From positions 2,785 to 54,560 of the forward strand of contig CACWLH010000032.1 in assembly GCA_902761625.1 (NCBI GenBank): DNA of 51,776 nucleotides, given 5' to 3'. Below, piece after piece: positions 1 to 51,776 of the stretch (position 1 is its first letter; the number at the start of each line of letters is the position of its first letter). This DNA is from an uncultured Erysipelotrichaceae bacterium (lineage in GTDB: Bacteria; Bacillota_I; Bacilli_A; Erysipelotrichales; Erysipelotrichaceae). Under the pieces are notes generated by a model. It was not told where the DNA came from. It saw only the letters and a program-made list of their open reading frames with translations, and did no database searches. The position numbers were made by a program, and so were the translations under genes.

Positions 1-2
1 TC

Positions 3-1304
3 CAGGTCTGGATCTCTGAGACGTGCATCAACGCCCTCATCCTGCTCCCGGCCTGCATCCTGTACGCTGTAAGAACCGGCGCAGACGTGTCCTTCCTGCT
101 GCGGCTGATCCCGGTATGGCTGCTGGTCGGCCTGCTGCCGATCTGTGTGATCGCGTTCATTTCGAGCCTGCTGATCCGCCTGTCCGCCCTGTGGAAACAC
201 AGAGAGATCCTGCTGACCGTGAGCGGTATCGTGGTGCTGGTCGCCTACATGTTCCTGATGATGAACCTGGGCGGGATCACGGGGGACGCCGCGGACGGCG
301 GCCAGATGATGGAACAGTTTGTGATGAGCAACACGGGCCGGATCTCGGCCATGATGAAGCTTTTCCCGCCGGCCGCCTGGGCCGCGGAAGGACTGCTTGG
401 CCAGAATTACGGGATGTTCGCGGTATGGATCCTGATCTCCCTTGCAGCGCCTGTGATCACGGTGTGGCTACTGGGTTACAGCTACCGGAAACTGTCCATG
501 CTGCAGACGGAGACCCCCGGAAGCGGCAAGAAAAAGTTCACCGGACGGGAATCCTTCGCGCATGCTTCCCAGCTGAAAGCCTGCTGCAAGCGTGAGCTGA
601 AAACGATCCTCCGGGTACCGAGCTATGCGACGAACATCCTGCCGGTCAGCTTTATGCCCCTGCTGATGGTGATCATGATCTGCATCGTGGGCGGGAAGAG
701 CGCCGGCGAGAACGGCGAAGGCTTCAAAATGATCTTCCAGCAGCTGAATCCCGCGATCGTGATGGGCATTCTGGCGGCAGTCATGGCCTACATGAGCGGC
801 ATGAACCCGGCGCTGACCACCGCGGTGACGCGGGAAGGCAAAGGCCACGATTTCCTGACGGCCCTGCCGGTATCCGCACATACCTTTATCCGCTCGAAGT
901 TCATCGTCGGCTACGGCCTGAGTCTGCTGGGCATCATCGCCGCCGCTGTCGCGCTGGTCATCTTTTTCCCGGGCTTTGAACTTCCGATCATCCTGGCCTG
1001 TGTGCTGTGCATCCTGTTCAGCTTTGTGAACGCCGAACTGGCGCTGAGCCGGGATATCAAAAAGCCGCGCCTGGACTGGGTCACGGAGCAGGAAGCCGTC
1101 AAGCAGAACTTCGGCGTGCTGATCTCGATGCTGGTCTCCTGGGTGATCCTGGCTGCCCTGGCCGTGCTGACCTACTTCCTCATCAAATGGGGGCTGGAGA
1201 TGGTACCGGTATTCGCGATCCTGGCCGCGATCCTGGTCGTCCTGTGCGCAGGCGGATATATACTGCTGAGAAAGACGACGGACAAGTATTACTGTGCCGG
1301 GTAA
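3..1304 (+). CDS. ABC-2 type transporter permease, 5' end outside window
   Basis: The reading frame is open from the first bases of the window to TAA at 1302-1304, so the N-terminal part lies upstream; a GTG at 87 is inside the frame and is not a convincing start. The visible 433 residues are a polytopic membrane protein with many hydrophobic helices in two blocks separated by a polar stretch with KKKFTGRESF. This is the layout of large ABC-2 type export permeases, where two halves form the membrane channel driven by a separate ATPase. The ATPase gene is not visible and would be expected upstream. Third codon positions are strongly G/C (CTG, GCC, ATC, GGC), unlike all later genes, suggesting transfer from a GC-richer source. 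The substrate cannot be told. The family call is moderately sure. Confidence 0.7.
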   Translation, partial: QVWISETCINALILLPACILYAVRTGADVSFLLRLIPVWLLVGLLPICVIAFISSLLIRLSALWKHREILLTVSGIVVLVAYMFLMMNLGGITGDAADGGQMMEQFVMSNTGRISAMMKLFPPAAWAAEGLLGQNYGMFAVWILISLAAPVITVWLLGYSYRKLSMLQTETPGSGKKKFTGRESFAHASQLKACCKRELKTILRVPSYATNILPVSFMPLLMVIMICIVGGKSAGENGEGFKMIFQQLNPAIVMGILAAVMAYMSGMNPALTTAVTREGKGHDFLTALPVSAHTFIRSKFIVGYGLSLLGIIAAAVALVIFFPGFELPIILACVLCILFSFVNAELALSRDIKKPRLDWVTEQEAVKQNFGVLISMLVSWVILAALAVLTYFLIKWGLEMVPVFAILAAILVVLCAGGYILLRKTTDKYYCAG

Positions 1305-1320
1305 GCCCTGAAAGCAACAA

Positions 1321-1348
1321 GAAAGACTGCTTCGGCAGTCTTTCTTTT
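1321..1348 (+). terminator. Intrinsic terminator of the ABC permease gene
   Basis: A perfect 10-bp stem, GAAAGACTGC at 1321-1330 with GCAGTCTTTC at 1335-1344, closes a TTCG tetraloop and runs into a T-rich tract. It lies 16 bases after the stop codon. This is the end of the GC-rich segment. Confidence 0.93.
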
Positions 1349-1350
1349 AT

Positions 1351-1380
1351 TTGACAGCAGGAACTCCGTACAGGTATAAT
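1351..1380 (+). promoter_or_regulatory. Consensus sigma-70/SigA promoter
   Basis: TTGACA at 1351-1356 and TATAAT at 1375-1380 are both perfect consensus boxes with an 18-bp spacer. The promoter sits directly after the preceding terminator and drives the lipoprotein gene starting at 1412. It is the best-matched promoter seen in the window, although the gene it serves is out of frame. Confidence 0.9.
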
Positions 1381-1411
1381 CGAACAAAAGAAACAGGAAG
1401 AGGAAGCACAT

Positions 1412-2418
1412 ATGAGAAAGATCGCCGCTCTTTTGACCTGCATGCTTCTGCTGTTCGGCTGCGCCGCGGCAGAGCGGTCTGTCTCACTGCCGGACAGCCG
1501 GTATGTGCATTCCGCCATGAGAATGACAGTGAAAAAGCCAGTGTGGTTCTGGCGGTCAATATGGGCAACTTCGCGGCTTCTTTCGGGATTGCAGACAAGG
1601 AAGATACAGAAGAAGACCCCGGCTACATCTGGAATTACCGCGAAGGCTTTGACGAAAACACGTCCATCCTTATTGAGATGAAGGAAAAAGGCGGCTATCT
1701 TGACGGCTATGAAATGCATCAGCTGACTGCCTCGGCAAGCACAAAGCGTGAAGACTATGCGGAGCTTTCCGATGCGGATTATGCCAACTTCCGTGAAATC
1801 CATATGGGCAGTATCGGCAAGGGCATTCTGTATCGCTCCTCATCCCCGATTGATCCTGGCATGAACCGTAACAAAGAAGCTGATGCGGCGCTGCAGAAGG
1901 CGCTGGTCAGAACAGTCATGAACATGACGGACTTCGAAAAAGACATGAAGCTCTATGAGAACTATTCAGATACGTTCTATTCCGACTGCGACATTATCGC
2001 TCTCAATATGGGCATGAATGTCTCTGAAAAATCCTTCACGGACAAACTGGCAGAAGGGTTCCGCTTCATTGGTTCCCATGAGGGACCGTATCTGATTCAC
2101 TGCACGGAAGGCAAGGACAGAACTGGTTTTGCCTCAGCTGTACTGGAAAGTCTGATGGGTGCTTCCCCGGATGAGATCATTGAAGATTACATGCGCACCT
2201 ATATCAACTATTACCATCTTGAAAAAGACAGTGAACTCTATAAAAAAATTGCGGACCAGAATATCCGCACCTCATTGCAGAATGCCTTCGGCATTGATGA
2301 TCTGTATGCCCAAAGCGATCATCTTTCAGAATATGCGGAGACATATCTCAAAGGCATCGGCCTCAGCGCAGAAGAAATTGAAGCGCTCAAAAAGAATCTT
2401 TCAGCTGATTTTGAATGA
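1412..2418 (+). pseudogene. Lipoprotein tyrosine phosphatase (Y_phosphatase3-like), frame-broken
   Basis: ATG 1412 follows AGGAAGAGGA and starts a lipoprotein signal peptide (MRKIAALLTCMLLLFGCAAA) in frame 2. The rest of the protein is in frame 1, from about TAGQPVCAF (near 1486) to TGA at 2418. The frame 1 part shows the features of secreted bacterial tyrosine phosphatases: VLAVNMGNFA, EMKEKGGYLD, YRSSSPI, and the catalytic loop HCTEGKDRTG with the Cys codon at 2101. Family members, as I recall them, have a longer N-terminal domain between signal and VLAVNMGNFA; here most of it is missing and the two parts join out of frame. An internal deletion is the simplest reading; a sequencing indel would explain the frame but not the missing length. 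A cytoplasmic product from an internal start cannot be excluded. Confidence 0.65.
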
Positions 2419-2445
2419 AAGCACCTTTAAAAGGGTGTTTTCTTT
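2418..2445 (+). terminator. Intrinsic terminator after the phosphatase
   Basis: An 11-bp stem with two G-T pairs, AAAGCACCTTT at 2418-2428 against AAGGGTGTTTT at 2431-2441, overlaps the stop codon and is followed by CTTTT. The loop is tight, so the top pair is probably open. Confidence 0.75.
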
Positions 2446-2451
2446 TATAAT
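2446..2451 (+). promoter_or_regulatory. -10 box of acylphosphatase gene
   Basis: A perfect TATAAT lies directly after the terminator and only nine bases before ATG 2461. Transcription would start near 2458, leaving about three untranslated bases. No clear -35 box is seen. No Shine-Dalgarno site lies between the box and the start codon. Confidence 0.6.
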
Positions 2452-2460
2452 GGTTGTGTT

Positions 2461-2739
2461 ATGGGAAAGAAAGTGATCCGCAGATTTTACAGATTTTTCG
2501 GACGTGTGCAGGGAGTCGGTTTCCGCTATACCGCTTATTATGCGGCGAAAAGCCTTGGCTGCACGGGATATGTGCGCAATGAATATGACGGCAGTGTGAC
2601 CATGGAGATCCAGGGCTCGGAAGAAGAGATTGACAGAGTGATTCAGGAAATCAATCAGAGCCGCTATATCCGCATCCACAAGATGGATGTGATTGAGATC
2701 AAAGTGAATCCGGATGAATATGGATTTGATCCGCAGTGA
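2461..2739 (+). CDS. acyP: Acylphosphatase
   Basis: Acylphosphatase hydrolyses the carboxyl-phosphate bond of acyl phosphates such as acetyl phosphate or 1,3-bisphosphoglycerate in the cytoplasm. The 92-residue protein has the usual family length. It shows the signature GRVQGVGFR (residues 14-22, phosphate-binding Arg22) and the second signature YVRNEYDGSV with catalytic Asn40. ATG 2461 has no Shine-Dalgarno site; the likely transcript is nearly leaderless. The NUDIX-pyrophosphatase fusion follows after six bases, so the two probably share a transcript and both act on small phosphorylated metabolites. Confidence 0.93.
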   Translation: MGKKVIRRFYRFFGRVQGVGFRYTAYYAAKSLGCTGYVRNEYDGSVTMEIQGSEEEIDRVIQEINQSRYIRIHKMDVIEIKVNPDEYGFDPQ

Positions 2740-2745
2740 GGCAGG

Positions 2746-3570
2746 ATGAATAACGATGACATGTGTGTGCCATGCGCACAGGGACTGATCAATATCAGAG
2801 CGGGTGCGATCATCATCAAAGACGGACGCTTCCTCATGGTCCGCAATGATTCCTGCGCGTATCTGTATTCCGTCGGCGGAAGACTGAAATTTTCGGAAAC
2901 AGCCGAAGAGGCGGTGATCCGCGAAACCGAAGAGGAAACCGGTGTGCGGCTTGAAGTCGATCATCTAGGTTTCATTCAGGAAAACTATTTCAGAGGGGAT
3001 ATGCCGGCAAGTTACGGCAAAACCGTCTATGAGATCGCCTATTACTTTTACATGAAAGTTCCGGATGATTTTGAACCGGTATCACATTCTTATTCCAGCG
3101 ACAATCATCCTGAATATCTGGTGTGGGCGGATGCGGATACACCGCTGAAGATGTATCCGGAATTCTTCCGATATGCGCTGAATCCGGCTGAAAAAGGAGT
3201 GAGACATATTGTCAATGATGAGCGGGTGCGCATCGGCAATATTTATTCGGCCGTGATCGAGCGACCGTACGGAAGCGCCCATCCTCAATATCCGGATCTG
3301 ATCTATCCGCTCAACTATGGTTATATCAAAGGACTTTACGGCGGGGACGGCGAGGAGCAGGATGTATATGTGCTCGGTATCAGAAAGCCGCTTGAAGAAT
3401 TTACGGGAAAACTGATTGCCGTGATTCACCGCAGGGATGATGTTGAGGACAAATGGGTCCTGGCTGAGGAACACGCAGATTTCAGTGAAGATGAAATCAG
3501 ACAGGCAGTCTGGTTTCAGGAACAGTATTTCGATATTGAAATTCAGATGGATCAGAATTCAGCAGTGTGA
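2746..3570 (+). CDS. NUDIX hydrolase fused to inorganic pyrophosphatase-like domain
   Basis: The 274-residue protein has two domains. Residues about 15-150 are a NUDIX hydrolase: the box reads GGRLKFSETAEEAVIRE followed by TEEETGV, matching Gx5Ex7REUxEExGU. Residues about 160-270 resemble the small pyrophosphatase-like proteins of Bacillota, with ERPYGSAHP, YPLNYGYIKG and GGDGEEQDVYVLG, the acidic residues of the last being expected metal ligands. NUDIX enzymes cleave nucleoside diphosphates linked to another group; some release pyrophosphate, which the second domain could destroy, pulling the reaction forward. That coupling is inference. ATG 2746 is preceded by GAGGCAGG. The gene sits six bases after acyP. 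Confidence 0.85.
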   Translation: MNNDDMCVPCAQGLINIRAGAIIIKDGRFLMVRNDSCAYLYSVGGRLKFSETAEEAVIRETEEETGVRLEVDHLGFIQENYFRGDMPASYGKTVYEIAYYFYMKVPDDFEPVSHSYSSDNHPEYLVWADADTPLKMYPEFFRYALNPAEKGVRHIVNDERVRIGNIYSAVIERPYGSAHPQYPDLIYPLNYGYIKGLYGGDGEEQDVYVLGIRKPLEEFTGKLIAVIHRRDDVEDKWVLAEEHADFSEDEIRQAVWFQEQYFDIEIQMDQNSAV

Positions 3571-3621
3571 TCATTGATTCTGAGTGCAGAATAACTGGTT
3601 TGAAATTACAAAAGGAATGAC

Positions 3622-5082
3622 ATGAAAAAAGCATTGCTCGCCATTGTGATGATGCTTGTATGCATCACATATATCATGATCAGGGGCCAGACATACACGG
3701 TCCGGGTCACAGTTGATGATCCGCAGATTACCGCAGAGGATCTGCATTTTCATTATGAACCCGTGCCGGAAAAAGATCCGCTGGTCAAAGCGGAAGTGAA
3801 AGACGGCTTTCTTGAGGCAACCTTTGCGGATCTTGCCCCGGGCAGACAGATTGTCGATGTGATGCATGGTGAAGATACAATCCATATCTTAATCCTTTTC
3901 GGCCATCCGGGCGGACTGATCACCTATGATGAATACTTCGGTGCGTGCAATGGAATGCGGATCATTCCGATCATGCTGTCGGTATATATCGCCATATTGC
4001 TCTATGGGCGGATCAGGAAATACATCATTTTGCGCAGACAGACCATGTACAGCTATCAGAATGTGCGCAACCTTGGTCTGATTCTGTTTTTGTGTGTGCT
4101 GTTGTTGGAACAGCTGACCTCGCTGCTCAATTACCAGCGGATGATCCAGACCGTATCAACTGCAGTCAATTCAGCGCGCGCTCTGACAGTACTCACATTC
4201 CCGTTCGCTTTTTTCGGCGCGATTTACCTGATTCGATCCAATGTGACGCTGCTGAAAAAAGAAGGACGCACATGGCGCAATATGCTTGGGATTTTCCTTG
4301 GGATTTTATTGTGCTTTGGAACCCTGGCTCCGTCATTGATCGGTGAATATCTGCAGCGCTCAACCATCATCGATGTCCATAATGAAAACGGCTTCTGGCT
4401 TTATGCGGAAATCGCCGTTGAATCTTTGATCTCTGCCGCGGTTGCATATCTGGAATGCATCCTGATCGGCACAATCATTCACGCACGCTGGGCCGCAAAG
4501 GCAGTTCCTTCCTTTGACCGCGATTATATCCTGATCCTGGGATGTCAGATCAGAGAGGATGGCGGCCTGACAAAACTGCTGCAGTCAAGAGTGGACCGTG
4601 CTCTGGAGTTTGCAAGAATGCAGAAGGATAAAACCGGCAAGGATATCGTCTTTGTGCCAAGCGGGGGCAAAGGGGATGACGAGGTGATTGCTGAGGCAGA
4701 AGCAATGAACAATTATCTTCTGGAACAGGGGATTGCACCGGATCATATCCTGGTTGAAAACAGATCGGTCAATACATATGAGAATTTCCGCAATTCACTG
4801 GAACTGATCAAAGAACACTCTCATGAGAGGCCGGTGAACATCGCGTTCTCAACAACCAATTATCATGTGTTCCGCTCCGGCGTGCTTGCCCGCGGAATGG
4901 GCATCGATGCCCAGGGAATCGGCGCTGCGACCAGAAGCTATTTCTGGATCAATGCCTTTATCCGTGAATTTGTCGCAGTACTCAATTCGGAAAAGAAGCT
5001 TCATGCCAGAATCATCGCGCTGATTGTCGCGGTCATGATCGCATGTGTATGGCTCATCTGGTTTTCCGCCACGATGAGATGA
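3622..5082 (+). CDS. YdcF/ElyC/SanA-like (DUF218) membrane protein
   Basis: The 486-residue protein begins with a hydrophobic N-terminal helix and a short beta-rich extracytoplasmic region (residues about 25-100), followed by several membrane helices to about residue 295. The DUF218 domain begins at about residue 301 (DYILILGCQIREDGGLT) and includes VPSGGKGDDEVIAEAEAM, LVENRSVNTYENF and FSTTNYHVFRSG. The conserved polar residues at strand ends are typical of the family. DUF218 proteins are linked to cell-envelope functions in other bacteria, but no substrate is known. Start ATG 3622 follows AAAAGGA. The long N-terminal membrane part is common in Bacillota members. A short hairpin at 3577-3592 separates it from the NUDIX gene. 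Confidence 0.85.
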   Translation: MKKALLAIVMMLVCITYIMIRGQTYTVRVTVDDPQITAEDLHFHYEPVPEKDPLVKAEVKDGFLEATFADLAPGRQIVDVMHGEDTIHILILFGHPGGLITYDEYFGACNGMRIIPIMLSVYIAILLYGRIRKYIILRRQTMYSYQNVRNLGLILFLCVLLLEQLTSLLNYQRMIQTVSTAVNSARALTVLTFPFAFFGAIYLIRSNVTLLKKEGRTWRNMLGIFLGILLCFGTLAPSLIGEYLQRSTIIDVHNENGFWLYAEIAVESLISAAVAYLECILIGTIIHARWAAKAVPSFDRDYILILGCQIREDGGLTKLLQSRVDRALEFARMQKDKTGKDIVFVPSGGKGDDEVIAEAEAMNNYLLEQGIAPDHILVENRSVNTYENFRNSLELIKEHSHERPVNIAFSTTNYHVFRSGVLARGMGIDAQGIGAATRSYFWINAFIREFVAVLNSEKKLHARIIALIVAVMIACVWLIWFSATMR

Positions 5083-5098
5083 TCAGGATGATCATCTC
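5076..5098 (+). terminator. Perfect hairpin overlapping the ydcF-like stop codon
   Basis: Arms GAGATGATCA (5076-5085) and TGATCATCTC (5089-5098) are exact complements around a 3-base loop. The stop codon TGA at 5080-5082 is inside the left arm. There is no long T-tract, so it may stall or stabilise the RNA 3' end rather than terminate; a second, classical terminator follows at 5130. Confidence 0.6.
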
Positions 5099-5129
5099 TT
5101 CAGGCCTTTATCAAATATGAATACACGAT

Positions 5130-5158
5130 GACAGGGGATATGTTTCTCCTGTCTTTTT
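5130..5158 (+). terminator. Intrinsic terminator
   Basis: GACAGG (5130-5135) pairs with CCTGTC (5148-5153), followed by TTTTTC. It lies about 50 bases after the ydcF-like stop codon and before the azlCD promoter region. Confidence 0.8.
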
Positions 5159-5210
5159 CATATGAGCCAAATCCTTTGCGTCAGACCATGAAAGTGATAG
5201 GATTACGTAC

Positions 5211-5909
5211 ATGAACAAAACAGAACCGGCAGTCAATCAGGTTAAAAAAGCATTTGTCACATCCATTCCGGTGATGGCGGGATATATTGTGCTCGGCATC
5301 GGTTTCGGCATTCTGTTAAGAGAAGCCGGATATGGCGCTTTATGGGCATTTGCGATGAGTCTTTTCATCTATGCGGGTTCACTGCAATATGTCGGGGTCA
5401 GCCTGATCTCCTCATCGGCATCGCTTCTGACCGCACTCATCACCAGCATCATGGTCAATGCGCGCCATCTTTTTTACAGCATATCCATGCTGGCAAAATA
5501 CAGAGATGCGGGCAGATACAAGCCGTATATGATCTTCGCTCTGACCGATGAAACCTATTCGCTTTTGAGCACACAGAAAGTACCCGAAGGCTGCGATGAG
5601 AACTTCTACCGCTTTATGGTTTCGCTGTTCAACCACAGCTACTGGATCTTCGGCAGTGTGCTTGGCTCTTTGATCGGCAGATCGCTTCCTTTCTCCAGTG
5701 AAGGCATTGAATTCTCAATGACCGCATTGTTTGCGGCTTCATTTGTGGAACAATGGCTCAGCACAAAAGATCACAGATCCGCCTTATGCGGGCTTTGCTC
5801 ATCATTGCTTTGTCTGCTTGTTTTCGGGCCTGCTGATTTCCTGATTCCTTCGATGATTCTGATCACATTGGTGCTGAGTTTTCTGCACAAAGGGGAGGTG
5901 CAGCCATGA
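5211..5909 (+). CDS. azlC: Branched-chain amino acid exporter, large subunit AzlC
   Basis: AzlC is the large subunit of the two-component AzlCD exporter for branched-chain amino acids and analogues such as azaleucine. The 232-residue protein has an AzlC-type hydrophobic profile with family motifs: PVMAGYIVLGIGFGIL, GSLQYVGVSL, NARHLFYSISM and FALTDETYSL, all conserved in the family's first half. ATG 5211 is preceded by AGGAT eight bases upstream; the same bases form a possible extended -10 (TGA-TAGGAT) with TTGCGT 16 bases before it, so the leader may be very short. The stop codon overlaps the azlD start (ATGA at 5906-5909), indicating translational coupling. Confidence 0.92.
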   Translation: MNKTEPAVNQVKKAFVTSIPVMAGYIVLGIGFGILLREAGYGALWAFAMSLFIYAGSLQYVGVSLISSSASLLTALITSIMVNARHLFYSISMLAKYRDAGRYKPYMIFALTDETYSLLSTQKVPEGCDENFYRFMVSLFNHSYWIFGSVLGSLIGRSLPFSSEGIEFSMTALFAASFVEQWLSTKDHRSALCGLCSSLLCLLVFGPADFLIPSMILITLVLSFLHKGEVQP

Positions 5910-6223
5910 CACATACGGCATTGTTGATTGCGGTGATGAGCGCCGCCACCATTCTGCTGCGTTTTCTGCCGTTTCTGATCTTTAATCATAACGATCATGT
6001 GCCCTCATATATTCTCTTTCTCGGAAGGGTGCTGCCGTCTGCCATTATCGGCATGCTGGTGGTGTATTGCTTAAAGGATACGGTGATATTGCAGCCGCCC
6101 TATGGGATTCCTGAACTCATCGGTCTGATCAGTGTGGCAGGATTACAGAACTGGAAGCGCAATCCTCTGATCAGCATTCTCTGCGGCACATTGATCTACA
6201 TGTTTGTCACACAGATGATGTGA
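5906..6223 (+). CDS. azlD: Branched-chain amino acid exporter, small subunit AzlD
   Basis: The 105-residue protein is the small membrane partner of AzlC. It has an N-terminal helix, the family motif TILLRFLPFLIF (near residues 15-26), RVLPSAIIGMLVVYCL, and a C-terminal hydrophobic stretch ending ISILCGTLIYMFV. Length and topology match AzlD. The start codon overlaps the azlC stop by four bases, and GGGGAGGTG provides the ribosome binding site within azlC. The pair ends at a strong terminator, so azlCD forms a two-gene operon. Confidence 0.92.
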   Translation: MTHTALLIAVMSAATILLRFLPFLIFNHNDHVPSYILFLGRVLPSAIIGMLVVYCLKDTVILQPPYGIPELIGLISVAGLQNWKRNPLISILCGTLIYMFVTQMM

Positions 6224-6229
6224 ATGAAG

Positions 6230-6252
6230 CACTGCCTCAGGCGGTGTTTTTC
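6230..6252 (+). terminator. Intrinsic terminator of azlCD
   Basis: CACTGCC (6230-6236) pairs with GGCGGTG (6240-6246) around a TCA loop, followed by TTTTTC. It lies seven bases after the azlD stop. Confidence 0.88.
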
Positions 6253-6381
6253 AGTGATTGCGCGAATCCTTGAAAGAATTGTTGCAACAATGACATAAAA
6301 TATTGTATCTTTAATTATCAAATGTCATAAATTTTCAGAAAGTTTTATGAAAATGCGACATGAACAGAAAGGCGGAACGCT

Positions 6382-7680
6382 ATGAAACCCTATATTGAAA
6401 TGAGCGATGAAGAACTGAATGAAGAGCTTGCGCAGCTGAAAAAAGAGTACAAGAAAATCCAGGCTCTCGGTCTTCATCTCGACATGAGCCGCGGCAAGCC
6501 GTGCAAGGATCAGCTTGATCTTTCCATGGCGATGATGGATGTGCTGAACTCTGATTCCGATCTGACCTGCGATGACGGCACCGACTGCCGCAATTACGGC
6601 GCATTGACCGGTATTTCCGAAGCACGTGAGCTGATCGGCGATATGATGGAAAACAATCCCAAGGATATTATCATTTACGGCAACTCCTCACTGAATGTCA
6701 TGTTTGATACCATCAGCCGTGCATGGACACACGGCATCATGGGCAACACACCGTGGGGAAAGCTGGATGAGGTCAAATTCCTCTGTCCGGTGCCGGGCTA
6801 TGACCGCCACTTCGCAATCACCGAATACTTCGGAATCAAGATGATTCCGGTCATGATGACACCGACCGGTCCGGATATGGATGTTGTTGAAAAGCTCGTC
6901 GCTGAGGATGAGACCATCAAGGGCATCTGGTGCGTACCCAAGTATTCCAACCCGCAGGGTATTTCATATTCCGACGCAACGGTCAGACGGTTTGCAAGAC
7001 TGAAGCCGGCGGCAGCGGATTTCCGTATCTTCTGGGACAACGCTTATGGCGTTCATCATCTCTATGATGACAACCAGGATTATCTGATTGAAATCCTGGC
7101 TGAATGCAAGCGTGCAGGCAACCCGGATCTTGTTTATAAATTCTCTTCCACATCCAAGATCACATTCCCGGGCAGCGGTATCGCCGCCTTGGCTACCAGC
7201 CCGAACAATATGGAAGACTTCACAAAGCATCTGAGAATCCAGACAATCGGCCATGACAAGGTCAACCAGCTCAGACACGTCCGTTTCTTCAAGGACATCC
7301 ATGGCCTGACTGAACATATGAGAAAGCATGCCGATATTCTCAGACCCAAGTTCGAAGCCGTTGAAAACACCCTGGAAGAGGATCTTGCCGGACTGGATGT
7401 GGGCACCTGGACAAAGCCGCTTGGCGGATACTTCATCATGTTTGACTCACTGCCCGGATGCGCAAAGGACATCGTTTCCCGCTGCAAGAAGGCCGGTGTT
7501 GTGATGACAGGCGCAGGCGCCACATGGCCCTATGGACTGGATCCCAACGATTCCAATATCCGTATCGCTCCGACATTCCCGAGTCTGAATGATCTTCAGA
7601 GTGCAATCAAAGTGTTCACACTTTGTGTCAGAATCTCCTCCGCAAAGAAGATTCTCGCAGACAGAAAGGCAGCCGCTTAA
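6382..7680 (+). CDS. PLP aminotransferase, aspartate aminotransferase subgroup Ic type
   Basis: This cytoplasmic PLP enzyme would transfer an amino group, most likely between aspartate and 2-oxoglutarate. The 432-residue length and the segments LDMSRGKPCKDQLDLS, RNYGALTG, YGNSSLNVMF, PVPGYDRHFAI, CVPKYSNPQG, FWDNAYGVHHL and SSTSKITFPGSG belong to the aspartate aminotransferase Ic family rather than to AspC/AspB. The Schiff-base lysine is Lys259 (codon 7156-7158) and the carboxylate-binding Arg should be in SNIRIAPTFP near the C-terminus. ATG 6382 follows AAAGGCGGA. It has its own upstream gap of about 130 AT-rich bases and a terminator downstream, so it is probably monocistronic. Confidence 0.85.
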   Translation: MKPYIEMSDEELNEELAQLKKEYKKIQALGLHLDMSRGKPCKDQLDLSMAMMDVLNSDSDLTCDDGTDCRNYGALTGISEARELIGDMMENNPKDIIIYGNSSLNVMFDTISRAWTHGIMGNTPWGKLDEVKFLCPVPGYDRHFAITEYFGIKMIPVMMTPTGPDMDVVEKLVAEDETIKGIWCVPKYSNPQGISYSDATVRRFARLKPAAADFRIFWDNAYGVHHLYDDNQDYLIEILAECKRAGNPDLVYKFSSTSKITFPGSGIAALATSPNNMEDFTKHLRIQTIGHDKVNQLRHVRFFKDIHGLTEHMRKHADILRPKFEAVENTLEEDLAGLDVGTWTKPLGGYFIMFDSLPGCAKDIVSRCKKAGVVMTGAGATWPYGLDPNDSNIRIAPTFPSLNDLQSAIKVFTLCVRISSAKKILADRKAAA

Positions 7681-7688
7681 TGTGAATG

Positions 7689-7721
7689 AAGCTGATCGTA
7701 TCATATGACGGTCAGCTTTTT
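7689..7721 (+). terminator. Intrinsic terminator of the aminotransferase gene
   Basis: AAGCTGA (7689-7695) pairs with TCAGCTT (7712-7718), extended inward by CGT/ACG, and ends in a run of T. The T-tract touches the extended -10 box of the next gene. Confidence 0.82.
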
Positions 7722-7729
7722 GTTATACT
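7721..7729 (+). promoter_or_regulatory. Extended -10 promoter of ogt
   Basis: TGT-TATACT is an extended -10 element (TGn plus hexamer 7724-7729). No -35 box is visible because that position is inside the upstream terminator. ATG 7739 is only nine bases downstream, so the transcript would have about three leader bases. Confidence 0.6.
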
Positions 7730-7738
7730 GAAGACGAT

Positions 7739-8230
7739 ATGAGAAATTTGCCGAAACTGCATCATGAAACGCGACGGTTCTGCTGGTATGAATCACCAAT
7801 TGGCATTTTGAAAATTGCCGAGGATGATCAGGGTATCACGGAAGTGTCGTTTCAGGATGAAAAGATAACAGATGACAGCGAAAACAGCCTGTATCTCGAT
7901 GAGACACGCAGACAGCTTGAAGAATACTTCGCAGGCACCCGCAGAAGCTTTGATGTGCCGCTGTCCTTGAAAGGAACTGCATTTCAGAAGAAAGTCTGGC
8001 ATGCATTGATGAACATTCCATACGGAAAGACAGCCAGCTATCAGGATATCGCATCCTCAATCGGCAGTGAGAAGGCATCACGTGCCATCGGCAATGCCAA
8101 TCATCATAATCCCGTTGTGATCATTGTGCCATGTCACCGTGTGATCAGAGCGGACGGCTCCATCGGCGGCTATGGCGGGGGAATCGAGCGGAAAAAATAT
8201 CTTCTCAATCTGGAAGGGATCAAACCATGA
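7739..8230 (+). CDS. ogt: Methylated-DNA--[protein]-cysteine S-methyltransferase
   Basis: This DNA repair protein removes alkyl groups from O6-alkylguanine in a suicide reaction onto its own cysteine. The 163-residue protein has the usual N-terminal half and the C-terminal DNA-binding half with FQKKVWHALMNIPYGKTASYQDIA, SRAIGNANHHNP (Arg finger) and the active site IVPCHRVI with acceptor Cys132. ATG 7739 fits the family N-terminus but has no Shine-Dalgarno site; the promoter position suggests a nearly leaderless mRNA. The next gene overlaps it by four bases. Confidence 0.93.
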   Translation: MRNLPKLHHETRRFCWYESPIGILKIAEDDQGITEVSFQDEKITDDSENSLYLDETRRQLEEYFAGTRRSFDVPLSLKGTAFQKKVWHALMNIPYGKTASYQDIASSIGSEKASRAIGNANHHNPVVIIVPCHRVIRADGSIGGYGGGIERKKYLLNLEGIKP

Positions 8231-9066
8231 AAACAGTCAGAACAGCGGTGATTGCCGATATCCATGGCAATCTGAATGCTTTGAATGCATGCCTTGCGGA
8301 TATCCGCAAAGAACAATGTGAGTGCATCATCTGCCTGGGCGATATCGTGGCCAAAGGCTTTCATAATCATGAATGCTGCAGACTGATCAGAGAAAACTGC
8401 GATATTGTCATCAAGGGCAATTGTGATGAATTCTTCTCGAGGGATCTTTCATCATTTGATAATGAAAGGGAACGGCAGCTTTGCGAAGCCTATCAGAAAA
8501 CAATGACTCAAGAGGATATCACCTGGCTTTCAAAACTTCCGTTTTCATATGAGTGCATGATCAGCGGACGGCTTGTGCGGATGTTTCATGCCGGACCTGA
8601 CTCATTGAACAATTATGAAACAAACACGTTATATGCATCGGTTGATGAGAAATATTCCATGTTTGCGCCATGCACAGGTTCAGAATCCGGAAAGTATGCG
8701 GATGCCGTATTCTTCGGACATGTCCATATGCAGATGCTCAACCGTCTTTATAACCGCATGCTTGTCTGTCCGGGCAGCGTGGGCAATCCGCTGGATTTCA
8801 TCCGCAATGAGGCAAAAGACGGGGACGAACGCAATACATGCAATGCGCAGTATGTCATCATCTCAGGCAGTGACAGTGAGGAATACGGTCCGTTCCATAC
8901 GGACTTTAGACAGGTTCCCTATGACATTGCAGGGGAACTGGCTGCCTCGGAAGATTTCTTTGAATATGATGATCTGGCATACGAACTGAATACAGGAAAA
9001 TACAGACGCTATGAAATAATCCGCAAAGTTCAGCTCAAGGACGGAATCGATCTGGATCTTGTATGA
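8227..9066 (+). CDS. Metallophosphoesterase, YfcE/YmdB-like calcineurin fold
   Basis: The 279-residue cytoplasmic protein has the full dimetal phosphoesterase motif set: DIHGN at residues 11-15, GD at 39-40, GNCDE at 65-69, a His in FHAGPDS, and GHVH at 164-167. Such enzymes hydrolyse phosphomono- or diesters; the substrate is not predictable from sequence. The first half is conserved, while the last 80 residues after the PGSVGNPLD motif are specific to this protein and acidic. ATG 8227 overlaps the ogt stop as ATGA, which fixes the start and indicates coupled translation. A longer in-frame extension upstream lies inside ogt and is not expected to be used. Confidence 0.88.
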   Translation: MKTVRTAVIADIHGNLNALNACLADIRKEQCECIICLGDIVAKGFHNHECCRLIRENCDIVIKGNCDEFFSRDLSSFDNERERQLCEAYQKTMTQEDITWLSKLPFSYECMISGRLVRMFHAGPDSLNNYETNTLYASVDEKYSMFAPCTGSESGKYADAVFFGHVHMQMLNRLYNRMLVCPGSVGNPLDFIRNEAKDGDERNTCNAQYVIISGSDSEEYGPFHTDFRQVPYDIAGELAASEDFFEYDDLAYELNTGKYRRYEIIRKVQLKDGIDLDLV

Positions 9067-9129
9067 AAATCGGGATTTTTTCTATGATTGCGAGTATGCT
9101 TATATAGGGTAAAGGAAGGTATAAATCAT

Positions 9130-10626
9130 ATGATTGCTAATGCAATTTCACAGCTTGTTGAATATGGCGTTCAGAAGGAATGGATCAAGGAGGAGGACCG
9201 CGTCTGGGCTGCCAACCGCATTCTTGAGGCACTTGGCGCAAACGGCTTTGACGGTCTTGAGGAAGTGAACGGTCCGCTGCCTCCCATTCAGGAAATATTG
9301 AACAAATTATGCGATTATGCCTATGAGAACGGCATCATCGAAGGCAACTCCGCCGCTTATTATGATCTGCTTGACACTAAACTGATCGGACTGCTCGTGC
9401 CGCGTCCTTATGAAATCATTGCAAAGTTCAATCAGCTTTATGCGGAAGATCCCAAAAAGGCGACCGACTGGTATTATGAATTCTCCAATGACACAAACTA
9501 TATCAGAAGGGACAGAATTGCAAAGGACCGCAAATGGACGGTGGATACGGAATACGGCACTCTTGATATCACAATCAATCTGTCCAAGCCGGAAAAGGAT
9601 CCCAAGGCCATCGCGGCTGCCGGAAAGGCCAAATCCACCGGTTATCCCAAATGTCTGCTGTGCATTGAAAACGAAGGCTATGCGGGTCATCTGAGCCATC
9701 CGGCCAGACAGAACCACCGCATCATTCCGATCACACTCAGCGGAAAGGATTATTTCCTGCAATACAGTCCGTATGTTTATTACAATGAGCATTGCATTGT
9801 GCTGAACAAACTGCATACACCGATGCACATTGACCGCTCCGCATTCAATAATCTGCTTGATTTCGTCACGGTCTTTCCGCACTATTTCATCGGCTCCAAT
9901 GCCGATCTGCCGATTGTCGGCGGCAGTGTGTTAAGCCATGATCATTACCAGGGCGGCAATTATGAATTCGCCATGGCCAGAGCTGGTATTGAAAAGAGTT
10001 TTGTCATCAAGGGCTTTGAATCCGTAGAGGCAGGCATCGTCAAATGGCCGATGTCCGTGATCCGTCTGAAAGCCGGCGACCGCAATCAGATTTCCGCATG
10101 TGCGGAGCACATTCTCAATGTCTGGCGTGAATATGATGATGAAGATGCTTTCATTTATCATGAGACCGGCGGCGAGCGCCATAACACGATCACTCCGATT
10201 GCAAGACGCAGAGGAGCGGATTATGAGCTGGACCTGGTTTTGAGAAACAATATCACAACTGAGGAAAACCCGCTGGGTGTCTATCATCCCCACAGTGACA
10301 AGCATCATATCAAGAAAGAGAACATCGGCCTGATCGAAGTCATGGGGCTTGCGGTATTGCCGGCAAGACTGAAAAATGAAATCGCAGCGCTTGCCGATGC
10401 GATTGTCAATCACCATAATCTCGATGCTGATCCTTTGACCGCAAGCCATGCACAATGGGCAAAGGACATCATCAGCCGCTATCCGGATCTGAACAAGGAC
10501 AATGTCAATGCCATCCTGGAAAAGGAGGTCGGACTGGTCTTTGCGGCAGTGCTTGAAGATGCCGGTGTTTACAAACATGACGAGGCAGGACGAAACGCCT
10601 TTGACCGCTTTATCGCAGCACTTTGA
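9130..10626 (+). CDS. galT: UTP/UDP-glucose--hexose-1-phosphate uridylyltransferase, type 2
   Basis: GalT exchanges galactose-1-phosphate with UDP-glucose in the Leloir pathway. The 498-residue protein is the long Bacillota type 2 form, unrelated in length to the short E. coli enzyme. Visible family segments are GFDGLEEVNGPLP, LDTKLIGLLVPRP, YPKCLLCIENEGYAGHLSHPARQNHRIIPI, GGSVLSHDHYQGGNYEFAMA (the HxH nucleotidyl-transfer region), HPHSDKHHIKKENIGLIEVMGLAVLPARL. ATG 9130 follows AAGGAAGG; an upstream GTG-type extension at 9088 lies before this site and is rejected. No galK or galE is adjacent, so the rest of the pathway must be elsewhere. Confidence 0.93.
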   Translation: MIANAISQLVEYGVQKEWIKEEDRVWAANRILEALGANGFDGLEEVNGPLPPIQEILNKLCDYAYENGIIEGNSAAYYDLLDTKLIGLLVPRPYEIIAKFNQLYAEDPKKATDWYYEFSNDTNYIRRDRIAKDRKWTVDTEYGTLDITINLSKPEKDPKAIAAAGKAKSTGYPKCLLCIENEGYAGHLSHPARQNHRIIPITLSGKDYFLQYSPYVYYNEHCIVLNKLHTPMHIDRSAFNNLLDFVTVFPHYFIGSNADLPIVGGSVLSHDHYQGGNYEFAMARAGIEKSFVIKGFESVEAGIVKWPMSVIRLKAGDRNQISACAEHILNVWREYDDEDAFIYHETGGERHNTITPIARRRGADYELDLVLRNNITTEENPLGVYHPHSDKHHIKKENIGLIEVMGLAVLPARLKNEIAALADAIVNHHNLDADPLTASHAQWAKDIISRYPDLNKDNVNAILEKEVGLVFAAVLEDAGVYKHDEAGRNAFDRFIAAL

Positions 10627-10637
10627 ACAATCATATG

Positions 10638-10662
10638 ACATGCCCGCACAAAGCGGGCATGT
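10638..10662 (+). terminator. Strong GC-rich hairpin after galT
   Basis: ACATGCCCGC (10638-10647) pairs perfectly with GCGGGCATGT (10653-10662) around ACAAA. It lies 12 bases after the galT stop. The following sequence is TATCATATT rather than a T-run, so termination may be incomplete; those bases also hold a possible -10 box (TATCAT 10663-10668) for the next gene. Confidence 0.7.
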
Positions 10663-10682
10663 TATCATATTGCGGGCGGTAA

Positions 10683-11132
10683 ATGAATATGGAACTGAAA
10701 ATCAAAGCTTTTGAAGAATTGAGCCTGCACGAGCTTTATGAAATCATGAGAATCAGATGCGCTGTATTTGTGGTGGAGCAGGAATGCGTCTATCAGGATA
10801 TCGACGGCATCGATGAAAGAGCGGTGCATGTGTTCTATGAACATGAAAACAGCATTTACGGATATCTCAGACTGTTTTATAAAGATGAGGATCATAAGAT
10901 TGTACAGATCGGCAGGGTGTTAAGCACTGAGCGCGGCCGGGGATTCGGACGTATGGTTCTTCATGAAGGTGTGAAATATGCCATTGAAACCATGAAGGCG
11001 GAATCGCTCTATCTGGAGGCGCAGATCTATGCCATCGGCTTTTATCAGCGGGAAGGATTTGAGGTTATATCTGACGAATTTCTTGAGGACGGAATTCCGC
11101 ATGTGAAAATGGTCCGTCCTGTAAAGCAGTAA
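10683..11132 (+). CDS. ElaA-type GNAT N-acetyltransferase
   Basis: The 149-residue protein is a GCN5-related acetyltransferase of the ElaA group. The diagnostic N-terminal segment is RCAVFVVEQECVYQDIDGID followed by an HVFYEHENS strand. The acetyl-CoA loop is GRVLSTERGRGFGRMV, and LEAQIYAIGFYQREGF is the conserved C-terminal strand-helix. Substrate is unknown for the group. Two starts are possible, ATG 10683 and ATG 10689; GGGCGG upstream is a weak ribosome binding site for either. It ends at a bidirectional terminator shared with the convergent minus-strand gene. Confidence 0.9.
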   Translation: MNMELKIKAFEELSLHELYEIMRIRCAVFVVEQECVYQDIDGIDERAVHVFYEHENSIYGYLRLFYKDEDHKIVQIGRVLSTERGRGFGRMVLHEGVKYAIETMKAESLYLEAQIYAIGFYQREGFEVISDEFLEDGIPHVKMVRPVKQ

Positions 11133-11177
11133 GGGGTTCGTTAAAACTGAACTGCAATCATGGATTGAACGGATATT

Positions 11178-11215
11178 AAAACTGCAGCAGTGCTTAGCTC
11201 ACCGCTGCAGTTTTT
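11178..11215. terminator. Bidirectional terminator
   Basis: AAAACTGCAGC (11178-11188) pairs with GCTGCAGTTTT starting at 11204. A-run before and T-run after mean it works in both directions, ending the plus-strand acetyltransferase gene and the minus-strand membrane protein gene. Confidence 0.88.
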
Positions 11216-11243
11216 CTGGTGGCTTATGAATAAGATAAATATC

Positions 11244-11594
11244 TCATTTGATGAAGATGAGAATGGTGCCGGCAAGTGCGGCAAGAATAGCGCAGACCAG
11301 ATATTCACGGATGAACATTCCTTCTGGCTGACGGTAGGTGTTTATATTTGCTTTGACCCTGTGATACATGTTTGTATAAGAACCGCGCGCGCTGGCCTCA
11401 TGCCCCATGATCGTATGCAGAAATTCCATACTGTACAGGAATTCGAGGGCTGCCGCAAAGAACAGACCGTCTGAAATATGCCTCAGGGAAAAGGGATCCT
11501 CCCTCTGAAAGGAACATACAATCCAGACAATCCCGCCGGCAACCAGAAGCGCAAAGACAAAGCGGATCAGACTGAATCTTTTCATTGTCTGCAC
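11244..11594 (-). CDS. Small two-to-three-span membrane protein, DUF3899-like
   Basis: The 116-residue protein has an N-terminal helix (FVFALLVAGGIVWIVCSF), a middle hydrophobic stretch beginning DGLFFAAALEFLYSMEF, a polar basic loop and a C-terminal helix (LVCAILAALAGTILIFI). The segment SDGLFFAAALEFL recalls the DUF3899 family of small Bacillota membrane proteins, whose role is unknown. ATG 11594 or 11585 may be the start. It lies downstream of the phospho-beta-glucosidase gene on the same strand, only 22 bases away, so it may be cotranscribed. Confidence 0.65.
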   Translation of the reverse strand: MQTMKRFSLIRFVFALLVAGGIVWIVCSFQREDPFSLRHISDGLFFAAALEFLYSMEFLHTIMGHEASARGSYTNMYHRVKANINTYRQPEGMFIREYLVCAILAALAGTILIFIK

Positions 11595-11615
11595 CTGTTT
11601 GTTTCAGAACCGGGT

Positions 11616-13825
<2,210 letters not shown>

Positions 13826-13972
13826 AATTGTTTACCTCAGCAACATCATAGCAGATCCGGCAAGATTCATACTTCCTTTTTTCGATTTGAACAAACCAGC
13901 ATAAATCATGCAATATTCAAGACTTTTTTTGTCTGTGCGGCAATGGTAGTTAAATTGTAAGCGGGAGGGCAT

Positions 13973-14422
13973 ATGAAGAAGATTCAGGTGAAATCAGTCT
14001 ATGACGCATTTGAATATGTGATGGATCATTATTATCCGTTCGGGCTTGAGGAATTCGCCATGCGCAGCGACAGCTATGCGGTGATTTCCATCCAGGACAC
14101 GCACACGCAGGGATTCGGATTCACATTCACGCAAAGCAGCACATGCAAAAGGGTGCTGACTCTGTATTTTGATGACATCATCAAAGAGGTGCCCGGCGCA
14201 GTTCTGTTTGATGAAAACATGGCAGGGCAGATCATTTCCTTCATGAAGGAATGCGGCGATGTTGATACGCTTCTGATTCATTGCTATGCCGGCCAGTCGC
14301 GCTCCCTTGCCGTCGGAAAATTCATCGCGGAAACTTACGGGCTGCCGGTTCAGAAAGGCAATTTCAATCAATATGTATATGCCATGCTGAAAGAAACATA
14401 TTTTAAAATGCAGGGAAAATGA
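13973..14422 (+). CDS. Small dual-specificity phosphatase-like protein
   Basis: The 149-residue protein ends with a Cys-based phosphatase loop, LLIHCYAGQSRSLAVG: Cys104, Arg110 and a following Ser give HCx5RS. The N-terminal part holds AVISIQDTHT and a helix MAGQIISFMKECG before the loop. This is the architecture of short bacterial dual-specificity-like phosphatases; a general-acid Asp may be in LYFDDI (residues 65-70). Substrate, protein or small molecule, is unknown. ATG 13973 follows GGGAGGG. It ends with a terminator and is probably monocistronic. Confidence 0.8.
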   Translation: MKKIQVKSVYDAFEYVMDHYYPFGLEEFAMRSDSYAVISIQDTHTQGFGFTFTQSSTCKRVLTLYFDDIIKEVPGAVLFDENMAGQIISFMKECGDVDTLLIHCYAGQSRSLAVGKFIAETYGLPVQKGNFNQYVYAMLKETYFKMQGK

Positions 14423-14443
14423 AAATGTTTTCATGACATCGGG

Positions 14444-14469
14444 GAACTTTTTGAAAAGTTCTCTTTTTT
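14444..14469 (+). terminator. Intrinsic terminator
   Basis: GAACTTT pairs with AAAGTTC around a short T/G/A loop, followed by TCTTTTTTG. It lies about 20 bases after the phosphatase stop and before the glycine cleavage operon. Confidence 0.8.
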
Positions 14470-14573
14470 GTCAAGCGAAATCGGTTCAGCGGACACATCA
14501 TGAAAGACAAAAGGCGGTTGAACTGTGCTATTGTTAATTTAGAAAGAAATGCTTTTCGGAGGAATAATTCAAT

Positions 14574-15629
14574 ATGACATTTAAAACCCCTCTGTATGAG
14601 GAACATGTTGCACTGGATGGCAGAATCGTTGATTTTGCCGGATATTTTCTGCCTGTGCAATATCCGACCGGAGTTATTAAGGAACACATGGCCGTGCGTG
14701 AAAAAGCCGGGCTTTTTGATGTTTCCCACATGGGTGAGGTGACATTCAAAGGTAAGGATGCCCTGGCCAATCTCAACTATATTCTGACCAATGATTACAC
14801 CAATCTCAAAATCGGCAGAGTACGCTATGGCGAGATGTGCTATGAGGACGGGGGATGCGTGGATGATCTGATCGTGTACAGACGCGGTGAGGAAGACTTC
14901 TTCGTCGTTGTCAATGCCTCCAACCGCTTCAAGGATGTGGAGTGGATGAAGGCGCATCTCAAAGGTGAGGTCGAATTTGAGGATGTTTCCGATTCGTATG
15001 CGGAGATCGCTCTTCAGGGACCGCTTTCCGGTGAAATTCTCGGAAAGTATACGGAACTGCCGCAGAAGTATTACAGCTTCATTGACACAGAGATTCTCGG
15101 CAGAAAAGTCATGGTTTCCCAGACCGGCTATACCGGCGAATATGGTTTCGAAATCTATTGCGCTCCTGAGGATGCACCTCTGATCTGGAGAGAATTGCTC
15201 AAAGATGAACGTGTCACACCTTGCGGACTGGGCTCACGCGACACATTGCGTCTGGAAGCCTCGATGCCCCTGTATGGGCATGAGATGGATGAGACAATCA
15301 GTCCGCTGGAAACAGGACTGGATTTCGGTGTGAAGATGAACAAGGATTTCATCGGCAGGGATGCCATCGCTGCCCGTCATAACCGTCATCGCATCGGCAT
15401 CAGAATCACCGGCAGAGGAATTGCCAGAGAGCACAGCGATGTATTCATCAATGATCAGCTGATCGGACACACCACCTCAGGCACCCATTGCCCGTATCTC
15501 AAAGGCGCTTATGCAATGGCATTGGTAAATGAGGCATATGAACCGGGCACAAAGGTTGAAGTGGATGTGCGCGGAAGAAGGATTGAAGGGGAAGTCACAG
15601 CGCTTCCGTTCTATAAAAGAGAGAGGTAA
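14574..15629 (+). CDS. gcvT: Glycine cleavage system aminomethyltransferase (T protein)
   Basis: GcvT moves the methylene unit from the aminomethyl-lipoyl H protein to tetrahydrofolate and releases ammonia. The 351-residue protein has the family landmarks FAGYFLPVQY, AGLFDVSHMGEV, YGEMCYEDGGCVDDLIVYR, VVNASNR, ALQGPLSGEIL, QTGYTGEYGFEIYC, PCGLGSRDTLRLEA and PLETGLDFGVK. The DVSHMG and GSRDTLRLEA segments are folate-site motifs. ATG 14574 follows CGGAGGAATAATTC. It is the first gene of a six-gene operon; about 100 bases upstream show no glycine riboswitch. Confidence 0.96.
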   Translation: MTFKTPLYEEHVALDGRIVDFAGYFLPVQYPTGVIKEHMAVREKAGLFDVSHMGEVTFKGKDALANLNYILTNDYTNLKIGRVRYGEMCYEDGGCVDDLIVYRRGEEDFFVVVNASNRFKDVEWMKAHLKGEVEFEDVSDSYAEIALQGPLSGEILGKYTELPQKYYSFIDTEILGRKVMVSQTGYTGEYGFEIYCAPEDAPLIWRELLKDERVTPCGLGSRDTLRLEASMPLYGHEMDETISPLETGLDFGVKMNKDFIGRDAIAARHNRHRIGIRITGRGIAREHSDVFINDQLIGHTTSGTHCPYLKGAYAMALVNEAYEPGTKVEVDVRGRRIEGEVTALPFYKRER

Positions 15630-15634
15630 GAAAC

Positions 15635-16018
15635 ATGAAAACACCAAATGAACTCAAGTATTCCAAAACCCATGAATGGGTACGCTTCATCAGTGAGACA
15701 GAAGCGGAAGTCGGCCTGACAGACTATGCCCAGGACGCTCTAGGCGATCTGGTATTTGTCAATCTGCCTGAAATCGATACGACAGCTGCAAAAGAGGAAA
15801 CCATCTGCGATGTTGAATCCGTCAAGGCGGTATCGGATGTATACGCACCGCTCAGCGGAACCGTTTATGAAGTCAATGAAGAGCTTCTCGATGCCCCGGA
15901 GCTGATCAATACAGATCCGTATGGCGCATGGCTGTTCAGACTGAATGAAATCAGCGATGCGGATGATCTCATGGATGCGGACGCATACGCTGCCTTCTGC
16001 GAAACAGAGGCGCATTGA
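15635..16018 (+). CDS. gcvH: Glycine cleavage system H protein (lipoyl carrier)
   Basis: GcvH is the small lipoylated shuttle between the P, T and L proteins. The 127-residue protein reads THEWVRF at residues 12-18, AQDALGDLVFVNLPEI, and the lipoylation loop VESVKAVSDVYAPLSG with the modified residue Lys64. The C-terminal ends LINTDPYGAWLFRL. Start ATG 15635 follows AGAGAGG. It lies five bases after gcvT and two bases before gcvPA, a tight operon arrangement. Confidence 0.96.
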   Translation: MKTPNELKYSKTHEWVRFISETEAEVGLTDYAQDALGDLVFVNLPEIDTTAAKEETICDVESVKAVSDVYAPLSGTVYEVNEELLDAPELINTDPYGAWLFRLNEISDADDLMDADAYAAFCETEAH

Positions 16019-16020
16019 TA

Positions 16021-17309
16021 TGGGAACATATATTCCCTCAACTGATCAGCAGAAACAGGAAATGCTTGAACAGGCAGGTTTTTCCTGTTTTGACGATCTG
16101 TACAGGGATGTGCCCGAAGAGCTGAAGCTCAAAGAGGAACTCAATCTTCCGGATGGCAGAAGCGAGATGGAAGTGAAAAGGTTCATGAAGGCTCTCAGCA
16201 ATGAGAATACCGTTTATGAAACCGTGTTCCGCGGGGCAGGCGCTTACCGCCATTACATCCCGTCAATTGTGAAAAGCGTTGTAAACAAAGAAGAATTTGT
16301 CACTGCCTACACACCTTATCAGGCGGAGATCTCCCAGGGTGTTCTGCAGTCCATTTTCGAATACCAGACGATGATCTGTGAACTGACCGGAATGGAAGTC
16401 TCCAACGCGTCGGTTTACGATGGAGCAGTGGCGGCTGCCGAGGCAGTCTCCATGTGCGTAACCCCCAAAAAGAAGAAGGTTTATGTTTCAAAGGCGGTGC
16501 ATCCGGACACCATGAAAGTGGTGAAGACATACAGCTGGGCGTACGGCAATGAAGTCGAGGAACTCGATCTCAAAGACGGCCTGACTGATGATGAAGGCAT
16601 GATGGAAGGTGCGGCATGTGTGGTATTGCAGCAGCCCAACTATTTCGGTCTGATCGAAGACATCAGCTCCCTTGTTGAAAAAGCCCATGCGAAGGGAATC
16701 CAGGTGATTCTTTCCATGAATCCGGTTGCCATGTGTGCTCTGCCCACACCGGCGGAATATGGCGCTGATATCGCCGTCGGTGAGGGACAGCCGCTCGGCA
16801 TGCCGCTCAGCTATGGCGGACCGTATCTCGGCTTCATGGCAACAAATTCAAAACTGATGCGCAAGCTGCCCGGAAGAATCGTCGGAGAAACCGTTGATCA
16901 TGAGGGCCGCAAGGCATATGTCCTCACACTGCAGGCGCGTGAACAGCATATCCGCCGTGAGAAGGCAAGCTCCAATATCTGTTCCAATGAGGCGCTGTGC
17001 GCGCTGACGGCTTCCGTATATCTTTCCGCGATGGGACCGCAAGGGATGAAGGAAGTTGCATCGCAGTGTTACAGCAAGGCACACTATCTGGCCGCTGAAC
17101 TTGAGAAAGCAGGCGTCAGAAGAATTCACAGCGGTGACTTCTTCCATGAATTCGTCACTGAATGTGCAGACCCGGAAGCACTCAATGAAAAGCTTGCCGC
17201 AAAGGGAATTCTTGGCGGCATGCCTGTTGAAGGCGGTATCTTATGGTGCTGCACGGAAATGAATACAAAAGCGGAAATCGATGCGCTTGTTCAGGAGGTT
17301 TCCAGATGA
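16021..17309 (+). CDS. gcvPA: Glycine dehydrogenase (decarboxylating) subunit 1
   Basis: This is the non-PLP-lysine half of the split P protein, which with GcvPB decarboxylates glycine and loads the aminomethyl group on GcvH. The 429-residue protein starts MGTYIPSTDQQKQEML, typical for the subunit, with FRGAGAYRHYIPSIV, FVTAYTPYQAEISQGVLQSIFEYQTMICELTGM, NASVYDGAVAAAEA, QQPNYFGLIED and REQHIRREKASSNICSNEAL. ATG 16021 lies two bases after the gcvH stop. An in-frame ATG upstream at 15945 is inside gcvH and is not used. Confidence 0.96.
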
Positions 17310-18733
17310 AAACTTTGTTTGAAAGAAGCGTGAGCGGCAGACACTGCACGATTCTGCCGGTATGCGATGTGCCTGAATGCACACCCGAAACCCGCCGTGA
17401 AAAGCCGCTGAGACTGCCGGAACTTTCCGAGACTGATATTTCCAGACACTATACCGAACTGGCAAAACAGACCTTCGGTGTCAATGACGGTTTCTATCCG
17501 CTTGGCTCATGCACGATGAAATACAATCCGAAAGTCAATGAGGATGCGGCAGCCATGGAAGGCTTCACGGAAGTCCATCCAACCCAGAAGGCAGCGCAGG
17601 GAAGTCTTCGACTGCTGAAGAGTGCGGAGCAGTATCTGTGTGAGATCACCGGCATGGATGAGATGACATTCCAGCCCGCCGCCGGAGCGCATGGCGAACT
17701 GACCGGACTGATGCTGATCAAGAGATATCATGAATATAACGGCCACACAGAGCGCAACAAGATCATCGTTCCTGATTCCGCGCACGGAACCAACCCTGCA
17801 TCATCAAGCATGTGCGGTTTCACAGTCATCAACATTCCTTCCAGCCAGGACGGATGCGTTGATCTTGATGAATTGAGAAAAGCGGTCGGTGAGGATACAG
17901 CCGGATTGATGCTGACAAATCCCAACACGCTTGGAATTTTCGATAAGAATATCAAGGAAATCACGGATATCGTTCATGCCGCAGGCGGATTGTGCTATTA
18001 CGACGGTGCCAATCTGAACGCCGTTATGGGAATTGTCAGACCCGGTGACATGGGCTTTGACTGCATCCATCTGAATCTGCACAAGTCATTCTCAACGCCC
18101 CATGGCGGAGGCGGTCCGGGAAGCGGTCCGGTCGGCTGCAAAGCCTTCCTGTCCGATTATCTGCCCGGTGAAAGAATCGTGGAAACAGACGGAAAACTGG
18201 CATGGTGCGACAGAGGCGAAAAGTCAGTCGGCGCCGTCAGAGGCTTCCATGGAAACTTCCTGGTTGTCGTCAAGGCATTTGCCTATCTGCTGACCCTTGG
18301 CAGACAGGGTATTCCTGAAGTTGCGAAGAATGCGGTGCTCAATGCGAACTATCTGAAACATCTGCTTGAAAAGCATTATGAGGTGGCAAAACCCGGCATC
18401 TGCATGCATGAGTTTGTTCTGACCCTTGAAAACCTCAAAAAGGAAACAGGTGTCAGTGCGATGGATGTCGCAAAGGCATTGCAGGATTATGGAATCCATC
18501 CGCCGACAATGTACTTCCCGCTTAATGTCCATGAGGCACTCATGGTTGAGCCAACCGAAACCGAATCAAAGGAAACACTGGACAATGCGGCTGAAGCATT
18601 CCTGGATATTTACAGAACCATCAAAGAGAATCCGGAATCACTTCATGACACACCGCATAAATCACCGATCTCAAGACCGGATGAAGTAAACGCCGCCCGA
18701 CATCCGAAGCTGCGTTATCACTTCGATGATTGA
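17306..18733 (+). CDS. gcvPB: Glycine dehydrogenase (decarboxylating) subunit 2
   Basis: This is the PLP-binding half of the split P protein. The 475-residue protein has VNDGFYPLGSCTMKYNPK, PAAGAHGELTGL, DSAHGTNPASS, NPNTLGIFDKNI, YYDGANLNAVMG and LHKSFSTPHGGGGPGSGPVG with PLP lysine Lys260. ATG 17306 overlaps the gcvPA stop as ATGA and follows AGGAGG, which fixes the start and suggests translational coupling to give equal subunit amounts. An upstream GTG at 17243 is inside gcvPA and rejected. Confidence 0.96.
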   Translation: MKTLFERSVSGRHCTILPVCDVPECTPETRREKPLRLPELSETDISRHYTELAKQTFGVNDGFYPLGSCTMKYNPKVNEDAAAMEGFTEVHPTQKAAQGSLRLLKSAEQYLCEITGMDEMTFQPAAGAHGELTGLMLIKRYHEYNGHTERNKIIVPDSAHGTNPASSSMCGFTVINIPSSQDGCVDLDELRKAVGEDTAGLMLTNPNTLGIFDKNIKEITDIVHAAGGLCYYDGANLNAVMGIVRPGDMGFDCIHLNLHKSFSTPHGGGGPGSGPVGCKAFLSDYLPGERIVETDGKLAWCDRGEKSVGAVRGFHGNFLVVVKAFAYLLTLGRQGIPEVAKNAVLNANYLKHLLEKHYEVAKPGICMHEFVLTLENLKKETGVSAMDVAKALQDYGIHPPTMYFPLNVHEALMVEPTETESKETLDNAAEAFLDIYRTIKENPESLHDTPHKSPISRPDEVNAARHPKLRYHFDD

Positions 18734-19697
18734 TCATCTATACACTGTTTCAGCAGCCGGAAACGACCCCCGGGTCAATCTGGCTGCTGAATCAGCTCTT
18801 ATGGACCGGGTTCATAAAAATGAGATGATTCTCTACTTATGGCAGAATGACAATACGGTCGTGATCGGCCGCAATCAGAATGTCTGGAAGGAATGCAGCC
18901 TGGTCAATATTGAAAGGGATCATGTGGCGCTCGTGCGCAGAAGCAGCGGCGGCGGAGCGGTTTATCATGATCTCGGCAATCTCAATTTCACATTCATCAC
19001 CGATGATGAAAATTACGATGTTGAAAAGCAGTCGCAGGTGATTGTCAAAGCTTTGGAAAAAGCGGGGCTCAAAGCGGAAATATCCGGCCGAAATGATCTT
19101 CTTTTAAACGGCTTCAAGTTTTCCGGCAATGCCTATTATCATCACGGCGGCTATTCTTATCACCATGGAACGTTGCTGATCTCTTCAGATCTTTCGAAAA
19201 TGCCCATATATCTGAATCCGGATCCGCTCAAACTCAAAACCAACGGGGTATCATCGGTGCGAAGCAGAGTGGCGAATCTGAGTGATTTCAGAAAGGATCT
19301 GAATATCAAGCTGGTAAAAGGGCTTCTGATCAAAGCGGCAGAAGAAATCTATGGATGCAAGGCGGAAAAGATGCCTTTTCCGGATCATGACGGCCTGGAT
19401 TCCTATCTGCGTCTTTACAGCAGCAGAGAATGGATCTATGGGAAAAATCCTCCTTTTGATATCAGTCTGTCAAAACGGTTTGCATGGGGCGGCGCTGAGA
19501 TACGTCTCAGGATTATCAGGGGAATCATTCAGGACTGCATCATCCACTCAGATTCGATGGATCCGGATGAAATTGAGCGGATTGCGGAAAAACTGAAAGG
19601 CTGTGCATTTGAGCGCACGGCAATCATGCATAATATCCCGAAGGATTCACAGATCGCGCGTGATCTGAATGAATGGATCAGAGAACAGGAGTTTTAA
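18726..19697 (+). CDS. lplA: Lipoate--protein ligase
   Basis: LplA activates free lipoate with ATP and attaches it to carrier lysines, here most probably Lys64 of GcvH. The 323-residue protein contains VVIGRNQNVWKE, LVRRSSGGGAVYHDLGNLNFTFI, the lysine-containing FKFSGNAYYHHGG and GTLLISSDLSKM, followed by an accessory C-terminal domain. This is the two-domain LplA layout. ATG 18726 overlaps the gcvPB end by eight bases. Its place inside the operon means lipoylation depends on scavenged lipoate; no lipA or lipB is in the window. Confidence 0.95.
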   Translation: MIDHLYTVSAAGNDPRVNLAAESALMDRVHKNEMILYLWQNDNTVVIGRNQNVWKECSLVNIERDHVALVRRSSGGGAVYHDLGNLNFTFITDDENYDVEKQSQVIVKALEKAGLKAEISGRNDLLLNGFKFSGNAYYHHGGYSYHHGTLLISSDLSKMPIYLNPDPLKLKTNGVSSVRSRVANLSDFRKDLNIKLVKGLLIKAAEEIYGCKAEKMPFPDHDGLDSYLRLYSSREWIYGKNPPFDISLSKRFAWGGAEIRLRIIRGIIQDCIIHSDSMDPDEIERIAEKLKGCAFERTAIMHNIPKDSQIARDLNEWIREQEF

Positions 19698-19698
19698 A

Positions 19699-21060
19699 AT
19701 GAAATATGATGTCTTGATTATCGGCGGCGGTCCGGGCGGATATACAGCCGCGTTTGAAGCAGTCAATGCGAAACTGAAAACATGCCTGATTGAGGAACGG
19801 GAGATTGGCGGAACATGTCTGAACAGAGGCTGCATTCCCACCAAAACACTCGTTCATACGGCTGATCTTTACAGGGATCTTTCCGATCCGGCACATACCG
19901 CTGTGCTGGCGGATCATTTTTCCGTAGATAAAGACGCTCTTATGAACAAAAAGAATGCCATTGTCGAACAGCTGAAAAGCGGTATAGAAAAAGCCCTCAA
20001 AGCCGGAAAGATCGACGTCATCAATGGCCATGCAATGATTGAAAACAATCATGCTGTAAGCGTGAATGATGAAATCATTGAAGCAGACCATATCATCATC
20101 GCATCTGGCAGCGAGCCTGCGCGCATTCCGGTGGAAGGAAACGATCTTCCCGGTGTGATCACGAGTGATGAAATCCTGAATGAACTGCCTGCATGCGAAT
20201 CGATGGTGATTGTCGGCGGCGGTGTGATCGGCTGCGAGATGGCCGGCATCTATGAATCATTCGGCACAAAGGTGACCGTTCTGGAAGCTCTGGACAGACT
20301 GCTTCCCAATCTGGAAAGCGAGCTTGGCAGATCGCTTGCGCTGATTTTCAAAAAGCGCGGCATTGATGTTCATGCGAAATCATTCCTCAAAGCCATCCGC
20401 AGAGAAAATGATCATCTGATTGTCAGTTATGAGGAAAAGAATGAACTGAAGGAAACCGCATGCGATCTTGTTCTGATGGCAGCGGGAAGAAAGGCAAATA
20501 CCGGTCTGTTCATCCATGAAGCGCCCGCCGCTGAAAGAGGAAGATTTGTCATTGATGAACACTATATGACTTCCATGGAACATGTCTATGCGATCGGAGA
20601 CTGCGCGGCCGGATATCCCCAGCTGGCCCATACCGCCATGGCGATGGCAGTCAATGTGATCGCATTCATCTGCGGCAAAGAGAAGAAGCGCGATCTGCAG
20701 GTGATTCCTTCCGGTGTATACACGTCACCTGAAATTGCTTCGGCAGGTCTGAGTGAAGCGGAAGCGAAAGAAAAGGGAATTGAAACCGTCAGCGGCAAGG
20801 TCAACACCCTCGCCAATGCGAGAGGATTGATTGCGTCGAAAGAAAGAGGCTTTATCAAAGTGGTGGCCGAAAAGCAGAGCGGAAAACTGCTTGGCGCATT
20901 TATGATGTGTGAAAGAGCGACCGATCTGATCCAGGAGGCAGCCCTCGCAATTGAAAAAGGAATGACAGTCAGTGAAGTGCTGCAGGTCATCCACGGCCAT
21001 CCGACTTTTATTGAAAGCTTTGTCTCCGCACTGGAAGCGGTGGAAAAGAAACTCGGTTAA
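19699..21060 (+). CDS. lpdA: Dihydrolipoyl dehydrogenase (L protein)
   Basis: The L protein reoxidises the dihydrolipoyl arm of GcvH with NAD+. The 453-residue flavoprotein starts with the FAD fold YDVLIIGGGPGGY, carries the redox disulfide GGTCLNRGCIPT (Cys40 and Cys45), the NAD fold VIVGGGVIGCEMAGIY, YAIGDCAAGYPQLAHTA and the C-terminal active-site HGHPTFIESF with the His-Glu dyad. ATG 19699 follows CAGGAG and lies one base after the lplA stop; an in-frame ATG at 19669 is inside lplA and rejected. It closes the gcv operon. No lipoyl domain is fused at the N-terminus, unlike some PDH-linked forms. Confidence 0.96.
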   Translation: MKYDVLIIGGGPGGYTAAFEAVNAKLKTCLIEEREIGGTCLNRGCIPTKTLVHTADLYRDLSDPAHTAVLADHFSVDKDALMNKKNAIVEQLKSGIEKALKAGKIDVINGHAMIENNHAVSVNDEIIEADHIIIASGSEPARIPVEGNDLPGVITSDEILNELPACESMVIVGGGVIGCEMAGIYESFGTKVTVLEALDRLLPNLESELGRSLALIFKKRGIDVHAKSFLKAIRRENDHLIVSYEEKNELKETACDLVLMAAGRKANTGLFIHEAPAAERGRFVIDEHYMTSMEHVYAIGDCAAGYPQLAHTAMAMAVNVIAFICGKEKKRDLQVIPSGVYTSPEIASAGLSEAEAKEKGIETVSGKVNTLANARGLIASKERGFIKVVAEKQSGKLLGAFMMCERATDLIQEAALAIEKGMTVSEVLQVIHGHPTFIESFVSALEAVEKKLG

Positions 21061-21080
21061 AAGAAGTCGCAGTAATGTAA

Positions 21081-21110
21081 TGAAAGCTCACCGCGCGGGT
21101 GAGCTTTTCA
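21081..21110. terminator. Bidirectional terminator between lpdA and the histidine phosphatase gene
   Basis: TGAAAGCTCACC (21081-21092) pairs with the complement ending at 21110 around a GC-rich loop, with one extra base. Flanking A and T runs allow it to end the gcv operon and the convergent minus-strand gene. Confidence 0.85.
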
Positions 21111-21128
21111 GTTAATAAGGATGATATT

Positions 21129-21665
21129 TCAGAAATCAAATCTTCTGATCTCGGCATTGCCGATGCCGAAGGCTGCAAATTCCTCATTGCTCATATCATG
21201 AAAATAGGACTGGATGATCCTGGCAAGACCGTTATGCGCCGCAATCAACACCACCTGATCAGGCTTCTGGATGATTTCATCAATCACCGAATAAATCCGG
21301 TGGGCTGTTTTCAGCATGCTTTCTCCGTTTCCATAGGAACAGATGAAATTCTCCTTGGCTTTGCGGAACTCTTCGCCATTGCGCGCAGTGCCTTCATACA
21401 TTCCGAAATCCTGCTCAATCAGCCGCGGTTCCACGATCAGCGGGATCCCGGTCACCGATGAGATTGTTTCAGCCGTATGCAATGCCCGTTTCAAGGGAGA
21501 GGAAAGAATCAGATCGATTTTCAGCTGCTGATCGATGATCGCCTGGGCAGCCGCCTTTGCCTGTCCGTATCCTTTCAGTGTCAGATCGATATCCGTTTTT
21601 CCGCAGATTTTGTTTTCAACATTCCAGAGTGATTCGCCATGCCTTACAAAATAGAAATGTCCCAT
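21129..21665 (-). CDS. Histidine phosphatase family protein (phosphoglycerate mutase-like)
   Basis: The 178-residue protein starts with the RHG phosphatase motif FVRHGESLWN (His9 is the phosphorylated residue), followed by DIDLTLKGYGQA, LSSPLKRALHTAE (second Arg), a proton-donor Glu around EQDFGMYEG and the second catalytic His in VLIAAHNGLARI. It is shorter than true phosphoglycerate mutases and fits small-molecule phosphatases of the family. Start ATG 21665 is preceded on the minus strand by GGAGAAAAGAAT. It is transcribed alone, divergent from the HAD gene. Confidence 0.9.
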   Translation of the reverse strand: MGHFYFVRHGESLWNVENKICGKTDIDLTLKGYGQAKAAAQAIIDQQLKIDLILSSPLKRALHTAETISSVTGIPLIVEPRLIEQDFGMYEGTARNGEEFRKAKENFICSYGNGESMLKTAHRIYSVIDEIIQKPDQVVLIAAHNGLARIIQSYFHDMSNEEFAAFGIGNAEIRRFDF

Positions 21666-21781
21666 ATTCTTTTCTCCGTATTACCAGCTGATTATAACAA
21701 TTATGAACGTAATCGCACGTATTATCAGTGAATTGAGATGTGATGTCTGATAAAATCCATACAGATAAGAGGGAGAAAACC

Positions 21782-22624
21782 ATGAGCAAAGTGATTTTTC
21801 TGGATGTTGACGGAACATTGATTGACTATGAGGCCAAGACACCGGCTTCCGCAAAAAAGGCGGTTGAGCTGGCCCGCGCAAACGGACACAGAGTTTATAT
21901 CTGCACCGGCTGTTCAAAGGCTGAAGTGCTGCAGAGAGATCTTCCGGAACTGGACGGCATGATCGGCGCAAACGGCGGATATGTTGAGGATCATGAGCAG
22001 GTTGTCATGCACCAGAGCCTGAGCAGGGAACAGACAAAACGGGTTGTTGACTGGTGTCATGAAAGAAACATCGGATTGATTCTGGAATGCAATTCAGGCC
22101 GTTATGTCGATGACCTTTTCCTGGAACAGGGACCGGACGCATTTGCCAGATACAGAGAAGGCAAGGGGGCGGTCAATGTCAGCCGTGAGGATCAGGCAAA
22201 ACGGATCCGTGAACAGTTTTTTATTGCAAACGGTGATGATCTTTACAGAAGCGATGTGAACAAGATTTCCTTCGTGCTCAGAACATACCAGGATCATCTG
22301 GATTCCAAAGCACAATTCAGCGACATGGTTGCCAATACGTGGGGCGGCAAAGGGGAGCTTGCCATCTTCGGCGATCTCGGGCCTGCGGGCATCACCAAGA
22401 AAACAGCAATTGAAAAACTGCTTGCATACATCGGTGCGGACAGAGAGGATACGATCTCATTCGGCGATGCGAAGATCGATCTTTCGATGTTTGAGCAGTG
22501 TGCTTTCAATGTCGCAATGGGCAATGGCGGCAAAGAGATCAAGGAAGCGGCTGATTACATCACCAGCGATGTCAACGATGACGGCATTTACAATGCGTTC
22601 CGCTATCTCGGACTGATTGACTGA
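21782..22624 (+). CDS. HAD-superfamily hydrolase, Cof/IIB type
   Basis: The 280-residue cytoplasmic phosphatase has FLDVDGTLIDY (nucleophile Asp8, Asp10), YICTGCSKAEV in the Thr/Ser motif position, a lysine at ITKKTAIEKLL, and the metal-binding motif FGDAKIDLSMFEQCAFNVAMGNG. The cap between is of the C2B kind, as in Cof-like sugar phosphatases. ATG 21782 follows GGGAG; an in-frame ATG at 21740 lies over the likely -10 box (TAAAAT) and is rejected. It ends at a good terminator. The physiological substrate is unknown. Confidence 0.9.
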   Translation: MSKVIFLDVDGTLIDYEAKTPASAKKAVELARANGHRVYICTGCSKAEVLQRDLPELDGMIGANGGYVEDHEQVVMHQSLSREQTKRVVDWCHERNIGLILECNSGRYVDDLFLEQGPDAFARYREGKGAVNVSREDQAKRIREQFFIANGDDLYRSDVNKISFVLRTYQDHLDSKAQFSDMVANTWGGKGELAIFGDLGPAGITKKTAIEKLLAYIGADREDTISFGDAKIDLSMFEQCAFNVAMGNGGKEIKEAADYITSDVNDDGIYNAFRYLGLID

Positions 22625-22647
22625 CACATTCATCATCTGAAACACTG

Positions 22648-22679
22648 ACACAGAACCGGCAGACAGTTCTGTGTTTTTA
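22648..22679 (+). terminator. Intrinsic terminator of the HAD gene
   Basis: ACACAGAAC (22648-22656) pairs with GTTCTGTGT (22666-22674), followed by a run of T. Confidence 0.88.
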
Positions 22680-22696
22680 AGTTTCGTAAAAGCAGT

Positions 22697-22724
22697 TTGA
22701 ATCATTCCGCGCATACGATATACT
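22697..22724 (+). promoter_or_regulatory. Promoter of the surface protein gene
   Basis: TTGAAT at 22697-22702 and TATACT at 22719-22724 have a 16-bp spacer. The predicted start of transcription near 22731 gives a leader of about 45 bases before ATG 22777. Confidence 0.7.
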
Positions 22725-22776
22725 GAAAAAAAGAACCGACTGAAACAATACCATCCAACAGAAAGCAGGTAAGAAT

Positions 22777-25700
22777 ATGAAAAAGATAATCATCTGCGTT
22801 CTTTCGCTGTTCATGTTTTTGTTCCATGCGGGCAGTGTCAGTGCGGAAGAAAACCATTCATTGCAATGGTCTATGCCTGAGGTCAATGTCACATTCCTGG
22901 ATGAGACGGTGAATGTGCTTGACGGCATCCTGGAAATGCAGAGCGCCATCCAGGAACCGATTGCATTTGATGTGACAAGTTTTGAAGGCTTCGGTGTGGA
23001 GCCGCTCTTTAAGGTGGTGCAGATGAAAGAAGGCACCGTCAAAGAGATGGTCATGAGTAAAGAACACACATTCTCATTCAGCGCGGATCTGCTCGAACCG
23101 GAATGGCCGCTTTATATGATCGTCGCGGACAGCCGTGACAACCAGGTCATCGGTGTCGAGCAGCTTGGCATCAGAGTCAGAAAGAATGCGATTCTCTCCA
23201 AGGTGCCCGATGATCTTGGCAGTGAGTTCGGAAAGGGAATCTCACTGAATATGGACTATCTTTTACCTGGCATGGAACTGGATGTTCTGCCTTTTCTGAT
23301 TCCGGTCACCGTCAAAACATATGCCGACGGAACGATCCGTCTGGGAATCGGAACCAATTCAAGCGATCAGGAATTCTGGGAAAAGGCCGCAAACGGCGAA
23401 ATGCCTGAAGGAAAGCTGGCAAGTGATCTGAAGGAACTGTTCTATGGCGATCCGCACAATCTGGATGATATATCCAAACCGCAGAGCATGGGTGTTGTGG
23501 TCATGTTCAGCGGCTGGGCGGAAGGCAATGTCAATTCGACGGAGCCGGTTCTCGGACAGATGCAGCTGTATATCGGCACCGGTTTTTCCATCGACGGCCA
23601 ATATGGCATTTTCACATTCAATCTTTCTCTCAGCGGCGGCGCCACCGGCAAATTCGATTTCCATTTTGAATATGTGCCCGAAGAAAGCGACTATCATTTC
23701 AATACCGATCATGTTCTTGCAGGTGTCAAGGGAGCACTGGAAGCGTTCGGCGGTATCGGATGTCCGCTGGCATCGATCGGCGTCTATGGCGCCGGCAGTG
23801 TTGAATACCAGCAGGAGATGTATCCCGATCCCAAAGCGGAACATCTGATTGTCGCGGGTGAATTCGGCATCAAGGCAAAACTGTTCGGCAAGGTGCTTGC
23901 ATGTTTCAAGATCGTCTCCGGCAGTCATGATCTTGCAGAGGATATGAAGAAAAAAGTCACCGTACTCGGTGCTGATCTGAGCTCGGAAGAGTTCCGTGAT
24001 TATCTGCTGGCTAACAATTACGGAGATAACAGGGGCGTTCTTCTGGAAGGCGGCGAAGACATGAAGTGGCATGGATCGGATGTCGAAGTGCCGACAGTTG
24101 ATAATGAATGGGAAAGTGAAGCGGACTTTGCCCATCTGCTGGCGGAAGATATTTATCCGGATAATCATGTGCAGCTGGCCAACACCGGCTCCAAAGCATT
24201 GCCGGAAATGACGATGGTGTTTCTGGGCAGCGATGCTTCAAGAAAAGCAGGCAGCCGTTCTGTTCTGCAGGCCGGCTATTACAATATCGCCACCGGTTTT
24301 GTCAGTGAGCCCGTCCTTGTGCACGATGACGGCACCGCCGATTTTGAACCATATCTGTATGAAAACAAAGAAGGCAGCGCATTTCTGGTATGGAAGAATG
24401 CCCAGGAAGAACTTGACGCAGATCTGAGCTTTTCGGAAATCGCCTCAAAAACGGATATCTGTTTCTCGGAACATGGAACCGCCAATTACTGGCTGACTCA
24501 GGAGAAGGTGACATCCTATGCAGGCACAGACATCTTCGCAGCCGGGGCAAAGGTATGCAGTGATGAAAACGGCAATCCGGCTGTTTATTACTACACAAAC
24601 GATGTCAGTGATCCGGCCGGTCTTTCCGGTGTGCATGAGGTTTATATTTCGCACCGCAAAGGCGTCGATGACTGGCAGACTGAAAAGATCACGGAAGTTC
24701 AGGGCAGCGTGAATCAGCTTGATTGTTCATGTTACGGATATGGATTATGCACGGCAGTCAGCTATGAGGCGGATGGCGTCAGACGCATTGAAGTTTACAG
24801 CGGCACGGAAAAAATCTTCGAAAAAGAGAATGCCTCCAATGCAATGTTTGTCAACGCAGGCAACAGCACCGTCTATCTCACATGGTTTGAAAACGGCCGG
24901 ATTTATAAACGGATTCCGGGCGGCGAAGTCAGTGAACTGACACCGGAAAACATCATCATTCCTCAGGATGCATATGAGATTTCCGGAAACATCGGCTGCA
25001 GCGCCATCATGATCACCTCGGTATCCGCCAAAGACACCCATGGCGATGCCTTTGCATATATCAGCTATGACGGCGGCATCCGCTGGTCCAGAAGCGATCT
25101 GACCAAGATCGGTGCAAATGCCTATGTCAGCCATATCGCCGCGGCGTTCACCTATGAAAGCGAACCGGTCATTCTGTACAGTGTGCAGAATTACAATACC
25201 AACGTGGAGCTGGACAGTGAAACACTGAAAGCCAAAGAAAGCACCGGTCTGGAGGTTTTACTCGGGGCTGAGGATGAGCGCTTTACAGATACGACGACAG
25301 ATCTTTACATCAAAGCCAGAGCCGCCAACAGCCATATCCGCTTTGAAAGCGGAAAGGCGCTGGATACCGATACACTATTGCCCGGCAAACCGGTCAGATT
25401 CTCATTGAAGGTGAGAAATACCGGTCTGTATGACATTGAACATGCGGACGTTTACTGCGAAGGCGAAAAAGTCGGTGAATACAGCGGAAAGCTCGGCATG
25501 TGGGAAACAGCAGAGATCATCGCGGAAACGACAATACCGGATAATCCTCAGGATATGCTCACTTATACATTTGAAATCCAAAGCCGCGCCGACGGTCTTG
25601 CGGACAGCAGGATCAGCGTGGATGTTGATCCGGGATATCTGGAAGTGAAGACATGGCATTCCTTCCGTCATGGTGAGGAACAGATCCGCTATCAGATCCT

Positions 25701-26112
25701 CAATCACGGCTATCTGAGAAAGAATGCAAGAATGCTGATCAGGGATGAGGCGCGTGATGAAGTGCTGGATGAATGGACCGTTCCTTATGATGCGGGAGAA
25801 AAGCGTGAAGGCGAATTCCGGGCAAGAAGCGGACTGTTTGTCACAGAAGGATATGAAAATGTCACATTGTATGTTCTTCTTGACGGCGAGGAGCCCGGGG
25901 ATGAAGGTATATCCCTCAACCGCATACAGTCCATCGTTCCGCTCGAAGAAATCTATGGCCAGTCTTATGAGGAACTGAAGAATCATGAAATGATGCGGAA
26001 GGAACAAAGCTCTGGAAACGGCATTTACATCGGAGTGGGTGCCGCACTCATCGCCGCGGCGGCAGTTATTCTTTACATAAGGAAGAAAAAAGACCTGCAG
26101 ACCAAAGCTTAA
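22777..26112 (+). CDS. Large secreted, C-terminally membrane-anchored surface protein
   Basis: I do not recognise a named family for the whole 1111-residue protein. It begins with a clear signal peptide (MKKIIICVLSLFMFLFHAGS, cleavage likely after VSA near residue 23) and ends with one membrane helix (IYIGVGAALIAAAAVILYI) and a basic tail, so it is anchored with the bulk outside. The middle (residues about 480-830) is rich in short strands and contains one Asp-box, YDGGIRWS, as in beta-propellers. From about residue 870 two Ig-like or CARDB-like modules follow, one starting RFSLKVRNTG. No LPxTG motif, catalytic motif or repeat array is evident. Start ATG 22777 follows AAAGCAGG. It is transcribed alone between two hairpins. 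Confidence 0.8.
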   Translation: MKKIIICVLSLFMFLFHAGSVSAEENHSLQWSMPEVNVTFLDETVNVLDGILEMQSAIQEPIAFDVTSFEGFGVEPLFKVVQMKEGTVKEMVMSKEHTFSFSADLLEPEWPLYMIVADSRDNQVIGVEQLGIRVRKNAILSKVPDDLGSEFGKGISLNMDYLLPGMELDVLPFLIPVTVKTYADGTIRLGIGTNSSDQEFWEKAANGEMPEGKLASDLKELFYGDPHNLDDISKPQSMGVVVMFSGWAEGNVNSTEPVLGQMQLYIGTGFSIDGQYGIFTFNLSLSGGATGKFDFHFEYVPEESDYHFNTDHVLAGVKGALEAFGGIGCPLASIGVYGAGSVEYQQEMYPDPKAEHLIVAGEFGIKAKLFGKVLACFKIVSGSHDLAEDMKKKVTVLGADLSSEEFRDYLLANNYGDNRGVLLEGGEDMKWHGSDVEVPTVDNEWESEADFAHLLAEDIYPDNHVQLANTGSKALPEMTMVFLGSDASRKAGSRSVLQAGYYNIATGFVSEPVLVHDDGTADFEPYLYENKEGSAFLVWKNAQEELDADLSFSEIASKTDICFSEHGTANYWLTQEKVTSYAGTDIFAAGAKVCSDENGNPAVYYYTNDVSDPAGLSGVHEVYISHRKGVDDWQTEKITEVQGSVNQLDCSCYGYGLCTAVSYEADGVRRIEVYSGTEKIFEKENASNAMFVNAGNSTVYLTWFENGRIYKRIPGGEVSELTPENIIIPQDAYEISGNIGCSAIMITSVSAKDTHGDAFAYISYDGGIRWSRSDLTKIGANAYVSHIAAAFTYESEPVILYSVQNYNTNVELDSETLKAKESTGLEVLLGAEDERFTDTTTDLYIKARAANSHIRFESGKALDTDTLLPGKPVRFSLKVRNTGLYDIEHADVYCEGEKVGEYSGKLGMWETAEIIAETTIPDNPQDMLTYTFEIQSRADGLADSRISVDVDPGYLEVKTWHSFRHGEEQIRYQILNHGYLRKNARMLIRDEARDEVLDEWTVPYDAGEKREGEFRARSGLFVTEGYENVTLYVLLDGEEPGDEGISLNRIQSIVPLEEIYGQSYEELKNHEMMRKEQSSGNGIYIGVGAALIAAAAVILYIRKKKDLQTKA

Positions 26113-26126
26113 GAATCATGAATTCC

Positions 26127-26151
26127 AAAGCCGTCCGTCACGGGCGGCTTT
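26127..26151 (+). terminator. Hairpin after the surface protein gene
   Basis: AAAGCCGTCCG (26127-26137) pairs with CGGGCGGCTTT (26141-26151) with one G-T pair. A T-run is weak, but the stem is GC-rich and directly downstream of the stop codon. Confidence 0.72.
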
Positions 26152-26173
26152 CGATTGCCATAATGCAAAGCAA

Positions 26174-26201
26174 TTGAAAACCCTTATCGAGCCGATATAA
26201 T
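26174..26201 (+). promoter_or_regulatory. Promoter of the first nitroreductase gene
   Basis: TTGAAA at 26174-26179 and a perfect TATAAT at 26196-26201 have a 16-bp spacer, 22 bases before ATG 26224, with a GGAG site between. Confidence 0.8.
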
Positions 26202-26223
26202 TTGTTTGAAAGATGGAGATTGA

Positions 26224-27036
26224 ATGATGCAGATATATGAAATCATCAGACAGCGCCGCAGTGTGCGCACCTTTGAAAAAACAAAAATCGATCAGACCGT
26301 GCTTGAAGAACTGAAGGAATATGCGAAACAGATCAGCAACCCCTGGAACATTGAGGTGAGATTTGTCTTCATGGATGCGCAGGAATACGGACTGTCCTCA
26401 CCGGTGCTCAATGGTGAACCGATGTATATCGCCGCCCTTGTGGACCGCGTGGAACATGGCGAGGAAGCAGCCGGCTATGCTTTTGAAAAACTCATGCTCA
26501 AAGCTGTTTCAATGGGACTTGGAACAGTCTGGATCGGCGGCACCATGAAACGGGAAAACTTTGAAAAAGCATGCGGAAAGGCGGATCATGAGCGGATGCC
26601 GTGCATCACACCGATCGGCACACCTGCGAAAATGTCATTGAAGGAAATGATGATGCGCAAAGGAGTCGGGGCTGATTCACGCATGAAGAGCGAAAAACTG
26701 TTCTTCAATGAGGATATGGATCATCCGCTGAAAACGGACAATATGGATATCCATGATGCGCTGGAGGCAGTCAGACTTGCGCCGAGTGCCGTCAACAAAC
26801 AGCCCTGGCGGATCATTCTCAAAGACGGCCTGTATCATTTCTATGAAAAACATACGAAAGGCTATCTCTCGGATGCCGTCGGCGATATGCAGAAGATTGA
26901 TATTGGCATTGCCATTGCCCACTTTGATCTGGTGCTCAAAGAGCGCGGCTATGCATCTGAGCTGATCATTTCAGATCCTGAGATCCGGGTGGATGAGGAT
27001 ATGGAATACATCGCTTCGATCAAAGTTCTCAGATGA
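26224..27036 (+). CDS. Nitroreductase family protein, TM1586-like
   Basis: The 270-residue protein begins like an FMN nitroreductase (YEIIRQRRSVRTFEKTKID) and has a second half with DALEAVRLAPSAVNKQPWRI, the FMN-binding helix that normally lies near the N-terminus. This internal duplication-like layout matches the TM1586-type putative nitroreductases, in which one chain supplies both parts. ALVDRVEHGEEAAGYAFEKLML and GLGTVWIGG form the usual core. It would use NAD(P)H to reduce an unknown substrate. ATG 26224 or ATG 26227 follows GGAG. It is followed by a terminator and a new promoter, so it is not cotranscribed with the next gene. Confidence 0.85.
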   Translation: MMQIYEIIRQRRSVRTFEKTKIDQTVLEELKEYAKQISNPWNIEVRFVFMDAQEYGLSSPVLNGEPMYIAALVDRVEHGEEAAGYAFEKLMLKAVSMGLGTVWIGGTMKRENFEKACGKADHERMPCITPIGTPAKMSLKEMMMRKGVGADSRMKSEKLFFNEDMDHPLKTDNMDIHDALEAVRLAPSAVNKQPWRIILKDGLYHFYEKHTKGYLSDAVGDMQKIDIGIAIAHFDLVLKERGYASELIISDPEIRVDEDMEYIASIKVLR

Positions 27037-27061
27037 ATTGACATTGCATATAACCCGCTTT

Positions 27062-27085
27062 AAAAGGGCTGTCATCAGCCTTTTT
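27062..27085 (+). terminator. Intrinsic terminator of the first nitroreductase gene
   Basis: AAAAGGGCTG runs into TCAT and CAGCC followed by TTTTT, giving a GGCTG/CAGCC core stem extended by A-T pairs. Confidence 0.85.
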
Positions 27086-27109
27086 GCATGATTGGCAGTC
27101 TTTGTATCG

Positions 27110-27115
27110 TATAAT
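27110..27115 (+). promoter_or_regulatory. -10 box of the pRiA4b-like gene
   Basis: A perfect TATAAT lies 32 bases before ATG 27148. Candidate -35 boxes (TTGCAT, TTGGCA) are at unfavourable distances of 20 and 12 bases. Confidence 0.55.
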
Positions 27116-27147
27116 GAATTCAACAATGTTTCTTCATGGAGGTAATC

Positions 27148-28693
27148 ATGCGCTACCGTAAAATCAGAGCTTCATGGAAAGATGACAGAGATACGCTGAA
27201 CCGTTTGTTTCTGATCGATGAATCGCTGAGTGTTCTTGAATTCACGGTGATTCTGCAGAAACTTCTGCATATGGAATTCTCCCATCTGTTTCAGATCATG
27301 TTTTCAAAACGGTATTTCCAGCCGGCAAGATTCAGTGAATACGGCTGCGAAAATATTGAGAGTCTTTCGTGGGACGATCTGCCCCGAAAATTCAGTTTTG
27401 AATATGACTTCGGTGACTCATGGATGTTTGAAATATTTGTATTCAAAAAGCTGACGGAAATCAATGATACACGTCCCGTGATTCTTCTGGAAGGAAGCGG
27501 AGCGGGCATCTGGGAGGATGAGCGATACGCCTTTACGCTTTACAAAAATGAAGGTGAGCTGCCTCAGCAGGATGAATACGAAGATTTCATGCCATGGAAT
27601 CTGGATTATCTTAAAGATCTCAACTCCACCCTGGATTATATGCATGAGCAGGAACAGGCCAGAATCGAAGCTTTCATGGCCGAAGAATTTGAGCAGGTTG
27701 TCAGCAAATTGCAGAATGTGATGTCATGCGGTGATCACTGGGACGCATACAATGGCGCGCTGAGTATTATCCGCATACCTGATCTTGATGAGAAGAATCA
27801 AATCAGCGCATCAATCAGAGCAATCACCGGATTTTTCAATGCCGTCGAGGCCATGTCACAGCAGGGTGTGCTGCCGAAGACGATGGAAGAGCTGCAGTCT
27901 TTTGAGAACGGTCCGGATGATTATACCGGTATCATTGACGATGTGCCTGATATTCTGCTTGAACAGGGCAAATATGAATACTGCCTTGAAACAATGAAGA
28001 AGCTTCAGTTCTTTTTCCCGCAGGATGAAGAATTAAAACACTCCACAGACGGTGCGGTCATGGGCTGTCTGTGCGGGCTTTCACGCTTTGAAGAGGCCCA
28101 TAAGCTGCTTGATGAGTATGATCAGATTCTCGATGATCCCCAGATGAAGGCTGTCAACCGTGCCCGTGTGAATCTGGCTGAAGGAAAACTGGCCGAAGCC
28201 GAAAGACTGCTTGCGCCTTATATCAGTGAGGATACGGAAGCGACGGAAGATAACTATCGTCTGCTGATGTGTGCTTACGAGCTGTACAGACAGACCGATC
28301 CGGCCAAAGCTGAAATGATCTCGGACAAACTCGATCAGATTGATCAGCTGCTGTTTCCCGATGAGGATGATACCGGTTTCACCGAAGCAAATGAAGAGCT
28401 CCGTTTTGCGGTTGAGCGTTTCCGCGATCATCAGAGCCAGTACCGCTATTCCATCGCAAGCGCCGTATTCATCATGCTGTATCAGGACAATGGCAATGTG
28501 ATCCTGCCTTTGAGCGGGGATATGAACCCGAAGGTGACGATCGGTGACGGTGCTGGACAGCGGCCTGGACGGCATTCTGGTTGATCCGGATATGGATGAC
28601 AACGGTATCAGAATCCAGGCGCAGACACTTGCGGATATGATGAAAGTGATCAACGAGGAAGACAGCAGTGAAAAGCCGCTGTTCCTCTCATGA
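27148..28693 (+). pseudogene. pRiA4b ORF-3-like N-terminus with helical-repeat C-terminus, frame-broken near the end
   Basis: ATG 27148 follows GGAGGTAATC; an ATG at 27136 overlaps that site and is rejected. Residues about 1-150 resemble the plasmid pRiA4b ORF-3 domain: FEYDFGDSWMFEIFVF and RPVILLEGSGAGIWED match its FGDSW and xxPV..G.G..ED core. The rest is helical and repeat-like (tetratricopeptide-like: ILLEQGKYEYCLETMKKL, ARVNLAEGKLAEAERLLAPY). The frame runs to a stop at 28584 after an odd tail (DGAGQRPGRHSG). One base over, starting at about 28550, the frame continues as VLDSGLDGILVDPDMDDNG to TGA 28693, a natural C-terminus just before the next gene. One extra base near 28540-28555 explains this. 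It may be a sequencing indel or a real mutation that changes only the last 36 residues, so a functional protein is possible. Confidence 0.7.
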
Positions 28694-28710
28694 ATATCAG
28701 GAGAAAACAT

Positions 28711-29208
28711 ATGAACACATCATCCATTTACCATCGCACCAGCATCCGCAGATATAAGGATCAGCCGGTTGAAAAGGAAACAATCATCGAAATGCTCAGA
28801 GCCGCCATGCAGGCGCCAAGTGCAGCCAACCAGCAGCCCTGGGAATTCTATGTCGTATCAGATCGTGAAACCCTGCATAAGCTTTCGGAAGTTTCACCTT
28901 TTGCGAAAATGACCGAACATGCGCCATGTGCCATCATCAGCGCATACCGCAAGGATTGCCGGCTGCCTGATTATGCTGAGATCGATCTGTCGATTGCCAT
29001 GGAAAATCTCTGGCTCAGATGTGATGAGCTTGGCCTTGGCGGCGTGTGGCTTGGTATTGCGCCGATTGAAGAGAGAATGAAGGCAGTGGAAGAGATCCTG
29101 GATATGCCGGATCATCTGCGTGCCTTTGCGATCTTTCCGTTTGGCTATCCGGATGAGGAAAGAAGCCAGCAGGACCGTTTCGAAGAGGAAAGGATCCATT
29201 TCCTTTAA
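28711..29208 (+). CDS. Nitroreductase family protein
   Basis: The 165-residue FMN enzyme starts MNTSSIYHRTSIRRYKDQPV and has LRAAMQAPSAANQQPWEFYVV, the FMN-binding segment, then LSIAMENLWLRCDELGLGGVWLGI and FAIFPFGYPDEE. These are typical of single-domain nitroreductases. ATG 28711 follows CAGGAGAAAACAT, fixing the start; an in-frame ATG at 28690 lies before this site. It is 17 bases after the end of the frame-broken pRiA4b-like gene and four bases before the acetyltransferase gene, so the three probably form one operon. Confidence 0.92.
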   Translation: MNTSSIYHRTSIRRYKDQPVEKETIIEMLRAAMQAPSAANQQPWEFYVVSDRETLHKLSEVSPFAKMTEHAPCAIISAYRKDCRLPDYAEIDLSIAMENLWLRCDELGLGGVWLGIAPIEERMKAVEEILDMPDHLRAFAIFPFGYPDEERSQQDRFEEERIHFL

Positions 29209-29212
29209 ATAT

Positions 29213-29809
29213 ATGCTGATCCGTCTTCAGTCCATTGATACGCAGCGCGAAAAAGAAATCGCAGCCGCTTTTGCAGAGAGCTTTCTTGCCCAGAGCGGCT
29301 CGCTTTCATCATGCATGAGATTTGAAGAGGCCTGCAGATATTTTGAGGTCACACTGCATGAGTATCAGCGTATCGGCGCTCTTTATACACTCAGTGAAAA
29401 TGAAGAGGGATATATTGTTTATCACCGCAAGAACAAAGGACTGTCCTGGTATCGGGATCTGTATCTGATCTATCGCTATTTCAGATGTCTTAATATTGAG
29501 ACGATGCAGAAGATGATGATGATCAGAAGGGGCTGGACGGACTATACAATATCGCATCTGGAAACCAAGGATTATATCGATGTCGCTCTTGTCTGTGTGA
29601 AAAAGAAATACCAGGGACAGGGGTATCTCAGAAAGCTTCTGGCAGAGCCGTTTGAAGAGGCTGAAAGTCTTGGCATTCCTGTGATCCTTGATACGGATGC
29701 CGAACACAAGGCCGTCCGTTATGAACATATCGGCATGCGCATTGAAAAAGAAGAGATTCTGCCAAGCGGACTGCATATGTATACGATGATCCATGATCCT
29801 GAATCATAA
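29213..29809 (+). CDS. GNAT family N-acetyltransferase
   Basis: The 198-residue protein has the GNAT core at residues about 115-180: DVALVCVKKKYQGQGYLRKLL is the beta4 strand and acetyl-CoA loop (Q-x-x-G-x-G/A type), followed by EEAESLGIPVILDTDAEHKAVRYEHIGMRIEKEEIL, the usual beta5/alpha4. The N-terminal 110 residues are helical and family-specific. The acceptor is unknown. Start ATG 29213 lies four bases after the nitroreductase stop, with GAGGAAAGGA inside that gene as its binding site. The coding sequence ends just before a 74-base gap with a nested inverted repeat. Confidence 0.87.
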   Translation: MLIRLQSIDTQREKEIAAAFAESFLAQSGSLSSCMRFEEACRYFEVTLHEYQRIGALYTLSENEEGYIVYHRKNKGLSWYRDLYLIYRYFRCLNIETMQKMMMIRRGWTDYTISHLETKDYIDVALVCVKKKYQGQGYLRKLLAEPFEEAESLGIPVILDTDAEHKAVRYEHIGMRIEKEEILPSGLHMYTMIHDPES

Positions 29810-29846
29810 AATTCATCCGCAGATAACATACTCATCAAGAGAATAT

Positions 29847-29882
29847 AGAAATCAGGCGTGCGTGCACGCAGAAAGGATTTCT
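29847..29882 (+). repeat. Nested inverted repeat covering the ribosome binding site of the DUF5688 gene
   Basis: Outer arms AGAAATC (29847-29853) and GATTTCT (29876-29882) enclose inner arms GCGTGC (29856-29861) and GCACGC (29864-29869). The Shine-Dalgarno bases AAAGGA (29872-29877) sit at the base of the outer arm, one base before the start codon region. As RNA this could hide the binding site. Confidence 0.55.
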
Positions 29883-29883
29883 G

Positions 29884-30699
29884 ATGAGTATGATGACATT
29901 TGAACAGTTTCAGAATGAACTTCTTCTGAGATGCAGATCATTTGCGCATAACGGCCGCAAGATCGAAGTGCTTGTTTCAGACGTGAAGAAGCTGAGCGGC
30001 TGCTATCCGGCGCTGACCCTGATCAGGGATGATCAGAGTACAGGCATCTGTTTCAATCTCAATGATCTGTATGCAATGTATGAGGGTGAAAAAGATCTGG
30101 ATGGAATTCTTGCATATTTAAAGGCTCATATGGATGATGACATTCCTCATGGGGATATCGATACGGTGCTTGAATATGAAAAGATCCGCGACGCTCTGTT
30201 CATCCGCGTTTCCAATGCATATGCAAACCGCGGGCTGCTAATGGAGGTGCCGCACAGGATTTATGAGGAATTTGCAATCACATATCATATCCGTATGATC
30301 TGTGATGAGCAGATGCTCGGATCAACGATGATCAATACGGAAATGCTGGCAAGGTACGGAATTGATGAGCAGCAGCTGTATGAGGACGCCATGCAGAACG
30401 CTCCCAAGCTTTTCAGACCTGATATTCTGAAATTCTCTTCCGGACATATCGGAAACATGTATGTTGTCACAAATACGGATCAGATCAACGGTGCGGCGGT
30501 CATGTTCTATCCCGGCTTTATGGAAAAACTTTATGAAGAGGTCCATGATGATCCGGTTTCCGCGGGGGAGAATGCTGAGCAGCTGAAGCAGGTGCTCCAT
30601 CATGCCAACCGTGATTGCGTCATGCCGGGAGAAACCCTGAGCGAGAATATTTATTTTATTTCAGGCAAAGATAAGCGTCTGCGAAGAATATTCAGCTGA
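29884..30699 (+). CDS. DUF5688 family protein
   Basis: The 271-residue cytoplasmic protein resembles the DUF5688 family found widely in gut Bacillota, whose function is unknown. Typical parts are the N-terminal LTLIRDDQSTGICFNLNDLYAMYEG, then RVSNAYANRGLLMEVPHRIYEEFAITYHI, the AMQNAPKLF segment and the C-terminal GNMYVVTNTDQINGAAVMFYPGFMEKL. It has no signal peptide or membrane helix. ATG 29884 or ATG 29890 is the start; AAAGGA lies six bases before the first. Transcription appears separate from both neighbours, with a terminator 3 bases after the stop. Confidence 0.85.
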   Translation: MSMMTFEQFQNELLLRCRSFAHNGRKIEVLVSDVKKLSGCYPALTLIRDDQSTGICFNLNDLYAMYEGEKDLDGILAYLKAHMDDDIPHGDIDTVLEYEKIRDALFIRVSNAYANRGLLMEVPHRIYEEFAITYHIRMICDEQMLGSTMINTEMLARYGIDEQQLYEDAMQNAPKLFRPDILKFSSGHIGNMYVVTNTDQINGAAVMFYPGFMEKLYEEVHDDPVSAGENAEQLKQVLHHANRDCVMPGETLSENIYFISGKDKRLRRIFS

Positions 30700-30702
30700 G
30701 CG

Positions 30703-30728
30703 AAAAAGCGGGATTCCGCTTTTTTTTA
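30703..30728 (+). terminator. Intrinsic terminator of the DUF5688 gene
   Basis: AAAAAGCGG (30703-30711) pairs with CCGCTTTTT around GATT, followed by more T. It starts three bases after the stop. Confidence 0.92.
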
Positions 30729-30784
30729 AGTCCGGGAATGACCGGAATCAGAATGTTTCCTGTCTCAGATTGTCCATGTTCAGT

Positions 30785-30790
30785 TACAAT
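30785..30790 (+). promoter_or_regulatory. Possible -10 box of the ABC importer operon
   Basis: TACAAT lies in the gap before the ATPase gene. No good -35 is found. Transcription from here would give a leader of about 57 bases containing two hairpins. Confidence 0.4.
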
Positions 30791-30802
30791 TAAACTAATG
30801 AT

Positions 30803-30841
30803 CATGCGTACAGACGCATGAAATGATGCGGCAACTGCATC
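30803..30841 (+). promoter_or_regulatory. Two consecutive hairpins in the leader of the ABC importer operon
   Basis: Hairpin 1: CATGCGT (30803-30809) with ACGCATG (30814-30820) around ACAG, a perfect 7-bp stem. Hairpin 2: GATGC (30825-30829) with GCATC (30837-30841). Both lie just upstream of the ribosome binding site GGAGGC. The first is also a DNA palindrome and could be an operator. Confidence 0.5.
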
Positions 30842-30853
30842 TTGGAGGCATAA

Positions 30854-31960
30854 ATGAAAATTGTACTGGATCATCTGACCAAGCGGTTTTCCAACCGTAC
30901 AAAAGGACTTGATGACATCATTGCAGTCAATGATTTCAATTTTGAGATTCCCGACGGCAAACTGATCGGTCTTCTGGGACCCAGCGGCTGCGGAAAGAGC
31001 ACAACCCTCAATCTGATCAGCGGCCTGGAAAAAGCCACCAGCGGTAAAATCTGGTTCGGCGATGACGATGTGACGGATCTTCCGCCTGAAAACAGGGGAG
31101 TCGGTCTTGTGTTCCAGAGCTATGCGCTTTATCCGCATCTGACAGCGAGACAGAATATCATGTTTCCGCTGCAGAATCTGAAAGGCAAAGACAAGCTGAC
31201 AAAAGAACAGATGAACGAAAAGGTGCTGGAAGCGGCGCATCTGGTTCAGATTGAACGTTATCTGGACAGTAAGCCCAACCAGATGTCAGGCGGTCAGCAG
31301 CAGCGCGTTGCCATTGCGCGTGCGCTGGTCAAACTGCCCAGAGTTCTTCTGCTTGACGAACCGCTTTCCAATCTTGACGCAAGACTGAGACTTGCCACCC
31401 GTGAGGAAATCCGCAGAATCCAGCAGGAGACAAAACTGACGACCGTGTTTGTCACCCATGACCAGGAGGAGGCGATGAGCATCTCCGATATGATCGTGGT
31501 CATGAAGGACGGTATCATGCAGCAGATCGGACGTCCCCAGGATGTATATGATCATCCGGTCAATCTGTTTGTCGCCAAGTTCCTGGGAAATCCGCCGATC
31601 AATGTGTTCGACGGAAAAATCGAGAACGGCGCCATTGTGATCGGCAATGAGAGAATTCTTGAAATTGAAGGGCCTGAGGATCAGGAAGTCTATGTCGGTA
31701 TCAGACCGGAAGGCTTCATTGTGGATGAGAGCGGACCGTTCCATGTGAACAAGAAACAGATTGAAATCATGGGCAGGGACACCAGCATCGTCGCAACCCA
31801 TCCCAATATGATTTCAGAATCCATCCGCATCATTGTGACGCTTGACAGCAGAGATGAGCTGCCCTCAACGGTCGGCTTCCGTCTGAAGCCCGGCAAGGTT
31901 GAGATTTTTGCCAAAGATACAGAGAACAACATTGAATACAGCGTGAGGGAGTCCGTATGA
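30854..31960 (+). CDS. Carbohydrate ABC importer ATPase (MsmK/UgpC-like)
   Basis: The 368-residue protein is the ATP-hydrolysing subunit of a class I sugar-type importer. It has Walker A GPSGCGKST, the Q-loop LVFQSYALYPHLTARQN, signature MSGGQQQRVAIARAL, Walker B VLLLDEPLSNLDA and the H-loop VFVTHDQEEAMS. Residues after about 240 form the MalK-type regulatory domain (FLGNPPINVFDG, VYVGIRPEGF), which places it with sugar importers rather than exporters. ATG 30854 follows GGAGGCATAA. It is the first gene of a four-gene transporter operon and overlaps the first permease by four bases (ATGA). Confidence 0.93.
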   Translation: MKIVLDHLTKRFSNRTKGLDDIIAVNDFNFEIPDGKLIGLLGPSGCGKSTTLNLISGLEKATSGKIWFGDDDVTDLPPENRGVGLVFQSYALYPHLTARQNIMFPLQNLKGKDKLTKEQMNEKVLEAAHLVQIERYLDSKPNQMSGGQQQRVAIARALVKLPRVLLLDEPLSNLDARLRLATREEIRRIQQETKLTTVFVTHDQEEAMSISDMIVVMKDGIMQQIGRPQDVYDHPVNLFVAKFLGNPPINVFDGKIENGAIVIGNERILEIEGPEDQEVYVGIRPEGFIVDESGPFHVNKKQIEIMGRDTSIVATHPNMISESIRIIVTLDSRDELPSTVGFRLKPGKVEIFAKDTENNIEYSVRESV

Positions 31961-32838
31961 AAAAGATCAAGCCGTGGCTCTATCTGGCACCGGCGATCCT
32001 GTTCCTGGGATTCTTCATGGTCTATCCTCTGATTGATGTTTTCATCTATTCCTTCGAGGAAGGCTATAATTCCGCTTCCCAGACGTTCCGCGGGATCGGC
32101 CTTTACAACTATATGTATGTCCTGCGTGATCCGTATTTCATCCAGGCACTCAAAAACACATTCATTCTTGTCATTATCACAGTTCCGCTTTCAACCGGAA
32201 TTGCGCTGCTGATTGCGCTGGGACTCAATTCCATTCCCAAACTCAAGGATCTTTTCCAGACGATCTTCTTTCTGCCTTATGTCACCAACACACTGGCAGT
32301 CGGTCTTGTCTTTATGATTCTCTTCAAAAAGACCGCTTATTCGGAAGGTCTTGTGAATATGCTGATCACGGGGCTTGGCGGCAGTGCGATTGACTTCATG
32401 GACGGTCCGTATTGGGCAAAGATGTTTGTGCTGTGTTTCTATACCGTCTGGATCGTATTGCCTTTCAAGATTCTGATTCTTACCAGCGCATTGGCAAGTG
32501 TGGATGAGAATCTTTACAAGGCTGCGAAGATCGACGGAACAAGCCGTTTCAGGATCTTTACCAGAATCACCATTCCGATGATTTCACCGATGATATTCTA
32601 TCTGATCATCACCGGCTTCATCGGCGCCTTCAAGGCTTATTCCGATGCGGTGGCGCTGTTTGGAACGGATCTGAACGCGGCCGGCATGAACACGATCGTC
32701 GGCTATATCTACGATATGCTTTACGGCAACGGCGGCGGCTATCCGTCATATGCCTCGTCGGCTGCCCTGATTCTGTTCGCCGTAGTGCTGACCATCACAT
32801 GTATCAATCTGACCATTTCAAATTCAGGCAAGGACTGA
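31957..32838 (+). CDS. Carbohydrate ABC importer permease (MalF-like)
   Basis: The 293-residue membrane protein has about six helices, starting with YLAPAILFLGFFMVYPLIDVF, which is typical for the first sugar-importer permease. The coupling EAA-loop is LYKAAKIDGTSRFRIFTRITIP, which docks on the ATPase. Start ATG 31957 overlaps the ATPase stop by four bases. A second permease follows after 12 bases with its own GGGAGG site. The two permeases should form a heterodimer. The sugar cannot be inferred from the permease. Confidence 0.93.
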   Translation: MKKIKPWLYLAPAILFLGFFMVYPLIDVFIYSFEEGYNSASQTFRGIGLYNYMYVLRDPYFIQALKNTFILVIITVPLSTGIALLIALGLNSIPKLKDLFQTIFFLPYVTNTLAVGLVFMILFKKTAYSEGLVNMLITGLGGSAIDFMDGPYWAKMFVLCFYTVWIVLPFKILILTSALASVDENLYKAAKIDGTSRFRIFTRITIPMISPMIFYLIITGFIGAFKAYSDAVALFGTDLNAAGMNTIVGYIYDMLYGNGGGYPSYASSAALILFAVVLTITCINLTISNSGKD

Positions 32839-32850
32839 TCGGGAGGCAAT

Positions 32851-33726
32851 ATGAGTACAAATAATGATTATCTTTCGATTGAGAAAAAAGCCAGAAGAAA
32901 CTATCTGATCCGCAATATCATCACCTATACGCTGCTTGGCATATGGGCGCTTGTGGTTCTGTTCCCGTTTTACTGGATGCTGCTGACATCCGTGAAAAGC
33001 TACGGTTCCTACAATGCGGAATATGTTCCGAAATTCTTCACACTCTCGCCGACATTGCAGAACTATGTCGATGCCTTCACCCAGGTTCCGCTGGCCAGAT
33101 ACTTCGGCAACACTCTTATTTTCGCTCTGATCACAACCGCTGCCATGTTGGTGGTGATCGTGCTTGCGGCATTTGCATTTGCCAGACTGGACTTCAAAGG
33201 CAGAAATCCGCTGTTCTCGCTGTTTCTTTCATTGATGATGATTCCCAATGAACTGGTTATTATTACCAATTTTGTGACGATCACAAATCTCGGTCTGAGA
33301 AACACATTCACCGGATTGATTCTTCCTTCCATCACATCGGTTTTCTATATCTATCTGCTGAAAGAGAACTTTGAGCAGATCCCCGAGGAATTGTACAAGG
33401 CTGCCAAAGTTGACGGCACCAGTGATTTCAAATATCTGATGAAAGTCATGATACCGATCTGTCAGCCCACCATTGTGACCATTGCAATTCTCAAGATCAT
33501 CGAATGCTGGAATTCCTATGTATGGCCGCGTCTGATCACGGACAATGAGAAATACTTCCTTGTTTCAAATGGTATTCAGGCGATCCGTGAAAACGGCTTC
33601 GGACGTGAGAATATCCCGGCGATGATGGCGGCGGTTGTCGTCATTTCCGTGCCGCTGATCATTCTCTTCCTGATTTTCCATAAGAAGATCATGGCAGGTG
33701 TTTCCAGAGGAGGTACCAAAGGATGA
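32851..33726 (+). CDS. Carbohydrate ABC importer permease (MalG-like)
   Basis: The 291-residue membrane protein is the second permease. It starts with a short polar N-terminus, then the helix WALVVLFPFYWMLLTSVK, which is diagnostic of MalG-type subunits, and has the EAA-loop LYKAAKVDGTSDFKYLMKVMIPICQP. Further helices are MLVVIVLAAFAFA, LFSLFLSLMMIPN and the final PLIILFLIFHKKIMAG. Start ATG 32851 follows GGGAGG. The stop overlaps the binding-protein start by four bases. Confidence 0.93.
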   Translation: MSTNNDYLSIEKKARRNYLIRNIITYTLLGIWALVVLFPFYWMLLTSVKSYGSYNAEYVPKFFTLSPTLQNYVDAFTQVPLARYFGNTLIFALITTAAMLVVIVLAAFAFARLDFKGRNPLFSLFLSLMMIPNELVIITNFVTITNLGLRNTFTGLILPSITSVFYIYLLKENFEQIPEELYKAAKVDGTSDFKYLMKVMIPICQPTIVTIAILKIIECWNSYVWPRLITDNEKYFLVSNGIQAIRENGFGRENIPAMMAAVVVISVPLIILFLIFHKKIMAGVSRGGTKG

Positions 33727-35321
33727 GAAGACTTCTGAAAACAGCGGCGCTGGCTGTATCAGTCATTGCCTTGTTATGCATGAGCAGCTGCCATGGAACC
33801 CAGGGTATGGCTGACTTTATTGTGCCGGAAGAATTTGATATGAATCAGACGCATGAGCTGATCTTCTGGGCAAAAAACGATACCAACCGCACCCAGACGG
33901 CGATCTATGAAAAGGCGATTAAAGACTTTGAGGCGCTCTATCCCAATGTCACTGTCAAGATCCGTCTGTATACCGATTATTCAAATATCTACAACGATGT
34001 CATCACCAACATTGCCACAAACACCACGCCGAATGTATGCATCACATATCCGGACCATATTGCGACCTATATGACCGGTATCAATACGGTTGTTGATCTG
34101 GATGAAATGATGACAAATGAAAAGTACGGCCTGGGCGGCAGTGAGGTCAAATTTGAAAGTCCTGCATATGATGAGGTGATTCCTGAATTCCTTGATGAAT
34201 GCATGATCCAGGAAAAGCATTATGCAATTCCGTTTATGCGTTCCACGGAAGCCTGCTATGTCAATGAGACTTATGTCCGGGAACTCGGGTTTGAACTGCC
34301 GGAAGTCATGACATGGGATTTCATGTTTGAAGTGGCTGAAGCGGCCATGGAAAAAGATGAGAACGGAATGTTCAAGGTGAACGGACAGAATGTCATGATT
34401 CCGATCATCTACAAGTCAACTGACAATATGATGATCCAGATGCTTGCCCAGAAAGAGGCGGAGTACTCTGACAATGAAGGCCATATCCTGATTTTCAATG
34501 ATGATACAAAGGAAATCATGTATATGAGTGCTGAACACGGAAAAACCGGTGCGTTCTCCACGTTCAAGATCTCGTCCTATCCGGCCAACTTCCTCAATGC
34601 GGGCCAGTGCATCTTCGCAATCGACTCCACCGCAGGCGCCACATGGATGGGCACGGATGCGCCGCTGCTGGATATCTCTCCGGATCAGATTGTCAGATTT
34701 GACACTGCGGTCAGAATGATTCCGCAGTTCAATCCGGATAAACCCAAAATGATTTCCCAGGGACCTTCCATCTGCATCTTCAACAAGAGAGATCCCCAGG
34801 AGGTTCTTGCCAGCTGGCTGTTTGCCCAATATCTGTTAAGCAATGACGTGCAGATTGCCTATTCCGAAACAGAAGGGTATGTGCCGGTGACTTCAAAAGC
34901 ACAGAACAGTGAGGAATATCAGGATTATCTCAGCAGAAGCGGAGAAGACAGCAATGAGCATTACCGCGTGAAGATCGAAGCTTCACAGCTGCTTCTGAAT
35001 CATACTTCCGACACGTTTGTCACACCTGTGTTCAACGGCTCTGCCTCATTGAGACAGGCGGCAGGTCAACTGATCGAAAATGCGGTCAAGTCCGCCCGCA
35101 GAAAAGAAACAATTGATGATGCCTATTGCGAGGAGCAGTTCTCCAAAGTCAACTCACTGTATCATCTGGATCAGATTTCCGCTTCTTCGGCGGGAACCGA
35201 AGAGCTTGGACCGCTTCCGGCTCCATCCAAAGCATTGCTGATCTGTCTGGCAGTCGTCTGGGTTATTCTTGGTGCGGTCTATGCGATTCCGCTTCTGAAG
35301 AAAAAGAACATGCACTCTTAA
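33723..35321 (+). CDS. Extracellular solute-binding lipoprotein with C-terminal membrane anchor
   Basis: The 532-residue protein is the substrate-binding subunit of the importer. The N-terminus is a signal peptide ending LLCMSSC, a plausible lipobox with Cys23 lipidated. The mature region is family 1 solute-binding: HELIFWAKNDTNR, FEALYPNVTVKI, NVCITYPDHIATYM and IPFMRSTEACYVNETY. Unusually, a second membrane span (ALLICLAVVWVILGAVYAI) and a basic tail end the protein, preceded by a flexible Ser/Pro-rich linker. This would tether it twice. ATG 33723 overlaps the upstream permease gene as ATGA. The ligand is unknown. Confidence 0.9.
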   Translation: MRRLLKTAALAVSVIALLCMSSCHGTQGMADFIVPEEFDMNQTHELIFWAKNDTNRTQTAIYEKAIKDFEALYPNVTVKIRLYTDYSNIYNDVITNIATNTTPNVCITYPDHIATYMTGINTVVDLDEMMTNEKYGLGGSEVKFESPAYDEVIPEFLDECMIQEKHYAIPFMRSTEACYVNETYVRELGFELPEVMTWDFMFEVAEAAMEKDENGMFKVNGQNVMIPIIYKSTDNMMIQMLAQKEAEYSDNEGHILIFNDDTKEIMYMSAEHGKTGAFSTFKISSYPANFLNAGQCIFAIDSTAGATWMGTDAPLLDISPDQIVRFDTAVRMIPQFNPDKPKMISQGPSICIFNKRDPQEVLASWLFAQYLLSNDVQIAYSETEGYVPVTSKAQNSEEYQDYLSRSGEDSNEHYRVKIEASQLLLNHTSDTFVTPVFNGSASLRQAAGQLIENAVKSARRKETIDDAYCEEQFSKVNSLYHLDQISASSAGTEELGPLPAPSKALLICLAVVWVILGAVYAIPLLKKKNMHS

Positions 35322-35346
35322 GACACTTTGAAAGAAGGAGGACAAT

Positions 35347-36543
35347 ATGATTTACAGCGATTTCCACGGATTGAAACTGTCAAGACTCGGATTTGGCTGC
35401 ATGCGTTTTGTCAATGATCCGGCGACCGGTGAAATTGATCAGAACAAAGTCAATGCGATGTTTGATATGGCGATTGAGAAGGGTGTCAATTACTTTGACA
35501 CAGCCTATCCGTATCTTGGCGGCAAATCCGAGATTGCAATGGCAGAGGCGCTGAAAAAATATCCGCGTTCCAGCTACTATATCGCCGATAAATTCCCCGG
35601 CCATTCAATCAATCAGCCGATCGACAACATTGCCCTGTTTCATCTTGCATTGAAGAAATGCAATACAGACTACTTTGATTTCTATCTGCTGCACAATATC
35701 AATGAATGGTCTGTGCAGAAGTATGAAAGCGATGAGTATCACATTATCCCGGATATGATGAAGATGAAGGAAGAAGGAAAAATCCGTCACTTCGGCTTCT
35801 CATTCCATGGCGGTCCCGAGCTGCTGGAGCGCTTCCTTGATGAGCATGAAGGCATGTTTGATTTCGTGCAGATTCAGCTCAATTATCTGGACTGGAGTCT
35901 TCAGGACGCAAAACGCAAATATGAAATCCTCACAGAGCGCGGCATCGGTGTATGGGTCATGGAACCCTGCCGCGGCGGCAAGCTGGCCGTGCTGAATGAG
36001 GAAAACCACGCAAAGCTGGCTGCTTTGAATCAAGAAGCGAGCGATGCCTCCTATGCATTCCGGTTTCTGTGCGATCTGCCCAATGTCAAAGTGATCCTTT
36101 CCGGTATGACTGAGATCAGTCAGGTTGCGGATAATCTGAACACCTTCGAAACCGCAAAGCCTTTAAGCATAGAAGAAAGAAACACATTGTTTGAAATTGC
36201 GGAAGGAATGAAGAAGGGGGTGCCCTGCACGGCATGCAGATATTGCTGCGATGGCTGTCCGGTGCAGCTGGATATTCCTTATCTGCTTTCCTGCTACAAC
36301 GATTTCAGATATGCGATGAGCGCGGTCAGTTCCATGCGTCTGGATGGATTGAGTGCGGACAAGCTGCCTTCCGCATGCATCGGATGCGGCCAGTGCACTC
36401 ATGCATGTCCCCAATCCATTGATGTGCCCAAAGCACTTGCAGAACTGAGTGATATGTATGCGAAAGGACCGAAATGGCAGGATACCGCAAAGGGCAGAAG
36501 TGCGGCGATTATTGATGATCTCAACCGCAAACATGCAGAATAA
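35347..36543 (+). CDS. Aldo/keto reductase with C-terminal 4Fe-4S domain
   Basis: The 398-residue cytoplasmic oxidoreductase has an aldo/keto reductase barrel: LGFGCMRFV, FDTAYPYLGGKSE with the expected catalytic Asp-Tyr, and VILSGMTEISQV near residue 250. After about residue 295 come two ferredoxin-like Cys clusters, CTACRYCCDGCP and CIGCGQCTHACP, giving a [4Fe-4S] domain. Such enzymes reduce aldehydes or ketones of sugars or other carbonyls with unknown partners. ATG 35347 follows GAAGGAGGAC. It is 25 bases after the importer operon with no terminator between, so it is probably the fifth gene and may process the imported compound. Confidence 0.92.
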   Translation: MIYSDFHGLKLSRLGFGCMRFVNDPATGEIDQNKVNAMFDMAIEKGVNYFDTAYPYLGGKSEIAMAEALKKYPRSSYYIADKFPGHSINQPIDNIALFHLALKKCNTDYFDFYLLHNINEWSVQKYESDEYHIIPDMMKMKEEGKIRHFGFSFHGGPELLERFLDEHEGMFDFVQIQLNYLDWSLQDAKRKYEILTERGIGVWVMEPCRGGKLAVLNEENHAKLAALNQEASDASYAFRFLCDLPNVKVILSGMTEISQVADNLNTFETAKPLSIEERNTLFEIAEGMKKGVPCTACRYCCDGCPVQLDIPYLLSCYNDFRYAMSAVSSMRLDGLSADKLPSACIGCGQCTHACPQSIDVPKALAELSDMYAKGPKWQDTAKGRSAAIIDDLNRKHAE

Positions 36544-36588
36544 AATCTTAAAAATGCATGTTTTGAGCTGATGAATGAGAACATGGGC

Positions 36589-36594
36589 TATAAT
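36589..36594 (+). promoter_or_regulatory. -10 box of the lipoprotein gene
   Basis: A perfect TATAAT precedes ATG 36632 by 37 bases. The best -35 candidate, TTGAGC at 36563, is 20 bases away. Confidence 0.55.
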
Positions 36595-36631
36595 AAAAAC
36601 AGTCAGTGAAACTGACAAAGGGGTAAATAAC

Positions 36632-37408
36632 ATGAAAAAGACACTTTATGGAATTCTTGCTCTGGCAATGTCCGCTTCCCTGGTGGGCTGCGGAAACGGC
36701 GGCTCCAAGGGACCGGATACAACCAAGGGCGAAGGCGTCATGACCTATGCGGAATATATGGCAGCTGAACTCGATGCTGAAGTGACCGTAGAGGCTTATG
36801 TACAGGCTAAACAGTCCTGGTGGGACAACAAGGCCACATTCTTCGCACAGGATGCAGACGGCGCTTATTTCTTCTATGATATGCCGATCAGCGAAGAGGA
36901 TTTCAACAAAATCAGCGTAGGCCAGAAGATCAAGGTCACCGGACACAAGGCTGAATGGGCCGGTCAGATTGAGATCATTGATTCCGAGTTTGAAATTGAA
37001 GAGGGCAGCTGGATTGCAGATCCGGTTGATGTGACAGAACTGCTTGGCACAGACGAGCTCGAAAGCCACATGAACCAGAAGGTTCTCTTCAAGGGACTCA
37101 CCGTTGAAGCTGCTGAATATACTGAAAACGGCGACAAGTATGTGACATTCAAGGATGCATCCGGAAATGAGGCAGCCTTCATGTACAAGTCCAACGGCAC
37201 AGGCAGCCAGGGCGACGATGTCTACTTCACAGTCTCCAAAGACGGCAAGAATTACACATTCCTCGTCAGAAACTATCTGACAGGCAAGGATACCGATGTC
37301 TACAAGGCAGCCGAAGCACTTGAAATCGGCAAGACCTATGACATGGCGGGCTATATGTACTGGTACAACGGCCCGAACCCTTGGATCACAGAAATCACAG
37401 CTCAGTAA
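36632..37408 (+). CDS. Lipoprotein with OB-fold-like domains
   Basis: The 258-residue protein starts with MKKTLYGILALAMSASLVGC, a lipoprotein signal with lipobox LVGC, so Cys20 is the lipidated residue. Two related segments follow: VEAYVQAKQSWWDN to QIEIIDSEFEIE (residues about 48-125) and KVLFKGLTVEAAEYTENGDKYVTFKD. Their strand pattern, with IKVTGHKAEWAGQIEI and GKTYDMAGYMYWYNG, suggests OB-fold-like beta-barrels. No enzyme motif is seen. ATG 36632 follows AAAGGGG; an ATG at 36575 upstream lies before the TATAAT box and is rejected. It ends at a strong terminator. Function is unknown. Confidence 0.8.
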   Translation: MKKTLYGILALAMSASLVGCGNGGSKGPDTTKGEGVMTYAEYMAAELDAEVTVEAYVQAKQSWWDNKATFFAQDADGAYFFYDMPISEEDFNKISVGQKIKVTGHKAEWAGQIEIIDSEFEIEEGSWIADPVDVTELLGTDELESHMNQKVLFKGLTVEAAEYTENGDKYVTFKDASGNEAAFMYKSNGTGSQGDDVYFTVSKDGKNYTFLVRNYLTGKDTDVYKAAEALEIGKTYDMAGYMYWYNGPNPWITEITAQ

Positions 37409-37413
37409 TCTGC

Positions 37414-37440
37414 AAAACCGGCGCATTGCCGGTTTTCTTT
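37414..37440 (+). terminator. Intrinsic terminator of the lipoprotein gene
   Basis: AAAACCGGC (37414-37422) pairs with GCCGGTTTT (37428-37436) and runs into CTTTT. Confidence 0.92.
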
Positions 37441-37483
37441 TGGTAAAAAAATGACTGCCGAAGCAGTCATCATGTCAATTCAA

Positions 37484-37897
37484 TTATTTGGAAGCCATGT
37501 ATTTGCGGTGGGATACAGTTCTCATCACTCTGATGGCGGTCTGCTCACCTTCGAAATGGAACGGATTCATTCCTGTTTCCTTCCATCCCTCGATCGCATC
37601 CTGGGCGTCTTCGTAGAAATCAACCGCAGACATCAGACCGTAAAGTCTTGTCGGAATGACATAGAACGGCTTATCCGGATACTTCTCCGCAAGGCTCTTG
37701 GAATTATGAGCGAGATGCGGACACAGCATGACAATGTCAACCGAGTTGATCATGTCTCCGATTCCGCCGAAATCAAACGGACGGAAAACAAATTCAACTT
37801 CATCTCCGATTCCTTTTTCCTTTGCATCCTTGTTCAGATGCGTGACCAGCGCGCTGGATGAGAATCCGCCGCCGCAAGTGACCATGATTTTTAGCAT
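37484..37897 (-). CDS. PTS sugar transporter subunit IIB, lactose/cellobiose type
   Basis: The 137-residue cytoplasmic protein has MLKIMVTCGGGFSSSALV at the N-terminus, the P-loop-like phosphorylation site with Cys8 accepting phosphate from IIA. DIVMLCPHLAHN is a conserved middle segment. The C-terminal 35 residues (FYEDAQDAIEGWKETG and a basic tail) are longer than in common IIB proteins of about 100 residues. Start ATG 37897 follows AAGGAG on the minus strand; the frame extends upstream to 37960 without a binding site. No IIA or IIC gene is nearby, so it is an orphan subunit and its sugar is unknown. Confidence 0.85.
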   Translation of the reverse strand: MLKIMVTCGGGFSSSALVTHLNKDAKEKGIGDEVEFVFRPFDFGGIGDMINSVDIVMLCPHLAHNSKSLAEKYPDKPFYVIPTRLYGLMSAVDFYEDAQDAIEGWKETGMNPFHFEGEQTAIRVMRTVSHRKYMASK

Positions 37898-37925
37898 ATT
37901 CTGTTCTCCTTGTAATACTGCATTT

Positions 37926-37956
37926 ATTATAATGGTGGTTGTAAGAACCATGTCAA
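37926..37956 (-). promoter_or_regulatory. Promoter of the orphan PTS IIB gene
   Basis: On the minus strand TTGACA (37951-37956) and TATAAT (37926-37931) are perfect boxes, but the spacer is 19 bases, longer than the ideal 17. Confidence 0.65.
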
Positions 37957-37966
37957 ACATAATATC

Positions 37967-38064
37967 ATGAAAAAGCTTTTACGATTAAAGACATCTGCAG
38001 GCTTCTCAATGTCACCAGAGAGACCCTGCGCCATTATGAACGGGAAGGATTGATCCAGCTGTTC
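37967..38064 (+). pseudogene. MerR-family regulator remnant (N-terminal HTH only)
   Basis: In the frame of position 37969 the sequence reads EKAFTIKDICRLLNVT then RETLRHYEREGLIQ, a recognisable MerR winged-HTH start. No start codon is in that frame: the ATG at 37967 is one base out of register. The fragment then runs into the pepT terminator and stops at 38127. This is the 5' stump of a MerR gene, divergent from the PTS IIB gene, which suggests the regulator of that gene or its neighbours was lost. Confidence 0.7.
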
Positions 38065-38073
38065 AAAAGCGGC

Positions 38074-38112
38074 ACAAAAAAAGATACGCACCGTTATTTC
38101 GAAGCGTATCTT
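38074..38112 (-). terminator. Intrinsic terminator of pepT
   Basis: On the minus strand AAGATACGC pairs with GCGTATCTT (38104-38112 against 38081-38089) around a 14-base loop, followed by a run of T. It overlaps the MerR remnant. Confidence 0.85.
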
Positions 38113-38127
38113 CCGTTAGATATTTAA

Positions 38128-39363
38128 TCAGCCGCGGGCGCAGATTTCCGCGAGTTTCAGAAGAATTTCAACATTCTTTTCCATGGACTGCACGGGTACA
38201 TACTCGAAACGTCCATGGGCATTTTCATATCCTGCGGACAGATTCGGGGAAGGCAGGCCGCGCTGGGAAAGGGCGCTGCCGTCCGTGCCGCCGCGGAAGG
38301 CAAGGCTTTGCGCCTTGATGCCGCAGGCTTCAATCGCCTCGATCAGATTGTCCATCATCCAGGGAACCTGATCGATCACTTCCTTCATGGAACGGTAGGT
38401 CGGAATGATTTCAAGCTCGATGCATTCCTTTCCGTATTCGTTCTGAAGCGCTGTAGTCACTTTTCTCAGATAATCCTCGCGCTGTGCGAAATGAAGGGCG
38501 TCATGGTCGCGGATGATCATGACGATTTCGCCGGTTTCGCAGGTGGCGCTGAAGCTGACCGCATGATAGAAGCCTTCGCGTCCGTCGGTATATTGCGGTT
38601 TTTCATATTTGGGAAGCTTTGAAAGGAATTCCGTGCCGATGTCGACGGCATTTTTCATGATGCCTTTGGCTGTGCCGGTATGAACACTGATGCCTTTGAG
38701 ATGGATGTTTGCCTGGGATGCATTGAATGTCTCATCCTCATAATAGCCAAGATGATCCCCATCCAGAGTATATGCGACCGGTGATTCAAAGCGTTCCAGA
38801 TCCAGGTCTCTGGCGAGTCCGCCGACTTCCTCATCCGGTGTGAAGGCAATCGAAATCAGACCGTGTTTCATTTCCGGATGGGCATTCACATATTCCGCAA
38901 ATGTCATGATTGCGGAGATGGATGCCTTGTCATCACCGCCAAGCAGGGTTGTGCCGTCAGTCAGAATGAGATCCTGGCCGATATACATGGACAGATTGTC
39001 ATAATCACTTGCTTTCATGATGATATTCTGCTCTTTGTTCAGAACGATATCCCCGCCGTCATAATTTTCCAGAACCCATGGCTTCACATCAGTTCCGGAA
39101 GCGTCGGGAGCCGTATCCATATGGGCAATCAGTCCGAGCGGTTTTCCTTCTGCATTGGCTTTGATCTTGCCGTAAACAACGCACTTTTCCTCATCCAGCC
39201 AGACATCGCTGCAGCCGATCTGTTTCAGCTCCTCATACAGCATGCGCGCCAGATCGAACTGTTTCATTGTGGTTGGAACAGTCTTCGAATGGTTCGATGA
39301 CTGGGTGTCGACTTTCGCATAGCGGATCATCCGCTCCTTTACCTGTTCATAGAATTGTGTCAT
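38128..39363 (-). CDS. pepT: Peptidase T (tripeptide aminopeptidase)
   Basis: PepT removes the N-terminal residue from tripeptides using two zinc ions in the cytoplasm. The 411-residue M20-family protein has the metal-binding His in GLIAHMDTAPD (His81, Asp83), Asp144 in GGDDKAS and the catalytic Glu178-Glu179 in FTPDEEVGG. The C-terminal half contains the dimerisation domain and RGGTDGSALSQRGLP, which is conserved. ATG 39363 is preceded on the minus strand by GAGGTAT. Transcribed alone, it is divergent from the thymidine kinase gene and ends in a clear terminator. Confidence 0.94.
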   Translation of the reverse strand: MTQFYEQVKERMIRYAKVDTQSSNHSKTVPTTMKQFDLARMLYEELKQIGCSDVWLDEEKCVVYGKIKANAEGKPLGLIAHMDTAPDASGTDVKPWVLENYDGGDIVLNKEQNIIMKASDYDNLSMYIGQDLILTDGTTLLGGDDKASISAIMTFAEYVNAHPEMKHGLISIAFTPDEEVGGLARDLDLERFESPVAYTLDGDHLGYYEDETFNASQANIHLKGISVHTGTAKGIMKNAVDIGTEFLSKLPKYEKPQYTDGREGFYHAVSFSATCETGEIVMIIRDHDALHFAQREDYLRKVTTALQNEYGKECIELEIIPTYRSMKEVIDQVPWMMDNLIEAIEACGIKAQSLAFRGGTDGSALSQRGLPSPNLSAGYENAHGRFEYVPVQSMEKNVEILLKLAEICARG

Positions 39364-39414
39364 AACATATACCTCATGAATATTTTACGCATCGTTTCCG
39401 CATTTGAAAAGAAA

Positions 39415-39423
39415 TGCTAGAAT
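39415..39423 (+). promoter_or_regulatory. Extended -10 promoter of tdk
   Basis: TGC-TAGAAT is an extended -10 element 29 bases before ATG 39452. A nearby TTGAAA (39404) is too close to serve as -35. Confidence 0.5.
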
Positions 39424-39451
39424 ACATATTGTTAAGCGAGGAATTTCAAAG

Positions 39452-40042
39452 ATGGCAAAACTGTATTTTTATTATGGCGCTATGGGCTCCAGTAAAACCG
39501 CCAATGCCCTGATGGCTAATTATAATTATGAGGAAAGAGGACAGAAGACACTTCTGGCCAAGACAAATATTGATACAAGAGACGGCACCCATATGATCCG
39601 CTCCCGCATCGGCCTGCAGAAGGAATGCGTGCTTTTAAGCGATGTCTGCGCAATGAGCGATGAAGAGCTTGCCGGCTATGATGCGATCATTGTCGATGAG
39701 ATCCAGTTTGCGAAAAAGGAACAGATCGATCGTCTTGCCCATATTGCGGACTATTGCGATGTGCCGGTTCTTACCTATGGTTTAAGAAGCGATTTCCAGC
39801 TCAATCTGTTTGAGGGATCTGAGCGCCTGCTTGCGATTGCCGACTGCATCAATGAAGTCAAGACAATCTGCTGGTGCGGAAGAAAAGCCACCTGCAATGC
39901 AAGATACAATGAACATGGAATTGTGCGTGAAGGCTCCCAGGTCATGCTTGGCGCCAACGATGAATATATCGCATTATGCCGCAGACATTTCCTGGAAGGA
40001 AAGCTCAGAGGCGACGATGATGTGATCGGCTTCACAGACTGA
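39452..40042 (+). CDS. tdk: Thymidine kinase
   Basis: This type II thymidine kinase phosphorylates thymidine in nucleotide salvage. The 196-residue protein has the P-loop GAMGSSKT (residues 9-16), the DEIQF Walker-B-like strand (VDEIQF) with the catalytic Glu, the lasso segment TYGLRSDFQLNLFEGSERLL and the zinc ribbon Cys pairs in CWCGRKATCNARY and the later CRRHF. ATG 39452 follows CGAGGAATTTC; an in-frame ATG at 39404 would read through the promoter and is rejected. It ends at a bidirectional terminator shared with the convergent DUF1846 gene. Confidence 0.95.
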   Translation: MAKLYFYYGAMGSSKTANALMANYNYEERGQKTLLAKTNIDTRDGTHMIRSRIGLQKECVLLSDVCAMSDEELAGYDAIIVDEIQFAKKEQIDRLAHIADYCDVPVLTYGLRSDFQLNLFEGSERLLAIADCINEVKTICWCGRKATCNARYNEHGIVREGSQVMLGANDEYIALCRRHFLEGKLRGDDDVIGFTD

Positions 40043-40070
40043 GCCGGCAATCATTGTTAATATGCAATGA

Positions 40071-40094
40071 AAAAGGATGCCGCGGCATCCTTTT
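40071..40094. terminator. Bidirectional terminator between tdk and the DUF1846 gene
   Basis: AAAAGGATGCC (40071-40081) pairs exactly with GGCATCCTTTT (40084-40094) across a GC centre, with A and T runs on the outside. Confidence 0.9.
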
Positions 40095-40096
40095 GT

Positions 40097-41584
40097 TTAC
40101 TTCTTATGATATAAGCGCTTCTGGTGATAAACCGGTTCGCTGGTCACATTGACCCCGAGCTTGCGGAAAACATTGGCATCTTCCAGAGGGAGAATCACGG
40201 TGGAGTGGGCTTCTGAACCTTTGAGATTCACAAGCTGTTCCATTGCCTTGGCGGCAGCCTGATTGGTTTTGGCAACAATGGCCAGAGCAATCAGAACTTC
40301 ATCACTGTGCAGGCGGGGATTGCGGTTGCCAAGGTTGTTCACCTTGAGCTGCTGAATGGGCATGACATATTCCGGATCAATCAGCTTGGTTTCCTTGTCA
40401 ATGCCGGCCAGCGCCTTGATCGCATTGATGATCGTCGCGGCGGAAGGACCGAAGAGGGAAGATGTTTTTCCGGTCACGATTCTGCCGTCCGGCAGCTGCA
40501 GTGCCATCGCCGGCTCACCGGTCTCATGCGCCTTGTTGGTGGCTCTGAGGGTGACGTCTCTGTCGCTTGGCACAACGCCAACCTCATTCATGAGCAGTTT
40601 GATCTTTTCAACCGATCTCTCATCGCCCATATCATTGCGCACATCCACCTTGGCCTGATAATAGCGGCGGATGATTTCCTGCTTGGATGCCTCACGGGCG
40701 GCATTGTCATCGATGATGCAGTAGCCGACCATATTCACACCCATGTCAGTGGGGGATTTATAAATGGATTCATTGAGGATTCTTGAAATAATGCGGTTGA
40801 GAACCGGGAAGATCTCAATGTCGCGGTTATAGTTGACAGCGGTTGTGTGATAAGCCTCAAGATGATACGGGTCGATCATGTTGATGTCATCCAGATCTGC
40901 AGTGGCTGATTCATAAGCCAGATTCACCGGGTGGTGAAGCGGGAGGTTCCAGACCGGGAAGGTCTCGAATTTCGCATAGCCGGAGGTGATGCCGTTGGCA
41001 GCGTCATGATAGAGCTGGGAAATGCATGTGGCCATCTTGCCTGAACCCGGACCCGGTGCGGTCACGACAATCAGGTTGCGCTCTGTCTGCACATATTCGT
41101 TCTTGCCGAGTCCTTCCGCACTGACAATGAAGTCAACATCGGTCGGATAGCCGGGAATCGGATAGTGGAGATAGCTTTTGATACCGGCATTTTTCAGCTG
41201 GTTGCGGAAGGTATCAACACCTGACTGGTGGGCATATTGGGTAATGACAACACTGCCGACATACAGATCCAGTGATCTCAATGCGTCAACCATACGGAAG
41301 ACTTCCTGATCATAGGTGATGCCAAGATCGCCGCGTGATTTGGAATGCTCAATGTTATTCGCGTTGATACAGATAATCAGTTCTACCTGATCCTTGAGCT
41401 CGGTCAGCAGCTTGATCTTGTTATTGGGATCATATCCGGGCAGAACTCTTGAGGCATGGAAATCCTCAAACATCTTACCGCCGAATTCCAGATAAAGTTT
41501 CCCTTTGAAAAGATTGATTCTTTCGAGAATTTTTTCGCTTTGAAGCTTCAGATATTTGTTTGAATCAAATGCCTGTCTGATCAT
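40097..41584 (-). CDS. DUF1846 domain-containing protein
   Basis: The 495-residue cytoplasmic protein matches the DUF1846 family throughout: [105 protein letters not shown] and [13 protein letters not shown]. The segment APGPGSGKM resembles a P-loop and suggests nucleotide binding; no reaction is firmly established for the family. ATG 41584 on the minus strand follows GGAGGT; an upstream ATG at 41599 precedes that site and is rejected. Extended -10 box TGT-TATACT lies at 41607-41615. Confidence 0.92.
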
Positions 41585-41606
41585 AACGCAGACCTCCATA
41601 GCGCCT

Positions 41607-41615
41607 AGTATAACA
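41607..41615 (-). promoter_or_regulatory. Extended -10 promoter of the DUF1846 gene
   Basis: On the minus strand TGT-TATACT, identical to the element before ogt, lies 22 bases before ATG 41584. No -35 consensus is visible. Confidence 0.6.
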
Positions 41616-41650
41616 GAATGAAGTGATTTGAAAAAGAAAAATCAAAACGA

Positions 41651-41659
41651 TGGTATAAT
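41651..41659 (+). promoter_or_regulatory. Extended -10 promoter of the MmcQ/YjbR-containing gene
   Basis: TGG-TATAAT is a perfect extended -10 element 18 bases before ATG 41678. The divergent DUF1846 promoter lies 35 bases away. Confidence 0.65.
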
Positions 41660-41677
41660 CTTTAGCGGAGTACAGCC

Positions 41678-42745
41678 ATGTCTTTGGAAAGTGATCTGTT
41701 TGAAAAAATGAGACCGGATATCAGCCGGCTTCCGGAATATGGTTTTAAAAAGGCTGACAGACAATATGTTCTGGAAAGAATGATCTGCGACAATACCATG
41801 AAGGCACGCATCATCATTGATGAGGCGCTTCATATCAGCGGCACTGTCTATGATGATTTCGATGAGGAATATGTCGCTTTTCGTCCGGATGGGGCAAGAG
41901 GGCAGTTTGCCGCAAGAGTCAGGATGGAATACATTGATCTGCTTGAGGATATTGCCCGTCATTGCTTTGTCAATGTGCCGTTTTCATCGGATCAGGCAAA
42001 CCGGATCAATGATTATGTTTACCGCACTTATCAGAATGTGCCTGAATATATCTTTGAAAAATTCCCGTCCTATGCGGTTTACAGAAATGAAAGCGGCAAA
42101 TGGTACGGCCTGATTGCGGAAGTGCCAGCAGGCACACTTGAGAATGTGGACGAAAAGAAGGAAATCCTCAATATCAGAGTCGATTCATCGCGGATGGCGC
42201 AGATCCTGAATCAACCCGGCATTTTCCCGGCCTTTCATATGAACAAGAAAAACTGGGTCAGTGCCGTTCTGGATGATACACTTTCTGATGCACAGATCGA
42301 AAAGATGATTGATGAGAGTCATGAGCGCATCAGCAGCGGGAAAACGAACCTGATCCGCTCTGAATGGATTATTCCTTCCAATCCGAAATACTTCGATCTG
42401 GATCATGCCTTCTCGCAAAGTGATCTGCTTTATTGGAAACAGAGCTCCAAAGTGAAAACCGGCGATCTTGTTTATATTTACAGCGGCATGCCGTTTGGTG
42501 AAATCCGCTGGCTGTGCGAAGCGGTGGAAACCGATCTGCCTTATAAAGGCGCCAACGACGGTCCGGTTCATTTTGAAAAGCTGATGCGGCTGAAAAAGAT
42601 CCGCTTCTTTGACGGCCATCTTCTCAATCGCAAAATGATCGCCCGCTATGGGGTGACCAATATTCGCGGACCGCGCTATATGCCCAAAGAACTCAAAGAG
42701 GAAATTATCCGTTTATACAATCTGGAGGAAAATGAAAATGAGTGA
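41678..42745 (+). CDS. MmcQ/YjbR-domain protein with additional C-terminal PUA/EVE-like domain
   Basis: The 355-residue protein has a MmcQ/YjbR-like DNA-binding-type domain in the middle (residues about 110-215): VYRTYQNVPEYIFEKFPSYAVYR, WYGLIAEVPA, LNIRVDSSRMAQIL, IFPAFHMNKKNWVSAVLDD. Residues about 225-345 look like an EVE/PUA-type domain: WIIPSNPKYFDLDHAF, WKQSSKVKTGDLVYIYSGMP, IRWLCEAVETDLP. EVE domains bind modified bases in other proteins. The first 100 residues are a further conserved-looking helical part. The combination is not one I recognise with a known role. Start ATG 41678 follows GCGGAGTACAGC. The stop overlaps pepF by eight bases. Confidence 0.72.
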   Translation: MSLESDLFEKMRPDISRLPEYGFKKADRQYVLERMICDNTMKARIIIDEALHISGTVYDDFDEEYVAFRPDGARGQFAARVRMEYIDLLEDIARHCFVNVPFSSDQANRINDYVYRTYQNVPEYIFEKFPSYAVYRNESGKWYGLIAEVPAGTLENVDEKKEILNIRVDSSRMAQILNQPGIFPAFHMNKKNWVSAVLDDTLSDAQIEKMIDESHERISSGKTNLIRSEWIIPSNPKYFDLDHAFSQSDLLYWKQSSKVKTGDLVYIYSGMPFGEIRWLCEAVETDLPYKGANDGPVHFEKLMRLKKIRFFDGHLLNRKMIARYGVTNIRGPRYMPKELKEEIIRLYNLEENENE

Positions 42746-44540
42746 AAAAATCAGAGAGAGAAATGAAATCGAGGAGCAGTACAAGTGGGACCTTTCCGCA
42801 TTGTTTGAAAGCGATGCGAAATGGGAGGAAGCACTTGCCTCACTGGATGAAGAAATCGCAAAGATTCCTTCCTGGAAGGGTAAGCTGAACAATGCGCCTG
42901 CCATCCGTGAATTCCTTGATGCACGCTGCGCTTTGATGCGTAAACTTGAAAACATCTTTACTTATTCCTTCCTGCGCAACAGTGAGGATACCCGTGCTTC
43001 CGATGCACAGTCCATGTATGCAAGAGCCTATGCGAAGATCGTCGCGGCGGAAAGCGAAGCTGCTTTCTTCAGACCGGAAGTTCTGTCTCTTGGTGAAGAG
43101 AAGCTGAATGAAATCATTGCCGATGAATGCCTGAAGCCCTATGAATTCCTGATGAAGGATATGCAGAGAATGGCAGCCCACACACTTTCCTCCAAAGAGG
43201 AACAGCTGCTGGCTGCTTTCGGCGAAGCGCTTGGTGCCTCCGGCAGAATTGCCGAGACATTGATGGATGCGGATATGGTTTATGATTCCGTAAAAGACGG
43301 CAATGGCAATGAGCGTGAAGTCAGCGATGCAAACTATATTCTTCTGCAGTCTGATTCCGATCGTGTGCTCAGAGAAAATGCTTTCCGTTCCTATTACAAG
43401 AGCTACAAGCAGCACATCAATACCTATGCGGCCGCTTATTCCGGAACCGTCAAGGCAATGACCACCGAAGCAAAATTCAGAGGCTTTGAATCCAGCCGTG
43501 CAATGAGTCTGGCCAATGATAATATTCCGCTGGCGGTCTATGACAATCTGATCGCGACGGTTCATAAGCATATGGACACTATGCACAGATATGTGAAGCT
43601 GAGAAAGAAGATTCTCGGCGTCGATGAACTGCATTATTATGATGTCTACGCGCCTCTGGCAGGGGATGTCAGCAAAAAGTACACCTATGATGAGGCTAAG
43701 CAGCTTGTTCTCAAGGCGGTCAGCCCGCTTGGCGAGGATTACTGCAATACCGTGAAACAAGCGTTTAAAGAAAGATGGATCGATGTCTATCCCAACACCG
43801 GCAAATCCGGCGGCGCTTATTCCAGCGGCACCTATGATTCCAGACCTTACATCATGATGAACTTCACCGGCACGCTGGATTCCGTTTCCACAATTGCCCA
43901 TGAGATGGGACATTCCATGCATTCATGGAACACCAACCACACACAGCCGTTCCATTATGCGGACTACACAATGTTCGTGGCGGAAGTCGCTTCCACTGTC
44001 AATGAGAACCTTCTGATTGAACAGCTGCTGGCCGATGAGAAGGATCCGAAAAACAGACTGGCATTGCTGAACCAGTATCTGGAAGGATTCAAGGGAACCG
44101 TATACAGACAGACAATGTTTGCGGAATTTGAAATGAAGGCTCATGCGATGGCAGAGCGCGGCGAATCTCTCGATCAGGCTGCCTTATGCGCGATTTACAA
44201 AGATCTGATCAAGCAGTATTTCGGCGAGGATCTTGTCATTGACGATGAAGTCCAGTATGAATGGAGCAGAATCCCTCATTTCTACAGACCGTTCTACGTC
44301 TTCGTCTATTCCACCGGCTACTGCACAGCCAGCGCCTTGAGCCAGATGATTCTTTCCGAAGGCAAACCGGCTGTGGACAGATACATTGAATTCCTGAAGA
44401 TGGGTTCTTCCGCTTATCCGATTGATGAGCTGATCCATGCGGGTGTTGATCTCAACACACCGGAGCCCATTGACAGAGCTCTTGAAAAATTTGAACAGGT
44501 TGTCGCGGAAGCGGAAAAGATCGCTGACGAGCTTGCCTGA
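42738..44540 (+). CDS. pepF: Oligoendopeptidase F
   Basis: PepF is a cytoplasmic M3 zinc peptidase that hydrolyses peptides of roughly 7-17 residues. The 600-residue protein has the usual length, with the zinc motif HEMGH (His388, Glu389, His392) in IAHEMGHSMHSW and the downstream ligand Glu in YTMFVAEVASTVNE. SGGAYSSGTYDSRPYIMMNF is typical just before the zinc site. ATG 42738 follows GGAGGAAAATGAAA at nine bases; ATG 42732 is only three bases from the binding site and is less likely. It overlaps the YjbR-containing gene and should be cotranscribed with it. Confidence 0.95.
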   Translation: MSEKIRERNEIEEQYKWDLSALFESDAKWEEALASLDEEIAKIPSWKGKLNNAPAIREFLDARCALMRKLENIFTYSFLRNSEDTRASDAQSMYARAYAKIVAAESEAAFFRPEVLSLGEEKLNEIIADECLKPYEFLMKDMQRMAAHTLSSKEEQLLAAFGEALGASGRIAETLMDADMVYDSVKDGNGNEREVSDANYILLQSDSDRVLRENAFRSYYKSYKQHINTYAAAYSGTVKAMTTEAKFRGFESSRAMSLANDNIPLAVYDNLIATVHKHMDTMHRYVKLRKKILGVDELHYYDVYAPLAGDVSKKYTYDEAKQLVLKAVSPLGEDYCNTVKQAFKERWIDVYPNTGKSGGAYSSGTYDSRPYIMMNFTGTLDSVSTIAHEMGHSMHSWNTNHTQPFHYADYTMFVAEVASTVNENLLIEQLLADEKDPKNRLALLNQYLEGFKGTVYRQTMFAEFEMKAHAMAERGESLDQAALCAIYKDLIKQYFGEDLVIDDEVQYEWSRIPHFYRPFYVFVYSTGYCTASALSQMILSEGKPAVDRYIEFLKMGSSAYPIDELIHAGVDLNTPEPIDRALEKFEQVVAEAEKIADELA

Positions 44541-44548
44541 TCCAATCC

Positions 44549-44575
44549 ATCCGGACGATTTGTCCGGATTTTTTT
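44549..44575 (+). terminator. Intrinsic terminator of pepF
   Basis: ATCCGGAC (44549-44556) pairs with GTCCGGAT (44562-44569) around GATTT, followed by TTTTTT. Confidence 0.95.
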
Positions 44576-44588
44576 GTCGCATGTATCC

Positions 44589-44594
44589 TATAAT
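44589..44594 (+). promoter_or_regulatory. -10 box giving a leaderless transcript for the MFS-like gene
   Basis: A perfect TATAAT ends only six bases before ATG 44601, so the usual initiation point seven bases on is the A of the start codon. The -35 region overlaps the pepF terminator and shows no consensus. Confidence 0.65.
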
Positions 44595-44600
44595 GGAAGT

Positions 44601-45638
44601 ATGAAAGCATGCAGAAGCAGCACAAAGATCATTGCAGTACATTCACTCAGCCACATGGCTGTGGATTTCATCTGCATTCTTTCCCTGATGCATTCCTTTG
44701 GCAATGATGCGCAGATGATTGTGCTTTACAATTTCTGCGCATTCGCGCTGCAGCTGCCGATCGGACAGGTTCTCGATCTTCTCGTCAAAGACCGCGATGA
44801 TAAACAGCGGATTCCGCTTTATGCGGCGATTGCCGGCATGATGTTATGTATCATCGGATCATTTATAACACCGCTGATCAGCGGCGTCGGCAACGCATTG
44901 TTTCATACCGGCGCAGGCATGATCTGCATGGAACAGGATGAGGTGAATGAACTTAAAGGCAGGGGACTCGGTGTGTTCGTGGCGCCCGGGGCGCTTGGTG
45001 TGACGGGCGGCATCCTGCTGGCATCCACAAAATGGTTTTCCGTTGTCAGAATTGTATTGTGTGTTGTGATGGCGCTGCTTTGTGTCATTGCGATTTCGAT
45101 ACACAGCCATGAGAAAACGATCATCAGACCGATATCCCGGCCGCTTCATACAGATGATCTGAGAGTTTCACTTCTGTGTCTGTCAGCTGTCATTCTGCGC
45201 TCGCTTGCCGGCACATCGCTGGTATTCTCCTGGCGTATCGGTGTTGTCTATATTGTTCTTTCAACGCTTGCTCTGGCAGCCGGAAAGGCAGCCGGCGGTT
45301 TTCTGAGTGCGAGGCTCAATGTAAAGAATGCTTCCGTCATGTCCCTGCTTCTCGCAGCAGCTTTTTATCTGGTGAGCGATCATCCGTTCTTCGGCCTTTG
45401 CGCATTGTTTTTCTTCAATATGACCATGCCTTTGACACTTTATATTGAGATGAAGAACCGTCCTGATATGCATGGCTTCGCGTTCGGTCTGCTCACATTC
45501 GGATTGTTTATCGGCTGGCTGCCGGCGTTTTATGGGATCTGTGCGAATGTGAATGCCTCAAGGCCGGGAACTCTGATTTCCGCAATCAGTATGATCCTTC
45601 TGGTATATGCGGAAACATTGCGTGAGAGGAACTCATGA
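44601..45638 (+). CDS. MFS-like multi-spanning membrane protein
   Basis: The 345-residue protein is almost wholly hydrophobic with about ten to twelve predicted spans. It resembles shortened major-facilitator-like proteins of gut Bacillota: HSLSHMAVDFICILSLM at the first helix, VLYNFCAFALQLPIGQVLDLL, GNALFHTGAGMICME, GLGVFVAPGALGVTGGILL, and a second half with AAGKAAGGFLSARL. The substrate is unknown. ATG 44601 has no Shine-Dalgarno site; an upstream TTG at 44574 is in the terminator and would place the promoter inside the gene. The next gene overlaps as ATGA, and two secreted mini-proteins follow, so it heads a four-gene cluster. Confidence 0.78.
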   Translation: MKACRSSTKIIAVHSLSHMAVDFICILSLMHSFGNDAQMIVLYNFCAFALQLPIGQVLDLLVKDRDDKQRIPLYAAIAGMMLCIIGSFITPLISGVGNALFHTGAGMICMEQDEVNELKGRGLGVFVAPGALGVTGGILLASTKWFSVVRIVLCVVMALLCVIAISIHSHEKTIIRPISRPLHTDDLRVSLLCLSAVILRSLAGTSLVFSWRIGVVYIVLSTLALAAGKAAGGFLSARLNVKNASVMSLLLAAAFYLVSDHPFFGLCALFFFNMTMPLTLYIEMKNRPDMHGFAFGLLTFGLFIGWLPAFYGICANVNASRPGTLISAISMILLVYAETLRERNS

Positions 45639-45976
45639 TCCGCACATTGTTTGAACCGCTGATATTGACAGTCATCCTGGAGGCGGCAGGGGCTTATATG
45701 ATAGGAATTCATGATCTGAAACGGCAGTATCTGATCCTGCTTGTCAACTGCATCACCAATCCCTTGCTGGTATGCGCATCGCTTCTGGCCATGCATTTCA
45801 TGGGTGTGCAGAGCGGGATGATGATCACATATGTGCTGTTTGAACCGATTGTGGTGATCGCTGAATATCTGATGTATCAGAAGAAAATGGATGCGCCGAT
45901 GCATCCGCTGATCTTCTCGGCTTTGCTGAATATGATTTCCATTTGCGGAGGTGTTTTATGGAGAAGTCTCTTTTAA
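45635..45976 (+). CDS. Small polytopic membrane protein, partner of the MFS-like protein
   Basis: The 113-residue protein has about four membrane helices: FEPLILTVILEAAGAYMIG, YLILLVNCITNPLLVCASLLAM, ITYVLFEPIVVIAEYLM and IFSALLNMISICGGVLW. The N-terminal Glu in VILEA and the NxxTNP pattern are polar residues inside the membrane, reminiscent of transport components. I know of no named family. ATG 45635 overlaps the MFS-like stop by four bases, which means coupled translation, and its last 19 bases overlap the next gene. Tight overlap argues for a joint membrane complex. Confidence 0.75.
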   Translation: MIRTLFEPLILTVILEAAGAYMIGIHDLKRQYLILLVNCITNPLLVCASLLAMHFMGVQSGMMITYVLFEPIVVIAEYLMYQKKMDAPMHPLIFSALLNMISICGGVLWRSLF

Positions 45977-46149
45977 GAAAATCAATCGCAGCCATCTGTT
46001 CCGTATTCTTCTTTGGCATTATGGCAATTCCTGTAAAGGCGGACGCTGCTCCGGTGCCTTTTTATGCTGCCATGACGCTCTGGCCTTTGATACTGGCCGT
46101 GCTTGTTGTGATCATCGCAATCTTTCTGTACAGAAAATTTAAAAAGTGA
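45958..46149 (+). CDS. Secreted single-span mini-protein 1
   Basis: The 63-residue protein begins with a signal peptide (KSIAAICSVFFFGIMAI, cleavage likely in PVKADA) and ends with a membrane helix (LWPLILAVLVVIIAIFLY) and a basic tail RKFKK. The mature outer part is only about ten residues, ADAAPVPFYAAMT, followed by LWP at the membrane edge. The start ATG 45958 follows GGAGGTGTTTT, the best binding site in this cluster. It is similar in layout to the next mini-protein. Function unknown. Confidence 0.75.
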   Translation: MEKSLLRKSIAAICSVFFFGIMAIPVKADAAPVPFYAAMTLWPLILAVLVVIIAIFLYRKFKK

Positions 46150-46192
46150 TTTGATCTGATTGAAATCTACAAATTAATAGCGGAGGTAATTT

Positions 46193-46390
46193 ATGAAAAC
46201 GATGAAAAGAAGAGGATTTGCCGCAGTCCTTTCGGCTGTCATGATCACACTGTTTTCTAAACTCACGGTGTATGCGGATCTGGCCCCGATTCCGCCTGAA
46301 GAGCCGGAGCCTCTACGGATCTGGCCGGCTTTGCTGATTGCGGCTGTGGTGATCATTGCCTTGGTACTGTATTTCAGATACAGAAAATAA
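46193..46390 (+). CDS. Secreted single-span mini-protein 2
   Basis: The 65-residue protein has a signal peptide (GFAAVLSAVMITLFSKL, cleavage likely after VYA), a proline- and glutamate-rich outer segment DLAPIPPEEPEPLRIWP and a membrane helix (ALLIAAVVIIALVLYF) with basic tail RYRK. It shares A-D-x-A-P-[VI]-P and a WP at the membrane border with the preceding mini-protein, so the two are probably paralogues. ATG 46193 follows GCGGAGGTAATTT. It is the last gene before a bidirectional terminator. Confidence 0.72.
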   Translation: MKTMKRRGFAAVLSAVMITLFSKLTVYADLAPIPPEEPEPLRIWPALLIAAVVIIALVLYFRYRK

Positions 46391-46406
46391 TTGTCAGTCA
46401 AATGAA

Positions 46407-46449
46407 AAAGACATCCGTTTCATGTGTATGCATGTGTGCGGATGTCTTT
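46407..46449. terminator. Bidirectional terminator between the membrane cluster and lrgAB
   Basis: AAAGACATCCG (46407-46417) pairs exactly with CGGATGTCTTT (46439-46449) around a 21-base loop. Flanking A and T runs are short but on the right sides. Confidence 0.82.
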
Positions 46450-46454
46450 CGTTA

Positions 46455-47147
46455 TTACAGGAACATTGCCCAGAGATTGGCGCCGATGACGGTGATAATG
46501 CCGGCGGTGACGATGGAAAGGGAACTCATTGCGCCTTCCACTTCACCGATTTCCATGGCTTTGGCGGTTCCGATGGCGTGGGCGCTGGTGCCGATGGCAA
46601 GACCCTTGGCAATCGGATCGGTGATGTTGGCTGCTTTCAGCACGCCTTCCGCGGAGATGTTGCCGAAGATACCGGTGACGATGATGGCAGCGACTGTGAT
46701 CGGAACCACACCGCCAAGCTCTTCGGAAATGCTCATGCCGATCGCGGTTGTGATCGATTTGGGCAGGAATGTGACATACTGCGCATGATCGAAGTGGAAG
46801 ATCAGTGCGAAGATCAGAATGACTGTCATGGAAGTGATCGAACCGACAAAGATGGAGATCAGAATCGCTTTGATATTTTTCTTCATCCTCTCGATTTCCA
46901 TATAAAGCGGAATCGCCAGGGATACGGTGGCAGGTGTGAGCAGATAGCTCAGATACTTTCCGCTGTTGTTGTATGACGCATAATCAATTCTGAACAGAAG
47001 CAGGAAGACCATCGTCAGAGCAATGGATATCAGAAGCGGATTGATCAGACTGCTTTTGAACTTTGCCTTGAGCCACATTCCGAAATAATAGAAGATCAAA
47101 GAGATAACGACGCCGATGGTAGTGCTGGAAGCGAAAAACTCATTCAT
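46455..47147 (-). CDS. lrgB: LrgB-family protein (CidB/LrgB)
   Basis: LrgB is the large membrane partner of LrgA in a holin/antiholin-like or pyruvate-related transport system. The 230-residue protein has many helices and the family segments LLTPATVSLAIPLY, FLPKSITTAIGMSISEELGG, ITDPIAKGLAIGTSAHAIGTAKAMEIGEVEGAMSSL, which are diagnostic. Start ATG 47147 on the minus strand follows AAAGGAGAAAACG; upstream in-frame codons lie inside lrgA. The start overlaps the lrgA stop by four bases (47144-47147), so the two are translationally coupled. Confidence 0.93.
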   Translation of the reverse strand: MNEFFASSTTIGVVISLIFYYFGMWLKAKFKSSLINPLLISIALTMVFLLLFRIDYASYNNSGKYLSYLLTPATVSLAIPLYMEIERMKKNIKAILISIFVGSITSMTVILIFALIFHFDHAQYVTFLPKSITTAIGMSISEELGGVVPITVAAIIVTGIFGNISAEGVLKAANITDPIAKGLAIGTSAHAIGTAKAMEIGEVEGAMSSLSIVTAGIITVIGANLWAMFL

Positions 47148-47509
47148 GCGTTTTCTCCTTTCTTTTTGTCTTTTGAAATAATGAATTCGGCAGTTTTGCC
47201 GGTCACGACCATGACCACAACATTGCAGACGATCACCGTGATCAAAGCGGGAATCAGAATCGGCTGAAGGGCGCTGAAGGAATCCAGAAGACCGACTGCG
47301 GCGGGAATGAACATCACCGGCATGATGGCGATCAGAAACTGGGCGGCTGATTTCACCTGATCCAGTTTGAGAACTCCCGCATAAAGCAGAATGAACATCA
47401 GCACAAGGCCATAGATGGAAGCAGGGATGGGCAAGGGCAGCAGATAGCGGATGATCTCTCCGATGCATGTCACCAGCATGATAATCAGAAATTGCTGAAG
47501 ATACTTCAT
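47144..47509 (-). CDS. lrgA: CidA/LrgA-family protein
   Basis: The 121-residue protein is the small membrane partner of LrgB with four helices. Family landmarks are IIRYLLPLPIPASIYGLVLMFILLY near the N-terminus and PVMFIPAAVGLLDSF. The C-terminal tail KDKKKGENA is basic. Such proteins are associated with murein hydrolase control and, in some species, pyruvate transport; which applies here cannot be told. ATG 47509 on the minus strand follows GACGAGGT. The gene pair is divergent from the glutathione peroxidase gene, with about 128 bases between. Confidence 0.93.
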   Translation of the reverse strand: MKYLQQFLIIMLVTCIGEIIRYLLPLPIPASIYGLVLMFILLYAGVLKLDQVKSAAQFLIAIMPVMFIPAAVGLLDSFSALQPILIPALITVIVCNVVVMVVTGKTAEFIISKDKKKGENA

Positions 47510-47578
47510 TTTTTATACCTCGTCCATCTCATTTTATTACAACGTGTCCTTCTTTTCATAAAAACATTATCAAACTTG

Positions 47579-47606
47579 TTGACATACATTATATATTGTA
47601 TAAAAT
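47579..47606 (+). promoter_or_regulatory. Promoter of the glutathione peroxidase gene
   Basis: TTGACA at 47579-47584 and TAAAAT at 47601-47606 have a 16-bp spacer. A leader of about 25 bases carries GGAGG before ATG 47638. Confidence 0.8.
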
Positions 47607-47637
47607 AGAATTGTAAGCAATATTAATGGAGGCTGTT

Positions 47638-48180
47638 ATGAGCATTTATGATTATTCACTGACCACACGCAAAGGCGAAGAGGTTTCACTGAAGAATTTC
47701 GAAGGCAAGGTCATGCTTGTCGTCAATACAGCAACCGGCTGCGGTTTCACTCCGCAGTACGAACAGCTCGAAGAAATGTATGAAAAATATCACGACAGAG
47801 GATTTGAAATCATCGATGTTCCGTGCAATCAGTTTGCCGGTCAGACACCCGGTACAGATGAGGAAGTCCATGAATTCTGCACACTGAAATACAAGACACA
47901 GTTTGACCAGTTCAAAAAGAGCGATGTCAACGGTGAAAACCAGCTCCCGCTGTTTGCATATCTCAAGAGCCAGAAGGGCTTTGAAGGCTTCGGCAAAGGC
48001 GTCAAGGCATTGGCAATGAGCGCAATGTGCAAGAAGATTGACAAGAACTATGCATCCAATCCCGACATCAAGTGGAACTTCACAAAGTTTGCGGTAGACC
48101 GCAGCGGCAATGTTGTCGCAAGATTTGAACCGACCGCAAAGATGGAAGATGTTGACGCCTGTGTCGCATCTCTTCTCTGA
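47638..48180 (+). CDS. Glutathione peroxidase-family thiol peroxidase
   Basis: The 180-residue protein reduces hydroperoxides with a thiol donor, probably thioredoxin rather than glutathione in this kind of organism. It has VVNTATGCGFTPQY with peroxidatic Cys35 (not selenocysteine), DVPCNQFAGQTPG, and the WNFTKF segment with the conserved Trp. The second cysteine, needed for the thioredoxin-type reaction, may be Cys81 in HEFCTLKY. ATG 47638 follows AATGGAGGCTGTT; ATG 47626 is before this site. It ends in a good terminator and is monocistronic. Confidence 0.93.
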   Translation: MSIYDYSLTTRKGEEVSLKNFEGKVMLVVNTATGCGFTPQYEQLEEMYEKYHDRGFEIIDVPCNQFAGQTPGTDEEVHEFCTLKYKTQFDQFKKSDVNGENQLPLFAYLKSQKGFEGFGKGVKALAMSAMCKKIDKNYASNPDIKWNFTKFAVDRSGNVVARFEPTAKMEDVDACVASLL

Positions 48181-48194
48181 GATACGGATCGAAT

Positions 48195-48224
48195 GAACAG
48201 GGTCCTTACGGGCTCTGTTCTTTT
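48195..48224 (+). terminator. Intrinsic terminator of the peroxidase gene
   Basis: GAACAG (48195-48200) pairs with CTGTTC (48215-48220), extended inward by GG/CC pairs around TTAC, followed by TTTT. Confidence 0.85.
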
Positions 48225-48319
48225 ATATTTGTGTGAAATGAAAATGAAAAAATTTACTTTTTGTTGAAAGAATATACATCGATTGTGTAACATACATTCA
48301 TTGATACAGGAGGTATGCC

Positions 48320-49702
48320 ATGGAAATTAAACGAATCCCATTTGAGGATGTGATCCGGATCAACGACGAATATGCGGCCAGACAGCTGGATGCTTACCAG
48401 GAATCTTTTGAAATCGACCCGGACCGCTATTTTGAATACAATGTGCAGCGCGGACTCAGAGACATTTCCGGCAACGGTGTGCTGGTCGGCCTGACCAATA
48501 TATCGACTGTCACCTCCAAAAAAATCATCGACGGAAAAATCGTGCACGTGGACGGAGAGCTTTCCTATCGCGGATATAATATCAACGATCTGATCCAGGG
48601 TGTTTACGGCAGCCATTTCGGTTTTGAGGAGGTTGCTTATCTTCTGCTGTTCGGTGAATTGCCGAATGCCGATCAGCTTGAGGAATTCAAGGCAATGATT
48701 TCGATGAACCGCACACTTCCCACCAACTTTGTCAGAGATATCATCCTCAAAGCGCCAAGCCGGGATATCATGAATTCAATGACCAGAAGTGTGCTGACCC
48801 TGGCCAGCTATGATGAAAAAATGGCAGATACATCCATTGAAAATGTGCTGGAACAGTCGATCAAGCTGATCGCGCAGTTCCCGATGCTGGCGGTGTATGC
48901 CTATCATGCATACAATCATTACGAACTGCATGATTCACTCTATATTCACAGACCTGACCGTTCCCGCTCAATGGCGGAGAATATCCTGCGGATGCTGAGA
49001 CCGGACAGCGCATATACTGATCTTGAGGCAAGGGCGCTGGATGCGGCGTTGATTCTGCATATGGAACATGGCGGCGGCAACAACTCCACATTCACAACCA
49101 GGGTTGTCACTTCCAGCGGTGCCGACACATACAGTGTGATCGCTTCCGCACTGAGTTCGCTCAAAGGCCCCAAACACGGCGGCGCAAATATCAAGGTCAT
49201 GGAAATGATGAAGGATATCCATGAACATGTGAATGATCTCAATGACAATGATGAGATCGAGGATTATCTGAAGAAGATTCTTCATAAAGAGGCATTCGAT
49301 CATACCGGTCTGATTTACGGCGTCGGCCATGCGGTATATTCACTTTCCGATCCGAGAGCTGTGATTCTTGAGGATTTTGCCAAAAAGCTGGCCGTTGCCA
49401 AGGGTCTTGAGAATGAATATCATCTCTATCAGACTGTGGCTGAAAAGGGACTTGATCTCATCCGCAGGGAACGCAGGATTTACAAAGGTGTATGTGCCAA
49501 TGTCGACTTCTATTCGGGATTTGTCTATTCCATGCTGAATATTCCGGTGGAAATGTATACGCCGATCTTTGCGATGGCCAGAGTTGTCGGCTGGTGCGCA
49601 CACCGCATGGAACAGCTGATCAATGAGGACAAGATCATGCGTCCTGCTTACCAGAGCGTCAGCGAGGAAAGAAAATACGTGCCGCTTTCCGAAAGGAAGT
49701 AA
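48320..49702 (+). CDS. Citrate synthase
   Basis: Citrate synthase condenses oxaloacetate and acetyl-CoA. The 460-residue protein is longer than the usual 370-430, with an N-terminal extension of about 70 residues before GKIVHVDGELSYRGYNINDL. The active-site His segments are ILHMEHGGGNNSTFTTRVVTSSG and GPKHGGANIKVMEMM, and the C-terminal region is IYGVGHAVYSLSDPRAVIL, then CANVDFYSGFVYSMLNIP with the catalytic Asp. ATG 48320 follows CAGGAGGTATGCC. No other citrate-cycle gene is nearby; it likely supplies glutamate synthesis. Confidence 0.94.
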   Translation: MEIKRIPFEDVIRINDEYAARQLDAYQESFEIDPDRYFEYNVQRGLRDISGNGVLVGLTNISTVTSKKIIDGKIVHVDGELSYRGYNINDLIQGVYGSHFGFEEVAYLLLFGELPNADQLEEFKAMISMNRTLPTNFVRDIILKAPSRDIMNSMTRSVLTLASYDEKMADTSIENVLEQSIKLIAQFPMLAVYAYHAYNHYELHDSLYIHRPDRSRSMAENILRMLRPDSAYTDLEARALDAALILHMEHGGGNNSTFTTRVVTSSGADTYSVIASALSSLKGPKHGGANIKVMEMMKDIHEHVNDLNDNDEIEDYLKKILHKEAFDHTGLIYGVGHAVYSLSDPRAVILEDFAKKLAVAKGLENEYHLYQTVAEKGLDLIRRERRIYKGVCANVDFYSGFVYSMLNIPVEMYTPIFAMARVVGWCAHRMEQLINEDKIMRPAYQSVSEERKYVPLSERK

Positions 49703-49754
49703 TCAGAATACAAAACAGCACCGCCCGTGATAAACTTGTTCATGAGGATGACTT

Positions 49755-50177
49755 ATGAAAAAGGAAAAATCGTGCGGTGCTTTTCTGTTCAGGAAGAACA
49801 ATGGAAACAATGAGGTTCTGATCATCAGACAGGTGCAGGGACATTGGTGCTTCCCGAAGGGTCATGTTGAAAAACATGAAAGCGAAACAGAAACCGCCTT
49901 AAGAGAAATATATGAGGAAACCGGTCTGAACGCCGAATTGTTTGAAGGCTTCAGAGAAATGCTTTCCTATTCCCCGAAGGAAAATGTAATGAAAGATGTT
50001 GTTTATTTCATCGGCAGAGTGAGCGGCGGCAAAGTCCGCGTGCAGGAAGAGGAATTGAGTGAAATCCATTTCGTTTCATTTGAGAAGGCAAGGTCTTTGA
50101 TCACATATCCGAATGATGCGCAGCTGTTTGAAAAAGCGGCTGACTGGTTTATGAATCATCAGGAGAAATGGCTATGA
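49755..50177 (+). CDS. NUDIX hydrolase, bis(5'-nucleosyl)-tetraphosphatase-like
   Basis: The 140-residue cytoplasmic protein starts KKEKSCGAFLFRK and has WCFPKGHVEKHESE, then the NUDIX box completed by ALREIYEETGLNA (Gx5Ex7REUxEExGU). The KGH start of the box, the W-x-F-P-K-G-H segment and the strands at VVYFIGRV are typical of the diadenosine-polyphosphate type. ATG 49755 follows ATGAGGATGAC. Its stop overlaps the next gene as ATGA, so the two are coupled. Exact substrate is inferred from family resemblance only. Confidence 0.88.
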   Translation: MKKEKSCGAFLFRKNNGNNEVLIIRQVQGHWCFPKGHVEKHESETETALREIYEETGLNAELFEGFREMLSYSPKENVMKDVVYFIGRVSGGKVRVQEEELSEIHFVSFEKARSLITYPNDAQLFEKAADWFMNHQEKWL

Positions 50178-51049
50178 TCCGTTTTGAAGCTGTCGCTTAC
50201 AGACTGAACATACTTGAACAATGGAAGCCGGATGTGCCCGAACGTTTTTTCAGTACTGCTGAAAACAGACATACGCGTCTGATCCGCCACAACGATCAGC
50301 CGGTCGGAGTATTCAGATACGGCTTTGCGGATGATACCGGTGATATTGATGTCTGGTTTGTGAAGGGGACGGATGACAGAAAAAAACTCTTTGCTGTCAT
50401 CTGTGAAAGAATGATACGCACATATCATCCTGCAAAGCTGCGGGTTGAAAAGCCGTTTGAGGATCTTGATGAGGTTTATACATCCAACTCGTTTGTGAAA
50501 ACCGGAAATATCTATGAAAAGACCGTCGAGCCATGGCGCAAGATTCTCAACGATTCCGTTTTTGATGATGAAGGATTCATTATCAACCAGGGCATGATGA
50601 AGGAGATTCCTTTCGGCTGGTTTGATACCAAAGACAAAGGATGCGGATGGATCTCCGCCTACAATCTGATGAAGATGGTCGGAAAAGAAACAAGCATGGA
50701 GCGGTGTGAGCGTGAACTCGAGAAGGGGGCATTGCTTGGCGGACTGATCGGTGAGAATCTGTTCAATCTTTATTTCTGGCTGAAAAAGCAGGGACTCAAT
50801 ATCAGTATGAGCCTGCCGTCCAACCGTGACTGCATCAGAAAGATTGCTTCAAGCTATTGCGGAATCATTCTTTACAACCATTCCAGAGGTGCCCATTATG
50901 TGACTTACCGTAATCTCGGCAAGGGGAATATCCAGGTCTACAATGCCGTATATGGCAAACGCAGCCACGTCATGAAAACACAGGAATTCATGAAAAAGTT
51001 TCCGCTGTTTCCGACTTCGGTTGTTATCGCCGTGAAGAAAGGATCATAA
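50174..51049 (+). CDS. Probable GNAT-like N-terminus fused to C39-like cysteine peptidase-fold domain
   Basis: The 291-residue protein has two parts. Residues about 1-120 look like an acetyltransferase-type fold (LIRHNDQPVGVFRYG, DIDVWFVKG, PAKLRVEK). Residues about 135-290 resemble a peptidase C39-like or papain-like domain: oxyanion Gln139, Cys157 in GCGWISAYNLM, His241 in SRGAHYVTYRN and Asn257 in IQVYNAVYG form a plausible triad. The fold call rests on this pattern and is not certain. ATG 50174 overlaps the NUDIX stop (ATGA) and has AGGAG eight bases before it; ATG 50168 is too close. No transporter is adjacent. Confidence 0.6.
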   Translation: MIRFEAVAYRLNILEQWKPDVPERFFSTAENRHTRLIRHNDQPVGVFRYGFADDTGDIDVWFVKGTDDRKKLFAVICERMIRTYHPAKLRVEKPFEDLDEVYTSNSFVKTGNIYEKTVEPWRKILNDSVFDDEGFIINQGMMKEIPFGWFDTKDKGCGWISAYNLMKMVGKETSMERCERELEKGALLGGLIGENLFNLYFWLKKQGLNISMSLPSNRDCIRKIASSYCGIILYNHSRGAHYVTYRNLGKGNIQVYNAVYGKRSHVMKTQEFMKKFPLFPTSVVIAVKKGS

Positions 51050-51062
51050 TGATCCTTTTTCT
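51039..51062 (+). terminator. Intrinsic terminator overlapping the stop codon
   Basis: AAAGGATCA pairs with TGATCCTTT around TAA, the stop codon itself, and ends in a T-run. Confidence 0.85.
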
Positions 51063-51114
51063 GTGCCGTTTTCTGTGTTATGATTTGTGCCCGAAAAAGA
51101 ATGAGAGGATGAAG

Positions 51115-51390
51115 ATGATCAATACCATCGTGCATCTGGATGAAATCAGATTTGAAGAAAAAGATCCCGGTGATCTTCTGGACTCAATCCGTAAACGGGG
51201 GATTGCCATTCCGGTACAGGTCAATGTGCGGGATGGATATTATGAATGTGCGGACGGCCATAAGCGGCTGAGCGCGGCGAAGATACTCAGAACCGAAAAA
51301 GAATCAATGGACAGGATTCCGGTCATGATACTCAACGATTATTCAAAGGCGGGAAGCAGTTTCTGGGGAAACACGCAGAACCGCCATTAG
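51115..51390 (+). CDS. Stand-alone ParB-like (sulfiredoxin-fold) N-terminal domain protein
   Basis: The 91-residue protein consists of a ParB/Srx-type domain: LLDSIRKRGIAIPVQVNVRDGYYECADGHKRLSAAKIL and RIPVMILNDY. The DGHKRLSAA segment corresponds to the GERR/GHRR nucleotide-binding motif of ParB. The HTH and dimerisation domains of a chromosome-partition ParB are absent. ATG 51115 has GAGAGG seven to eight bases before it; ATG 51109 is too near. The gene ends ten bases before rluB, so the two may be cotranscribed. Function unknown. Confidence 0.78.
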   Translation: MINTIVHLDEIRFEEKDPGDLLDSIRKRGIAIPVQVNVRDGYYECADGHKRLSAAKILRTEKESMDRIPVMILNDYSKAGSSFWGNTQNRH

Positions 51391-51400
51391 GAGATGATAT

Positions 51401-51776
51401 ATGGAAGAAAGACTGCAGAAAGTGATAGCGAAGGCGGGCATCGCCTCAAGAAGAAAAGCCGAGGAACTGATTCAGGGCGGCAAAGTGAAAGTCAACGGCA
51501 AAGTTGTCACGGAAATGGGCATCAAAGTCAGTGACAAAGATGAAATCACCGTGAACAATCAGCCGATCCGCACCGAGAACAAGGTTTACTATCTGCTCAA
51601 CAAACCCCGGCGGACGATCTGTTCCGTCGCTGATGAAAAAGGGCGGGAAACAGTTCTTTCCTGTTTTGAAGGAATCAATGAACGCATCTATCCGGTCGGC
51701 AGACTCGATTATGATACAAGCGGCCTGCTGATTATGACCAATGACGGCGAATTCGCAAACCTGATGATGCATCCGA
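51401..51776 (+). CDS. rluB: Ribosomal large subunit pseudouridine synthase B, 3' end outside window
   Basis: RluB-type enzymes make pseudouridine in 23S rRNA (or RsuA-like in 16S rRNA). The 125 visible residues begin with an S4 RNA-binding domain (LQKVIAKAGIASRRKAEELI, GKVKVNGKVV) and reach the catalytic motif GRLDYDTSGLL, in which Asp103 attacks the uridine. The family is clear, but RluB, RluE and RsuA cannot be told apart from this part. ATG 51401 follows AGGAGATGATAT. The rest of the gene lies beyond the window. Confidence 0.88.
   Translation, partial: MEERLQKVIAKAGIASRRKAEELIQGGKVKVNGKVVTEMGIKVSDKDEITVNNQPIRTENKVYYLLNKPRRTICSVADEKGRETVLSCFEGINERIYPVGRLDYDTSGLLIMTNDGEFANLMMHP

Follow-up and report, generated by a model that had tools for sequence, protein, structure and literature searches.

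A conserved bacterial gene unit combining an MFS-fold protein, a four-helix membrane protein and single-span partners with a D/N-x4-P mature N-terminus

As a rule, each bacterial MFS transporter is regarded as a machine encoded by one gene. Here we ask whether an MFS-fold protein and the small membrane proteins encoded immediately behind it belong together and, if so, what they would form. The locus that raises this question lies in a stretch of 51,776 nucleotides from an uncultured Erysipelotrichaceae bacterium (contig CACWLH010000032.1), which in its full length is referred to below as the window, and its features are as follows.

44549..44569, + strand: upstream intrinsic terminator, a canonical hairpin with a T-run that ends the preceding oligopeptidase-like gene
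44601..45638, + strand: open reading frame of the MFS-fold protein, 345 aa
45635..45976, + strand: open reading frame of 4TM, a four-helix protein of 113 aa
45958..46149, + strand: mini1 gene, 63 aa, with signal peptide (..IPVKA^DAAPVP..), C-terminal span and basic tail
46193..46390, + strand: mini2 gene, 65 aa, a paralogue of mini1 (..TVYA^DLAPIP..), with C-terminal span and basic tail
about 46402..46453, no strand assigned: downstream hairpin between the convergent mini2 and lrgB-like genes, the downstream boundary of the unit

The MFS stop and the 4TM start share four bases (ATGA, 45635-45638), the 4TM gene overlaps the mini1 gene by 19 bases (45958-45976), and Shine-Dalgarno sequences of good quality precede both mini1 (GGAGGTGTTTTATG) and mini2 (GGAGGTAATTTATG). 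The terminator at 44549-44569 forms the upstream boundary of the unit, and the downstream hairpin gave -24.2 kcal/mol with a z of -6.7 in a fold computation.

Several observations concern the surroundings of the unit. TATAAT stands six bases 5' of the MFS start codon (44589-44601), as it does at L017, the locus of the nearest relative, with no clear -35 element; given this placement, the MFS mRNA might be near-leaderless. Positions 45651-46850 are 92-99% identical to L017 over the 4TM gene, the minis and the start of lrgB, and the 43-base gap between mini1 and mini2 is the same in both, whereas the MFS genes are only 75-93% identical; this step in sequence identity suggests that a tract was exchanged by recombination, with its breakpoint close to where the MFS and 4TM genes meet. 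Convergent lrgB/lrgA-like genes follow downstream of the unit at 46455-47509 (Pfam match to LrgA, 1.6e-28), and lrgB also lies 3' of the unit in L017 and apparently in L019, an arrangement not seen in most relatives.

Is the first gene product a transporter? The window's MFS protein, scanned alone, gave no Pfam match at E 1 or better. Its AlphaFold model (pLDDT 95.4) matches VMAT2 in Foldseek (E 1.2e-7) and Spns2 in VIA (Z 31.8, 3.2 A over 323 residues), and 15 of 40 family members match MFS_1 (PF07690, best E 8.8e-12). On the predicted model, the protein has a true MFS fold. A preliminary description of this DNA had read from it four genes in a row with 4-base and 19-base overlaps and a terminator at either end, among them one for an MFS-like protein; the open reading frames and folds agree with that layout, and the model, Foldseek and VIA confirm the fold. 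Nine residues (H18, D22, Y43, D59, N98, H102, R200, W211 and K229) and an FNMTMP block are invariant in the 40-sequence alignment, with H18 and D22 placed in TM1, N98 and H102 in TM4 and R200 in TM7. A GxxxD after TM2 and GVFVAPGA in TM5 presumably correspond to motifs A and C of drug:H+ antiporters, which they resemble, and these motif A-like and motif C-like segments make export the likelier direction, short of proof. Bacterial MFS exporters of the MFS_1 family share the fold and both segments, but the MFS protein of this unit differs from them in being paired with 4TM and a partner. Profile searches of PDB sequences gave no match to the MFS protein or to 4TM.

The second component, 4TM, is modelled as four long helices with a pLDDT of 95. 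T12, E16, N38, N42, E77, N99 and G106 are kept in 36/36 aligned members, and E70 in each of these members having a residue at that site; judged by their spacing, the conserved residues occupy one face per helix and probably form a buried polar cluster. Since loops 1 and 3 are rich in basic residues (mean K+R 2.7 and 3.0, against 0.6 or less in other regions), 4TM is predicted to be N-out/C-out, and this topology of the free protein agrees with the one required by the 4TM fusions described below. The family has no counterpart in Pfam (36 members scanned) or NCBIfam. It is also without a confident structural relative, Foldseek and VIA having given weak matches only, for example to RibU S-components (E 1.7, Z at most 6.2), which are at the noise level of helical bundles. 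EmrE-type SMR proteins (four spans, about 110 aa) are similar in size, span number and the presence of a membrane-embedded Glu, but they show no sequence match and their conserved residues differ: the Pfam scan of the 36 members returned no SMR match, and the Foldseek match to EmrE was weak (E 6.0).

A search for the MFS protein in one genome per species found 43 loci, which belong to Erysipelotrichaceae, Lachnospiraceae, Oscillospiraceae and other groups. An iterated profile located 4TM directly 3' of MFS in 40 of the 43, while two of the remaining three have it elsewhere in the locus and one reaches a contig end. The order MFS-4TM-mini is found at all 13 loci of the window's genus, the mini starting inside the end of 4TM in most. 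When 392 Bacillota genomes were sampled evenly, the MFS protein occurred in 14, that of the window included, and in each of the other 13 the locus also includes a 4TM gene. It likewise occurs in 14 of 200 genomes sampled from one Lachnospiraceae-type family; here 12 have 4TM adjoining or in the same cluster, one locus is cut by a contig end, and one genome of the sample (G504) has a distantly related MFS and, at another place, a fused 4TM. These counts describe a unit that is patchy (14/392, 14/200 and 5/299 genomes) but coherent, and its conservation in other genomes rules out a chance arrangement. No match to the unit was found on plasmids or phages, so that no mobile-element carrier was seen. 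Co-inheritance is common for small overlapping genes, and these might accordingly be independent neighbours joined by operon inheritance alone; we regard this as highly improbable, since the order varies (4TM upstream or downstream; the partner upstream, downstream or on the other strand) yet the association is kept, and since fusions exist.

The remaining two genes encode one kind of protein. Both minis start with a positive n-region and a hydrophobic stretch that lead to an AxA-type cleavage site; a further hydrophobic span and a K/R tail follow. With 36% identity (E 1.4e-5) they are paralogues, and they are the sole such genes found in the window's genome. Minis of the window and its relatives have 44-70 residues; between the window and its nearest relative their dN/dS is 0.11-0.19, a figure behind which stand few changes, and the stronger coding evidence, as judged from sequence comparison, is conservation across families. 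These results bear on several points of the preliminary description. The genes it set out are adjacent in nearly every genome with the MFS protein, and its mini-proteins do have homologues and a conserved coding signature, in the form of a motif that recurs across genera and families. Its four-gene unit is real and conserved, but comprises three components rather than four, since the two minis duplicate one component of varying number.

The minis belong to a partner class that is characterised by [D/N]-x-x-x-x-P at or near the mature N-terminus and a basic-tailed C-terminal span. In many Lachnospiraceae and Oscillospiraceae the partners are longer (245-330 residues) and carry SH3-like segments between motif and span, the full layout being a signal peptide, A^DVIxEPxxxFYxxHxxEC, tandem SH3-like segments, one C-terminal span and a basic tail. 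The label SH3-like was assigned to this DVIxEP type by eye, and it has no Pfam or NCBIfam family match above cut-off; SH3_3 matches occur only in related partners of L047 and L055, and the L055 partner alone passes a curated cut-off (SH3_3, 40.8 bits). Beyond MFS_1 and SH3_3, the Pfam and NCBIfam profiles yielded little for the four proteins of the unit or for the larger partners. Mature position 1 is D, rarely N, across the class, and position 6 is usually P (78% of 73 collected sequences; 88% without the SH3_3-type group, some of whose members lack it), frequencies that are descriptive, since Asp/Asn at +1 was a selection criterion of one collection and P at +6 of the pattern search. The motif is also visible in locus lists that were not selected for it. 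In some minis, which are without a signal peptide, the motif is reached 3-13 residues into the chain, as in MPFLDVIQEP and MIFDVVVEP. A dedicated single-span partner gene thus accompanies the MFS gene, in two or more tandem copies at some loci, and the number per locus ranges from one to several, with up to five D/N-x4-P proteins, e.g. at L028.

How closely the class is tied to the MFS and 4TM genes was gauged in two ways. Across 71 loci, a pattern combining the motif, C-terminal span and basic tail matched 41 times; 37 of these matches lie on the same strand at 1.6 kb or less and four adjoin on the opposite strand (L069, L070), with zero matches away from MFS/4TM genes in about 880 kb of strand sequence; having been written after examples were seen, the pattern is a gauge of specificity rather than discovery. 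In addition, 18 whole genomes were searched with a profile of the SH3-type partner. The profile matched in 14; in 12 of these it found nothing beyond the gene or tandem pair known from the MFS/4TM locus, the exceptions being G434 with two elsewhere and G451 with one weak match; no match was obtained in the other four (three mini-type genomes and G439).

These numbers bear on the possibility that the D/N-x4-P proteins are clients, whose mature N-terminus would be recognised by the MFS protein and 4TM, which would then modify, anchor, cleave or export them as a sorting or maturation machinery dedicated to them. Such a role would suit a motif that stands at the mature N-terminus whatever ectodomain follows, whether in SH3 partners, minis or 4TM fusions, and the presence of up to five such proteins at some loci. 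General sorting systems serve scattered clients, however, whereas only one or two SH3-type partners, at the locus, were found in 12/14 of the searched genomes, a number per genome that fits a subunit better than sorting clients. The 4TM alignment contains no invariant catalytic Cys/His/Ser set, and the minis lacking a signal peptide hold the motif some residues in and not at a processed end; we consider clients an unlikely explanation, though the foremost of the alternatives.

Binding to the cell wall or to peptides is typical of SH3-like ectodomains, and with SH3_3 matches in two partners and a single copy per genome a sensor or signalling unit can also be envisaged, in which the MFS protein would serve as receptor or transceptor, the SH3-like single-span protein would read the cell wall and 4TM would couple. 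This appears distinctly improbable, as the window's minis are without any ectodomain, the transport motifs are kept in the MFS protein, and no kinase, sigma factor or regulator is conserved beside the unit across the inspected loci. Very little weight is given to a bacteriocin-like peptide system, with the minis as secreted membrane-active peptides, the MFS protein as their exporter and 4TM as immunity protein. It would account for minis that are short, hydrophobic and cationic and for the patchiness of the unit, but at the same locus other genomes have homologues of 245-310 aa that are SH3-like and end in a stop-transfer span plus basic tail, proteins of the partner type are joined to 4TM in one chain elsewhere, and no toxin, maturation or ABC export genes are conserved near the unit.

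A filamentous-phage coat protein was also considered as the identity of the minis, an idea that came from their layout of signal peptide, N-terminus, span and basic tail and from a weak match to Phage_coatGP8 (E 0.26); it was rejected, the homologues accompanying MFS/4TM and not phage genes. Variant forms were seen at a number of loci. A composite locus (L048, 3534-8385) has two MFS and two 4TM genes, and both there and at L051 (4763-7074) polytopic proteins start with A^DVANPGG, A^DMGNPAG or A^NPIAPS after the signal peptide. In small-genome relatives (L062, L064, L065 and L066) a 127-147-aa protein with a hydrophobic start of the LDVIMFPFSC type is encoded upstream of MFS and is perhaps another partner form. 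A partner-like protein (L098; profile E 3.6e-32), whose mature start is without the usual D-x4-P, occurs in a genome (G544) with no MFS or 4TM match.

The strongest link among the components comes from fusion proteins. In other Clostridia the 4TM domain makes up the C-terminal part of a 245-330-aa signal-peptide protein with an ectodomain, and this domain is homologous to free 4TM (E 1e-20 to 1e-11). The mature proteins begin with ADTGPKPS, ADVGPKPS, ANSAEPPS or ANAAEPPS, their ectodomain is unlike the SH3 type, and they have no Pfam or NCBIfam family match above cut-off. Among 18 fusions built of signal peptide, [D/N].... start, ectodomain and 4TM, D/N occupies +1 in 18/18 and P occupies +6 in 16/18. 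These ADxGPKPS and ANxAEPPS types therefore share with the unit a homologous 4TM domain and the [D/N]xxxxP mature N-terminus, and differ from it in being one polypeptide with an unrelated ectodomain and in having no adjoining MFS of this subfamily. As sequence evidence, the fusions constitute a Rosetta stone for physical association. Genomes with a fused 4TM are mostly without an MFS of the window's subfamily, and in none does one adjoin the fusion, so an MFS protein is not required for each 4TM protein; from these MFS-less fusions, 4TM and the motif are probably the older core, to which the MFS protein was added later as a partner.

A conserved unit, in conjunction with the fusion of 4TM to a secreted protein elsewhere, suggests that the components probably act as one complex. 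We therefore favor, with a probability of roughly 0.55, the reading that the unit encodes one membrane complex, in which an MFS transporter is joined by 4TM and by a single-span ancillary subunit whose N-terminus faces outward. The core would be a compact MFS protein in which the motif A-like and C-like segments, together with the Asp of TM1, the His of TM4 and the Arg of TM7, mark an active exporter, probably a proton-coupled one, export being the presumed direction, and 4TM would be a dedicated second subunit with an invariant buried Glu/Asn cluster. The minis would be single-span ancillary subunits, with the [D/N]xxxxP end outside, one crossing and the basic tail inside; the same subunit would carry an SH3-like ectodomain in many Lachnospiraceae and Oscillospiraceae and be fused to 4TM in other Clostridia. 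Its DxxxxP end may dock on the outer face of 4TM/MFS, and the subunit may contribute to assembly or activity much as basigin does. The fusions strengthen the idea of a complex, which the preliminary description had raised, while physical assembly of the window's own proteins stays a prediction. A more doubtful proposal is that 4TM is the receptor for a new D/N-x4-P address tag at or near the mature N-terminus, offered in cis by the fusions and in trans by the minis and SH3-like proteins, with the MFS protein using docking to drive or gate a step of transport or assembly.

The nearest working parallels to the favored complex are basigin/embigin with MCT1-4 and GLMP with MFSD1, which we cite as analogies, claiming no sequence relation. 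In the former, a eukaryotic MFS transporter needs a single-span ancillary glycoprotein for plasma-membrane expression (PMC2409183); the likeness lies in an MFS-fold transporter with a dedicated single-span partner bearing an extracellular domain, and the differences are that it is not known to have a 4TM subunit and that the window-type partner has D/N-x4-P at its mature N-terminus. In the latter, lysosomal MFSD1 critically depends on its accessory subunit GLMP (PMC6819133), again an MFS protein with an accessory subunit, the differences being its lysosomal location and that no 4TM component is known for it. Among the open-licence literature, no paper was found that contains DVIWEP or this combination of components. 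Precedents thus exist for the MFS fold and for ancillary subunits in general, whereas, as far as testable, none exists for the 4TM family, the motif or the combination.

Together these results indicate that gut Firmicutes hold membrane-protein families without a Pfam or NCBIfam entry, and that the 44-65-codon genes at these loci are real and merit annotation. If the proposed complex is true, a bacterial MFS unit with 4TM and single-span subunits would parallel basigin-MCT and GLMP-MFSD1, and would make the function of subunits of this kind accessible in a simple genetic system.
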